From assembly GCF_011745365.1 (NCBI RefSeq), contig NW_024468909.1, positions 868,001 through 932,000 of the forward strand: 64,000 nt of DNA, read 5' to 3'. This DNA is from Cryphonectria parasitica EP155. Its lineage: Eukaryota > Ascomycota > Sordariomycetes > Diaporthales > Cryphonectriaceae. The notes below the pieces were generated by a model, which was given only the letters and a program-made list of their open reading frames with translations, was not told the DNA's origin and ran no database searches. A program made the position numbers and the translations under genes. Position 1 is the first letter of the stretch. Each line of letters starts with the position of its first letter. This document shows positions 1-64,000 of the stretch, piece by piece.

Positions 1-346
1 TGGCTTCAGTTCAGCCTGCGGGCCCGGTACATATGCCGGGCGCTGGTCTCCCCAGCTTGCCCTCCAATCTGACCCAGCAGCAGGTCAAAGATGTCTACCA
101 GGTATGCTCGCCAATGCGGCTCCCCTGCGCGTTCGCCCTCTGAAGTCTGGCTCGGCATGCTGACACACTGTAGAAATTCCAAGAGATGAAAAAGAACAAC
201 ACGCCTACGACCGATCCCGAGTTCATCAAAACATCAAATTTCCTGGCGAGCTTTCAGCAACATCAGCGCATGCGGGCGAAACAGCTTGAGTACCAGAAGA
301 TGCAGCAGTCCCAGCAGCAGCAGCATCAGCAACAACAGCAGCATCA

Positions 347-391
<45 letters not shown>

Positions 392-3300
392 ACACCAACA
401 GCAACAGCAGCAGCAGGGCGCCGTTGCTAACGGTGCTATAACAGATGGTCAAATAGGTGCCAACGGCGTGCAGCCGGGTCCACAGGCCTCGCCGTCTTCA
501 ACCTCCCTTGGGGCTTCAGCTCTTCCCGCCGCGTCTGGAGACGCTTCAAATGCGGCTGCCTCGTCAACTTCAAGTGCTGGCACGGGCCAGTTCACGCAGG
601 CACACCTTACTCTACTTAGGCAGCAGATCGCGGCCTTCAAGTACCTGAGCAGAAACTTTGGAGTACCCGCACAGATGCAAAATGCCCTTTTTGCACACCG
701 ACAGCGGCGCCAGGCTTTGGTCGCGCAGCAAATATCTCAACCGTCGTCGACCCCGACCACACAACAAACGCCAGGCAAGGCTGGTCCGAGTGGATCGGAG
801 CCGCCAAAGCCCGAAGAAGCCGCTCAGAAGCCTCCTGCGCATGAGTTCAAGACGCTGAAACGGCCTGATACGATGCTGGCGGATACCGTCAGCTTCTTCA
901 AGCATGCACGGCGGGACCAGCGGCTGTTCATTCCTGGCCTCTTCCCGCCGGGTGTTGATTTTGACCAGCTGAGGGCGGACCGGGAGAAGATCATGTTCAG
1001 CAGGATGAGTGCCCGGTTCCACGAGTTGAAAAATCAACCAAGCAACCTGGCACACTGGGACACCTCCGAGGATAGCCTCGAGGTTGATGACAGCCTCAGG
1101 CGGAAGGCCATCATCGAGATGAAATCAATCGCGTTGTACTCCAAGCAGAGGAGACTGCGTGAGCTGATTGGGCGGCAGATGATGCAGTACGACAACCTCG
1201 CGACCACGACAAACCGCAGCCAGTACCGCAGGCTCAAGAAGCAGAGTGTGCGTGAGGCTCGCATCACCGAGAAGCTGGAGAAGCAGCAGCGTGACGCAAG
1301 GGAGAACCGTGAGAAGAAGAAGCACTCTGACTTCCTGCACGCCGTGTTCAACCACAGGCATGAGATCCTGTCGACCGGCGCCAGCCAGCAGAATAAGATG
1401 GGCAAAATGGGCAAGCTCATGTACAACCACCACTTCAACATCGAGAAGGAAGAGCAGAAACGTATTGAGCGGAATGCCAAGCAGCGTCTGCAGGCTCTCA
1501 AGGCCAACGACGAGGAGGCATATCTCAAGCTGCTCGACCAGGCCAAGGATACGCGTATCACTCACCTGCTCAAGCAGACAGACGGCTTCTTGGGGCAGCT
1601 CGCCTCGTCCGTCAAGGCCCAGCAACGGTCTGCCGCAGAGCGTTACGGCGACGAGTCCGGCGAATTCCTCAACGAGGAGGAGAGCGAAGACGAGGAAGAG
1701 GAAGAGGAGAACAGAGGCAAGATCGATTACTATGCTGTTGCTCATCGCATCAAGGAAGAAGTGACCGAACAGGCTAGCATCCTGGTGGGTGGTCGGCTCA
1801 AGGAGTACCAGGTCAAGGGTCTGCAGTGGATGATATCACTGTACAACAACAACCTGAACGGTATTCTTGCAGACGAAATGGGTCTCGGCAAGACGATCCA
1901 GACCATCAGCTTGGTCACCTACCTGATCGAAAAGAAGCAGCAGCTCGGTCCTTACCTCGTTATCGTCCCGCTCAGTACGTTGACGAACTGGAATCTCGAG
2001 TTCGACAAGTGGGCTCCGACGGTCAGTAAGGTGGTGTACAAGGGGCCGCCCAATACTCGAAAGTTGCAGCAGGATAAGATCCGCCAGGGGAGATTTCAGG
2101 TTCTGCTCACCACCTACGAATACATCATCAAGGATCGCAACATTCTTAGCAAGATCAAGTGGTTCCACATGATTATCGACGAAGGTCACCGCATGAAGAA
2201 CGCCAACTCGAAGCTCAGCGCAACCATCCAGCAATACTACTCGACCCGTTTCCGTCTCATCCTCACGGGAACTCCTCTCCAGAACAACTTGGCAGAACTC
2301 TGGGCCATGCTCAACTTCACACTACCAAACATCTTTAAGTCAGCCAAGACTTTCGACGAGTGGTTCAACACTCCCTTTGCCAACACTGGAAGCCAAGACA
2401 AGATGGAGCTGACAGAAGAAGAGCAAATCCTTGTCATTCGACGTCTGCACAAGGTTCTGCGCCCCTTCCTGCTCCGTCGTCTGAAGAAGGACGTGGAGAA
2501 GGACCTGCCTGACAAGACCGAGAAGGTCGTCAAGTGCAAGTTCTCTGCCCTGCAAGCTCGCTTGTACAAGCAGATGTTCTTCCACAACAAGTTCGCTGTC
2601 AGCGATGGTAAGGGTGGCAAGACGACAGCAAAGGGTCTGAGCAACATGATGATGCAGCTCCGGAAGCTCTGCAACCACCCGTTCGTCTTTGATGAGGTCG
2701 AGAACCAGATGAATCCGGCCAATACATCCAACGATCTGCTGTGGAGGACTTGCGGCAAGTTCGAGCTGCTTGATCGTATCCTGCCAAAGTACCAAGCCAC
2801 AGGCCATCGTGTTCTCATGTTCTTCCAGATGACGGCCATCATGGATATCATGGAGGATTTCCTTCGGCTGCGAAACATTCAGTTCCTCCGCCTCGACGGT
2901 ACGACCAAGTCGGACGAGCGTAGTGATCTGCTTTATGAGTTCAACCGGCCCGACTCGCCATACTTCATGTTCCTGCTCTCGACTCGTGCCGGTGGTCTTG
3001 GTCTCAACCTCCAGACTGCTGATACTGTCATTATCTATGATTCCGATTGGAACCCTCATCAGGATTTGCAGGCTCAGGATCGTGCGCATCGTATTGGGCA
3101 AAAGAACGAGGTCCGCATCCTGCGTCTGATCAGCTCGAACTCTGTTGAGGAGAAGATCCTGGAGCGAGCTAGGTACAAACTCGACATGGACGGCAAGGTT
3201 ATCCAGGCAGGTCGTTTCGATCACAAGTCTTCCGAGACTGAACGTGATGCCATGCTCCGGACGTTGCTTGAATCTGCAGACCTCGCCGAGGCTGGCGAGC

Positions 3301-4535
3301 AGGAGGAGATGGACGACGAGGAGCTGAACATGATCCTCGCGCGTAATGATGACGAGCTCGTGACCTTCCAGAAGCTTGACGAGGAAAGATCAAAGGACCT
3401 CACCTACGGAAATGTGCCGGGGTCCAAGAAAGTTCCCCGCCTTATGACGGAAGACGAACTGCCGGACATTTACCTCAACGAGGACAATCCAGAGCAGCCG
3501 GAAGAGACGGACACAATCCTCGGACGCGGTGCCCGTGAAAGGACGAAGGTGCGGTATGATGATGGCCTGACTGAAGAGCAATGGCTTATGGCTGTCGATG
3601 ATGATGATGACTCGCCCGAGGCAGCGGCTGCTAGGAAACAAGCCCGCAAGGACAAACGGGAGCAGAACAGGATGAAGAAGATCGGTGTGCTGAACGGTTC
3701 CGAAGGTTCTCCTGCGGCCAGCAGAGCTAGCAGCGAAGAGCCTCCAGAGACACCCGCTAAGAAACGTGGCCGCAAGTCCGGCGGCAAGAATGAGAAGAGG
3801 AAGGCGGAGGAAGGCGACGATGAGCCTCCGCCAAAGAAGCGCCGGGGTCCGCAAGGTCGAGTCAAGGCCGTTGCTGCGGCCAGCGGGGAGCAGAAGATGA
3901 GCCTTGAACAGCGTGCGCTGCTGCAAAGAAGCCTGCGCTCTCTCTTTGACAAATTGATGAACCTGGAGGTAGACGACCCTGACCCGGAGCCGGAGGAGGA
4001 CGATAAGGACGACGACGACGAGCCTCCGAAGCGTCTGATCATTGGGCCGTTTATCAAACTGCCTCCTAAGAGAGACTATGCCGACTACTACGTCGTCATC
4101 CAGAGTCCTATCTGCATGAACCACATTGAGAAGAAGATCAAGAAGGAGGAATACAACAGCCTCAGCGACATGCGCAAGGACATCGAGCTCATGTGTAACA
4201 ACTGCAGAACCTACAACGATGACAGTGCACTGATCCACATGGACGCCACAACCATTCAGGTGAGTTTTGAGCATGAAGCCATGGGGCGCCTTGGACGAAC
4301 TGGGCTTGACTAACGCTCTCGATAGAACTTCTTCACGAAAGAGTATGAGCAGCTGCTACAGGACAACCAGGATTTGAATGAGCTGGAGGATTCGTCGTCG
4401 CAGAAGGAGACATCTGCACCGCCCACGACGAGTGCGGGCACTCCACAGCCCCGCATCAGGCTGATCAACAACTCAGCCAACAACACCAATGGCGCGGCAA
4501 GCAGCGCTGCTCGTAGCGAGGACGGCGATGACTAG
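1..4535 (+). CDS. snf2: SNF2-type ATP-dependent chromatin remodelling helicase, 5' end outside window
   Basis: ATPase motor of a SWI/SNF or RSC type complex, acting on nucleosomes in the nucleus. Exons are 1-101 (partial), 174-4259 and 4326-4535, joined by GT-AG introns in frame; 1465 codons including the stop are present. Domains in order: a QLQ motif (about nt 585-665, FTQAHLTLLRQQ), a basic HSA-like helical region (nt 1100-1500), and an acidic stretch before the motor. The SNF2 ATPase shows a Walker A box (ILADEMGLGKT, nt 1863-1895), a DEGH box (near nt 2180) and the helicase C-terminal motif RAHRIGQ (near nt 3085). Then come an SnAC-like segment, an AT-hook-like KKRGRKSGGK (near nt 3760) and a C-terminal bromodomain (nt 3900-4350). 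A long polyglutamine tract lies at nt 305-415. The domain order fits yeast Snf2/Sth1 and S. pombe Snf21/22; which paralogue it is cannot be decided without the missing N-terminus. Confidence 0.95.
303..416 (+). repeat. CAG/CAA/CAC repeat coding polyglutamine in the SNF2 gene
   Basis: A run of CAG and CAA codons interrupted by CAT or CAC (His) encodes about 35 glutamines near the N-terminal side of the SNF2-type protein. Length polymorphism between strains is likely, because the core CAG stretch is uninterrupted for about 14 codons. Confidence 0.9.
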
Positions 4536-5574
4536 CAGGACGACGTGATTGTTGACTTCTCCAAGTATGATTGCATCTGCGTTCGCGTGGAGGGGCAGGA
4601 GTTAGACTGGGCGGGCGGGACGGACTTGTCTGCGGCACCATTGCATTTTGGTTCATGAGGCGTCTTTGGCAGGGTGCGGTTTGAAAGGGAAATACCATGA
4701 AGGTTAGGGCCGGTTTGATTAGGAAGCGTGAGGGCTTGCCTTGTACATAGAAACTGCACTGCACTACATTACACTATACTACAACTACACTACACTACAC
4801 TTACTCGCTCATCCATCCAACCACCACCCAGTTTGTCGAGGAGAGCTTTACTTGCAGCTGCTGCCTGCCTGCCCCGGCCGGGCCATGGCGGAGGCGGCAG
4901 CGGCGCTGCTTGTAATTGTGGCTCCTGGGGTAATGCTATAGTGGGAGGAGAGGAGGAGGGGCCACAGCATCGTTCCCCCTTTTATGGTGTGGATCAGGAG
5001 AGTGCCTCATTCTTCTTTCGCAGGTTGTTCCAGACCATAATATATTCATAATCGTTGTACATAAAAAAGGTTCGGTGGTGGATGGTGTATGATGAAGGTA
5101 CAATTGGGTGAGACTAGAACACGATCATGGAGCAGGAGATTCCCAGCGTAGGTTATGTATGCTTGCAAGCTGGACTGAACTAATTAAGTACTTGTAGATA
5201 GCTTGCGTAGAGGAAGGTTGGATGTACGTGGTGGGGGGGAGGGGGTTTAGTGGGATACAGTAGAGAAGAGGGTCCAGCCGCGCCGTGGTCAGGCAAGGTC
5301 CTTTAAATTGACGTCCCGCTGCAGCCAAGCTACCCTGAACCTAGCCTGGCCACCTGCACCTATTCCGTAACTGACACTGCCCCTTTACCTTCTCTTGTGT
5401 CTTACTACCTCAACACTTGTTTCTTTTCACTTTACCTCACCTACTACTACCTACCTTCGCTCTGGTCTGCTGTGTCTTGCTGGCTGTTGCTGACAGCAGC
5501 ATTCGATTATTGTCTTATCTCTTTCTTTCTTCTTTCAGTACAAGCTCTTCCCCACCAAGGAGTTTATTGCGACA
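4536..5574. other. Spacer between SNF2 and coronin genes
   Basis: No gene seen. It holds the SNF2 3' UTR, a short ACTAC-type simple repeat at about 4756-4802, and the pyrimidine-rich coronin promoter/5' leader. Short open frames here lack coding character. Confidence 0.6.
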
Positions 5575-6101
5575 ATGGCTGGCCGGTTCGTGCGCGCGTC
5601 CAAGTATCGTAAGTCTCCACCTGCATCTATGACCGTGGCCGCCCCTCGAGGCACGCGAGCAGGCAGCAGGCGCCCAAGCAGACGGACCTCGAGGGAGATG
5701 CTTGGTCGCTTTGCCATACGGGAATCGGAACTGGCTGGCTGACAACGACTGGGCGCCATTGGTATGATACAGGACACGTCTTCGGAAAGCCGACCAGGAA
5801 GGAGTTCTGCTACGATAACCTCCATATCAGTAGGAATGCCTGGGACACGAACCTCATAAAGTACGAAACCTGCAGCCTCACTCCCTCCCCATACGCGCAT
5901 TGTTTGGCCTCTTTTGACGGGTAGCTGACGTTCTTTGTTCCTTTTGTCTTTTTCTAGGGCGAATCCCGAGTACCTCTCCGTCAATTGGGAGTCTGGCGGC
6001 GGCGGCGCGTTCGCGGTCATTCCTCTCAACGAGCGCGGAAAGCTGCCTGATCAGATACCGCTGTTTCGCGGCCACACTGCCGTGGTGCTGGATACGGACT
6101 G

Positions 6102-6150
<49 letters not shown>

Positions 6151-8106
6151 GGGCTCCCTTGCAATTTGGCTGGCAGCACGTGCCGTGTCATGTCCTGCTC
6201 TTCTTCTTTGTGCTGACTTGGGTGGCCTTCCTCGTTTTGCAGGCACCCCTTCAACGACCACATTATCGCATCCGGTTCCGACGATGGCAAGATCTTCATA
6301 TGGCAGGTCCCGCAGAACTTCACCCTCTTCACTGACGCCGAGGAGCCTGCTGATGTTGCGCCCGTGAGCAAGCTGACTGGCCATACGAGGTATGAGCGCC
6401 CACACAGTAGAGCCGCCGACAAGAGGAGGGGCAGACATGCCTACAAGGCCCATACATGCGTGTAGATGATGATGACAAGAGCTCTGACAAGCATGCAGAA
6501 AGGTCGGTCAAGTCCTCTTCAATCCCGCCGCCGAGAACATCCTCGCCTCTGCCTCTGGCGACTACACCATCAAGCTGTGGGACATTGGCACCGGCCAAGC
6601 CCCACTGAAGCTCCAGCACAACGACATCGTCCAGTCCCTTTCGTGGAACGCGAGCGGTAACCTGCTCGTAACGACCTCGAGGGACAAGAAGCTGCGCGTG
6701 TGGGATGTCCGCCAGGAGAAGCCCGCGCACGTGGGACCAGGCCACGAGGGCGCAAAGAACAGCCGCGCTGTGTGGATGGGCGAGCACAACCGTATTGCGA
6801 CCACGGGCTTCTCGCGCATGAGTGATCGCCAGATCGCACTGTGGGAGCCCGGTCAGGACAAGCCCATCGGTGGGTTCACGAACCTGGACTCGATCTCAGG
6901 CGTGTGTATGCCGTTCTGGGATGACGGCACCAACTGCCTTTACCTTGCCGGCAAGGGGTGAGTGGAACAATGCAAATGAACCCCTTCATCAAGAAGAAAG
7001 AAGAAACCCCCAAACAGAAAGTAGACATGTGCTGACAACATTCATCCGCGCGCAGTGATGGCAATATCCGCTACTTCGAGTACGAAAACGACAAGTTCGA
7101 GTTCCTGTCCGAGTACAAGTCTGGAGACCCACAAAGAGGCGTTGCTTTCCTCCCTAAGCGCGGTGTGAACGTGAGTAATTGGCTCCTGGCTGTCTATACT
7201 TCAGCACGTTGCTGATAGAAAAAAAAATATGCTGATCCTGGGATGTAGCTGCACGAGAACGAGGTCATGCGCGGGTTCAAGACCGTCAACGACCTTTACA
7301 TTGAACCTATCTCGTTCACCGTTCCTCGCCGGGCCGAGACCTTCCAGTCCGACATCTACCCACCATGCACAGGTCTCAAGCCTGCCATGTCCGCGCAAGA
7401 CTGGCTCTCGGGAAAGACGGGCCTGCCTGCCAAGATCGACCTCGAGAGCGTGTACGAGGGCAATGCTCCCAAAGAGGTCGCTGCCGACTACAAGCCTCCT
7501 TCAGCGGCACCGGCGTCCGCTCCTAGCCCTGCTGCTAAGCCTGCGCCCAAGGAACCCGAGCCGTCGCCCGTCGCTGCCCGCGCACCTCCGCCGTCCATGG
7601 CGCAGCAGAAGGGCTCCATGGCTGCGGCAGCGTCCAGGTTCGCTGACAAGGACGACGAGGAGGACGACGAGGCCGAGACCTCGAGCTTTGAGGAGGTGCA
7701 GAAGCCCACACCGAGAGCCTCCCTGCCCATCCGCTCAGAACCCGCAAAGCCAGCGTCTCCCCTCAAGAGCAGCGCGCCGGCCGCCTCCATATCACAAGGC
7801 CAGCCTCCTTCGCCGGTCAAGGCCACACCACCAGCAGCGTCGGTGCCTCAGGCCTCCTCCTCATCCTCTGGACTGCACACGCCCTCGGTCGAGACGTCGC
7901 TGGAGCAGATCAAGCAGCTCATCGAGGCCCAGACCAAGATCATCACGGCGCAGGGCGACAAGCTGAACAAGCAGAGCGAGGCGATCAGCCAGCTCACGGG
8001 CGAGGTCGAGACGCTCAAGAAGAGAGTGGTTTCGGCAGGGAGCAGCCAGGACCAGGTCGAGAGGATCCGTCAGCTGGAGCTAGAGCTGGAAGAGGCGAGG
8101 TCTTGA
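5575..8106 (+). CDS. crn1: Coronin, WD-repeat actin-binding protein
   Basis: Binds F-actin and regulates Arp2/3-dependent actin patches and endocytosis. Seven exons assemble in frame: 5575-5608, 5773-5860, 5958-6101, 6243-6389, 6499-6957, 7056-7170 and 7249-8106, giving 614 residues. The start MAGRFVRASKYRHVFGKP is the canonical coronin N-terminus. WD repeats follow (FRGHTAVVLDTDWHPF, IASGSDDGKIFIWQVP, ILASASGDYTIKLWDIG, RDKKLRVWDVR). The DUF1900-type coronin region (DLYIEPISFTVPRR, near nt 7290) comes next. After it there is a Pro/Ala/Ser-rich linker with an acidic patch (DDEEDDEAE), and a C-terminal coiled coil (last about 60 residues) expected to oligomerise. The length is typical for fungal coronin. 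All introns are GT-AG, and one carries a GA microsatellite. Confidence 0.96.
6104..6143 (+). repeat. (GA)n microsatellite in a coronin intron
   Basis: About 18 uninterrupted GA units begin 3-4 nt after the GT of the third coronin intron (6102-6242). They sit directly beside the donor site, so length changes could affect splicing; this is inference. Confidence 0.9.
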
Positions 8107-10291
8107 AAGGAATTCCCGCCGGGAGGAGGTTAGGAAAAGAGGGGGAGGGGGGCACGACCGTTCTTGCAACTTTGCAACGTTGAGCATGCTGTCGAGTGTG
8201 TTTTCTGTGTGTGATTGGCACTCCCAAAGGCCGAGAGAAAAGAAGAAAGGGACAAATCGTACCGCCAGAAGAGGGAGAAAGAGAGGTCTTGCCTTTTTTG
8301 TACTTATACTCGGTGCGTGAAAGAGAGGGGGAGAGTGAGTCAGTGACAATAAAATCCCAGAAGCCAGGGCGGAGTTAGCATGGTCCAAATACGTGCATTT
8401 GATCCGTTCGCCTGACGTATCGTGTTGTAGCAGTAGTTATGCATTCCAAAGAAGAAAGAAAGAAAAAGAGGGGAAGAAGTGAGCAGAAGGGAAGGAAGAG
8501 ACCCCCCCCCCCCTAAAAAAAAAAACCCCCCACAAAAAAACCAGAAATATAAATGTAGAAGCAGAAGCCACTCGCGTCAATACATTAATACCCATACCTA
8601 TGTTCCTTCGACATGCTCGTAGACGCGTTATATGGCTCGACCTCCAAATCCGCTGAAGAAATGCTTGACGGTTATAGCAATTCTACTGCGGTGTACATTG
8701 CCCCACACAACGCCCTTGTCCGTCACCATACTGCCCATTCTCCATTTACCATTTTGAAGGATTAATTTGGGTTACTTGAGTACTTATGTTTTAATTCAGC
8801 ATGCTCTCCCTTGGACCATGTTGTCAGCACTCGCCTTCTTTTTCCCCCTCTCCCGTCAGGTTTCCCAACTGGGTCAACCGAGGAAGGCGCTTCCAGGTCA
8901 GGGCCGCTCCTGTCACAGCCACGGAACGGCTAGAGAGCCGCTGCGAGGATAATCCTGGCCAGCTGCAGTTGACGTTCAGGCTCTTGCTTATATCAACAAC
9001 AACTAAAAATGGGAAAAGGGGGGGGCGCTTTCCCCCTTCGTTGTTGATTCTCCGACCTAACCTAGTTTACCTTTCTGCATCCTTCTCTCCATTCAACGAC
9101 CAACGTTCGACTTATTTCTTTTTCTCCACAAGCAGAGACTTATCAGAGAGAATATGGAGACTCCTCTCGCGCCGGAACGGAACGGGACCCGCGACCAGTC
9201 GATGTGTGATGGGCTTGCGGGGGAGGATCAGCGGGCCGATGCGATTCGCGACTGCGAAACAGGGCTTACAGTCCCCCCTCCTCCTCCACATTTGTGCCTT
9301 GGCGGTGGTCTTGAGGATGAAAAGCAAAGAAGAGCAAAGAATATCGTGCTCATTACCCTTGCTGGCAAGGCCAGATCTAATGGGTCTTCTTGTACTATGG
9401 TACCAGAAAGCGGTTTCTGGATGATGAATATCCACTGGGCGAGTTGCCTGCCTGGCTGGCATGCGTTCGGAAAGAGCAGCGACGAAAGCAAAGTTGTTTC
9501 GTTGCCTGCGCCAGCTGCGTCAAGAGCCTACATTAGGTCTTCCTTGATCTGTTATTTGTTTCTCCTTTCATTCTGCCTGCTCTTTTCGCACTGCTATGGC
9601 TTGCCACACCATCTCGAGAGTACCCCAGAAGGCCTGACCAGGACGAGAAGTACTCGTTCCGGGTCCTGTCATCTTTACACTCCTTCTGAACGGGCCTGTC
9701 TTTGCGTCCCTGTCTGTACTGGAAGCCACTGTGGCAAACGTAAAAGTACCATGCATGGTTTTGTGGCACATGCAATTCAGATGAGAAAAGGTGGGCCTCT
9801 TGGGGGGGAGGCATTAACAGATGCCCACCAGAACGGTGCGACACGGTCAAACGGATCATCAGACCATAATACCAGCGGTGTGTGCTCTTGGAGGTAGACT
9901 GGGTATAATTATGGTAGCAGGCCCCAGTCACTGCTGCTGCAGCACCCCAAGCGGGCCTTCATCCCTCGGCATACATACCCCGTTCACGTACGTTACAAAA
10001 AGATGCAGGAAGCGGGGCTTGAGACCTTCATAATGTAGTGTTCTGGTGGGGTCTACCAGTGTTGACCTTGAAATGCTCATGGGCAATTAAGATACTTGGT
10101 ACGGAGGTTGTCCTTGGGTCTTAGGAAGGAAACCCCAGCCAGAAGCGCAGATCACCGAGCCCTCCAAAGAGGGCAGCACATCAATGAGAGAGCTCGCCTC
10201 TTTGTGCTGATCACCAGAGGGTGTACTGTTTCCACCTATTCCACCCATCCAAAACCACCTCAGGGGGGAGGGTTGATCCAATGATCATCTT
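8107..10291. other. Long spacer, no recognised gene
   Basis: The coronin 3' UTR is followed by low-complexity GA-rich sequence, a 12-C run at 8502-8513 and an A run after it. A 247-codon ATG-initiated frame at 9154-9897 has erratic composition and no family I recognise, so I do not call it a gene. A 5' or regulatory role for neighbours cannot be excluded. Confidence 0.55.
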
Positions 10292-11353
10292 TCAGCATGT
10301 CCAGCCACCATCGACTGAGAGGTTCTCTCCCGAGATGAAGGAGGACCAATCGCTCAGCATGAAGAGGACGGGCTGTGCCTGCTCGTGTGCGTGCGAGACA
10401 CGCTTCTGGATAGTATGAGCTGTCACGTCGACCATCTCACGGCCGCTCGCCTTGAGTCGGTTTGTTGCATTTTCCAGCATGGCTGTCCAGGTATGGCCGG
10501 GGCTCGTGGCATTGATTCTTATCCCTTTGGGTCCATACTCCTTAGCCACGGCCCTGGTGAGTCCCAACACACCGTGCTTGGAGGCTGTATAGGGGGCGTT
10601 GGCCTCTGTTACAAGGTCAGCCCGGTGGGTATTGATAGTATTTTGCAGACCACTCGACAGGGGGGACAGGACAGGAAGGGCAGATAGAGATGCAGAGAGG
10701 AGGGTGGGGGAGCGAAGGCACGTGTGTGACAATACGTACCAAGACCGACTTTACTCAGGATGCTGGCGACGTTGACGATAACAGCACCCCGCTCCATCCT
10801 CTTCAGCTCGGAACGCATACAGTTGAACACACCGGTCAGGTTGGCGTTGATCACGGTGTGCCATGTCGACGTCTTCATTTCTGTGATGGGCACAGCCTCA
10901 GGGGCCTCGAGGGCTGCGGCGTTGACTGAAGGAAGTGGGGGAGGGAGGCAAATAAGTCAGTCGCCTCTTCTTAACCCTGCTTGTTTCGAATCACCTGTTT
11001 TTTTTTGACTAACCAGCGCCGTCCAGCTTCCCAAACTTGTCCACAGTGGCCTGGATCCAGGCGTCCACCGCATCCTCATCTACCAGGTCCAGGCTGTACG
11101 ACAGTACACCGTCCCTGCCGTAATGAGACAACGAGGCGACCTCAGCTTCGTTCTTGGCCAAACGCTCCTTATTGCGTCCACAGAAAGACACGTATGCGCC
11201 GAAGGAGGCCAGTGCGAGGGCAACCGAGAATCCCATGCCAGAGGAGCCCCCCGTAATAGCATAAACTTTACCTCGAAAGCTCGACTCAAGAGTGACCTGC
11301 TCCGGCCGCAGGCCGACGGCACTTGATCCGTTGGTACCGTTGGTATCAGTCAT
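10292..11353 (-). CDS. Short-chain dehydrogenase/reductase (classical SDR)
   Basis: NAD(P)-dependent oxidoreductase of 279 residues in three exons: 11353-11014, 10925-10740 and 10605-10292. Seen motifs: the cofactor-binding TGGSSGMG (about residue 33), the structural NAA (VNAAALEAPEA), INANLTGVFN, the catalytic Ser region (VNVASILSKVG), and the catalytic pair in YTASKHG. The C-terminal SGENLSVDGGW is typical of classical SDRs of the 3-oxoacyl-ACP reductase-like type. No signal or membrane segment is seen. The substrate cannot be inferred, and no biosynthetic partner genes flank it apart from the membrane protein at 12612. The start is the first ATG (MTDTNGTNGS), followed by a short polar leader. 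Confidence 0.9.
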
Positions 11354-12611
11354 TGTTGGTTGTTTGCGCTGGTATCTTCTTTTTGCTAGAGTTGCAAAGC
11401 CTGTGTATGGTCCGTGTAGCCGTTTCTTTGCAGCACTGTTTTGTGCATCAAAGAGTTGGGTCTGATTGAAAAGGTTATTAATTCACCCTTCGCGATGCGA
11501 ACTCCTTTGGACCTCCTTTATTTCCTTTGGGGGGGGAGGGGGGAGCAGACGAGCAGTCCGCCCAACACACATATGGATTGTGGTGACACAGTGGAGTCAC
11601 GCCCATGAAAGGGCCGAAAGATATCCAGTCCTCCCAGGCTTTTCCTTTCCAGAACGATCACCACTGGATGCTAGAACCTGAGATGGTAAACCCGTGTCTT
11701 GTCCGGGCTGCGGTGGATCTCCGGCTCCTACTCCGTTGAGTTCCTGGAGAGCAGTGTGGAGTCAGGGGAGTTCAAGACGTTGCGCAGCTGCTGCAACGTC
11801 GATGGGTCGGTCCGCCGGCAATCATCAGGGAAACGCATCCTTATTACCATAGCGAGTACCAGCTGCCGGCACCCCACTCCAGTTAGTCATCGTCATCGTG
11901 GTTCGATGTCTGTTTCCTGCTAACCATATTCTTCATCATAGGGTGCTCATCTCAATGGAGGTGACGAAGGGTTGGTACGCCCTGAATTGGCATTGTTGAG
12001 GTGGAGAAGGAAACATTCGAGCACACCAGTGACAAGTTATGAATTAGAAGGAATACCTTGTAGGCCCACACCACGGCATTTTCCCCCCCTTCTTCCCAAC
12101 TTGACCTATCGGATTCGGCTCCCATGAAGTCGCGAATTATCCCTAGTCGTCCAGGGTCACTTTCACATTGTTATAATCTCAATCACGCCGAGATGTTGAG
12201 TGGTTGGATCTGCGAGGACCCTCTGCGTCGCCTCGATCGCACTCCGGGCTCTCCCTCTCTATCAACTTCTTCGTTAATCTTGAGGCTTCTTTACGACATA
12301 CACAACAATACAGATCACGAGGCGATGGGGGGAGGGATGGGTGATCTCGATCCTCCATACGAACTTGACATCAATTGTGCTCCCTCGAAATATTGACGGA
12401 ACATTGTACGCTTCACGTCTGTCCATCAGGGGCCTTTCCTCCTCCCCTCTCGGCGGAGACGAAGTTGCTGTCGGTGTTACATGAACATTCTGCAACTATA
12501 CACCAACACCAACACCACCAACACCACCACTACCACCACCTCCTCCTCCTCTTCCTCTTCCCAGCCCAAGGTCTAATCAGTCAGACACACTGAACTTCTC
12601 ATATCGTGGCC
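11354..12611. other. Divergent promoter region between SDR and rhodopsin-domain gene
   Basis: No gene recognised. It contains the upstream regions of two divergently transcribed genes. A CA/CCA-rich then CTC-rich simple-sequence leader at about 12496-12561 lies just before the start at 12612. Confidence 0.6.
12496..12561 (+). repeat. CAC/CTC simple repeat in a 5' leader
   Basis: ACC/ACA units passing into TCC units form a pyrimidine-rich strand 50 nt before the start codon at 12612, a common arrangement around fungal transcription starts. Confidence 0.7.
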
Positions 12612-14594
12612 ATGGAGACTTTCGCCCCGGTGGCGGCTATAGTGGCGGCAGAAGCCGCAAATATCACGCCTGGCATACCTCCTCCAGCCGGCGTGGTTTC
12701 CAACTTCGTCGACCCAGAGGACATTTCAGGACCAGTGTACAGAGCAGGATACGCAACCACCAGTATAGCATTGTATGTTTTGCATGTCAGGAATGGTTCA
12801 ATCCCCTCCTTCACACAGGCTTCCTGGGGGAGCCAATGCCCTTTGCCCTGGACGCTCCAGCTTTCTCTGCCCTGAGAGGCTCGAGGCAGTGGCACCTGTC
12901 CTCCCTCACGCTTCGTCCCAGATCATATGGGAGTACATTTTACTGACACAGAGAGGGGTGTGAATTAGCTTTGTGTTATGTCTGCGTCTCTATACCCGTC
13001 TTCACATCGTCCGAAAGGGCCTGGGGGCGGATGATCTTATGATTTGTGTGGCGATGGCATTGTCTCTGGTTTTCATTGGTGTCAGCTTCAAGGTTGGCCA
13101 ATATGGACTTGGTATACACCTATGGAACGTGCCTGCGAGCGAGTGGTCCCCTCACTTCTTGTTAGTGAGTCTTGGTCCCCTAAATCACACGCATACCTCC
13201 TTTTCCCTCTCCCTCTTTCTCCAAGTCAACTTTGCTGACCCACGAGTATCCACCTCTTCAGTGGGAGATCATCTCCTCTGCGGTCTGGGCCGTCGCCGTG
13301 ACCTCGAGCAAGATCTCCATCCTCCTCCTGTACCTGCGACTGTCCGTCGAGCAAAACATGCGCCACATCATCTACGGGCTGTTCTTCATGGTCGTGGCCT
13401 ACTCGCTGACCTCGGTCTTCACCCTCATGGTCGGCTGCATCCCGCCAGCTGCCAGCTGGGACGTCTCCATCACGGACGCGACCTGTATCGACCGCGACGC
13501 CGCCATCTACGCGACCAGCATCATGAACATCTGTACCGACTTTGTCATCTTGATTCTTCCCATCAAGATGTTCCTCGGCCTGCGTGAGTCGTCATCCCTC
13601 TGTGTGGTCTGTTTGGACCGCTTGCTGTGGCTGATGGAGCGGCAAACATGCGGCCATTATGCTTGCCTTTTCCCCCACAAGAATCATTCGATAGAAAAGT
13701 GAGAAGGAGCTTGCTAACACAGAGGGAATCTGATCAGAAATGGCAAAACGGCAGAAGATTGCACTCATTGGACTGTTCATAACGGGTGGTTTGTACGTAA
13801 ATCACCTAGAGAAACCGACTCTTGGCGAGAGGCACTTGAACAATTTCAAATCAGCTGACATTTCTCTCGTAAACTTGAACAGTGTGTGCGTGACAGCAGT
13901 CGTCCGCACGGTACTTCTCGCTCCGCTCTTCGACAGCGCAGACTACACCTGGAATGTGGTTGACCAATATGTTTGGTGGTGAGTCTTGCTTTTCTCAATC
14001 TACCAAGTTTGAACGCCCCCCCCCCCCCTTTTTCCCATTGCAAGCCCACCCAAAAGTCCGAGCCAACCGCTTGGAACTAACACTTCGAACCATGACAGCT
14101 TCATCGAGATCAACACCGGCATAGTCTGCGCCTGCATCTCAACCCTGAAGCCCTTCTTCAGCCGCCACATGTCCTTCCTCCTCGGAGGCTCACAGAGCGC
14201 CTCCGCCGGCAAATCCTCACCGCACTCCTCGTCGCTCCGCTTCCCCAGCCTCATCACCTTTGGCGGCAGCGGCGCCAACAAGAAGAACAACAAGCCCCGC
14301 CGCGGCCGCGGAGCGCCGGGCTACGAGCTCAACAGCATGGCCGACATGGCCGACGACGGCGACGACATCCTCACCACCGTCGTCGTGGACGGCAAACGCT
14401 CCAGGAACCGCGACTACGGCGACACGAGCAGCACCGAGGAGATCTTTGCCGGGCCCGACTCGGCGCGGACGAGGTCCGAGTCGGCGGCTGTGTTTAGTCG
14501 GGAGGGGATACAACCGGATCACGCCGGGGGCGGGCTGGCTGCGCCGTCTATGGGTATTACCAAGACGACGGTTGTGTCTGTGTCGAGATCGTGA
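12612..14594 (+). CDS. Fungal rhodopsin-domain (Pth11-related) integral membrane protein
   Basis: Six exons join in frame to 441 residues: 12612-12772, 12969-13164, 13262-13583, 13738-13792, 13883-13978 and 14099-14594. The protein shows the seven-helix architecture of the fungal rhodopsin-domain family, which is very expanded in Pezizomycotina. Visible family hallmarks are LRLYTRLHIVRKGLGADD after the first helix, a mid-protein SKISILLLYLRL helix, and two conserved Cys in the extracellular loop (VGCIPPAASW and DATCIDRDA). Further hallmarks are TDFVILILPIKM, KRQKIALIGLF, TAVVRTVLL, and WCFIEINTGIVCACISTLKPFF. The last about 130 residues are a polar Ser/Gly/Asp-rich cytosolic tail. There is no CFEM domain at the N-terminus. 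Family members have been proposed as sensors or receptors; no ligand can be inferred. The start is the first ATG (METFAPVAA). Confidence 0.9.
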
Positions 14595-16259
14595 GCGGGA
14601 ATGATGGGAGGGGAGAAAGGTATGGGTTTTTACTTTGTAGAGACGATGAACTATGACTCTTTTTTCCCTCTCGGTATTACTTGCTGCTGCTATTGTTAGT
14701 TGTGCTATTTGAGGGAGGCATGTGTGATATGGTGGCAACCTATCTTATTTCCTCCTCTTTCTCTAATTTAGTTTATACATACGTAGAGACAACATGAGGT
14801 GTTTGCTGAGTTATGAGCCGATTCAGTCAACTCATGTAGTCTTCTCATCTGGCTGCCTGGGTGACCCACCAGCAGCAGCAGCAGCAGCAGCGAAGAGGTG
14901 ATGTGAGGGTATGGCATCGATAACCACTGTATGGCACCTTTGATTGGACGCGAAGCACTAGGTCTACTTAGAAATTGATGTATACATACCTGTATACATA
15001 CTCGAGGTTTTATTTACAGAGACACGCACTGATATCTTCCTCGCCCCCCATCGTAGCCCAATGGCCTACCTGCCTATTCGTCATGACAAGCAGTACATCC
15101 AGTGCTCGGAATGCCTCGATTTGAGGATGGTATAATTCGTCTTCTACTACCGACTATATCTTCCATCCACAACCGAATCCCAAGAACCAAACCGCCCTTG
15201 AGTCCCCATCCATCCTGTCATCGCCCCCTTCTTCTCCGCGACACCAATCATCCCGTCCTTACAAGGGACGTTGTTGATTTGCTTTTTGTTATTTTCTGTG
15301 GTTTTTGTTTGTTGTGTTTCTTCTTGTTTTCCCTTCTTCAATATGTACAATCTCGAAGAACGCCTTCCAGACGAGATCAACTCATTTTTGGTCCGCTCTT
15401 TTCCCCCCCTCTCCACACGCGCTCGCTCGCTCAGCTTCTAGCAAAAAGAAAAGGCAATGCTGGTGCTTAGTTTGCTTTTTGCTAACAATGCTTGTCGGTC
15501 ATGAGCATTTTCAATCTCAACTTTGTGTAGACCAGACGCCTGCTCAACGTGAAACACCTTTGGCTGATGATCGCATGCGGAAAGTGGAGAAAGAAGGTAA
15601 TGATATGGAAGAAGCGAAAGAGAAGGGGAAAAGAAAAAACAAAGTAAAAAGAAAGAAAAAGAAAAGAAAATTGGGAAGACAAAAGAGGGAAAGAAAAGGG
15701 CAAAGAGTCCCGCAGGGGTATGTGGTGGTATCAAGACGTAATAACTAGGGCTCGGCCGTGCGAAGCAACAAACAGATCCAAATTTTTCTTCTGTTTTTTT
15801 TTTTCTTCTTTCTCTTTCTTTCCAGTCTGGGAGAACGATTGAACTAGTTGGGGGAGGAGGACAAATGAGAGTAGAAGACATAGAAAGATGGTATGAGAAA
15901 AGGTTTGGAAAGTCTCAAATCAACTGCAGATGGCCCTTCTGGGGAAAGAAATTTCAGTGCTCGCTGTTTTGAGGAAGAGAAGAGAAAGAAAAGAAGAAGA
16001 GAAAAGAAAAGGGAAGAAATTGCCAGCATCATATGAAGAAACCCAAGTGATGGCTGGTTGGCGCAAGCCGCAAAGTAGATTAGAAGATACTGTAGGGGTC
16101 GTGACTTTTTGTTTCCGGTAGTTCGTTCGAGTCGGAGGACATAGGGAAGCTCTCGATAGAGGTGAGGCGTTGAAGCACAAGCCATCCTCTTTGGCGAGAG
16201 ATGCTCGTCGTAATTCAATGGAATTAAGTAATGATAGGGCCACCAACGAGTTTGGTTCT
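14595..16259. other. Convergent 3' spacer, no recognised gene
   Basis: Lies between two convergent genes. It holds a short CAG run (about 14872-14891), a direct repeat of TGTATACATAC at 14979-15001, and long purine-rich stretches (15590-15700, 15960-16020) that give spurious frames on both strands. Confidence 0.6.
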
Positions 16260-19200
16260 TTATTGACCAAATGAGGTGTGCTTTTCATGCGCGTCTTGGA
16301 GGACTGTTTAAGACCCGTCAATATTTTTTGCCCTCTCTCGTCACAGAACATACACAAAAGGACTTGGACTTACCCTGCAGCCCATTGAGCTGCCCAGCGC
16401 GGTCCTGGAAGGCAACCTGCAGACCGGAGCCACTCTTCAGATCCAAGCACACGCTGTTCGGAAGTTCCTGGAACTCAATCTCGGGCGTATAAGGCGGCTT
16501 GAACTCGCTCATGTGGAAACGCTTGAGCTGCTTCTCGCGAGCAGACACTGCCCCCTGCGCAGGGGTAAGGTGGAGGAAGCCGGACGCGTCCATAGACATG
16601 GTCCTTCTCTTCCACAAGAGGTTCTCGGGGAACTGCACATTGACATCGCCCATAAAGGCAACCATGTTCGACAGCCCGGGGGTAGCAGGTGCCGTCACGG
16701 TCTGCGCTGGCAGGGCCTTCTCGGCGTCCAGCTCCTCAGCCAAAGTCGGCGAGGTCATTGTGGGCGTGCTCTGCTTGCGGCCAGGGCTGAAGGTGCTGGA
16801 GAGGCGACGCATCAGACGGCTGGCCCGGTTTCCCTCCTTACCCCTGTTCTCATCTCCTGACTCGCTCTTCTCCGTCGCCGTGGGAGACAGAAGCGTCGGG
16901 TCCTGGCTGATGGACTTGCGCCTCGTGTTGATGCTCAGGCGGCTCAGGAGAGAGCCAGATTGGTGGACCGACGGCGGCCGAGCCTGGTTTGGGCTGTCCT
17001 TGCCCGCCATCGAATCACGGATGAAGTCCCGGGCCATGGTCAGCGAGGTCCGCTGACCCGGTCGATGGAGGCCATCCCGACTGTCTTCAGGCGAGACGTT
17101 CTTAGAGTCTCTGGACAGCCTCCGCTCATGGAGTGACTTTCGCGGCTCTCCTGCGTGGACCAAGGGAGTCGGAACCGGCGGTGCATCGGCTGCAGGTGTC
17201 ACCAGCTCCGAGACGTCCACGCTTTTCCGGTGATCGACGATCAGTGGCGACTGCTTGAGATCCAAGGAACTGTATTCAGCAGCATCGGCCTGAGATCCCG
17301 GGGCCCTGGGGTAGTTTTGGCCAGGGTCGCGAACGATCTTGGCTGTCACCTGGACCGTTTCTGGTTTCCCCCTGGGGGCACTGCCGCCCTCAAATACAGA
17401 CAGGCGACTGGCTACCGAGCCCGACCGTTCACGCGATGGCTTGATGATAGATTCTGGAGAGCCATCGAGAGACTCGGCTGGCGTGGTAGGCGTCCTTCCT
17501 CGATAAATGGAGTTTGTTCTCTCCAGCACCGAGGGGGATCTGGCTCCATCCCTGACGCTGTTCTGCCGAATGGAGAAGAAAGCAGAAGATGGTCGCCCTG
17601 TCGCGCCGGTGTTGACAGGGACAGCTGTTGGGCTCTTGGTCGCGAGCTGCTCAAAGGCCTTGATCCGTGAGGAGATGCCGCCGCTCAGCTTGCCAGGCGC
17701 TCCTCTCGGGGTGAGGTGAGCGGCTGGTGGCTGCTGCTGCTGCTGGCTCGTTCTCTGCTGGAATGCTAGCGAGCCGGACGAGATCGACCTCGCAGAGTGA
17801 GGTGGGGCATCCCCCGCGGCGGAGTAAGGGCTGTGAACAGGACTCGACACAGTCCGCAGGATGCGAGGCGTGGGTGGCTCGCTGGGCTGCGGTGGGGTTT
17901 CGGTCACTGGAGAGTGAATCATTGTTGGATCCTCACTTTCATGCGTGGCGGGTTGTGGTTCGACGGCAACAGTCTCAGTCTCCTGCGGTGGTGCTTCTTT
18001 GGCAGGCGGGACTGCTGAGTCCATCAGGAGGGGCTCAGGTGGTCCAGACCGCTTGTTCTCGTCAGTGGCGCCGTCGTCAACCATCTTGTCAGGCTCATCT
18101 GCAGGCCTGACCTGGCCGCTGCTGGAGGAGGACTCGACAGGAGAGGTGTCAATGACTGGAATGGGTGAGGGAGCGAGGCACTTGGTGGAATCAATCGTCG
18201 AGTACTTTGAAATAGGGAGGTTCCATTTTGTTGATGCTGTTGCGGCTGGCCCATCTTCTGTCCTCTCCAGGGGCTCCACATGGCTAGGGTCCGCTTCATC
18301 AATCCTCCCAGGTTCTGATGTAACATTGAGTGGGGCCTGACCCCTGGAATCCAAGGGGTCCATGGCGGCCTGACCGGACGGCAGCTTCGCAGCGAATTTG
18401 GACGTGGGGACAAAATTGTTCTCTGCATCAGACATTTGCTGAGCGGGTCTCGCGTCGCTGTGTTTCTCTTCATCTCTTGCAAACTCCTTTAGCTGCTGCT
18501 CCTCCATCTGAGTCGCGAGGGATGCTGTGGTGGCAGTCGCCTCGTCACTTGTCTTGTGCTGCTGCTGCTGCTGCTGCTGCTGCATCTCAGCCCCCTCGCC
18601 CTCTTCCTCCCCGTACTCGGCCTTCTCGCCCTGAGGATGCACGGTCTCGTCTGTGGATTCAGAGACAGAGGAAGCCTGTGTCGAGTCCCCCACCTCGGAG
18701 GATGCGCCGTTGGGTGTGGGCGGGCGCGAATCAGTCTGGGTGTGCTCAGAGGTATGGTCTGTCGGGGCGGTAGAAGCCACATCGATGGCAGAGTCCGCTT
18801 TCGAGACGGACATCTGGTCGGCAGCGGGCTTGTCCTCGCTGCTGCTGCTGCTGCCGCCGCCTGTAGAGTCCTGCATGCTGTGCTGACGGGCTTCAGTGTC
18901 GTCGAGCACCGCCGCGTTCTGGTTGTTGTTGTTGTTGTTGTTGCTTTTGAGCTCTTCCTCCTCCTGCTGCTGCTTGTCAGGTTGTTCCCCAGCGCCCGAA
19001 GGTGTGATCTCGACAGAGGGTACTGTCGTCTCTGGTACCGCGCTCGCCCTTCTTTTCTTCTCCCTTAACTGCAGTGCCTTCATGAGTCGGAGCTTCTCAG
19101 GGGTCATAGACTGCTTGACAGGCTGCGAGATGGCTGACAGTGACTTGACGGAGATGCCAGAGCTGGTGGTAGGTCGGGCGCCCTCGCTGGTACGAGGTCG

Positions 19201-20612
19201 GAGGGATAAAGCTGAATTTTCTGGAATGGAGGCGATCGGGGCTAGGAGGTTGTGGTCGGGCGGGTCTTGACTGGTAATAGAGGAAGAATCGTCGTGTGTC
19301 TTGGTTCTCTTGCCTCCCTTGAGTCCGAGTCTGAAACCTGCGGGCATGGCCGCCACGGGTCGTACCGTGTCACCACCACCACCACCAGCTGAGGACCGCG
19401 GCCGGCCGGCCGGTTCGTTGAAAGGTCTCGGCCCAAGCCTCACCCGGGGCTTGCTGTAGAGGTACGACGAGTTGCTGTAGTAGTCGTGTCGCGAGGACTG
19501 CGTCGACATGCGTCGCTGGAGGTCGTTGTCGAAGGACTTGGCGGGAGAGGCTGGCCGGGGCAGGCCGCTAAATGAGGGAGGCTCTGCAGTGTTTGCAAAT
19601 GTTGAGTCTTTGGGCGACGTCGCGAGGGTCGGGTCGAGTGTCACAGGTGGGCCCGTGATCGGTGACCGCGGCCGTGCCGGGACATTTTCAATCTCGCCTG
19701 GCTGATCCTGTCCCTCGACCACGGACTGCCGTTTGGTCTCTCTCTGGTCCTCCTCTTCGCCCTCCTCCGCGATCTCCACCAGCCTCCTCCGCCGCAGCGA
19801 GCTATGCGAGGATGACGTAGACGCCGAGGCTGTGTGTAGGGAGCAGGCGTTGGACAGCTTGACCTCGCTGAGGTCCTTGCCGTCGGTGATATCGATGGTC
19901 GTCTCGCAGGGGCCGAAGCGTTCGCAGACAGCGTTGAAATGAACCGTGCTCCGTGCTGTGTAGAGAGAGAGAGAGAGTCAGATGGCAATTACGGTTAGTC
20001 GGATCAATCTTGAGTGAAGCGCAACGATAGTCAGGGGTTGTAATAAGAACGGCTCTTTGCCGTGATGCGACCGGGATGATAGGTAATTGTGTTCTGGAAG
20101 AGGGGGAGGGGGCAGATGGGGGCGAACGAGAAAAAGGATTCACACAAAGGAAAGAACCAAATGAGGTCACACCCACCTTGAATTAATCGAGAGCAGCCCT
20201 CAGGCATGTACTTGAGCAGAACATTCCTCCTCCTGTACCTCAGGAACCCAAACAGCGGCGACTCCTCCTCGTACTGCTCGATGTTGGCCCGCATCTCGGC
20301 CACACCACCGCTCCCCTTGGCCAGGATCTCGACCTCATCGCGACTGGCATACTTGAGCAGGAACCTATGAAAGGAGGCATCCACTAGATTAGCGATTGAT
20401 CTGTGCGTGCGACCGCACGAAGGACCGAGATTGGCAATAAGAAAAGGGTGCCATGGGACAATATCGGGAAGAAGAGGGGGGGGGGGGAGAACGGTGCGCA
20501 TCCCGCCCAGGCCCCCGACCGTAAACTCTCAGACGTACCATCCTCCCGCCTCGGCAACCACAGCCTCGTGGGCCTCCTTGACCTTGACGTCGTCCAGGCC
20601 ATTCAGCGACAT
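16260..20612 (-). CDS. Large disordered protein with N-terminal ADF-H/coactosin-like domain and conserved C-terminal domain
   Basis: Four exons join in frame to 1295 residues: 20612-20539, 20364-20177, 19955-16374 and 16303-16260. The last exon supplies only the ending VLQDAHEKHTSFGQ. Residues 1 to about 130 resemble the actin-depolymerising-factor homology fold of coactosin: a helix MSLNGLDDVKVKEAHEA, then WFLLKYA, a strand block SPLFGFLRYRRRNVLLKYMP and EGCSRLIQARSTVHF. That reading is by eye from pattern, not a search. The middle 900 residues are Ser/Pro/Gln-rich, with Q and N runs and many S/TP sites. The C-terminal 150 residues (VAFMGDVNVQFPENLLWKRR to the end) form an ordered, PH-like-looking conserved block. 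Relatives in Sordariomycetes are often labelled GPI-anchored glycoprotein, but I see neither a signal peptide nor a GPI signal. A cytoskeletal role is inferred. Confidence 0.8.
18557..18585 (-). repeat. Short polyglutamine-coding repeat
   Basis: A CTG run on the + strand encodes about nine Gln in the disordered middle of the ADF-H-like protein. A second repeat encoding Asn (about 18925-18943) lies 350 bp further along the + strand. Confidence 0.8.
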
Positions 20613-23600
20613 GTCCACCTCCCAGCCTGAGGATCAAATTCGTGTTTCCCAGAACCAGAAACAGAAAGATAGGGATCAGGCTGGCTTGGCTGGCTCAGCG
20701 GGCGCGCCGCTGCACTGCGCTCTTCCTCCTCTTCGTTTTGCTCTCTCCGTCTCTCACACACTCTTCCTTTCCCCCTTCTGCTTATCGTCGTCGTCGTCGT
20801 CGTCGCCTGCTTATCGTGAGGGGGCCCGTTTGCGCAGGGTGGTGGCGGCGGCGGCGGCTCGTGCGGGTTTTCCGTGACAAAGCAGACCCTCAGGGGTTTG
20901 GCACGACTACGTGGTATTGCAGTCGTCGTGAGGGTAGCAGTGACGAGCCGAGGCGTTTGCAGGGCGCAGCAGTCGAATCGAACCGGTCGAAACCATGTGG
21001 GAAAACATTCGTTTGGGTAAACTTGTCGTGGAGGGAGGAGTGACGTGAAGGGCGTGCGATGTTTCGGGTTGTCGGGCGCAGAATGTGTGTGTGTGTGTGT
21101 GGTTGCGAAGCAGTTTGGTTGGGTAGGAAGGAAAATGGATGTCCTCCTTCTCTCCTCCTCTTTGAAGCTTTAGAGAAAGTGACCAGTATGAAAAGAGGAA
21201 GTGGAAGATGCAGGGGTAAATTAGTGTGGGAAAAGAGTGAACATGCAAGCCGTCTGGGGTAGGGAACGGAGCTGTCTGGTACTGTAGAAAATATCCCCGT
21301 CCCCACTGCGACGGTGTCTCTGCCCTGGCCAGCACAACGATAAAAAGAAGGGGAAAAAAGACGTGCTCAGATAGAGGAGGCAAAGGCTTACGTCGTGAAA
21401 CCTCAGATGCGAGAGAAAAGCATTGATACTATGCTGGCAATTTGAGGTTTCTGCCAATACAAAGCCAATGCTGCCCCGGCACTAAGAAAGCAAGACCTCA
21501 AGCCGCCCAGGGGTTCCCTTGACTCGCTCCTCACAACGGCCAGCCCAGGCACGGAGAATTATGGTCGACCGACAGGACAATGCCAGTCTGCTTGTTGATG
21601 TTGTAACTGCTATAGTCGAGTTAGAGCAGAACTGTACCATTATGGGAATGTGTAGTCAGCCCTGCGCAGATGAGGGCGAGCAAGTAGTAGGTGGGCCGCT
21701 AAACTCTTGTGTTTCCCAGTTCGGTATGCAGGATGCATTGACCCACGAAGCCAGATATGATTACTATGATTGCGACACCTGACCGGACCTGTGCGGTGCT
21801 GGGCATCGGTGCTGGGCAAGTTAGAACCCGAGTACTTCTGTAGAGAGGGCGGGTACATCTATTGCAGCGTGTTCCGCCCCTTGGCAGCCGGTCATCACTT
21901 TGTCTTCCTAACGTCTTTGTCGTTGAGGTGGCAGGCGCGCTCAAACATCCGGTGCCCGTGTGCCTGCATGCCCTGTGTGGTGCACGACCGAGCGAAGGAG
22001 AGGAGCCTGTCCCACTTCCTTATGCCTGTAATCGCTTCTGGGCAGGGCCTTGCCAGGGGATGGAGGGGGCCCCATGTCAGGGACAGCCCCTGCCCGTGGG
22101 CTCCATGTTCCTGCGTCGATTGTCACCAAAGCTTCTTGAAATCATCTACTACCGTGTGTACTACTGTAGTGGGACCATACGAGGTACAGTACTTGCATAC
22201 CACTGTAATCAGTAATTTACAAGCATGCCACGTACTGTGTGGCCATTCTCCTGTCACCTTTACGACAACAGCATCCATATCTAACCCTAGCCTCCAAAAC
22301 GCGCACACAAAAACAGATACACAGCCCTCATTGGCTACCTTTTGTCGCATGAAAGTATCGCGACCAGCATGCAGTCTCAGAACGGAGCGACAGAGAGTCT
22401 ACCACGTTGCGTGTGGAGTATATGATCCCGTAGTTACTATGGTACATACATGCTGTGTGGCCCCCACCACCACATGCGACTTACTGAACCCACAAGGACC
22501 TCCCTCCAGAGATACCACAACCACCTGCCATCCACCCCCCAGGCCCATTAACTGACTCACTCACATTCGGCATTTGCGGTCTTGAGAGAAAGACTACATT
22601 GAGAAAAGGGCCTGACCCGTCCCGGACCGCCTTTAATGCCCGAGTTGGTGACACGAGGGGAAGAGGAGAAAAGACACCAAAAAAGAGGCCTAAGAATAAC
22701 TACTTAAAACTAAACCATCCCTCCCCAGGCGAACGGCCTCTTTGTCTTCCGGTCCGGGCATCCATAAACAACTGGGGATCACCCCCGTTATCCAAAAAGA
22801 ATTCTCGAGTGATCGGCCTCCCCCTTCTCCCTGCCTCTCTCGTTCGGACTCGCCTTGTTCCCCAACACACACACTCTCCTTCTCCCTCTCAGACACACAC
22901 GCCACAGAGAAGGGGAATGAGTGGAGGGAGGGGGGACCCAGAGGAGACCGTTCCCCAGTCCGAATTGGGTGGACATCATGAAGATCGCCCGGAAGAACCA
23001 AGGGCGCCCGGGGCCTACTACGGAGCCCGGACTCTCCTTTGCCTTTCCTTTGGCCTTTCTCCCGCCCTTTCCCTCCTCTCTCGAGACAGGATTGTCACGA
23101 GCGTTGCTGTAAAGAGACCCCCTCTCCGACCTGATCATGTATCTGATACTCATCACGTCCATAGCATAGCACTTAGTCCTACAGCAAATACATCAATTAC
23201 CGGCTGCCCGCTCTCACTGCGGGCGGGCCCTGTTTCGTTATGCATATGCTATGACACTACCAAACTGACAGAGCAGCAGCACATACATACCATAGTACTA
23301 TCACATACTACAGTACATGGCGCCTCACAGTGTCCAATCTCAAATCCAATCTCGAACAGGCCGCAATTTCGGCAGCCCCCCCCCCCCTTCTTCTTCTTCT
23401 TCCCTCCCTGGCCGCACAGTTCATGTCAATGACTAGCAGTTGGTCCGTGCTAAAAGAATCGCCGAACTGATCCCCTTCCAGATCCATCTTAACCTTGAGT
23501 GACATTTCCCATGCTCAAGCAAACAAAAAAAAAAAAAAAAAAAAAAAAAAGTCTCTCCTCCCCACACACACTTTAACACTGATGTCGGCAGTCAAAAAAT

Positions 23601-24169
23601 GGAATTGCATTACTTAAAAGGGGAAAAAGAAAAACAAAAAAATATGAGGAGGGTTGGACAGAACCACCCTGGCAAAAGCTTAAAAGTATAAGCGTCGGTC
23701 CGGACGTAGCAGTGCAGTCCTGTTACTGTAAAAGGGGGTGCGTGTAAGTGTGGGATACGTGAAGCCAGACCAAATCGAGCCAGACCAGCGGGCTACAAAC
23801 TGCGTTGTGCACACAAACAACTCCGTCTACGTATGTGTTGCATGGAAAGAATATCGCAATGCAGTGACGAGGTTACTCTGACTTCCTGTGCTCAATTTCC
23901 CTCTGGAGAACCACAATGCAGAGCTTGCGTCCCGTTCGATGTGAATAGAATGACCAGCCCGGAAAGCACTCCCAACCTTGCTGGTGAATAACATTGAAGC
24001 GTGCTTTCTTATCATATTTCCATCCTGCCTCTTCTACCTCATAATTTCGTGCGTATTCCGATTGTCATGAAGACGCCGCCGAGTTTCCTGCACGCAATGA
24101 AACCGGCAGCTCATGACAACAAGAGGGGAGAACAAGGTCGGGACACACAACGAACTGGCCCACCACTCC
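20613..24169. other. 3.5-kb spacer, no recognised gene
   Basis: No exon chain with a known family was found on either strand. It contains a GTC run (about 20786-20804), a GT run (21083-21101), a 12-C run (23376-23387) and a 26-A run (23525-23550). Frames at 21770-22555 and 22599-23432 (+) are open for 260-280 codons but have low-complexity, frame-inconsistent composition. The region must include the divergent upstream sequence of the ADF-H gene and the 3' UTR of the phosphatase gene. Confidence 0.5.
23525..23550 (+). repeat. Poly(A) tract of 26 nt
   Basis: An uninterrupted 26-A run lies in the gene-free spacer. No target-site duplication or element body was recognised next to it, so a retroposon tail cannot be shown. 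Confidence 0.85.
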
Positions 24170-26218
24170 TTAAGACTCTTTAGCCAACTCCTGGTTGGGA
24201 GGATCAGGCTCGGTAGCAGGCTTGTCTGGCGTGCTTTCTATCTCGCCGTCCATCTCCAAGGGCTCCTCCTCCAGAGATCCCTGGAGGGTCGTAGGCGTAA
24301 AAGAAGCGCTGTCATTGTCGGGTCGTATAGGGTCATGTCCCTTGCCGCTGTTGCTCGCCGAAACCCCGATGGCAGTCCCGCCCTCTTCGATTTGCTTCTT
24401 CACGTCGCCCACGATTTTTTCGACCTCACTGATCTTACCGGTCGTCGACGTCGGGTCGACCTCCACACCGATATCCTTCCTATTCTGACTCTCGACCAGG
24501 GCCTCCTTGTCGAAGCGAACGATCATGCATGACAGGTTGTCGGTACTGAAGCGGGCAAGCGCGTGGTCTACCAGGAGCTTGGAGGCTGAGCTGGGGTCTT
24601 GGACATTGCGGACCAGGTCAACCGCTTCCTGGTCTGTGCAAACATCCCATAGCTATCGATCCGGTCTGTCAGTTTCTTTTCGCAGGATGAGGATGAAAAC
24701 GCAAAAGGAAGAACAAGAGAGAAAAGAACAAGAATAGAGGCAATGAGTACTTACACCATCGCATGCAATGATAATAAACTCGTCCATGTCCGGCTGGATG
24801 ACAGTCTCCGTGGTGTACGGGTGACCGGTGACAAGGTCCTTCATATAGGAGTCGCCAAGTGCCCGGGTGACTGCGAGCACACCGTTAACGCGATTGTTAA
24901 GGATCAATCCGCCCGCATTCGTGATGCGCTTTCCCTCGTTCTCGTCGCTGCCCTTGTGGTCATACGACAGGCGCAGGGCCTTGCCAAAGCGACACAAGAC
25001 GATCCGAGCATCTCCGACGTTGGCCGTGTACAGAACCCGCTGTCTCGATGCAGTGCCCTTGAGCTTGGCGCGCTCGGCCTCTGGATTCTGCTTGGACTCC
25101 GTATTCGCCTCGGTGCTGTCCGATGTCTTTTCGGGCACCTTTTCCGTGGCCTTGGCCAGCGCGGGCGCGATAGACTGAGAGCCGGTCTGGGAAACATTGC
25201 TGGGAACCCGGTCTTCCCAACGCAACACGGCGATGGCCGCGGTGCAGCCGCTGTTCTTGAGAGGTAGCTTCTCGAGCTGGGTGTCGACAGTAGTAAACGT
25301 CTGGTCCAGGAGCTCCGGTATGGCGGCATTCGGGTTCTTCTTGATGATGTCCTCAAGGATGATGTGCAGCTTCTTCCCACACCAGTCTGCTGCGAAGGTA
25401 CCGGCATGACCATCAAAGATAGCAAAGTAGCCATTGTCCGTCTCCAACATATCCTGCGCAGCCGACGCACAGCTGTCACCCGAGGCTTTCGACGATTTCG
25501 CGCCGCCCGCTTCCGAGGGCAAGGCCGGGGCAGGGGTATGCAGGAAGTTGTATAGGAAAGCATGGGTGTCCTCCATCGTCCGCCTACACTTCTTGTTCCT
25601 ATCCTCCCACACACCGACGCGAAAAGTAGACTTTGGGCCGGGAAGGGATTCGCCGGCAGCGTTGTTATGCTGGCCCTGGGGCACTGCAAGGGAAGGATCC
25701 TGCTTGCCCAACTTCTGAAGGGGCGTCTGCTGCGCGGGAGAGCCTAGATCACTATTGCTCCTACCCCCAACCTGGGCAAAATTGAGGGTGTTCTTCGCAC
25801 TCGCGATAAGACTGCTAGCCTTGCTGCTAACACCGCTACTCCGTCTCTTGGCCGCAGCGGCGCCGGTGCTGGGAGGACTGCCATTGCCGCTGCGCTTCTC
25901 GCCGCTTGCAACCTGATCCGTAGTCCTGATGGGCTTGGGCGGGGAGTCGCTGGAAGGCGAACCGGGAGCAGCGTTGGGACTGGTAGGGTCGTCCTCGGGC
26001 GAAGGCGACTTGCTGCTGGGCTTGGCAGTTGACTCGGGAGGAGAATTGCTGTCTGCCTTCTGCGCAGAGCCAGATGAGCCGCCGAACATCTTACTGAACA
26101 GCAGACCTCCTTGAGCGGAGAGACTGCGACGCTTGGATCCTGCCAGATTGTCTTGGGGAGGGGGGGAAGAGAGAGGAGAAATCAAGGGAGGTATGGGAGG
26201 TTTCGTGGGGCTGGGCAC
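24170..26218 (-). CDS. ptc1: Protein phosphatase 2C, Ptc1-type
   Basis: Metal-dependent Ser/Thr phosphatase; yeast Ptc1 damps MAPK pathways (HOG, cell wall) and acts in organelle inheritance. Two exons, 26218-24755 and 24652-24170, join at the conserved DGLWD motif. PP2C motifs seen: [26 protein letters not shown] (metal-binding Asp), [58 protein letters not shown] and the late [11 protein letters not shown] Ser/Pro-rich N-terminus (about 180 residues) and a long C-terminal tail after the core make it longer than yeast Ptc1. The 5' end is uncertain: the open frame begins with GTG after an upstream stop, and its first in-frame ATG is at 26089. Either translation starts at 26089, or an upstream exon splices into the AG just before 26218. 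Confidence 0.9.
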
Positions 26219-27615
26219 TTGGGCTCAGAGATGTGTGAGGCGAATGACGTTGTGGCTAACGTCAAAGCTGGTTTAACCGTCGTGTGCGCGCTGGCGTGAA
26301 TTCGCGGGGTTGACAGCTTGACTGTGGATAGCGGCTGTCAGGGTAGGTCCTGTAATCGAGAGGCTCAGGTCTGCGGTCAGCAATGGCCTTTCAGTATCTG
26401 GAGTCAGAGAGAAGAGAGACAGAGGACGTGGTCGATGATGAACGTCTTGTAGTAGGATGGCTATGGCGTAAGAAAGCAAGCCCAGTCCAGTAGTGCTGGG
26501 AAGGTGTGAGGGTCGAGGTCCCAAAAGGTGTCTGTCTGTCCCCCGCGGTTGCGACGGAACGGGGCGAGTCCACTGTAGGTATGGACTAGTGAGCTGCTAG
26601 CCCAGATCGGATGCATAGGGCAAATTCGCAAGACGCGAGCAGAATCACTGGAGGTTGATAAATAAATCATGCAAGAGCGAGACACATAAGTGTACGATAC
26701 TGGCGAGAGCGTCAAGTTTCCTTCCAAGGGCCAAGCCAGCAGGAAACAAAGTGTGTTTTCCCGTCACTGCTCAGTGCTTGCCTGACTTCGTGTTGGGCAG
26801 ACTTGCCAGAGCGTTTGTTACCTTTGTCTTAGGTACAGGGCGTTGTGGTGTTGGTTGGTGCAGACTGGGCAGCGGTACGTCATTGATAGCCTAGCCACAA
26901 CGGGTCAAAGTTGCAACTTGTAGGTGCAGGCCTACTACCCAAGCACGGCAAGCTATGGTAGGCGTACTGCACAGGTACAAGGCTCACAACCCAAGTGCAC
27001 AGGCACTTGCTTTTCTCAGATTTCGCGCTCGCTCGAGGGGCGCAAACGACGTGGGGTCTCGTGTGAGAAAATGATGTAATAAAGGTGTGGCAAGCATTGG
27101 GATACGGAGCAGCCAAGGTCTGATGACAACATCAGACAAAAGAACAATGCACCTGCTTGCAAATGGAAGCACAGGCAGGAATTGTCCAATGCACCAATGA
27201 CGGACTCACTTTCTCACACAACTTTAACTTTCAAGCAGTTTCAAGCACAAGCACAAGCAACGCATATCTCTCAGCGTTTTCCGCAGCAAGGCGTAGGTAG
27301 AAGTGATGGAGCTGATTTCAGGCTTCCCGCAAACCAGGATCAATCAATCAATGCTTGCATTGCGGTCCTTGACAAGCTCCAATCATACAAATGAATGCTC
27401 AACATTTCCAATGAGTTGTCCAATTCTCAAGTTGACACATGCCCTATGCTGGCAATATAATTCTTTTTGTAAAGGTATCAGCTGCGAGAAGCCGCTGCTG
27501 CTTCTTGGCGCGTATAGTAGGCGACCGGAACTCCACAGCATGTGCAAGAAGACCGTCCGGCATTTGGCTACAGAACACGAATTCCCATATTCAAGAACCG
27601 ACCGTCCAACCGCTG
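26219..27615. other. Upstream region of the Ptc1 gene / 3' side of vps2
   Basis: No independent gene recognised. It should contain the phosphatase promoter and possibly an unassigned first exon of that gene. No ATG exon with a clean donor was found by eye. Confidence 0.55.
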
Positions 27616-28533
27616 TCATCTTCTCAGGCTGTCCAGTCGAGCTTGGAGGTCATCGTCGCCGGGGTCAAGCCCACCACCGCTTGGGACCGCTTGAGCAACC
27701 CGGCCCTCCGCCACGGCGGTTGTCTGGAGGCCGGATGGTGTCTCGCCCATCTGATAGAACACCACGTTAGTCCCATGCTCAAGGGCTGCTTCTTGATATT
27801 GTCACTCACCGATTGACTCAGATCGACCCCGATCTCCTCGAGGACTTGTTCCACGACCTCGTCCCCTTCTTCTTCGACACCGGTGTCCATCGCGTCATCA
27901 ATCGCGATGTCCACCATCTCTTGCCGCTGGTCCATAATGTCGTTCTCTCTCTCGAACTCCATGGCTATCCTCTGTAGTTGTGGGAGGTTCATGCTCTTGT
28001 TCATGCTGCCGAGGGCGACAGTAGCGCCTTTCATAGCTTGCATCATCTGCTCGTTCGTCCGATAGGTCTGGGGGGAACTAAGTCAGCGAGGTGACCTGCT
28101 GCTCAGGGTGAGTTGGCCGGTATCGTACCTGTAGGCGCAGAGAGATCTTCTGCAGCTGGCTCCGCATGCCGTAAAACTTCTCGATATACCTGGGGGCCAT
28201 CATCAACCTATGGTCAAGATTATCGGTGTTGCCCAGCAGTCGTACCTCCTCGTCCGCACGAGATCCTTCGCCTGGATCTTGGCCGCGCCCATCTGATTCT
28301 TCTGTGCGTTCTGCTTGATCTGTGTGACCAGCGTCTTCTCCTGTTTCTCCAGCTTCACTCGGACCTGGTCAAGCTCGCGGATGGCCTTGTCGAGCATTCG
28401 CTGGTTCTTGCGTAGACGCTCGGCGGGCGTCATGCGCTTTCCGAAGGCCCATTCTAGGATCTGCCCGTTACATGTGGTGATCAGAGCAAGTCAACTTCCT
28501 AGATCTCTCGAGTAGCTCGTAACTCACGTTCAT
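27616..28533 (-). CDS. vps2: ESCRT-III subunit Vps2 (Did4/CHMP2)
   Basis: Forms the ESCRT-III filament with Vps24 that sorts cargo into multivesicular bodies and recruits Vps4. Five exons join in frame to 224 residues: 28533-28528, 28460-28246, 28189-28129, 28067-27810 and 27750-27616. The first coding exon is only six nucleotides (ATG AAC), giving the conserved start MNILEWAFGKRMTP. The basic N-terminal helix (RLRKNQRMLDKAIRELD), KVQAKDLVRTR-like block, MNLPQLQRIAMEFE and the acidic autoinhibitory helices match yeast Vps2. The C-terminus (DDDLQARLDSLRR) is a MIM1 motif for Vps4 MIT binding. Length equals the family norm. Nearby fungal Vps2 proteins share the ILEWAFGK start, which supports the micro-exon. 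Confidence 0.94.
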
Positions 28534-29253
28534 GATATCTACAACAACGGCGGTCCCGCTGATAAAGATCAACTGATAACGTGCTCGAGCTCGTCAGAGC
28601 AAGTGCCTCGGGAGGTGAGCGCGGAGAGACAACCGATGTCGTATCGATCTCGAGATAGCCCGTAGAAAGCGAATTACACTCTCCGCAATATGTTGTCTGG
28701 ATCTTTAGTGGCGGTGATACGTAAGAAGTGAATCTTGGAGGGGATGGGCAGGTGTCATTTGACGACATGCAGCCTGCTGTTGAATCAAGGTGCCCAAGCC
28801 ATGTTCGACTTGGCGCTGTCAGGACAAGCCCCTACCCTGCACCAACAGCGCTAAGCGGGCAGGCAAGCCACCTAGCAGTGAAAGTCCAGTGCTAGAATTC
28901 TACTACGTTGGGTGGTTAGGTAATCGATTTCTCGAAGTCTGGGGATGGGGACAGGCCTGGGCAGGGCCTGGATGTAACGGAAGGCGGAGGCGAATTGACT
29001 GGCTGTTGGAAGCCAAAACTGGGTGGCCCTGGAGGAGCAACTTTACTTTTTTACAGGGCATGCATCGCGCGCATGTGAGTGCATGAATTTGTGGAACGGA
29101 TCCTCGTCCTGGCCCAACTCCATCCGCCGACCAAAAAATAGAGTCACCAGTTTTCATCTTTGCCCCCCCCCCCTTCATTCTTTCCTTCTTCCCTCCACAT
29201 CATTCCCTTCTCTTCCTCAATTCATCACATCAGATGGACGTGCACGATCCAAA
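28534..29253. other. Divergent promoter of vps2 and fzo1
   Basis: A 720-bp shared upstream region between two head-to-head genes. It has an 11-C run at 29163-29173 and a pyrimidine-rich leader before the mitofusin start. Confidence 0.7.
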
Positions 29254-29257
29254 ATGA
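29234..29257 (+). promoter_or_regulatory. 7-codon upstream ORF overlapping the fzo1 start codon
   Basis: ATG at 29234 opens a frame of seven sense codons (MDVHDPK) ending in TGA at 29255-29257. This overlaps the main ATG (29254-29256) as ATGA, in a different frame. The geometry suits termination-coupled reinitiation or start-site repression; function is inferred. Confidence 0.6.
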
Positions 29258-32080
29258 GTCAAGACTATTTCAGCGACAAGGGCAAGTCGCCGGCGCGGCA
29301 AGTCGACGACGAGACGACTTCATCCTCCAATTCCGATGACGTCGCGAACCATAGCCGCTCACCAACCATCAACACCAACAACAACAACGGTGGCCTGCTC
29401 CCGGCCTTCGCGACCATCGGCTCTGGGTCAACGTCCAAGTACGGCGCGCAGCTCCAGGAGATGATCGAGAGGGACTCTGGCTATGGTGGGTCTATCGCCA
29501 GCGGACCCGTGGGCAACGCGCTGATGCCGGACACGCCAGCCTGGGAAAATGCGACACACGCCGACACGCCACCCCGCTCGGCGGTTGCTGACCGGCGGCT
29601 TCAGACCAGCGCCGTGCATCAGCTGTGGTACAATCAGCAACGAGGGGTTCTCAATCGGGCTATCAACAAGGTCATTGACCTCCTCACCGAGCTGCAGGAT
29701 GAGAACGCGAAATGGCCTGCCCACTACCCATCGGTCCAGCGAAATGAGATCGACTCCACTTCCTCTTCCCCGACGAGACCTGAGTTCCGACACCATTTCT
29801 CGAATCTCGATGACTTTGCTGCCTCAGCCCACAGATCACCCCCGCCACCGATCAGGCGTGCGATGACGTCCCTGGAGGATCATGCTGAGTCAAGCAAGGT
29901 AGCCGAGAAGAGACTCGGGGCAGAGCCACGGCTTGTTACGCCTCAGATTGCTCAAGAGTTTTCTATATTGAAACTGGATCTGAAATTGGGGTCTCTGCAC
30001 CAGACGCAGCTGGTCCACTCGCTGGAGAAGGGATCGATCGCGTCCCTGCTCGACGGCAAGATCAGCTCCAGCATCGCACACCTCCTTAAACTACGGGAAC
30101 GGATAGAAGATACCGCGAGCAAAGTCCTCATCACGGGAGACCTCAACGCTGGGAAGTCGACCTTCTGCAATGCCCTGCTGAGGAGGAAGGTTCTACCGGA
30201 AGACCAGCAGCCTTGCACGAGCATCTTCTGCGAGGTCTTGGACTACAAGGAGAACAGCAACGTCGAGGAGGTCCACGCGGTCCACAAGGATGCCATCTAC
30301 GATCGGAACGACGAGACAACCTACGACGTTTACACCTTGGCTCAGCTCGAGGACATCGTCATCGATAACGATGCCTATCTGATGTGCAAGGTCTACGTGA
30401 GGGAGGTGCGGTCCCTCGACGAGTCCTTGCTGAATAATGGCGTGGTGGATATAGCACTTATCGATGCGCCTGGTCTCAACTCAGACACAACCAAGACCAC
30501 CGCCGTCTTTGCCCGGCAGGAGGAGATTGACGTTGTTGTCTTCGTGGTCTCTGCCGCCAATCACTTCACACAGTCGGCGAAGGAATTCCTGTGGGCCGCA
30601 GCAGCAGAGAAGGCTTATCTCTTTATCGTGGTCAACGGCTTTGACATGATCAGAGATCAACGGCGATGTCAGAAGATGATCCTCGACCAAGTTTCTGGCA
30701 TAAGCCCGAGGACGCACAAGGAGTCAGCCGAGCTTGTCCACTTTGTATCAAGCAACGCGATACCAATGATGCCTACACCACCAGGTGGACCAGGTGGCGA
30801 TGGGAGCGGCAGCTCAAGTGGAGGAGGCGGCGGTGATGACCCTAGCGATCCGAAGGGTAAAGGCAAGGACAAAGAGAAGATGCGGGACTTCCAGAACCTG
30901 GAGCAGTCCCTGCGGAGGTTCGTCCTGGAGAAACGAGCACGTTCGAAGCTTGCTCCGGCCAAGCATTATTTGCTCAATATTCTGGCCGACGTCAACTCCT
31001 TGGCGACGGTAAATGCTGAGGTCGCCCAGTCCGAGGTGGACCGTGTGGGCAAAGAGTTACGGGAGATCGAACCCCAGCTCGAGGCCAGCAAGAAGGCTCA
31101 GAGCAAGATCACGGACGAGGTCAACCAGACCATTGACGAGACATGCGACGACGTCTACCAGCACACCCGCGGCAGTCTTAACGAGGCCATTGCGCATGCG
31201 GACGAGAACATCAACGTTCCTTATCCTGGACTGTTCCAGGCCTTTGACTACGCTGAAGAGCTGAAGGAGGCTATGTTGCAAGGCATCCAGGCTTGTGTGA
31301 GCAATTGCGAGGAATACGCACGCGGACAGGCTGTTGGTGGTGTCAACGCCATCAAGCAGCTCGGTATCTTGCATCTGGGCAATGAGTATGCCGGACTCAA
31401 CTTCCATCCAGACGTCATGTTCCGGCGCAGACGTGACGTTCTGGCTAAGCAGATTGACGTGCCGACCGAGCTCTTTGATTTTGTTGACTGGTCAACCATC
31501 ATGCAACGACAAGAGAAGGTGGCCGGCACGGGTATGGCACTCACTGTGGCTACGACCGTCGGCATGCAGGTTGTCGGTGGATACAGCTGGATGGACCATG
31601 CCTTCAGCGCTGCTCGAATCGTTGGCAACGATAATCTGCGCCGGATAATTGTCCCTGGCTTGGTTCTTGCAGGTATGTACTTCCAGCTCACCACTTAACT
31701 TCATAAATCTGTACTGACAACTGTCCATAGCCGCCGCAGCCGCAGTTTATGTCCTCAACCAGATCCCCCAATCTCTGCCCCACCGCCTTTCCAACAAGAT
31801 CTCAGCACAGCTGACCGCTATGGAGTATGTGCACAACAACGCACAACGCATCTCAGGCTCCGTCCGCAAGGTCCTACACACGCCCAAGGACCATGTCGTC
31901 TTCAACCTAAATCGCTCGGTGGAGCAACTGGGCCAGCGTCGCGAGGAGACGCTCAAGGTCAAGAAGGAGAGCCACGACGCACTGCGGTACTTCACGAACC
32001 TGGTCCGCAACAGTGCAGACCAGAAAGCGCAGGTCGAAGGTGTGGACCTCGAAGGCGTTCCCGCCGCGGCGGCGATGTAG
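29254..32080 (+). CDS. fzo1: Mitofusin, outer-membrane fusion GTPase Fzo1
   Basis: Dynamin-related GTPase that tethers and fuses mitochondrial outer membranes. Exons 29254-31672 and 31731-32080 join in frame to 922 residues. Residues 1 to about 240 are a polar, Ser-rich N-terminus with a heptad-like stretch (LNRAINKVIDLLTELQDE). GTPase motifs: G1 TGDLNAGKST (about residue 293), G2 in a QQPCTS segment, G3 DAPGLN (about 404) and G4 VNGFD (about 460). A Gly/Ser-rich insert follows near residue 520, then coiled-coil. Two hydrophobic segments near residues 755-775 and 798-816 are the hairpin anchor, followed by a C-terminal heptad repeat (SVEQLGQRREETLKVKKE). Size and order match fungal Fzo1. The open frame extends upstream to 29023 without ATG conservation, so MSQDYFSDKG is chosen as start. 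Confidence 0.95.
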
Positions 32081-32927
32081 CCAGCTCTTTGGGACGTGAC
32101 TCTTAGCTAGGTGGCATGATGGTTGTCACGCAAGTCCTCATCAGAGCTCTGACATGACGGCTTGGGGTGGGCTGAGAAAGAAAAATGAAGAAAAGAAAAA
32201 CAAAATGAGAAAAGGAAAAACGTTCAATACCCCTCTCTACACAAGTCGGATCGACTACTGGTAGCCTTTTATAACTTTGATAGCAACATCCCACGGCGTT
32301 CTAGAGCATATGAAAACCGCATGAATTGATTACATCCTTAGGCACGATGTGTGTGCTCTGATCTTCTGAGGCTGGCATGTGCGTAGACTTTTGAAGATGT
32401 TGTGTTGATAGACATGAGGTTTCAAGAATGTACAACGCCAGCTAGAATGCGTGATGATCAAGCAGACTCCACTTCGAGTCGTGTTGATACCACAAAACAT
32501 CTAGTATGGAACACACTGGGCCGACAAGCGGTTCCCACGGACAGATCAACACAAGCACAGACGAACAGTCTTCATGTGGACGAGCTTCAAGAGCTCCGAG
32601 GTTCGAAAAAGTCAAAACTCCATTTCCATATTGACCGATTGCCTCTGGCCGTTCCGAGCCGAGGTCTTATGCAAGTATACACGAGGGCCTCTCATTTCAG
32701 CCCTTTCATAGACAAGAGAAAGATAGAGAAGAGTTCCTTTTCCCCAGACATCCAGTCCCCCATATGCGGAATGTGTGATGGCTTAGATGTTACCAATACA
32801 GAACATCGACACAATCAGAAGGGAAGAGAGAGAAGAACGAAGAAAGAATTCCACCTCCCTTCTCAACCGTTGCATCACATCATCATCAAACTACTAAATA
32901 AAGAGCCCCTACATCTAAGATTCTCCT
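32081..32927. other. Convergent 3' spacer of fzo1 and tom22
   Basis: Only 3' UTR-like AT-richer sequence was seen; the 205-codon frame over it has no coding character. Confidence 0.65.
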
Positions 32928-33607
32928 TCACAGCGCAGGCCTCGCCTGCACACCGCCCTCCTTGCCGAGGGCGTCTCCAATCCTGTCTGCAGTGCTGCCG
33001 TCCGCGCCGCCGGCGGTGAGAAGATCTTGACCCTGCTCGCGCTGGCGCATCTCCTGCTCCATGGCGATCATCTGCTGCTCCTCTGCCCAGCACAGGGCGA
33101 AGGGGACACCGATCAGCAGGGCGGAGACGGAGATGGACCACATGGAGCGACCGGCGAAGAAAAGGACGCCGGTAATGACGCGGCGGGTAGTCTGGTACTT
33201 TCCGTAGAACCAGGAGCGGGTGGTTGGGGGGATGATGTCGCGGAGGGCTAAGAGGCGGTCCGCGAGGGTCTCGGCGGTAGGGTCGAAGTCTGAGTCGTTG
33301 GAGATCTCGGAGTCTGTGAGGAGAAGGGAGGGAGAATCGTTAGCAAATTGGTGGCTAGACCAAATGATTGAGACAGAGAGCTGGCAGCGTGGTGGTAAGA
33401 CCAAGGGTGAAGGTGAGGGTGAAGCTGCGACTGATGCTGAAGGGTGCATCTCGAAATTTTGCAATTGCGTCACTACGACGCAGGTGAAACTGCAGAAGAA
33501 CAGCCGCGGGAGTGCTCACCAGTGTCGGTGTAATCGCCATCCTCCTCCTCAGGGCCAGGCTGGCGCTTCTGGAACTCCTCATCCTCAACCTCGACAAGCT
33601 GGACCAT
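32928..33607 (-). CDS. tom22: Mitochondrial import receptor subunit Tom22
   Basis: Central receptor and organiser of the TOM complex in the mitochondrial outer membrane. Exons 33607-33520 and 33313-32928 join in frame to 157 residues, starting MVQLVEVEDEEF. The cytosolic N-terminus is strongly acidic (EEEDGDYTDTDSEISNDSDFD), as needed for presequence binding. It is followed by LADRLLALRDIIPPTTRSWFYGKY and a single C-terminal transmembrane segment (SMWSISVSALLIGVPFALCWA), and then a short intermembrane-space tail rich in Gln/Glu. Length and order match Neurospora Tom22. The start codon chosen is the one aligned with known Tom22 N-termini; an in-frame open stretch continues 114 codons upstream to an ATG at 33949 (listed separately). 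Tail-proximal Pro and TM are intact. Confidence 0.94.
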
Positions 33608-33949
33608 CTTGAAGGCCTGTACTTTTGCTTCGGCACGTAGATACTGTTGTTGTAAGTCGTGCAGAACTCGGAATGCTCTTGACAATGCCTCGAGATAGCT
33701 GGGCGGCGCAGAGGCGTTGTCTCGTTGTCGCGACTGGAAGAGACCTGCGTCGACTTCGCACTGGAAGGGAACTGGGCTCGCGAGGCGTCTGGCGAGGGGA
33801 GAGAGCTGGTCGTAGGATGTGGGAAGGTGACCAAAGGGAAACGTCCGCTTGAGTTGACGTAGGGCAAATACTTTGAGCACTTGCTGCTCAAAAGGCGTCA
33901 AATTCTTGAGCAGGGGGCGCTGATCCATGTTGCGCACGGACCTCATCAT
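33608..33949 (-). other. In-frame upstream open reading frame fused to tom22
   Basis: Reading upstream from the Tom22 start, the frame stays open for 114 codons to an ATG at 33949 (MMRSVRNMDQRPLLKNLTPF). The sequence is basic and amphipathic, with EQQVLKVFALRQLKRTFPF and a helical RAFRVLHDLQQQYLRAEAKV segment. I do not recognise a family. It could be 5' UTR open by chance, an N-terminally extended Tom22 isoform, or a coding exon of its own. Confidence 0.4.
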
Positions 33950-35126
33950 GGTAGGTGCAAAGTTGGTGTAAAATGATTGGCAGATTCAGAGGTGGTCTGT
34001 GCGGTCCAGACTTGGTGACGACTTCCAATTAATGAGAAGAGGCACATGGAAGGAGCAGATGATGGCTACATTCTTGTGTTAGATACTCTACAAGTTAAGT
34101 TGAGGTATTCAATCGGGATCATAATATATCTCCTTGTGGTTCGGTTTGTTTATTCCTCTAAGGTCAATCACTGGATCCCAAAAAAGAGTCCACCAAGGCA
34201 AGGTCTGCACCAGCCTCAGATGAGCTGGCTGCCCTCGAATGATGCTTGTACTTCTGGTCACTGCTGATCAACATGACACTACTCTCTCAGGGTGCATATA
34301 ACTATGACTATGATAGAAAAACACAATCAAACCTCAGTAGGTGTTTCCCTAGAACATCTGCTTGAGGAACTTGGCGGCTGGCTATATAGAGAACAATTTC
34401 CTCACAGCGAAACAACCATCTCAAAACAATCATTATTCAGCAACAAACCTTCATGCCCACCTCAAGAGGGCATGTTCTCCAGCTTTGAAAGACTCCTTTT
34501 GTGATCCTTTATACCTCACAATAATGGGGTATACTCGAGTCTTTTTTTCACGATTACACAGTTCCATGTTCTCATCGAGATCGGTGGATTCTTCAAGACA
34601 TATCAAACGTTATCATAACTTGAATCTAGCTTGCGTCCGTCTTCCTTCGAAGCTCACTCTAGACACGCAACAGTCATTTTCCTAGCGTCATCCAAAGTAC
34701 CAAACATTGATCGGTCTGGATGTGTGTTAAGTAACGATCCGAAACTCAGCCTTGCAAGGAGAGTTCAGAGCTGCTATGCTTAATTCACAGCTGGGACAGA
34801 CAGCCATGAGATGAACTCTCAAATCCAGGCAAACTGACCTCAAGAAACCTGATGCAAATTCCCGAACCTCGGACTTCTGGGAGACACACGAAATTCGAAG
34901 GAGGGTTTAATTTTTCCAGAGTTGCTTTTAGCTTCTCTCGTATTACGTTGATCACACTTGCTCAAGCCACACTATCGATCTCATGCGCACGTACTTTGTA
35001 TAAATTTGCAGACTATTCATTGACATGTTCCCCCCGCGCATCTTATCTGATGTAATGTGCATCTGTAGCACCTGACATATCGGCCATACTATTTCGAGAC
35101 TGCCACACCTCGATACAAGGAATCTC
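33950..35126. other. AT-richer spacer, no recognised gene
   Basis: Visibly AT-richer than the flanking genes, with short frames only. Nothing resembling a transposase or a degraded known gene was identified by eye. Confidence 0.55.
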
Positions 35127-36302
35127 TTAGTTGCCCTTGTTCTTCTTGCCCTGGTGGTGGGGCTCACGAGCCTCAATTTCCTCGACGTCACGACCATTGT
35201 TCTTCTTGCCCTTGCCCTGGTGATGGGGCTCACGGGCCTCGAGATCCTCGACATCACGGCCGTTGTTCTTCTTGCCCTTGCCCTGGTGGTGAGGCTCGCG
35301 GGCCTCGAGGTCCTCAACGTCACGACCATTGTTCTTCTTTCCCTTGCCCTGGTGGTGGGGCTCACGAGCCTCAATTTCCTCGACGTCACGACCATTGTTC
35401 TTCTTGCCCTTGCCCTGGTGGTGAGGCTCGCGGGCCTCGAGATCCTCGACATCACGGCCGTTGTTCTTCTTGCCCTTTCCTTGGTGATGGGGCTCGCGGG
35501 CCTCGAGGTCCTCAACGTCACGACCATTGTTCTTCTTTCCCTTGCCCTGGTGATGGGGCTCACGAGCCTCAAGCTCCTCGATATCGCGGCCGTTGTTCTT
35601 CTTGCCCTTTCCTTGGTGGTGGGGCTCACGAGCCTCAACATCACGATCCTCAAGGTCAACCTCCTCTTCCTCCTCGTCATCAACATCGCGACCATTGTTC
35701 TTCTTGCCCTTGCCTTGGTGGTGGGGCTCCCGAGCCTCGATCTCCTCAACATCACGGCCGTTGTTCTTCTTGCCCTTGCCCTGATGGTGGGGCTCACGAG
35801 CCTCAACATCACGGTCCTCAAGGTCAACCTCCTCTTCCTCCTCGTCATCAACATCGCGACCATTGTTCTTCTTGCCCTTGCCTTGGTGGTGGGGCTCCCG
35901 AGCCTCGATCTCCTCAACATCACGGCCGTTGTTCTTCTTGCCCTTGCCCTGATGGTGGGGCTCACGAGCCTCGACATCACGGTCCTCAAGGTCAACTTCC
36001 TCCTCCTCTTCATCGACGTCACGGCCGTTGTTCTTCTTGCCCTTGCCCTGGTGGTGAGGCTCGCGGGCCTCGAGGTCCTCGATATCACGACCGTTATTCT
36101 TCTTGCCCTTTCCTTGGTGATGGGGCTCGCGGACATCCACATTGACGGGCACAGCCAGCGCGGGACCGGCCAGAGCAGCCATCAGGGCGACGCTGCGGCG
36201 CGACAGGGCCACGGAGGTGCTGGGAGCGCTGAGCTCAAAACCAGCGGCGGTCGAGGCCGCAAGGCCCGAGACGAGCAGGCTGAGGACTGAAGGAGCGTGC
36301 AT
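35127..36302 (-). CDS. Secreted tandem-repeat precursor, candidate Kex2-processed (RiPP-like) peptide
   Basis: Single-exon gene of 391 residues. Residues 1-20 form a signal peptide (MHAPSVLSLLVSGLAASTAA). A 37-residue pro-like segment follows, with a dibasic SRR at 34-36 and a second Ala/Leu-rich stretch. Residues 58-391 are 14 tandem units. Thirteen contain the identical 16-mer REPHHQGKGKKNNGRD; the last is shortened (REPHHQGKKNKGN) and ends the protein. Units are 22 residues with linkers VEEIEA, VEDLEA, IEDLEA or IEELEA; units 2, 4 and 6 carry a longer acidic linker (VDDEEEEEVDLEDRDVEA or a one-residue shorter form). The architecture (signal peptide plus near-identical repeats with dibasic sites) is that of fungal KEP/dikaritin precursors, and a UstYa-family gene lies divergently at 38559. 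Unlike known dikaritin cores, the repeat lacks Tyr, Phe, Trp and Cys, and its only dibasic site is KK. Alternative: a secreted, His-rich metal-binding or wall protein. Confidence 0.75.
   Translation of the reverse strand: MHAPSVLSLLVSGLAASTAAGFELSAPSTSVALSRRSVALMAALAGPALAVPVNVDVREPHHQGKGKKNNGRDIEDLEAREPHHQGKGKKNNGRDVDEEEEEVDLEDRDVEAREPHHQGKGKKNNGRDVEEIEAREPHHQGKGKKNNGRDVDDEEEEEVDLEDRDVEAREPHHQGKGKKNNGRDVEEIEAREPHHQGKGKKNNGRDVDDEEEEEVDLEDRDVEAREPHHQGKGKKNNGRDIEELEAREPHHQGKGKKNNGRDVEDLEAREPHHQGKGKKNNGRDVEDLEAREPHHQGKGKKNNGRDVEEIEAREPHHQGKGKKNNGRDVEDLEAREPHHQGKGKKNNGRDVEDLEAREPHHQGKGKKNNGRDVEEIEAREPHHQGKKNKGN
35130..36131 (-). repeat. Coding minisatellite, 14 units of 66-102 bp
   Basis: Tandem in-frame units encode the REPHHQGKGKKNNGRD block. 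Eleven standard units are 66 bp or partial, and three are 99-102 bp with an inserted acidic linker. Near-identity at DNA level implies recent expansion or concerted evolution. Because the unit is a multiple of three without stops, the opposite strand is also open through the array. Confidence 0.95.
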
Positions 36303-38558
36303 CTTGTCGGTTGTGTGTATAAGTAGCGATTGGATGCGCTAAGTTGAAATAGGTATGAAAAAATCACTGGCCGGCCAGGTGAAAGGTGAATGAGTGGATT
36401 AGGTGGAGACGAAAGGGGACAACCCAGGCTAAGATGAGAAGAGAAGAGAAAGGGAGAAGGAAAAAAAAAGTGCTCAGCTGATTAGGGATGGAATGTGGCG
36501 TGAGCATGTTTGGGAGATGAGAGCGTTTTTGCCTTTATATACGATACTTGCCTCCTTACACGTACGAGATGTTCTTCAGTCATTCGCCCGGGTGAAGACG
36601 ACGGCCCCTCCGGGGAGAAGGGGGTTCGCAAGCTGCGAACAGCCACGTCTAGCCATGGTCATGCGAGACGGGACGATGACGAGACCAAGTTCGTGGAAAC
36701 TGTGTTGCGACTTGGGCATAATTTGGGACGATAGAGGGAAGACCAGGCCCTGCTCGCACAAGTGGATTCCGTCTGAGAATCGGTCTCATCGTTCATCCTG
36801 GGGCAAATCTGGTTCACCGTGTGCGGCCTCTGAGCCCAAAGATCCATGGGTTGGCATTGCTTTGGCAGTGATGGGACAAGGCTGAGACTGAGCTTAAGAG
36901 AGGCGGGACGAGACGTTCTGGGTGTGAGATGAGAGTTTGGTATGGTCTCGAAGAGAGCCAGGGACTACCTGCCCTCACAAGGCTGGTGGCTAATAAGACA
37001 CAGATCTTGCGAATCTGAGGGCGAAGGACGAACAGATGTTCCCCAGACACTCTGAACAAGCCCTAGAGGCGGGTCCCCGGCGATTTATCCCCGTACATAT
37101 GCCGTTTTTTCCGATTATACTTCCGATACTGACCTGAAAGTTTCGATTAGCAGCGTGACTCTGTACGTACTCAAAGCTGAGAGGAGATGAATAGATGAGG
37201 CCTCAGCTGGTGCAGCTGAGGGTGGTCTTGAAAATCAGAGCGTGATGTCAAGGAAGGTGACAAAGTGGCCCACTCAGATGCTGTGTCTCTCATTCTCTGG
37301 TTGATAGCCGAATATATCCATTAAGCATACTTAATGGGATCAACTTTGGATGCAAAATGGCATGGCATCGCGTAAATCATAATCGCCGATCCTTAACACA
37401 TAAGCCAGGCCTGCAAGGTTGAGGATAGAATACACATGACTATGGATGTCGCTGCGCCAGGATGAGGCTCAAAAGGCGTTGAAACTCGACGCGATTTGTC
37501 GTCGCAATGTTCATTTTTCCGAGACAAGTCGTTGTCGAGGCTAAAAGTGCTCTCGTTTGGCTGGTCATTGCCATGACAAGGGAAAAAATTGGAGCAGTTT
37601 GAACCCTGTAAATATTCTCCAGTATAGGCAGTAGCAACCATGCTCGTTGTGAAGCGTTTAGCCGGGCGCTATTCCTGGTTCGCCAAGATGAAACGCTCAT
37701 ACCTTCCCCAAGCTCGTGACGGACAACAACCGACCAAGACTCTGAGATGCGACAGCAATGGCTCACAGAATGATACTGGAATTTTTATTATATAATCAGG
37801 CTGAGGGGCCAATTGACACACCAATTCTATGTTTTGATACGGCAAAAAATGGCGAGTCATAATCGTAACAGAAATATTCATCGAAGCCCACGAGAGAGAC
37901 AGGAACGGCCCGGCTGATCGTGGACGAATTACTACTCTGGTTCACTCGAAACACCGTCGACGCCAAGCGACACGCCTCAGAAGAGCAACTCCTGAATCCG
38001 CTTCTCCCCACCGCGTCTCTTCAAACACACCCTAGCCTGCGAGGTGTCTCATGAGTCGCTCTGCTTGCATCATCAGACGTCTCGTACCGAATAGCCACTT
38101 GTCTCACACAGGTTTGTGTAAACAGTTTGCTTCTCTTCTGCTTCTCTCTCTCTCTTTCATCCTAATTCGCCTCACTTTCCTTCTCTTTCTCTCCCTTTAC
38201 TCTATTTCGCAAGGGCTGGTTCCTGGTAAAACGTTGATCACACTGCACCAAGCTCTGGTTATTCCTGCTTCCACGATCTTCTGGGAATCATTTCAGATCA
38301 CAAAGGCTTGGCTCAGTTGATCTGGCTTTGAGACGATCACGAGGCAACTCTATTCACGGAACGACAGTTCCGGCTACGAAGACTACTCAGTCGTCTGTGT
38401 TGCTCTATTCACCTCCAGTCTCCGGCTGCTTTGTCTTCCTTCTTCCATCTAGCTCACTTTCATTCTTCTCACTACACCTGGCGTGTGTTTCTTTTCAAAT
38501 CATACAGTCTGTGACTGCAACCAAACCCCTTTTGGATACCATATTCCAATTCATCATC
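36303..38558. other. 2.26-kb divergent intergenic region between repeat precursor and UstYa-like gene
   Basis: Shared upstream sequence of two head-to-head genes. No intervening gene was recognised. The last 500 bp before 38559 are pyrimidine-rich leader; short frames at 36493-36885 and 38051-38320 have no recognisable family. Confidence 0.6.
36367..36378. promoter_or_regulatory. 12-bp perfect palindrome upstream of the repeat precursor
   Basis: CTGGCCGGCCAG is a perfect inverted repeat 65 bp before the precursor start codon. It contains CCGG-centred half-sites of the kind bound by Zn2Cys6 regulators. A CCAAT motif lies between it and the ATG on the gene's strand. Regulatory function is inferred from position only. 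Confidence 0.35.
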
Positions 38559-39670
38559 ATGCCTAGGAAAGCCTACCGTCCCCTCGCCGCCGACGAGGAA
38601 CAGAGCCGGAGCAGCTCAGACACGTTCTGCGAGAAGGAGCCGCTACGAGTGAGGTTCGAAGATGACAAGTTCGAGCGAGATGTCAGGACGAGGATGCTCG
38701 ACTTTCTCTTCAGGAACTGGGCTTGGATCGCACATACCATACTGTTGTCGATATCATTGATCCTTTTCACCATTTCTTTTTGCCAGAGGACGGCGAGGAT
38801 ATCGGATCTGGCAGTCACACAACAATACGCGTCATACTGTACGTCATTTCCGATCTCATCCCGTGTGCGGACAAGAGAGAAGCAGAGAGTTTGCATCTGA
38901 CAACGAGTACAGCACCGGTGGCGCCCATCGTCAAGTATGAGACCGTACGGTACAATCTCACACCGCTGGTGGAGGGACCCTTTGTCGGCTTTGGACCCAA
39001 AGTGGACGAGGCATGGGATTCTATTGCCAACGACAGTATGTTTTGCTTGTTCTTTTCCCATTGAGCGTGGTGTACGGCCTGCAGGCGAAGTTACACACAG
39101 CAAGTACTGACGAGGTGGTTACTGTATAGTGGGCGATCAGATGATCTCCGAAGAAGAGCTGAACAGGCTTGGCCTCCCAAAGAACTCGCTGAAGGTCAAG
39201 GACCCGGCGACGGGCGTGGTCGGCTACCGCGCCGCAGTCGAGGTGTTCCACCAGCTGCACTGCCTGAACCTCCTACGGCAGTACATCTACAAGGACTATT
39301 ATATCAACATTTACAGCGATATCCAGGAGGAGGAGGAGGGTTTGAAGGGCCACGTCGGTATGTTTAACACGAGGGGTATTCCCCATATAGAACATAAACA
39401 CACATCCAAACTGCATCCTTTCTCAGATGGTATTATCTCAGACCAACTTCGCTGACACATATTCATCAAGACCACTGCCTGGAGGCGATTCGGATCAACC
39501 TCATGTGCACAGCCGACATTGGCATCTTCACGTTCAGGGAGTATCCGGAGTACGGGTACGAGAAGGACGATTTCTGGCCGGACTTTAGTACGCTGCACAC
39601 ATGCAGAAACTTCGATACCATTCACCAGTGGGCCATCGACCACACCGTCTCGTGGACTCACGATGTGTGA
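38559..39670 (+). CDS. UstYa-family (DUF3328) oxidase-like membrane protein
   Basis: Family members install oxidative ring closures or hydroxylations in fungal cyclic peptides (ustiloxin, phomopsin, asperipin, cyclochlorotine). Four exons join in frame to 276 residues: 38559-38838, 38913-39035, 39130-39357 and 39471-39670. A polar N-terminus (to about residue 52) precedes one transmembrane helix (residues 53-75, NWAWIAHTILLSISLILF), typical of UstYa proteins. The luminal part contains YSPVAPIVKYETVRYNL-type strand sequence. Both diagnostic HxxHC motifs follow: HQLHC (175-179) and HVDHC (209-213), the second rebuilt across the last intron as HVDHCLEAIR. The ending TCRNFDTIHQWAIDHTV is also family-like. 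All catalytic-motif residues are intact. The nearest upstream gene is the divergent repeat precursor at 35127-36302. UstYa genes also occur with NRPS genes; none is visible in this window. Confidence 0.92.
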
Positions 39671-42600
39671 GAGGATCCCCATCTCACGTATTGATCCACG
39701 ACACATTAGCGTTTGCGGCGACGAATGCATCATCATTCTTTCTTTTTGGCATTACAATACATTAATTTCAACCCGTGACTTATTGCTGGCCTCGAAGCAG
39801 TTGTCCCAGTGCATTGTGGCTGCACAATACTTGAATTGATATGGGTATCTCATGTTGGAGCTCGCTCGTGATGGTCCTCTCTTTTGACGAGCAATAGAAG
39901 TCCTATGGGACACCCTCACTCTCTATACATTCTGACCTGGGGACAAACGACGCCAAGTTGATGGCCCAGCATTTAGAAGATACCCTCTTCAAAACTCGTT
40001 CTCGATGTACTTGTACTTCTGCCGATACAATCTGATAGCTCATTCGACTATAGCTTAAAGACGTCTCGCGATCCAGTCTGCTCTCGTAGTAGTCTGGTCA
40101 GCGATGACTAATTAACGAGTTCCGGCTGTTGTATGTTCTGCTGCTTGAGCATCTGGTGGGGTGTTCCTTATACTTGTGGCGATTATTTCTCGAGAAAAGG
40201 GCAATGAGGGGCGAGTATACGTATAGTCAGAGTGACTGATGACTCTCACACTTGCTGCGAAACCGTTATTCATGCCAAAATGAAGAGCACATACCAGCGT
40301 CGTCCCGGAAGCCTGGGCATCCGGATCATTTGCACTCCGGCTCGGACTGTGGAGCTCGTTGGTCCTTGCTTGCCCCTGAGTGAGCCCAGCGGCGATGTCG
40401 GAGTTCCCATTCCCCAGAAATGATATGCATGGACAATGTGTCGTCATGTCATATTAATTGGGTTCCCATCTTTCCGGACATAACCTCCTACGATCCATCA
40501 CCCTGAAGTTGTCGTCTTCGCTGTTACTGCTGTAGGTTGAGATGAAGCGCCTTTGACTGGGGTTCAACTGTTCTGTAGGTAGGTGTTTTCATTTGTTCTT
40601 TCATTTTCTTTTCAAAGTATCAAGTCGGGCTTTATTTTGCGTGCTGGTGACTGTATTGCAACCGTAGCAGTGAAGCACACACAGTAATACCGTGTAGTAT
40701 TGCACTAATATGACAGAGCAGCAGCATGGGGCCCAGCAGATCGGATTCTAGCGAGTTAGGCTCGGAACCACAATTTCTTAATCATGAATTGTTTATCAGA
40801 TCGAGGGCAGCACTCTGATTTGATCAGCCTTGAAAATGGCTGTTTTTGGTCACTGCAACGACCAAAGAATGCATGTGCACAGGCTAAAAGCCACCTGCAA
40901 GAGGATGGAGGTCAGACTACCCAACGGACTCATACTACAATCCGTACCGTGGCGCTTCTTTCCCTTGCTATTACACCTGCATGGTCTATCCTGTACAGAT
41001 TTGGAGAGGCGGTGACGATGGGCCGTACATTAGCTCGCTGGCTCAGGACGGATCCGAATGTCAAATTCTCAGGCCACTTTGAGAAATCTCCAATTCCACC
41101 CCCAATCGCCCATCCCATCACCCACCACCCCTGTCGTGCATGGCGCCGCTTAGCCCAGCTTCCGGCGCGGCGTTTGGTTTGCCCAAGGTTTTGTTAACCT
41201 TTCAGAAGAAGCAACGGCGCAGGAGGCAACTGGAAATGGGTTTTATTCCCAACGCAATTCCCAATGGCACTATGGTACGTACCCTTGACCTCCCCTGCCC
41301 CTTTGGCGCCACCGCTTCTACCCCCCCCCTTCCGACAGCGTGCCCCCAGGGAACGAATCAGAGCATTGCTATGCTCCACCTGTCGTGCAATTATCATGGT
41401 GGTTGCACGACTTGACAGCAGACCAACACGCAAAGGATGCGCTTTGGGAAAGGCGGGATGGGCATTTTGGATTGGACGGGCCCATTCACGTTTTGAGGTT
41501 GATCGTACGGTTCCGTGAATCGACAAGACAGGGATGGGGATGGAGGGCTTGGTACTGGGCAGTGCGCTGGTCAGTGCAATTTAGGGAGGAATCTGACTTG
41601 CATTTTGTTGAGAAGACCGTACTACGTACAGAGTATAATACTTATGGTTACTCCCACACCATCGCATGCCAGATTACTGTCAAACCAATTACTAGAAAAA
41701 GAAGAAGAAGGGAAATACCCAACACGGTCGTTGTTGCTCCTCCTCTACTATGTACACGGTATATGCTATGTGGTCCCATGGTGGACTTCTGGGTTAGTGA
41801 TCTCGTCAGTCAAGCCTTAGTTCTTTCCCAAGAGCCTGCAGTTGGTCAGATCCCACTAGGCATTTCTCAGTAGTCAGGACCCCCTTCGTGCAGTAAGCTA
41901 AGGTCTACAGGGGGGGGTGCATATCCTTCACCCTGTCCTGCAGTAATCTGTGTTGCCCCGCCCCTTTCCTGTCTTCAAGTCTTCGTGGAACTGTCATAAT
42001 GTCCTCCTGTTAGGCAGGGCAATAAAAGAAGTAATTAAAAATCACGTACATGCCATAGTACAACAAAGTAGACCAAGGCCGGCATCGTACAAAACTTGAG
42101 GTGCAATATCACGCCGATAGGGAGCTTGGGCCGCGGCGTTTCCCTTATCGATCTAGGATTAGGGAAAACAAAGAGAAGAGAAAAAAAACGAAAAGAAAAT
42201 TTCGCGAGATTACACATCATACCACGGTCCAAGGAAGCAGTAGCCGCCCCCCCCCCCCCCCTTCCTCTCCCCCCTTCACACCGTGCCGGCGAGTACTCTT
42301 CCCCCGCGATATATTCTCGGTGACCCGCTCGGGTCGGGAACTGTCCATCCTCCGTCACGCGAGTTGCCCTCGATCGAGTCGACTTGTTGCGTGTGGCAAC
42401 GTGGGCCCCTGTGGATCTTTTCCCTGTACAAAGCATTTACCCTTGTTACCCAATTGTATGGCTAAGTGAGTGGGGCGCGCCTCTCGAGATTCTTTTTCTA
42501 GAAGACGGCATCCGCCTTCTTGAACCCACACCTCACCTTTTGTCCTCGGCCCCTTCTTCCCTCCTACTACAACTCTCGACCCTTCCAAAGACAGTATCAC

Positions 42601-42701
42601 CACTGTCGAGCCGTTCCTTGGTCAAACGGGTCCAGGGCCTAACCTGCAACCCGCCTCCTTTCCACTCTATATTCTTGTCCGTCTCCTTCTAGCCGCCCAT
42701 C
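39671..42701. other. 3-kb spacer, no recognised gene
   Basis: Contains the UstYa-like 3' UTR and the erg3 upstream region. It has a 15-C run at 42247-42261 and a purine-rich block at 42165-42205. No additional tailoring enzyme, transporter or regulator for a peptide cluster was found by reading both strands. Confidence 0.55.
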
Positions 42702-43823
42702 ATGGATGTCGTCCTCGAGGTGCTCGACACCTTTGGTGTCGACTACATCTATGCAACCCTCTACCCGGCGCATCCCGCCTCGTACAACTTCCAGAACCCC
42801 CCGGCAAACCAGTCAATTGACCAGCAGGTCTTCTCAACATGGGTCTACAAACCATCTACCGAATACTTTTCCCTCGAGCCTTCAAAATATGCCTACATGA
42901 GCGCATGGCCCCGCGATAACATCTTCCGCCAGGCCTTGTCGCTGTTCTTCATCGTCTGGTAAGTGTCCGCCGTGTCGTACGCCCCCGAGTGCGATCTTGA
43001 CAAATCTTAACTAACATGACATCTCTGGGCTAGGTTATTTGGCTTCCTGTTGTACTTCGCCTTCGCCTCGCTGTCATATTGCTTCGTCTTCGACAAGAAG
43101 ACCATGGAGCACCCCAAATACCTCCGCAACCAGATCGGCCTCGAGATCAAGCAGACCTTGGCCGCCCTTCCCGGCATGTCTGTCTGCACGACGGTCATGA
43201 TGCTTCTCGAGGTGCGCGGGTACTGCAAGCTGTACGATGTGTTCGAGGACGCGCCCTTCCCCGGCTACAACTGGATCCAGTATCCATTCTTCATCATGTT
43301 CACCGACTTCTGCATCTACTGGATCCATCGCTGGCTGCACCACCCGCTCATCTACAAGCGTCTTCACAAGCCGCATCACAAGTGGATCATGCCGACCCCC
43401 TTCGCCTCCCATGCCTTCCACCCCCTCGATGGCTTTGCCCAGTCCCTACCCTACCACATCTTCCCCCTCATCTTCCCCCTGCAGAAGGTCGCCTTCCTCC
43501 TGCTCTTCGTCATCGTCAACATTTGGACCATTCTGATCCACGACGGCGAGTTTGTCTCGGATAACCCCGTCATCAACGGCGCGGCCTGCCACAGCATTCA
43601 CCACCTCGCCTTTAACTACAACTACGGTCAGTACACCACTCTCTGGGATAGACTGGGCGGTAGCTACCGCAAGCCCGACCGCGCCATGTTCGACAAGGAG
43701 AAGAACATGTCCAAGGAGCAGTGGGAGAAGCAGAGCAGGGAGATGGAGAAGATTGTCAAGGTGGTTGAGGGCGAGGACGACAGGTCCTACGAGCCCAAGA
43801 TCGAGAACAAGAAGACGAGGTAG
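42702..43823 (+). CDS. erg3: C-5 sterol desaturase (ergosterol biosynthesis)
   Basis: Introduces the C5-C6 double bond of episterol in the ER membrane, a late step of ergosterol synthesis. Exons 42702-42958 and 43034-43823 join in frame (W split across the intron) to 348 residues. The fatty-acid-hydroxylase-type di-iron histidine clusters are all present: HRWLHH, HKPHHK and the C-terminal HSIHH. There are four hydrophobic segments ([64 protein letters not shown]). The start [22 protein letters not shown] and NFQNPP are typical of fungal Erg3. The C-terminal tail is charged and lysine-rich (KIENKKTR), suitable for ER retention. Length equals the family norm. Two Erg3 paralogues often occur in filamentous fungi; which this is cannot be told. 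Confidence 0.96.
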
Positions 43824-46289
43824 AGGCTTGCCTCTTGTCGGAGTCGCACCGGGCATAGCCTATACGGGTAGCACGTCGAAACGTACAGACCCCCGGTGTG
43901 AGGAACATAAAAGCCCAGCGGGAGAGGCTGGGCGCGGCGCAAATGTTTCTGGCATTTACGATCAAATTGGCCGGTTCACTTCAGTAACACGAATCGTCCC
44001 AACGATCTGGGATCTTTGTACATAAGGTTATGGAATCCCCCCGTTTATAGCCCGCGGGCCTCAAGGGGATCATCTTGGCCTGGTAGTGGCAGGAGCTGCA
44101 GCACCACCACTACCACCACAACCAGATGGACCAACGCATTTGCATACGAGTATGGAAGGAAAATTGGGCAGAGTTGGGAGGCGGAACGATCTTGGAGGAT
44201 GATGATTGATTTTTATATGGGCCTTGCCAACCCTCTCCGTTGGCGATAAGGCATACATTTGCAGAATCCGCCGGCCTGTGCCGTCGGTATGCGATGGTGC
44301 CGCCTCGTCGCCACAACGAAATCTTGGACTATCTTAATACTGGGTAATGTTTCCCTCCCCGCCTCTCATTATCCTTGTGCGTACAAGGAAGAAAGGCGGG
44401 GAGGCGAATGAACCGCGAATAACGCGTGTGACGAACGATAATTATGGTGTTGTAATAGAACGAATGAGCAATTCTACTCTGCCTCACCTTTTTGTTGATC
44501 ATCCTGATGTTTTCCTGCTCATAGTCCGAGAGCCTGGTGATCTTATGGTCTGCACCTTTACAAGAAGCCCTCATCGATCCTGAGGATGTTTGTCCCCTTT
44601 GTTAACGAGGTACACTGCTAGCCCCAACAGGAGCTCGACGACCCCTGGGCCTTTGCTGGGACTGCCTAGTAGGGAGAGGGAATCTGCTTGATGTCGTAGT
44701 ATCTCGGTCAACATCTGTACACCTTAACACCTTCAACTCAACTTCATTTGAAGGATTAGTAAGTATTCTCTGTCCTTGTTTACCACCGGACAGACAGACC
44801 ATTGAAGAGGGAAACAAAAGTAAAGTCCCAACAAGGCAAAGAAAGACGACTGGTTGAACAAGTTGCCCTGCCTACTCACATGTTTCTGATCAGTCTTCTT
44901 GTAAACTTGCTCAGAGGTTTGACAGCATACTAGTTAAGGATGGAAGGGAAGGAGGTTGAAAGGGCAGCAGCAAAAAAGGGAAGAAAAAATGGAGGCAGAA
45001 TAAAGTTGACAGATAGGGGACCAAGAAAGACGGAAGAAGTAAAGAGAGGAAAGGAAAAGGAAAGAGAGACTTGGGGGGGAAAAGGGTGGGGGGAGGGGGG
45101 CACAAGAGCAAAAGTGAAAAGATGTGCCACCGACGAGCACCTAGCGTGTGAGCGCTGCTTCAGCTGCAGAGCCATTGAGTCGATCGCAGCGTCTGCCTGA
45201 GCTATGCAGCTGAAGTAGTGCCCACAAGCCAGGTGCTCATCGGTGGTAAGGGAAGAGCGGGGTGGAAACAGTTATATAGACAGGAACCAGGCAGGTCTGT
45301 GAATGGAGAAAGAAGCAGGCTTCTGTATCTGTGTCGACATCAGCATTTTTAGACAAGTAATACTTTTCAAGGAGGCTGGGGGACTGACGCCAGAGTCTGC
45401 TGATGGACCTGCCCTTTTTCTGAGCCTCGAGGTGATATCCTCTGCCCTGGCTTGTCTCTCCTGGCTATAGGCTCAGGAACCACGCTGTATCCATTTGCTC
45501 ATTCTGAGGAGCTTTCTCTTTGGTTCATCCATTCTTCCTCTCAAGCTAAATACTCAACCTGGTATACTTCTTGCTCACAGTAATGCCTCATGCAACTTGA
45601 TGCCATCTTCCAACACTAGCTGGCGACTTTCCTCAACGCCCATGGATGGCCCACCCACGCTAATTGCATTTGAACGGTTTGATATGCTCTGAAAGAGGGA
45701 ACCTCGTGCCATGAGACTTTCCACCCTTTGTTGCTAGATACGATAACGCTGAGGAAGACCTCGGGAGAAAAATGCATTGGCTAGCACTTGAAACTAATGA
45801 GCTATGTATCTGATATCAGAAGTATAGGTTGAGAAAGAAAGGGAAAAGTAGATCTGGCGTCTGCCATGCGGTGCTATAATTTTCAAGCCTCGACTTGAGG
45901 AAGAATAGCAAATCAACCCATGGTGCCTCAACACCAACAAGCCTGCTCCCTACCAACAGAATAGGGTGGGCAATTAACTTCTCTCGGCAATTCGAGTGCA
46001 ACAGTACCATTCCACAAAACGCCATCGCAAGAGTCCGTCGTCACCACGAAAGATAATAAGGCTTGCAACGAAAAGAAAAGACATAAGAAAAAAAAGAAAT
46101 AGCAAAAGGAAGAAAGAAAAAAAGGATATCACATCGGGTCCCACCCGCTGCCCACGCACAAAGCGCCCGTCACCACCAGAGTGAACCAACTCTCTTCCCC
46201 AGCGCCTCTGTCCTTTCTATAACTGAAACACGGGTATTGTGCCGTCACTCCTCTTCCTCCTTTCCCCCCTTCCTCTCCTCATATTGTAT
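43824..46289. other. 2.5-kb spacer with one strong imperfect hairpin
   Basis: No gene recognised. It contains a GA/purine-rich block (44940-45110) and the inverted repeat at 45127-45246 listed separately. Confidence 0.55.
45127..45246. repeat. Imperfect inverted repeat, 45-nt arms
   Basis: Arm 45127-45171 (CCACCGACGAGCACCT...) pairs with the reverse complement of 45202-45246 (AGGTGCTCATCGGTGG at its end). About 8 of 45 positions mismatch, mostly C/T or G/A type. The loop is 30 nt. The arms have no coding context. It could be a MITE-like remnant, a hairpin RNA source or an RIP-altered palindrome. Confidence 0.75.
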
Positions 46290-46676
46290 TCATGAGAAGC
46301 TGACAAACTTTGGATCCCTCGGCCTGCCGTCGGGCCCAATACCGTTCGCCTTGAAGCGGTCCTCCATGTAGACGCGCCTGGCCTCGTCGAAGCGCATCCG
46401 GCGTTTCTTCATAATCTTGAGGATCTCCCGCTTGGCGTCGTCGTCGAGCCCTGCGCGGCCGTCTCCACCGGCGACATTGGCGGAGAGGTCGAAGTCGGCG
46501 GAGGAGAGGCCCGCCTCGATGTCGCCGGCGAAGGAAGCCGGGAGGCGGGAGTAGAGGTAGTCGGAGCCAGGGAAGCCTGGGAGGAGGTGGGCCCAGCGGC
46601 CGCGGGTGAGGTAGAGAAGGGTGACGAGGAGGAGCGGGAGGACGAGGAGGGATGTGTAGAAGAAGAAGTAGGCCAT
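46290..46676 (-). CDS. Small conserved fungal membrane protein (DUF2015-like)
   Basis: Intronless gene of 128 residues. An N-terminal membrane anchor (MAYFFFYTSLLVLPLLLVTL, residues 1-22) is followed by a short linker. A conserved soluble part comes next: YSRLPASFAGDIEAGLSSADFDL, then RAGLDDDAKREILKIMKKRR and FDEARRVYMEDRFKANGIGP, ending DGRPRDPKFVSFS. I recognise this pattern from a widespread fungal family of unknown function, probably DUF2015, but cannot confirm the accession. The short length is normal for it. The first ATG gives the membrane anchor. Location (ER or mitochondrial outer membrane) cannot be told from sequence. Confidence 0.85.
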   Translation of the reverse strand: MAYFFFYTSLLVLPLLLVTLLYLTRGRWAHLLPGFPGSDYLYSRLPASFAGDIEAGLSSADFDLSANVAGGDGRAGLDDDAKREILKIMKKRRMRFDEARRVYMEDRFKANGIGPDGRPRDPKFVSFS

Positions 46677-47403
46677 CGTTTTGGATTCTGTCTCTCTCTG
46701 GGTTTATGAGGGCCGGCAGACAGAAAGTTGTAGGTTGGAGGTTGGATGTTGCCGTAGGTCTGATTTGTTTTTATGGAGGGCAAACAATTTTTATCGTGTC
46801 TCGTCTGGATGTTGTCTGGTCGGGGCTGATTATGCGCTGTAGGCGGGGTCGTTGTTTGAATAGAAGTTGACTTGAGAGAGCGGACAAAGGGAAGGACTTA
46901 GTAAAGGTGACTTGAGGTTTGCGCGAAACGGAAGGTGAGTCTGCAGCGTTTGCGATCTTTCCTAGGAAAGCAGAACTTCCTTTCCAGATTTCATGGCAGA
47001 AGTACTACATAGAGAGGAAGGAAAATGATGTGAAGAAGGAAGGAAAGGGAATATGGTCATGTCGTGATGTGATCGTGGAAACGGAGGATGGGCGAAGCTG
47101 GCCTTGTCGTCAGCGGCCGTCGCAGCCGGGGCTGACGCAAGTGTTCACTCTCCGAGTCTGCAAGAGACGTTCGGATACGGAATGGGTTGGCTAGCGGCCG
47201 CCCACGCCAAGACCTGATCTGGGGCCAACCCCCCTGCTACTGCCTTATGTAAGCCGTCCACAGAATCGTTCTGGCAGAGAGTTTGTCGAAGCGAAAATCA
47301 CCAGCGCCGAGGACGACTGCGAAAACAGCTCCACGACTACCCCCATTGACGACCTCTTTTTGTTGTTTTCCCCTTTTTAGGTCATATTTACAACACAGCC
47401 AAA
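46677..47403. other. Divergent promoter of DUF2015-like gene and rpl28
   Basis: No gene seen. The region upstream of the ribosomal-protein gene ends in a T/C-rich leader just before the ATG at 47404. Confidence 0.65.
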
Positions 47404-48228
47404 ATGTCTCTTCCTAACGTTTCCTCCGATCTCGTCTGGGAGATTGTCCGTATGTGATTTTCTCTCCCTCTGGTGGCAATTGGACGGGATAAAAGAAGGG
47501 GGGCGAGGACAGGATTTCTTATGTTCTAACCTCTATCGATATACAGGTCACAACAACTCCTTCCTGGTCAAGCGCAAGCAGGCCGGCGGTGTCCAGTTCT
47601 CCCGCGACCCGTTCAACCTGCTGAACAAGCACTCCCGCAAGGTACGAAGCATCTCAGACCGATCCAGCGAAGTCAAGGGGCAACAGCCGAGCATCATGAA
47701 CAAGGAATGAGGAGGCAAGGGGGAGAAAGCCGGAGGATCGTATCTATATCTTGGGAAAGACCACAAATGGCTGATTTATGTCCACTTTACAGCACGCCGG
47801 TTTCGTCAACGACAAGGCCGTCAGCATCTCCACCGGCGGTGAGAAGGGCGTCGTCTTCCAGTCCAAGAAGGCCAAGTCCGTCAACCAGCCCGCTAAGGCT
47901 GGCCACAAGACCACCTTCGGTGGCCACAACCGCAAGTACGTATTTTCTCGTGAAAGGACACGATTTGTGTGGCGATTTGATATAATGAAGGGGCGGGTTG
48001 GGATCGGGGTTTGCGTGTTTCTATGTTTCTAACGAGCTTGCCTACCTTTTGTCTAGGACCTACAAGAACGTTGCCAACCACGTCGCCAAGGGCGGCTACC
48101 GTCCTGACCTCCGCCAGGCCGCCATCGCCCGCGCCTCCGCCATCAAGAAGTCCCAGAGGCCCGTCAAGCCCGACCAGGAGAAGAAGCTGCGCGGCAACGC
48201 CGCCAAGCGCGCTGCTGCCTCGGAGTAA
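47404..48228 (+). CDS. rpl28: 60S ribosomal protein L28 (eL28)
   Basis: Structural protein of the large cytosolic ribosomal subunit. Four exons join in frame to 151 residues: 47404-47449, 47547-47641, 47793-47935 and 48057-48228. The sequence MSLPNVSSDLVWEIVRHNNSFLVKRK is the conserved eL28 start. FSRDPFNLLNKHSRKHAGFVNDKAVSI follows, and the basic C-terminal half (KSQRPVKPDQEKKLRGNAAKR) is typical. Baker's yeast lacks an eL28 of this family, whereas filamentous fungi have it. Length is as expected. Three short introns in a ribosomal-protein gene are usual for Pezizomycotina. Confidence 0.97.
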
Positions 48229-49623
48229 GGGATGAGATGATTTAGAGGGTAGGGGGGGTTTCGGGTGAAAGAGCTTGACGCCTTGAGGTACACGTCTGGA
48301 CAATTTGAGTCAGTAGAGGCCAGGACATTGCATCTGAGCTTACGGGCTACTGCCATCCCGGTCCTGCTAAGAAGTAGGGACAATGAGGAGATATGTGGCA
48401 TTTTGATATCAAAAGGAGTCAATGGTCAACGGACGGTCAACAGTCAGGGTCAATTCAAACGACGCTAAATTTCACCTGGTCGGCCGAGAGGGCGTGCTAA
48501 ATCAATGGCCGTATGCTGCTCCCCTCGGTGAATACGGTGAGCAGCAGCAGCAGTAGTAGCCGAGATGGTGAGCAGCGGTGCCAAGATGTGGGCCAAAACC
48601 AAAACACTACGTCCCATCCGAGAGAGAGACGTCCCTTGACATGCAGGCTACATGCAGCTCGTGGGTGTGTGGGCGCCCAGCCTCCTCGGAATCGTAGACC
48701 CGCAACGGGACCGCGCGCGTGCCTTACCGAAGATTGGCAGGCTAGAAACCCGGTTGTCTGGCCGTTGTAGTCAATATAGATGTGAATTTCCGAGAGTTGT
48801 CATTGCAAGTCACAACATGTGGCATTTATGGAGGGGCATTGCCGAGGAAACCTCGGATATCCTAGCATTCCCAACCCGCTGATCAGTCAGTTATCGTGTG
48901 AATTCGGGATCTATGTAGGACGGGACAATGATAGACAAGGTGGCACTGTGGGACTTTCATTCTAGGGCCGTCTGTGATGATGGCTAGCTGCGTCAATAAT
49001 AGTACAAATGGTATCATGACCTTGAACTTGTTTCTGTTGTTTGAGCAGGGTAACCAAGAAATGGGGCTTGAGGGGGGTGGGCGATCAACTTAATTCATGC
49101 TGTCTTGCAGAGAAAGTGACCGAAGTGTGCCGTTTTTACCCCGCCAAGATTACAGATCCCACCGACCCCCCAATCTGCACTCCAAGCTGCATCCCCCAGT
49201 GCCCCATGCATCCCCAGAGGAGGGAGGGGCATAGGGGCGTAAGTACCTACCCTGCTAGTACCCTACCTACCTACCCAGGAAGGGGTAGCTAAGGGTGTAA
49301 CCAGAAACTCAGCCATCGTATACCTTAACTCGTACCTCCATCAAAATCAATAACGACCCCTCCTTTTCCCAACACCTCCATCCTCACACCAAGCTTCCTT
49401 TCTTTCTCGTCGTGGCACCCAAACTTCCTTCGACATTTCCCCCTCCAACACAGCCATTCACACGAGAAGTTTTTGTCTTCTTCATCTTTCCTCTCCTTGT
49501 CTGACATATCTGAGCACCATCACTGGTTACCTTGACGTCGCCGAGACCCCACAGCTGTTCAGAACAGCAACCAGCACCTTGAAACCCCCTCCTTTCGTAA
49601 CATCACAACCTTACAACGTCAAA
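48229..49623. other. Spacer between rpl28 and mdh, no recognised gene
   Basis: Holds the rpl28 3' UTR, a CAG run at about 48541-48556, and the mdh promoter with a C/T-rich leader from about 49340 to the start codon. Nothing coding was recognised. Confidence 0.6.
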
Positions 49624-51076
49624 ATGGTCAAGGCTGGTATGTTGATAGCTTCTAGCATATAAGACTAGAAACATGTGTTCTGTTGACCTGCTGCTAATCA
49701 ATACTTTTCGAATACAGTTGTTGCTGGCGCCTCTGGTGGCATTGGACAGGTTTGCAACCCCTCCTCAGCCCGACGCGCTTCGGGGCAGTTTGAGCTAACA
49801 CTCCCCCTCCTAGCCTCTGTCCCTGCTCCTGAAGCTCTCCCCCCTTGTCGACGAGCTTGCCCTGTATGATGTCGTCAACACCCCCGGTGTTGCTGCTGAT
49901 CTCTCTCACATCTCCTCCAAGGCTGTACGTGTCCCTTCCCTCTTTAAATTGGATGTCAGGTCCTCCTAGCTGTTGTTGCTTATGCTGACCACTCTCCCCT
50001 CTGTAGAAGGTCACTGGCTATGTCCCCAAGGAGAAGGGTGATGTCTCGCAGGCCAAGATCGCATTCAAGGATGCTGATATCATTGTCATCCCTGCTGGCA
50101 TTCCTCGTATGTATTGATTGCATTGTAGACGCAATGCCCTTCTCAGTCGGATCTGCTAATACTGACGCGCCCCCCTCATAGGCAAGCCCGGTATGAGCCG
50201 TGACGACCTGTTCAATATCAATGCTGGCATCGTCAAGGGTCTCATCGAGGTTGCGGCCGAGGTTGCCCCCAAGGCCTTCCTCCTCGTCATCTCGAACCCT
50301 GTCAACTCGACCGTCCCTATCTCCGCCGAGGTCCTGAAGGCCAAGGGTGTCTTCAACCCTCAGCGCCTGTTCGGCGTTACCACCCTCGACATTGTCCGTG
50401 CCGAGACTTTCGTCGCCGAGATTGCTGGAAAGGCCAGCCCCCAGGAACTCACCGTTCCAGTCATTGGTGGCCACTCCGGCGAGACCATCGTTCCTCTCTT
50501 CAGCCAGGTCAAGCCGGCAGTTACCATTCCCGATGACAAGTATGATGCTCTGGTCAACCGTGTCCAGTTTGGTGGTGACGAGGTCGTCAAGGCCAAGGAC
50601 GGTGCTGGCTCCGCCACGCTGTCCATGGCTTACGCTGGCTACCGGTAAGGACCCCCCCCCCCCCTCTAGCTATCCCGACATTGAAAGGATTCAAGCTGAC
50701 TTTCAACCTCTTTTCAAGGTTCGCCGAGAAGCTGCTCAAGGCTATCGCAGGCACCAAGAGCCTGGTGGAGCCCAGCTACGTCTACCTTCCCGGTGTTCCT
50801 GGCGGTGAGGAGATCGCCAAGAAGACTGGCTGTGACTTCTTCTCCGTCCCCATTGAGCTGGGCGTGAGTTCCACCCCACCCGCCTCCCCCCTTCGTCCTC
50901 TTTGGTACATTCACTTTGGATATACTGACTATTTATAGCCCAACGGAGCCGAGAAGGCTGTTGACATCCTGGGTGACATCACCGACAAGGAGAAGACGCT
51001 GCTGGAGGCTGCCACCAAGGGCCTCAAGGGCAACATCGAGAAGGGCGTCAGCTTCGCCAACCAAGCCGCAAAGTGA
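49624..51076 (+). CDS. NAD-dependent malate dehydrogenase, probably cytosolic
   Basis: Interconverts malate and oxaloacetate. Seven exons join in frame to 333 residues: 49624-49636, 49718-49749, 49814-49924, 50007-50106, 50182-50644, 50719-50863 and 50939-51076. The dinucleotide fold starts at residue 3 ([21 protein letters not shown]), so there is no mitochondrial presequence. The active-site Arg loop ([20 protein letters not shown]), [10 protein letters not shown], and the catalytic His region ([18 protein letters not shown]) are intact. The C-terminus ANQAAK has no peroxisomal SKL signal. Length matches the fungal cytosolic enzyme. A first exon of 13 nt is short but conserved in concept among fungal mdh genes. 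A 13-C run sits in the intron after 50644. Confidence 0.95.
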
Positions 51077-51590
51077 TTCCCCCTCTCCTTTTCGATCTCG
51101 GTTATCTTCCACCCCCTTGTCTCGTTGGACTTGATTCAATCGTGAAGTAAAGTGCGGCCAGCAATTTTTGCAATACAGCAGCACGGACTTTGCGATAGAT
51201 TCGGAAGAAACACATGGGAAACGTTGGTTGCTGATTGTTCTGTTCGTCTTCCAGGTTGTGAGGGCAAGGGTTCCCGTGTGTCAGGTCCTTGATGATAATG
51301 GCCAGGGTGGAGGATCATCTGCAGCTTGACGTACAAGGCCAGCATTAGAGATCCTTACGAATTCATTACTCTTTGACGATATCCAGTAGGTCTTGAAGGC
51401 CTAAAGTGCGCTCGTTTAGAAGATAGGGTATAAAAGCGCCCGCCCGCAGAAATGAACGCCGTCCAAACGCCGAAAGTCCTCGCCCTGTCTATCTCTCTGT
51501 GAATAATGCTCCTCTGTGACTGCCCGCTTTTTGTGATTTGAAAAACAAGACGTAAAATAGATCTGTAGAACCGTAGCGAAGATAGAAAAA
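51077..51590. other. Convergent 3' spacer of mdh and trs33
   Basis: 3' UTR-like sequence only. Confidence 0.65.
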
Positions 51591-52654
51591 CTATGACTTT
51601 GTCGGTACCGTTTTGATCTGGAATATTGCCTGAGGCAACTCCGTCGTCTCGGCCTGCACCGTGGCGTTGATGCCCATGGCCGCCAACGCGCCTCGTACAA
51701 TACCACAAGGGAACCAGAGGAACTATAAATCCCATGTCAGTAGATGTGTATTGTGCTGAGGCGTGAGAGCAGTAACATACCGGCTCCGCGCGAGGCACTG
51801 CGTTTACGCCAGGACTCGTGCTCATTCTCGAGAAGGGTCGGAACAGATTGTCTGTCAGGACGTAGACTCCCTGTGACATTGATCGTCAGCAAACTTCTTC
51901 TTCTTCTTTCTTTCCAGTTTCTTCTCTCCTTCCGGAAAGAAGAAAACCTTGTATGGACAGTGCTGGAGGAGGAGAAGGGGCAATGTGCCATACTCGATGA
52001 TTTGTCTTCAGATTGTCCACCTGTTTTCGGAACACCAATGTCCACAGGTCCTTGCAGACGAACTTGATCACATCGAGGGTGTCGTTGAAGCGTGGTCTGT
52101 CGCGGGAGAACCTAGATTCCGGGGGAGAGAAAAACAAACCCAACTGATCAGCACAAGGGCTTTCTCATCAAACCTCTCTTGGCCTTTGCTCAAGATTCAA
52201 CCTGCGAGGTTGGGCGTGAAGGGAATAGAGGGCCGAGGGAGCGGGGGGAATGGCAAGAATAGACATAAATAGGTATGTACCTTTCCACCAGCCCCTGGCC
52301 GACGCGGTATCCCAGCATCTCAAGTCGGTAAAACACAGCATCTCTCTCCTCTTCCTCATCCATGACCCTCCTTGATCCCGGGCCGCCGCCAGTGCCTGTA
52401 GGCCCCGCCCCGACCCCAGCCGTTCCCGTCCCAGACACGGAATCTGAAGATGGCGACGTGGTAGCGGCGGGGTTGTTGCTCGAGGAGGACGGTGGTATGT
52501 CGGCGCCGGACGTTGAGGCGGCCTCTAGCTCGTTGGTCACGCGGTAGGCCATGGGCACGAGCTCGATGAGGAGGAGGTCGATGCAGGAGGAGCTGAGGAA
52601 GGTGGCTGTCGGGTCGCCAGCGTTATAAGGGGGCATCACTGGCTCGAAGGACAT
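51591..52654 (-). CDS. trs33: TRAPP complex subunit Trs33 (TRAPPC6-like)
   Basis: Bet3-family core subunit of the TRAPP tether and Rab (Ypt1/Ypt31) exchange factor at the Golgi. Four exons join in frame to 237 residues: 52654-52281, 52111-51994, 51870-51781 and 51722-51591. The N-terminus (FLSSSCIDLLLIELVPMAYRV) and the block YRLEMLGYRVGQGLVERFSRDR followed by KFVCKDLWTLVFRKQ are characteristic. NLKTNHRGVYVLTDN and FLWFPCGIVRGALAAMGI, with AEAT-like strand TVQAETTELPQAIFQIK, complete the fold. A Ser/Pro/Gly-rich insertion of about 55 residues (about 45-98) interrupts the N-terminal region; such insertions are common in filamentous fungi. Confidence 0.95.
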
Positions 52655-53386
52655 CTTGGACAGCGTGTGAGGAAAGAAGGAGGAGGGCTGACGGTGTACT
52701 TGGTGAATCTGTCGTGTCGGAGGGGGGCGGATCGAATGGTTGTAAGATTGTCTCTGGAAGTCCAGAGGGAAGGTGTGCTGTATTTTGGGGGCTCTTGTTT
52801 AATTTCTTAAAGAAATCAAGACAGCAGAGGGTATTACTTGTTGTGTCCTGGTGTGTAGTGTTGTTTTGGCTGTGGGAGACTTGAATTGGAGTGCCAGAGC
52901 TGTTAGTTGGTAAGAATGCCTTGAAGATTGTCTATTACTATGTAACAGTTAACAATGTTGGTGGCTTTCGTCAGAGCACTCCGAGACCCCCCTAGTGCAG
53001 TGTGCTTATCACTATCTTATCGAGGCGGCGGAACTGGGGAACAAGCTCCCTCCAGGGGTCCCCCCCAAAAGGAACTGAATATAAATGTCCATGGCGCCAA
53101 ATGACATCCAAATCTTCTTGACAGTCCGCTACATCTTCACTGACTCACAGCGCTACCAAGTGCTCTGAGCAATTGACTGAAAAGTGTTGCTGGGCGCAAC
53201 ATATTGCTTTCCTGAGGAGTTGAATCCCTCATTCAAGGTAACAAGGATAACGGAGAAAAGTATAATTGTATTATATGTTGTGCTCCTACTACGTTGACAA
53301 GTCTCTAATTTATTCCAGCGTGGCAGGGAATTTTCTTTTTTCTTTTACATCCGGTGGCTTCCAAAATATATTTTCCATCTCTACAA
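52655..53386. other. Divergent promoter of trs33 and the deaminase gene
   Basis: No gene seen; AT-richer sequence between two divergent genes. Confidence 0.65.
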
Positions 53387-55012
53387 ATGGATTGGACAGC
53401 ACTTCCAAAGATTGAGGTGAGGACAGGATGAGTTGTGCCCATCTATCTCTCATGGAGATACAATTTTCTTGGGGGTGTTGAAAAATGCCTCCTCAGTATG
53501 CGAGGGCTGTTGGCTGACCAACGCCTCTCTCTTTTCCTCTCTCCCCGTCATTATAGCTCCACGCTCACCTGAGCGGAAGCATCAGCAGGCGCTGTCTTCA
53601 TGAGGTCTGGCTCAAGAAGAAAGAGGCTGGCGAGACGGACCTGGCAGATCCTCTCATCGAGATGCCGGACGGGAAACATGACTATGACCTGAAGACGTAG
53701 GTAATTACACAGAACCGTTACATAAGGGCGAGGACAAGACGAAAAGGAAGAGGAAGAGAAGGAATAGAAAGATGAAGAAAAGGCAAAGACACGTCTCATT
53801 GTCATGGCGTCTGCTTTGCAGAATACCCACCCTTCTACCCTCCCCCTTCCCATTCATGAACATAAAGTGATGACCCAAGTCTCCAAGCTTCTTCCCCTTG
53901 TTTTCGTCCTACATCTACCACCTCGTCAACGACCTAGCCTCCCTCCAGTACACCACCCGCTCCGTCCTGCAGGACTTTGCCGCCGACGGCGTCGTCTACC
54001 TCGAGCTGCGCACCACGCCGCGCGCCCTCCCTCGGTCCAACCTCTCCAAAGCCGACTACGTGGCCGCCATCCTCGAGACCATCCGCGCGTTCCAGCAGGA
54101 GCAAGAAGAGCAGAACAGCATCGGCGACAACCACCGCCGCCGCCTACACACCAACCTCATCCTCTCCATCGACAGGCGCAACACCCCCGCCGAGGCAAGC
54201 GAAGTCGCCCACCTGGCCGCGCAGTTCCACAACCGCGGCGTGGTCGGCCTCGACCTCTGCGGTGACCCCACCCGCATGGGCATCGAGGCCCTCCAGCCCG
54301 CCTTCCACGAGGCGCGGCGCCTGGCGCCTGGGCTCGGCGTCACCCTGCACTTCGCCGAGGCCGAGGCCAGCGGCACCGATGCGGAGCTGCTTATGCTGCT
54401 GCGGGAGTGGGCCCCGCAGAGGCTGGGCCATGTCATTCACCTGAGCGAGGCTGTCAAGCGGGAGGTGCGGGCGTATGAGGCCGGGCTGGGGCTGGAGCTT
54501 TGTTTGAGCTGTAATGTTCATGCTGGCATGGTCGAGGGCGGGTTCGAGGGACATCATTTTGGGGAGTGGTGTAAGTCCTCCTTTGGTTCTTTTTCCCCCC
54601 TCTTGCTTTGTTTTTCGGGGGGGGGGGGGCATAGAGGCCTTTTGAGGATCAGTGGGAATGGGCCCCCAGGAGAAAGGTCAAGAGTAAAGATTTGTGATCT
54701 GTTTTGTACTGATTTGATGTGTGAAATGTTGTAGGGAAAGTCGATGAGTGCACTGTTGTCCTGTGTGTAAGTATACTACTACCATCACCTCTTAAAAATG
54801 TTAACTGGAATCTACATGGATGCTAATGAAGTGGGTTCAATCAGACTGATGATGTGGGTGTTTTTGGAAGCCCCTTGTCGAACGAGTATCGTCTCGTCGC
54901 CCAGCACTTTGGTCTGTCAGAATCCGATGTCCGGATATTGGCAAGGAAAGGGATCGAAGTGATCTTCGGTGGAGAGGAGGAGAAGCAGAGACTGAGACAG
55001 ATCATGGCCTGA
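53387..55012 (+). CDS. Adenosine deaminase-like protein (N6-methyl-AMP deaminase type, ADAL)
   Basis: Zinc metallo-hydrolase of the ADA superfamily; characterised ADAL enzymes deaminate N6-methyl-AMP to IMP. Five exons join in frame to 350 residues: 53387-53416, 53557-53696, 53888-54570, 54735-54766 and 54845-55012. The start MDWTALPKIELHAHLSGSIS contains the metal-binding HAH. Later ligands and catalytic groups are in VTLHFAEAEA (His, Glu), RLGHVIHLS (His) and VVLCTDDVGVFGSPLSNEY (Asp). The block YLELRTTPR and the HHFGEWW linker favour ADAL over classical adenosine deaminase. The second donor (GTAGGT at 53697) must be used because reading on meets TAG at once. A 13-G run lies in the intron after 54570. 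Confidence 0.93.
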
Positions 55013-55406
55013 CATGGATGCAGAGTCGTGCTCAAGTCAAAACATGAGAAAAATCACCTCTGCTCCCTTTGAGGAACAACCATCCTTCACACAAAATTCA
55101 CCCCACACACAGGTAGACTTGCAGGCTCAAAAAGATAGATCAGATATTCAATTTTTGAAATATCGAACGCCAGGCTGAATGCATACTTGAAGCACCTTTT
55201 TTTTGCTGTGTCCCTTTTTGTTTTTGCCCACCTCTTCACCCTCAAGCCATTGCTTTGCTCGTCAATGCTGATTCAAGAAAATTTCAGAAAACCAAGCCAG
55301 TCAGTGCACTCAACAAGCGAGAGAGGGTCGACGCATTTCTGCATGTCTCTTCTGTTGGTGCAATAACCTCTGTGTCCTCGTCGGCGCACCGTCCCTCTGG
55401 GGATTT
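55013..55406. other. Convergent 3' spacer
   Basis: Only 3' UTR-like sequence, with a short T run near 55199. Confidence 0.65.
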
Positions 55407-58010
55407 CTACTCCTCAGCCTGATCCGCCTCGGAAGATTGATACTTGAACTGCAAGGCCCACCTATTGCCAAAATCGATCCCTTTGCGTATCTTGGTGCCA
55501 GCCCGCTTCCACACTGCCGCGCCGAGGCCAAGGTCAATGAGGTACAGGTTCCAGTCGAGCACAACATCATCGGAAGCGTGGCCTGTGACGGTCTCATCGT
55601 CCTCAGCGGCTCCGGCCGCGATTGCTTCGAACAGACCCTTCTTGGGCGCGCCAATACTGACGACGTAGCGTGGTCTTATGTAGAGGCTGTGGCCATCTTG
55701 CACGGTCGGCCGCCCGGTAGTATGGTCGATTCCTGTTGGTACATCCACAGCCAGCACAAAGGCCTCGTTGCGGTTCGTCCATTCGATCAGCTCGTAAACC
55801 GTTGCCTGGTCCGAAGCCCGCAGGTCCTCGAACGGCGTGACGTGTCCCAACAGTGCGTCGATGATGAGAGTGACGGCCATGGGCGGCGCTTGCGGTAGCA
55901 CACTTCTGGGCGCATCCATCGAGATGACAGGCATTGACGCCTTTCTGACGAAGTCGAATAGCTCGCTCTTGGAGCAGACCTTACCGCCAAAGTTCTTAAA
56001 CAGCCGCAGCTGTTTGGTCATGTCCACAGAGAGGTCACGCTCGCCCTTTTCTATGCCAACCACGCATAAGATTACGTTCAGGCCCTTGTTGCGCAGGTGT
56101 CGGCCGGCTGCGACGGATCGGTAGCCGGACTTGTTGTTGCCCGCCAGTATGACGACCGTGGCTGGCTGCTCAGCTGCGTTGCCATCCGCTGCTGCGAGCC
56201 TTACCCTGATGGCTGGGTCAGTCAAGGTATGAAGAGCAACCTCTGTGATGCCTCGGGCCGCATTCTCGGTCATCATGTCCTCCGTGAAACCAAGATCGTT
56301 CTGTGCTATGTTCTCGAGGTTCAGCATCTGCAGCGGAGACAAGATCTCGACCCGCCGGTTGGACGACGGCACGATGAACCCGGCGGCGGCGGTGGTGGAT
56401 GAGCCCGGGGGAAGCTTTTCTTCGGAATCAGCATATTGCGCCTTGCGGCGGCGTCTGGCAGCTTTCTCAAGACTTACGCCCGAGTTGGTCCGGCTCGGTG
56501 CCTGCCCCACCGTGGCAGCGCTGGCTTTGCGGGATTGGGATCTGCCCTTGCCAGCAGGCTTGCCCTCGCCCCTGCGAGAGCCCTGCCTGCTTCCCATCCC
56601 AAGCTCCCGCCCGCTCAGCCGCTCACTGCCATTCACAGCCCCATCGTCTGCCTCACTCTTCCAGAAGTCGTCTGGCGGTGCCTTGTTGGGCTTCTCGATC
56701 GTCGGTGTCTCCAGCACGTTTTCTGTGTAGTGCAGGTTCTTGCCTCCAGCGGTGCCCGGCTTTGGTTTGCGGTTATGGGAAACTAATCGATCAGCCTCCT
56801 CGATCTGGTCCTTTTCCTTCATCTCGTCGAATATTGTACGCTTGTCGAACTTCCGCAGGCTACCTTCAAAGTCAAACTCGGGCATTTCTTGGACGTCCGT
56901 AACATCCTCAGACGCCCACCCGTCCTGGTTGATCTTCGATTTTCGTAGTGCCTTATAGGGTTGGAACGTCGATGTATCCTCTAGCATGGGAGTTTCCCGC
57001 CAGCCCTTGCCTTTCTTGCCAGTTTTGGTACCTCTTGCGGGAGAAGCCTCAGTCTCCAGAGGCTCATTGGCATTCTTCTTGCCTGCTCGATTTCGTTTTC
57101 TCATCTTCTTTTGAGAGGACTGGTTCTCTTGCTCCTGCTCCTGCTCTTCCGGCTCGACAGGATCCCCGATCTCGACAGGCTTTCCGACCGGCTCAGCTGG
57201 CGTGCCCAGACCGAGCCCCTGCATAGCCTGTAGGATCGCAGTTTGAGGAGCCTCGTCTTGATGCGCAACATTGCCGACGAAGATCTTGGGAACCGTCGAC
57301 TGGGTGGTCCCGTTGCTGGTCTTCGGGGCCAAATTGTTTGCCGCAGCGGGAAAGGGCTGCTGGGCTGTCGAGGGAGACGCTACCGCCGGGGGGAGTTTGC
57401 TGACGGGGGCTGGTGCCGGAGTAGGTCGTGTGGGTGGCTTGCCCATCGAGAGGATGGCCGGGTCGACGAAGGCCGCTTTGGGTTCCTGAGTAGCTGCAGG
57501 CACGTGCTGTTGTTGTTGCTGCTGCTGTGGCGGCGGCCGCGGCGGTTGCGTGGCAACGTGGGAGAGCGGCGAAGGGATTGCATGCTGCTGCTGCTGCTGG
57601 TAGGGCTGATACGTAGGAGGATACTGCGCCGGGTTGGGAGGAACAACAGGCGACTGCAGAGTCTGCTGGTAGGCTGGGAAGGGCACACGATGCTGCTGCT
57701 GCTGTTGCTGCTGCTGATGGTGGTGTTGGTGTTGGTGGTGGGGGTTCACGTGCGCAACCGGTGCCGGCCCAGGTGGCTGCCCGTAAGCCTGCGGCTGCGG
57801 CGTTTGATTCGCAGCCTGAATGTTGAGGTCTTCGATGTCATCGGACGCGATTTCGAGTCTTTGAGGGTAGGGCCTGCCGCCGGACCAGACCTGAAGGACA
57901 ACACCCTTGCCTGGGACGATGGCTTCGATCTTGCCAGTCACGGTGTAGGGTGGTTTCTTCATGCGGACGAACATCATCTGGCCGGTCCACGAGTCGCCGT
58001 TCGAAGCCAT
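55407..58010 (-). CDS. edc3: Enhancer of mRNA decapping Edc3
   Basis: Scaffold of cytoplasmic P-bodies that activates Dcp2 and helps condensate formation. Intronless as read; 867 residues from MASNGDSWTGQ. Residues 1 to about 70 form an LSm-like domain (FVRMKKPPYTVTGKIEAIVPGKGVVLQV). A long Gln/Pro-rich disordered region with Q and H runs (about 80-330) follows. The FDF motif region (FDFEGSLRKFDKRTIFDEMKEKD and ADRLVSHNR, about 370-412) comes next. The C-terminal YjeF_N domain (about 547-867) has ILSPLQMLNLENIAQNDLGFTEDMMTENAARG, VVILAGNNKSG and VLAVDVPTGIDHTTG. The frame stays open a further 105 codons upstream to an ATG at 58325, but that part is Cys/His/Leu-rich and lacks LSm character, so the inner start is preferred. 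Confidence 0.93.
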   Translation of the reverse strand: MASNGDSWTGQMMFVRMKKPPYTVTGKIEAIVPGKGVVLQVWSGGRPYPQRLEIASDDIEDLNIQAANQTPQPQAYGQPPGPAPVAHVNPHHQHQHHHQQQQQQQQHRVPFPAYQQTLQSPVVPPNPAQYPPTYQPYQQQQQHAIPSPLSHVATQPPRPPPQQQQQQQHVPAATQEPKAAFVDPAILSMGKPPTRPTPAPAPVSKLPPAVASPSTAQQPFPAAANNLAPKTSNGTTQSTVPKIFVGNVAHQDEAPQTAILQAMQGLGLGTPAEPVGKPVEIGDPVEPEEQEQEQENQSSQKKMRKRNRAGKKNANEPLETEASPARGTKTGKKGKGWRETPMLEDTSTFQPYKALRKSKINQDGWASEDVTDVQEMPEFDFEGSLRKFDKRTIFDEMKEKDQIEEADRLVSHNRKPKPGTAGGKNLHYTENVLETPTIEKPNKAPPDDFWKSEADDGAVNGSERLSGRELGMGSRQGSRRGEGKPAGKGRSQSRKASAATVGQAPSRTNSGVSLEKAARRRRKAQYADSEEKLPPGSSTTAAAGFIVPSSNRRVEILSPLQMLNLENIAQNDLGFTEDMMTENAARGITEVALHTLTDPAIRVRLAAADGNAAEQPATVVILAGNNKSGYRSVAAGRHLRNKGLNVILCVVGIEKGERDLSVDMTKQLRLFKNFGGKVCSKSELFDFVRKASMPVISMDAPRSVLPQAPPMAVTLIIDALLGHVTPFEDLRASDQATVYELIEWTNRNEAFVLAVDVPTGIDHTTGRPTVQDGHSLYIRPRYVVSIGAPKKGLFEAIAAGAAEDDETVTGHASDDVVLDWNLYLIDLGLGAAVWKRAGTKIRKGIDFGNRWALQFKYQSSEADQAEE

Positions 58011-58325
58011 GATGGGAGACTTATGGATTGGGCAATCCTCACGCGTACAACTATGCGCAGGCGACAAATGGAGGGGGATTGTGAGCGTGAGAAGTTGTAA
58101 GTTGTTTAGGACAAAGTGGAGACGTGGATAGGGAAAGACGAGGTTGAAGTGGGCTGGCGCTGGTTGATGATCCGCAGCACCGCAGCAGCAGCAATTGTCG
58201 TTTGCCGTTTTGTCGTGGGAGCTACAGTATACACTTTTTTCCTCTCTTTCTTTATCGATAAGCGAGCTAGCAGAGGAGGCCACTGCAGGAAGTAGCGCAC
58301 GGCAACTCGACCCTGCCCTAAACAT
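58011..58325 (-). other. In-frame open leader upstream of edc3
   Basis: 105 codons from ATG 58325 to the chosen edc3 start. Composition (CCCCGAAD, many Leu and His) does not resemble the LSm domain. Most likely 5' UTR that happens to be open. Confidence 0.45.
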
Positions 58326-58862
58326 TATGTTCGTTGTTCTGCATTTGCTGCTGACAAAACGTACCTAACCAATTTAGAAAACCATTGTCGCTTTTTCTTC
58401 CCCTTTCATTTTGCAGACGCTATCGTCTGTTGCATGGTAATTATGCCGAGGACGAAGTTTTGCGGAAACGCAGATTCGACTTCTATCAGTAGAGGTAAAG
58501 CTAGCGCCTCTTGAGAGCTTGAGAATTTTCTAGAACGCATACCTTGAGCATATACTAGACAGACAGAATGACTGGACTGGTGGTAATTTGAGTGGCTATG
58601 ATCTGAAAGCAGGTCCGATACACCAAGTTCCCGTGGCACACGCCCACTGTCACATACTTTTCTTTATCCGATGGTTTCGCGCCGCAAAAAAAAAACAAGA
58701 TAAATGGGACGAGAATGCGCGCAGATGGACCAAAAGCTTGATTAATCCTTGCGGGAACCCTTGATGTATGCTCAGAAACTCCTCTACCCACGACCCATGG
58801 AACGCCTCTTCAATAACATCTTCGTCGCAGCGTGACGTTGTTTCTTACAAAGTCTTGCATTC
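58326..58862. other. Spacer between edc3 and pif1
   Basis: Contains the edc3 upstream region and the pif1 3' end; no gene seen. Confidence 0.6.
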
Positions 58863-61744
58863 TTACGCATAAGATGCCATGGCCTCCTCATCGTCGTCTA
58901 GGTCGTCCATGTACGACGGCTTCTTCTTCGCCTGCGGTCTCGACGCCGTCGTGGTCGCAAAGCCTGTGATGGATGCATTGACGGCCTTCTTCTTTTTCGG
59001 CTTCAGGGCTGACTCTGCGCTGTACAGCTTTTCGTAGAATGTCACGACTCGAGGGTGTGCCATCACCTTCTGCTTGTCGAAGCGCAAGACCTGCAATCCC
59101 TGCTGTGTAACTGCTCGGCTGAGGGCGACATAAGCCTGGCCCTTCTCGAAGACCTTGCCCAGGTCCACCTTAACCCGCGCGAGAGTCTGCCCTTGGGCCT
59201 TGTGGATCGAAAGAGCCCAGGCCAGGATAAGCGGCAGCTGCTCACGAGACGCCTGCACCTCGCCCGTGGGTGTCTCGACTTTCCACGTCTCCGAGATGCA
59301 AAGCATGATCCTGGCTGTGCCGTCGACTCCGTGGAATGCCACTATCGGCCACAACTTCTTTTCGGGACCTGCACTCTTTTCAAGCTCTCTGCTAAACATA
59401 GCAAGCCGCCTCCGAACATTAGGATCCAGGTCGTCTCCGGCGTCACTCGAATTATCACCGGCACCATTGATCTCGAACGCGCTCTCTGTCGAGAACCCAA
59501 CCACGGTGCCCAATGATCCATTGACGAGCGTATCATCTAGATTCTTGATGAGCATGACCTGGGCGCCTTTCTTGAGCGTGATGGTCTTGGGAGCCATCAT
59601 ATTTGCCAGTAATCTCTCGCGAATCGCGGGATCCCCGCTGTCCAGGGCATCATATCTTTGCATCTCGCCAGGCAGGTCCTTGAGTCTTCTTTGATTGGAA
59701 TTTTCGACCTCTGACCTGGTAGGGAACCTGGAATGAGGTTGTTAGCACACGGGACAACACGACCCAGGGGTAAGGCCACGTACAGTTCAGTAACCTCGAG
59801 GCCGTCCTTGAGCTGTAGGGGCCGTGCTAGGGCTTTGAAAGCACGGACGGTGTCATCGCTGATGCGACCGAGGCGCATCTCATTGAGCATGTGGGCAAAA
59901 GCTAGAGACGGATATCAGCAGATGCTCGGTGTAGGGGAAGAAGATGCGGGGACAAGTAGTGGTAGCCCTGGTCTGAAAGTCTTACCCGGATCCTTCTGAC
60001 GGAACACTTCTGTCAGGCCGATGGTGTGGTCTATAGAAGTGTTCCAAGTGGCGGCCTCGAATGCAAACCTGACGTCTCGAGAGTCGCGGCGATCTTGGTC
60101 CGGGACAGGAGGCAGCTGAAAGAAATCTCCGGTGATGACCAGTTGTATACCACCCCACGGCCGACCATTGTTGCGGAGGGTGCGCCCGATTTGGGACAAC
60201 TTGTCAAAGAGTTCACCATCGACCATGGAAATCTCATCGATCACTAGCACTTTGGTCTTCAGCCACCGATTCTTTGCCTTTGGGTTTCGCCGAATCTTCT
60301 TGACCAGGGTGGCAACGTCGTCTTTGCCCAAGCCGATCCCAGCAAAGCTGTGCAGCGTCATGCCGCCAATATTGCAGGCTGCCAGGCCCGTTGAGGCCGT
60401 GACAGCAAGACGCTCCGAGTCCCTGACGAACTTTCTCTTGAGTTGTGCGATGATGGCTCTCATCAATACCGACTTTCCCGTGCCGGCAGGGCCGGTGAAG
60501 AAGACGCTCTTGCCACTATCACAAACAAGCTCCTTGACCACTTCCTGTTCGTTGCTGAGCGCAATAGCTGACTGCTTGACGGTGTGGCTTGTCACAGGCT
60601 GCTGTTGTATCTCCTCAGCAGGTAGCTCAGGAGGCGTCTCTGTCGTATTGGGAATGGCTTTTTTGGTCTTGTCTTTGAGCCGCTTCTGCTGAGCTCTGAC
60701 ATCCTCGGGCGTCATGTCAAATGCAAGCGGCCCCTTCTTGGAAGTGGGTTGTATCGCAGGGGAGACAGATGCTGGGACTAATCCCTCTCTGGCCTTCCCG
60801 TACTCCTGGTATTCCTTCGGCAGGAACCGCTTCTTTGCGATCGGCTGGGCTGCCCGTAAGCCATTCTCGGGCGCCGAACGTTTGGATGATGCCTGCGAAG
60901 CAGTGGACTGGGAGATGGACTGAGCGGCTTGGTAGTGAGAGGGCGACGACTGCGACCAAGATACTGTGCTGGCGTTGTCGGCAGGGACATCAGTGCCGGT
61001 CCTCGACGACGCGACCCGTGGTAGTGGGGCGGGTAGGGTGGAGGGACACTGGTAATCCAGATCCAGATCCTCGTCACTACTGAAGTCGTCATCAAAGAAC
61101 TCGACGTTCGCAACAGACTTTTTCGTCTTCGAAACCTTGACGTCCTCATCGGCTGTGAGATCTACGAGGTCTGGCTCCTGCTTGAACGAGTTCTCGTTGT
61201 TGCGGTAAAGGGAGGCAAACTGCTTGCTGCCAGCTGAGTGATTGATGGACTGCAGATGTTGTTGGTCTGGCTGAGATGAATTCGAGGACCGCGGTCGCAG
61301 GGGTGGCTGAACAGGTTCAGAGGACTGGCTCGGTCTTGAGCGGCCAAAAGAGGGCCCTGGGCGCTTCTGAAGCTGGTCTCTGATGTCGACATGTTGTATC
61401 TGGGACGGGCTGCTTGAGGGGAATAGCTGCTTTGCCAAAGACACATGTGGCGGGGCTGCCTTGTGAATATGGGTGCTGTTGCTGCTGCTCCTGCTGCTGC
61501 CACCGCCACTGTTCTTGGCCTCATAGGTGGCATTGGCACGCTTAAACATGCTCATGATGGCGGATAGAGGTTGGTAGCGAGGAAGAGGATGAAGGTGAAG
61601 ACACGGTCGATATGGAGGACAGAGCAGCAGTGCACTATGTCGTGGTGCATTTGATTGTGCTCGTGGCCAGAGACATGTGTTGCTGGATATCCTCCGCCAA
61701 CTCAGGGATGGAAGGCAAACTGAGCTGGTGGTACCAGCAGTCAT
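58863..61744 (-). CDS. pif1: Pif1-family 5'-3' DNA helicase
   Basis: Superfamily 1B helicase acting at telomeres, replication forks, G-quadruplexes and mitochondrial DNA. Exons 61744-59986, 59901-59784 and 59727-58863 join in frame; 913 residues from the first ATG, 850 from an inner ATG at 61555 (MSMFKRANATYE). The first 63 residues (MTAGTTSSVCLPSLSWRR...) are rich in Arg, Ser, Leu and Pro without any Asp or Glu, resembling a mitochondrial presequence. Then a Ser/Gln-rich disordered N-terminus is followed by the helicase core. Walker A FTGPAGTGKSVLMRAI (about residue 415), GLAACNIGGMTLHSFAG, DEISMVDGELFDKL and GDFFQLPPV are seen, then EVFRQKD across the first intron. After that come QVMLIKNLDD, LILAWALSIHKAQGQT and YVALSRA. 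The Lys-rich C-terminus may be nuclear-localising. Nothing in the core is missing. Confidence 0.95.
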
Positions 61745-64000
61745 ACAGCACCAGGTGAAGGGAGACTGTGGTTTGTTGCTGGTGCTGAAATCCTGATTGC
61801 TGGGGGCGCAGGGGCTAGTCAGTTCACTGACTTCCTGTTAAGGTGGTCACTCATTTTGGTTTGGCAGAAGTGAAAGTCGCGTCTTACTGATTGACGCGTC
61901 CATAGATTAGATAAGCCGTATTGAGACCCCCACAGCCCCACTCTAGGCCATGCCATGCCAACCCTAACCCTGTGGCTCCCTTGGCACTCGTTATCAACTG
62001 TATCCCTTGAATAGGTCATTTCCCTGAATATTCTCCATTTGCATTCACTTTCACATCCCCCATTCTAGAGCACGGAGTCAGTCTTGCTCCTGCCACCCCG
62101 ACTTCAGCCCAGCCTTGCCTTATCTCTCCAAGGCAGCTCTTTGAATAGCCAAGAAAGATACAAGCTGCACCCAACATGCGATGTGACGTTTAGCAAACAT
62201 TGGCAGTGGTTGTACACACCTGACAGCAGACCAGCCAAACGGATCTCGAGTTCAAGCCACACCCGACCGCATCTGGCAATCGACCATTCCCCTCTGGAAG
62301 AACGCTATCTTATGCAATTTTGTATGACACCCGGTTCGAGGTTGAGGTTTGGCTGAGCTTAGAGCCAGCTAGCAGCCGATCCCCCGCATTGCTGATCCGT
62401 TGCACCCCACGTCTGGAATACTCTAGAGCTGCCAGAAGGAAGTCCTACCATTGTATAACGTTTTGCATAGTAGTGTACGATGTCCCAAGGTCACGAGATT
62501 CAGGCATGCCGCACTTCTCTGTTTTTACATGGTACATCGGGTTTCTGCCTGTATATGCTTCCAACTAATCATGCTGGGCACACTTGGCGAGAAGTTGCCT
62601 TCATCGTCAGCCTCTTGCTCGCTGACCGCCAAGCCACGCCCAGAGGCTTGGAAAGCACGGCATCAGTCATCAGAAGGGGGGGCTCGCATCGGCGGTTCGG
62701 CCTCCTTGGGAAGAGTGGAGCAGGCGGCGTCCGGGACCCGGTGTGTGGAGTTGGATCCCCATCTGTGACGTTGTCGTTTGTCGATCTGCTGTAGGCCTTG
62801 TGGTGTGGGCCCGCGGGGAAACAGAGACGGCATAATGAGCAAGAACAACAATAAATACTGTTTTCAGACGCAGGCGCTGTAGGCGAGCAAACCAGAGCAC
62901 CCTGATCTACGGGTGTCCAGCCTGAAAGGATCATGTCTCTGCTGCAGCTGCGTGCGAATGCTGTGTGATAACAGCCACGGGATACCGGCTTCAAGAGATT
63001 CGAGGGCTTGACGCCTCGTTATCACTTGGGGGCCGCCGCAGGTCTACGGTCTTGGAATAGCCACGGAGGTGATCGACGACGACGTGATCAAGAGGGAGAT
63101 GGTTGACCCCTCGCGCCTGAGATGAGAGCCGCAGTGCTACGTTGTGCACATGCTAAGTGTCTGCAGGCTGAGACATACTTTGGGCGCCAAGATGGAGGTT
63201 TCTCTGCTCGTTTGGACCTCCTCCAGAGACGCTGCAGGTTGTACCATGTGCATATTTACTCCGATGGCGTGCAATGCACGTCTTCGACAATTGGTAGAAT
63301 TTTCCAGGGCAACAGACTGCTTGGCTGGTCCAGTCGTTTTGACCATAGCACCATTACATGTCAATACTACGTACTGCGTGTGGCACAACCAACTGGGCAG
63401 CCATAGTGCCTCCTGCACCTTGCCGGATGATCAGAAACTGCAGACCGCAACTTGAGGAACTCTTCATGATAATCACTTTTCCTTAACCTCGAAAAGAGGT
63501 GCCGATTTATATGTCTCAGGAGAAAACAAAAGTGCGGATGATGGGCCTTTGAACGCGATCTTTGCTGCTCGACCCGCCTGTACATTCATAGTACAGTACA
63601 TTATTCCATGGTACTAAAATGGCGGTCATGGTGGGGGCGACTTAGTGCCCGGTTCAGGGAGTTTTCCCCTAAAGTTATCGCCTGTGGGCCGTGGCGCAAG
63701 GCGTAACAGCCCCACTGTGCTAATCCACCCGTGGCCCCCGAGGATTGTGTGCTGAGGCGCCTTGGCTGGCCAGTCAGTGCTGGCGGGTTTCTACTTTTTT
63801 TTTGTTCCTTTTTTCCTCTTCTTTCTTGTCCTGGCGCAGATCTATAGTAGAGGATTGAACCATTCTTCTATGTTAGTTTTTTTTTCTCCCCCAACTCTAT
63901 CTTATCTCGGTTGGTGCCGTCATCAAGTTCCTGTTGTTTTGTCCAGAGCTTTCTCAAAGGGGGAAGAGAGACACAGCTTGGTTACCAATTCACTCATCAT
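61745..64000. other. Distal spacer, no recognised gene
   Basis: Upstream region of pif1 and about 2 kb beyond. Short frames (up to 141 codons) on both strands lack recognisable families. T-rich and C/T-rich sequence at the right end (63790-64000) could be the leader of a gene beyond the window. Confidence 0.5.

What the first reader, a model, noticed from the sequence alone, without database searches (positions are those of the whole stretch)
35127..39670. Head-to-head pair: repeat peptide precursor and UstYa-family oxidase, a candidate minimal RiPP locus
Seen: a signal-peptide protein with 14 tandem near-identical repeats (35127-36302, -) is divergent from an intact UstYa/DUF3328 gene (38559-39670, +) with both HxxHC motifs and an N-terminal TM helix. 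Nothing recognisable lies in between. Known: in ustiloxin, phomopsin, asperipin and related dikaritin pathways, a Kex2-processed repeat precursor is modified by UstYa-type oxidases encoded next to it. Inferred: these two genes make a modified secreted peptide. It is unusual in having only two visible genes (no tyrosinase, P450, methyltransferase or peptidase) and being embedded between housekeeping genes.
Basis: partly seen in the sequence, partly recalled or inferred. Interest (0 to 1): 0.88.

Follow-up and report, generated by a model that had tools for sequence, protein, structure and literature searches.

The report
Di-histidine repeat peptide beside copper oxidase
A fungal gene encodes a secreted-type protein made of 14 copies of a histidine-histidine peptide and sits next to a gene for an oxidase of a family used in peptide toxin pathways; the pair probably makes a small secreted peptide, but one without the tyrosine that the best-known products of this enzyme family rely on.

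Summary
A 391-aa precursor carries 14 repeats (13 identical 15-residue cores, EPHHQGKGKKNNGRD) and lies 2.26 kb, head to head, from an intact four-exon UstYa/DUF3328 gene with both HxxHC motifs, among housekeeping genes. The 13 cores differ at 11 nucleotide sites, all silent (pN 0, pS 0.53): the peptide is under selection.

The RiPP reading is partly supported. A published survey lists two widespread di-His precursor types of which 57 of 64 and 45 of 49 lie within 15 genes of a DUF3328 gene; I could not check that this protein belongs to either. It is not a classical dikaritin: no Tyr, Trp or Cys, and no KR site.

In this protein and six relatives, 49 of 49 HH sites follow Arg plus 0, 1 or 2 X-Pro dipeptides, always in register. 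That predicts Kex2 cleavage at [L/I/V]xxR and Ste13-type trimming to peptides beginning His-His. Best guess: a secreted N-terminal di-His peptide, possibly oxidised by the neighbouring UstYa. Not shown: synteny in relatives, expression, any cleavage or chemical modification.

The parts
35127..36302 (-). repeat peptide precursor, 391 aa, single open frame
   Evidence: silent-only variation in the cores; six relatives
36243..36302 (-). probable signal peptide (about residues 1-20)
   Evidence: hydropathy only
36129..36242 (-). pro-region (residues 21-58) with LSRR and VDVR before the first core
   Evidence: counterpart regions in the relatives' alignment
35130..36128 (-). 14 EPHHQGK units; 13 identical 15-aa cores, spacers ending in [L/I/V]EAR
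36303..38558 (.). 2,256-bp divergent intergenic stretch; no gene recognised by eye
   Evidence: not scanned against Pfam
38559..39670 (+). UstYa/DUF3328 gene, exons 38559-38838, 38913-39035, 39130-39357, 39471-39670; 276 aa
38718..38783 (+). probable transmembrane segment of the UstYa (about residues 54-75)
   Evidence: sequence; helix 42-78 in the model of the C. mali ortholog
39249..39263 (+). first HxxHC motif (HQLHC, residues 175-179)
39351..39478 (+). second HxxHC motif (HVDHC, residues 209-213), split by intron 3
32931..33515 (-). Tom22 ORF, left housekeeping neighbour
   Evidence: PF04281 E 3.2e-38
43020..43820 (+). fatty acid hydroxylase ORF, right neighbour
   Evidence: PF04116 E 2.8e-27

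Best explanation
The two genes form a small peptide-making unit. The precursor enters the secretory pathway; Kex2 cuts after [L/I/V]xxR in front of each repeat; a Ste13-type dipeptidyl aminopeptidase removes the Glu-Pro dipeptide; a Kex1-type carboxypeptidase trims the C-terminal Arg. This yields about 13-14 copies of a peptide that begins His-His-Gln-Gly-Lys, for example HHQGKGKKNNGRDVEDLEA. The UstYa next door, a membrane-bound lumenal dicopper enzyme by analogy with CctR, then oxidises or cross-links a residue of it; with no Tyr, Trp or Cys present the target would be His, Lys or an aliphatic carbon. The product is secreted and acts as a signal or metal-binding peptide. Shown here: gene anatomy, motifs, silent-only core variation, the in-register X-Pro ladder, and Kex2-type and DPPIV-type domains in the genome. 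Inferred: cleavage, trimming, modification, secretion and role.
For: Core kept by selection: pN 0, pS 0.53 over 13 copies, 11 different DNA versions. X-Pro ladder: 49 of 49 HH sites in 7 proteins follow R(XP)0-2, against 318 of 4016 (7.9%) in shuffles; eight linker forms, no out-of-register case. P4 residue is L, I, V or M in 42 of 49 sites, 14 of 14 in the window, as for the extended Kex2 motif (PMC8528282, first of three parts read). One P_proprotein match and one DPPIV_N match in the genome. Intact UstYa with both motifs, kept in 40 of 43 aligned relatives; CctR is a dicopper enzyme that needs those motifs (PMC12435403, parts 1 and 2 of 3 read). Published association of di-His precursor types with DUF3328.
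Against: No synteny could be tested in other fungi. The UstYa line is much wider (171 hits) than the precursors found (6 relatives), although those searches hit their candidate limits. In Umemura's whole set the HH content differs little with and without DUF3328 (5.7% and 3.9%). The gap between the genes is 2.26 kb, not a compact shared promoter. 7 of 49 HH sites (all in the Mytilinidion and Lophium proteins) lack an aliphatic P4. The EAR-EP arrangement also occurs before Phe in P0005, so it is not specific to di-His precursors. Sites within one protein are not independent. No expression, peptide or modification data.
Confidence: 0.5

Rival explanations
1. The precursor is matured only by proteases into linear, unmodified peptides (hormone-, surface- or effector-like), and the UstYa next door acts on something else; their adjacency is accidental or merely ancestral.
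For: Kex2/Ste13 signature like pheromone precursors, which are nearly always without DUF3328 neighbours (PMC7329392, section 9 and passages read). The UstYa line is found in many genera with no di-His precursor found. No Tyr to work on. HH content is similar with and without DUF3328 overall.
Against: Di-His types G-3 and G-8 have DUF3328 nearby in 57 of 64 and 45 of 49 cases. In this genome a repeat precursor was seen at this UstYa locus and at none of 9 others scanned (8 of 18 loci not scanned).
Confidence: 0.35
2. A classical dikaritin-type locus: Kex2 cuts at dibasic sites and UstYa makes a Tyr-based macrocycle, as in ustiloxin or phomopsin.
For: Layout: repeats, hydrophobic N-terminus, adjacent UstYa, one KK in each unit.
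Against: No Tyr in the whole precursor, whereas the described ether bonds are made at Tyr. No KR. No tyrosinase, P450, methyltransferase or peptidase domain in the 20 other window ORFs scanned (smaller or split ORFs were not scanned).
Confidence: 0.03
3. The repeat protein is not cut into peptides; it works whole, as a charged, His-rich secreted or cell-surface protein, for instance binding metal.
For: 61 Glu, 33 Asp, 42 Lys and 29 His of 391 residues; no peptide data.
Against: The in-register Arg-(X-Pro) ladder in front of every HH in seven proteins has no evident use in an uncut protein; the core has pN 0 while the spacers vary (pN 0.09).
Confidence: 0.12

Closest known systems
Kex2-processed repeat protein (KEP) types G-3 and G-8 with DUF3328 neighbours (Umemura 2020, PMC7329392; abstract, sections 6, 7, 9, 13 and passages read)
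   Same: Di-His motif accompanied by Pro, repeats, DUF3328 gene nearby; two relatives of this precursor come from genera in the G-8 list (Colletotrichum, Pseudogymnoascus).
   Different: Membership not checked: the figure logos and the supplement were not available. Diaporthe, Valsa and Cytospora are in neither genus list; Valsa and Cytospora are listed under G-7, which mostly lacks DUF3328 (1 of 50). The N-terminal His-His reading was not seen in the sections read.
Dikaritins (ustiloxin, phomopsin, asperipin-2a)
   Same: Secreted-type repeat precursor next to UstYa-family genes.
   Different: No Tyr, no KR, X-Pro ladder, one UstYa and no other tailoring domain among the ORFs scanned. Asperipin-2a, too, has a single DUF3328 gene.
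Ascomycete alpha-type pheromone precursors
   Same: Kex2-type site followed by X-Pro dipeptides before the core (signature as in PMC6339444).
   Different: No Cys, Trp or Tyr, so neither described pheromone core fits; pheromone precursor genes nearly always lack DUF3328 neighbours.
CctR, dicopper DUF3328 hydroxylase (PMC12435403, parts 1 and 2 of 3 read)
   Same: N-terminal transmembrane helix and two HxxHC motifs lying on two helices (model of the C. mali ortholog).
   Different: CctR hydroxylates a non-ribosomal cyclic peptide; the substrate here is unknown, and metal binding was not tested.

Membership tests
UstYa/DUF3328 (PF11807) | Pfam match over the curated cut-off | tested here: met
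   172 bits against 25
UstYa/DUF3328 (PF11807) | Two HxxHC motifs | tested here: met
   residues 175 and 209
UstYa/DUF3328 (PF11807) | Copper-dependent oxidase activity | not testable with these tools
   known for CctR only by paper
Kex2-processed repeat protein (KEP) | At least 3 repeats of 8 aa or more between KR, KK, RK or RR sites | tested here: met
   one KK in each of 14 units; rule; met through KK only
Kex2-processed repeat protein (KEP) | Signal peptide | tested here: inconclusive
   hydrophobic N-terminus; no predictor run
KEP types G-3/G-8 (Umemura 2020) | Di-His motif accompanied by Pro and DUF3328 within 15 genes | tested here: met
   EPHH units and adjacent UstYa
KEP types G-3/G-8 (Umemura 2020) | BlastP clustering with the type | not testable with these tools
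   supplementary sequence table not available
Dikaritins | Tyr in the core as the cyclisation residue | tested here: not met
   0 Tyr in 391 aa
Dikaritins | Adjacent UstYa-family gene | tested here: met
   38559-39670
Dikaritins | Cyclic product | not testable with these tools
   needs LC-MS
Alpha-type pheromone precursors | Ste13 (XA/XP) signature after the Kex2 site | tested here: met
   but after [LIV]xxR, not after a dibasic site
Alpha-type pheromone precursors | Pheromone core (two Cys, or the Pleosporales PYGxPxG core) | tested here: not met
   no Cys, Tyr or Trp; cores as described

The most novel reading that the evidence does not exclude
A widespread ascomycete RiPP class built on an N-terminal His-His-x-Gly peptide, released by Kex2 at LxxR plus Ste13 trimming, whose histidines are oxidised or cross-linked by a dicopper UstYa; the mature peptide may itself bind copper (a fungal chalkophore or copper-delivery peptide).
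Probability: 0.2. Interest if true: 0.85.

Novelty: new variant of a known kind. Interest (0 to 1): 0.6.

Why it matters
The UstYa-dependent RiPP cyclisations described in the papers read are made at Tyr. A precursor without Tyr, Trp or Cys beside an intact UstYa of a widely kept line implies other chemistry, or no modification at all; either answer is informative. The predicted His-His N-terminus gives exact masses to look for, so a remark in a survey (di-His precursors with DUF3328 neighbours) becomes a directly testable question.

Tried and rejected
Classical dikaritin: rejected on composition. Spurious repeat ORF: rejected, since all core variation is silent in this frame. Recent homogenisation as the cause of identical cores: rejected, since pS is 0.53.

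Control in the same genome: I count 18 UstYa loci and fetched flanks of 10, this one included: about 10 kb on each side for 8 loci and about 4 kb for 2. The first repeat detector (the 8 loci) flagged the window precursor and its overlapping frames, and three ORFs near C6:893 kb: two of low complexity and one of 418 aa whose sequence looks like a protease by eye. The second, looser detector (all ten, with low-complexity ORFs and the window's own locus L046 left out) flagged none. Both miss intron-split or single-core precursors; 8 of 18 loci were not looked at.

Wider search with the precursor alignment gave two new relatives; in both precursor searches only about 8,000 candidates were scored, so others may be hidden. 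P0005 was dropped from the HH counts because it has EAR-EP before Phe and not before HH. The UstYa tree has very long paralog branches, so only the place of the window gene beside Diaporthe and Cytospora is used. No relative of the UstYa was confirmed in viral or prokaryote collections. No solved relative by sequence (best E 0.59) or by fold (none at E 0.001 or below). Motif strings in the open-licence paper library: none. Other literature searches; subscription papers are mostly not held, so absence there says little.

Full report
What is there. The minus-strand ORF 35127-36302 encodes 391 aa with a hydrophobic N-terminus, a short pro-region with LSRR, and 14 EPHHQGK units; 13 share the identical core EPHHQGKGKKNNGRD and the last is truncated. 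Spacers are 7 aa, ending in L/IEAR, or a longer acidic form ending in VEAR. The plus-strand gene 38559-39670 has three introns and encodes a 276-aa UstYa protein. The two start codons are 2,256 bp apart. ORFs around the pair match SNF2, coronin-type WD40, fungal rhodopsin, PP2C, dynamin-type GTPase and Tom22 on the left, and fatty acid hydroxylase, a TRAPP match below its cut-off, adenosine deaminase, FDF/YjeF_N and PIF1 helicase on the right ('coronin' is recalled for the WD40_4 type). None of the 20 ORFs scanned there matches a tyrosinase, P450, methyltransferase or peptidase model; 7 of the 20 match nothing, and shorter or intron-split ORFs were not scanned.

Is it real. Among the 13 cores there are 11 different DNA versions and 11 variable sites, all at third codon positions; pN is 0 and pS 0.53, against pN 0.09 and pS 0.52 in ten 7-codon spacers. 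That is selection on the peptide, not recent copying. The precursor gave one match in the genome.

The enzyme. One search gave 171 relatives (120 listed): Diaporthe 81%, Cytospora 70-78%, Pyricularia 61%, Colletotrichum 47-54%, Fusarium 39-57%, and Leotiomycetes about 38-49% (local identities at differing coverage; class names recalled). Paralogs in the same genome are at 33% or less in alignments of 150 residues or more and 35% over 100; shorter pieces run higher. In a tree of 41 rows the window protein groups with Diaporthe and Cytospora (99/96), then with Pleurostoma and Phaeoacremonium (99/99). This looks like an old, vertically kept line, and the source is probably of Diaporthales. Two HxxHC motifs are in 40 of 43 aligned rows; the misses are P0009 (Cytospora schulzeri), P0095 and P0102. 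The best of five models of the C. mali ortholog has mean pLDDT 80.7 and pTM 0.66 (the other four 65-73), with the motifs falling on helices 172-187 and 201-225; distances between them were not seen. In CctR the same motifs form a dicopper centre facing the organelle lumen, and activity needs O2, copper and these residues (PMC12435403, parts 1 and 2 of 3 read).

The peptide. Six relatives of the precursor were found: Cytospora mali, Colletotrichum incanum, Mytilinidion, Didymella, Lophium and Pseudogymnoascus. In these and the window protein every HH (49 of 49) is preceded by Arg followed by nothing, EP, SP, AP, DP, DPSP, EPAP or SPEP; no out-of-register case occurs; shuffles give 318 of 4016, 7.9%. 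Sites within one protein are not independent, but the ladder length changes between and within proteins while the dipeptide register holds. The residue four places before the cut is L, I, V or M in 42 of 49 (14 of 14 in the window); the 7 exceptions are in the Mytilinidion and Lophium proteins. This fits Kex2 cleavage at LxxR (PMC8528282, first of three parts read) followed by Ste13-type removal of X-Pro (PMC6339444, section 4 read; PMC9769878, passages), leaving His-His-x. HH is followed by Gly two places on in 45 of 49 sites. The genome has one P_proprotein (Kex2-type) and one DPPIV_N match. The window precursor has no Tyr, Trp or Cys; the relatives have no Tyr after their first HH, but some have Cys, Trp or Phe there. 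P0005, a repeat protein without HH, has the same EAR-EP arrangement before Phe, so the processing signature is wider than this family.

Does the pair belong together. Synteny could not be tested: no annotated fungal genomes were available to the tools. In print, Umemura 2020 (PMC7329392) reports that two of the most widespread precursor types, G-3 and G-8, carry a di-His motif accompanied by Pro and have DUF3328 within 15 genes in 57 of 64 and 45 of 49 cases. Among the 120 listed UstYa hits, 7 of 18 G-8 genera and 6 of 20 G-3 genera appear (counted by eye); as this UstYa line is so widespread, that overlap is weak evidence. Against: HH content differs little between precursors with and without DUF3328 (5.7% and 3.9%); the UstYa line is present in genera absent from both lists; Valsa and Cytospora are listed under G-7, of which only 1 of 50 has DUF3328 nearby, though G-7 is not described as di-His. 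In this genome, of 10 UstYa loci looked at (out of 18), only this one showed a repeat precursor; the limits of that scan are in Tried and rejected.

Reading. The most likely account is a Kex2/Ste13-matured di-His peptide with a UstYa oxidation step. In layout it works like a RiPP unit, but it fails the Tyr criterion of dikaritins and shares the processing signature of pheromone precursors. The chemistry, if any, is open. His-containing cross-links are known from BURP-domain, rSAM, P450 and lanthipeptide systems (PMC10206099, passages), so a His-based product is conceivable but unproven.

Noticed in passing
G000 C4:107.8-114.4 kb (L048-L049), C7:2.272-2.278 Mb (L050-L051), C8:2.081-2.086 Mb, C3:2.287-2.292 Mb (L034-L035): Four groups of several UstYa matches close together. 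In the three groups scanned (C4, C7, C3) no repeat precursor was flagged; they may use single-core or intron-split precursors or other substrates.
   Followed up: partly
P0009 and P0008; P0001: The UstYa of Cytospora schulzeri lacks one His in each HxxHC motif and P0008 lacks one in the second, while the Cytospora mali precursor has degenerate repeats (two of its units lost HH). This may be decay of the system in that genus.
   Followed up: no
window 34952-36142 (-) and 35154-36290 (+): Two further long open frames overlap the repeat (396 and 378 aa), the antisense one strongly hydrophobic; by-products of the repeat's composition.
   Followed up: yes
P0005: A metagenomic repeat protein with EAR-EP or EAR-DP before hydrophobic cores such as FLQFLAPLLGKLFG, which suggests that LxxR plus X-Pro processing is used by other fungal precursors too.
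   Followed up: no
window 312-416: A CAG array of 35 units inside the SNF2-type ORF 174-4310 (+), in a Gln-rich stretch.
   Followed up: no
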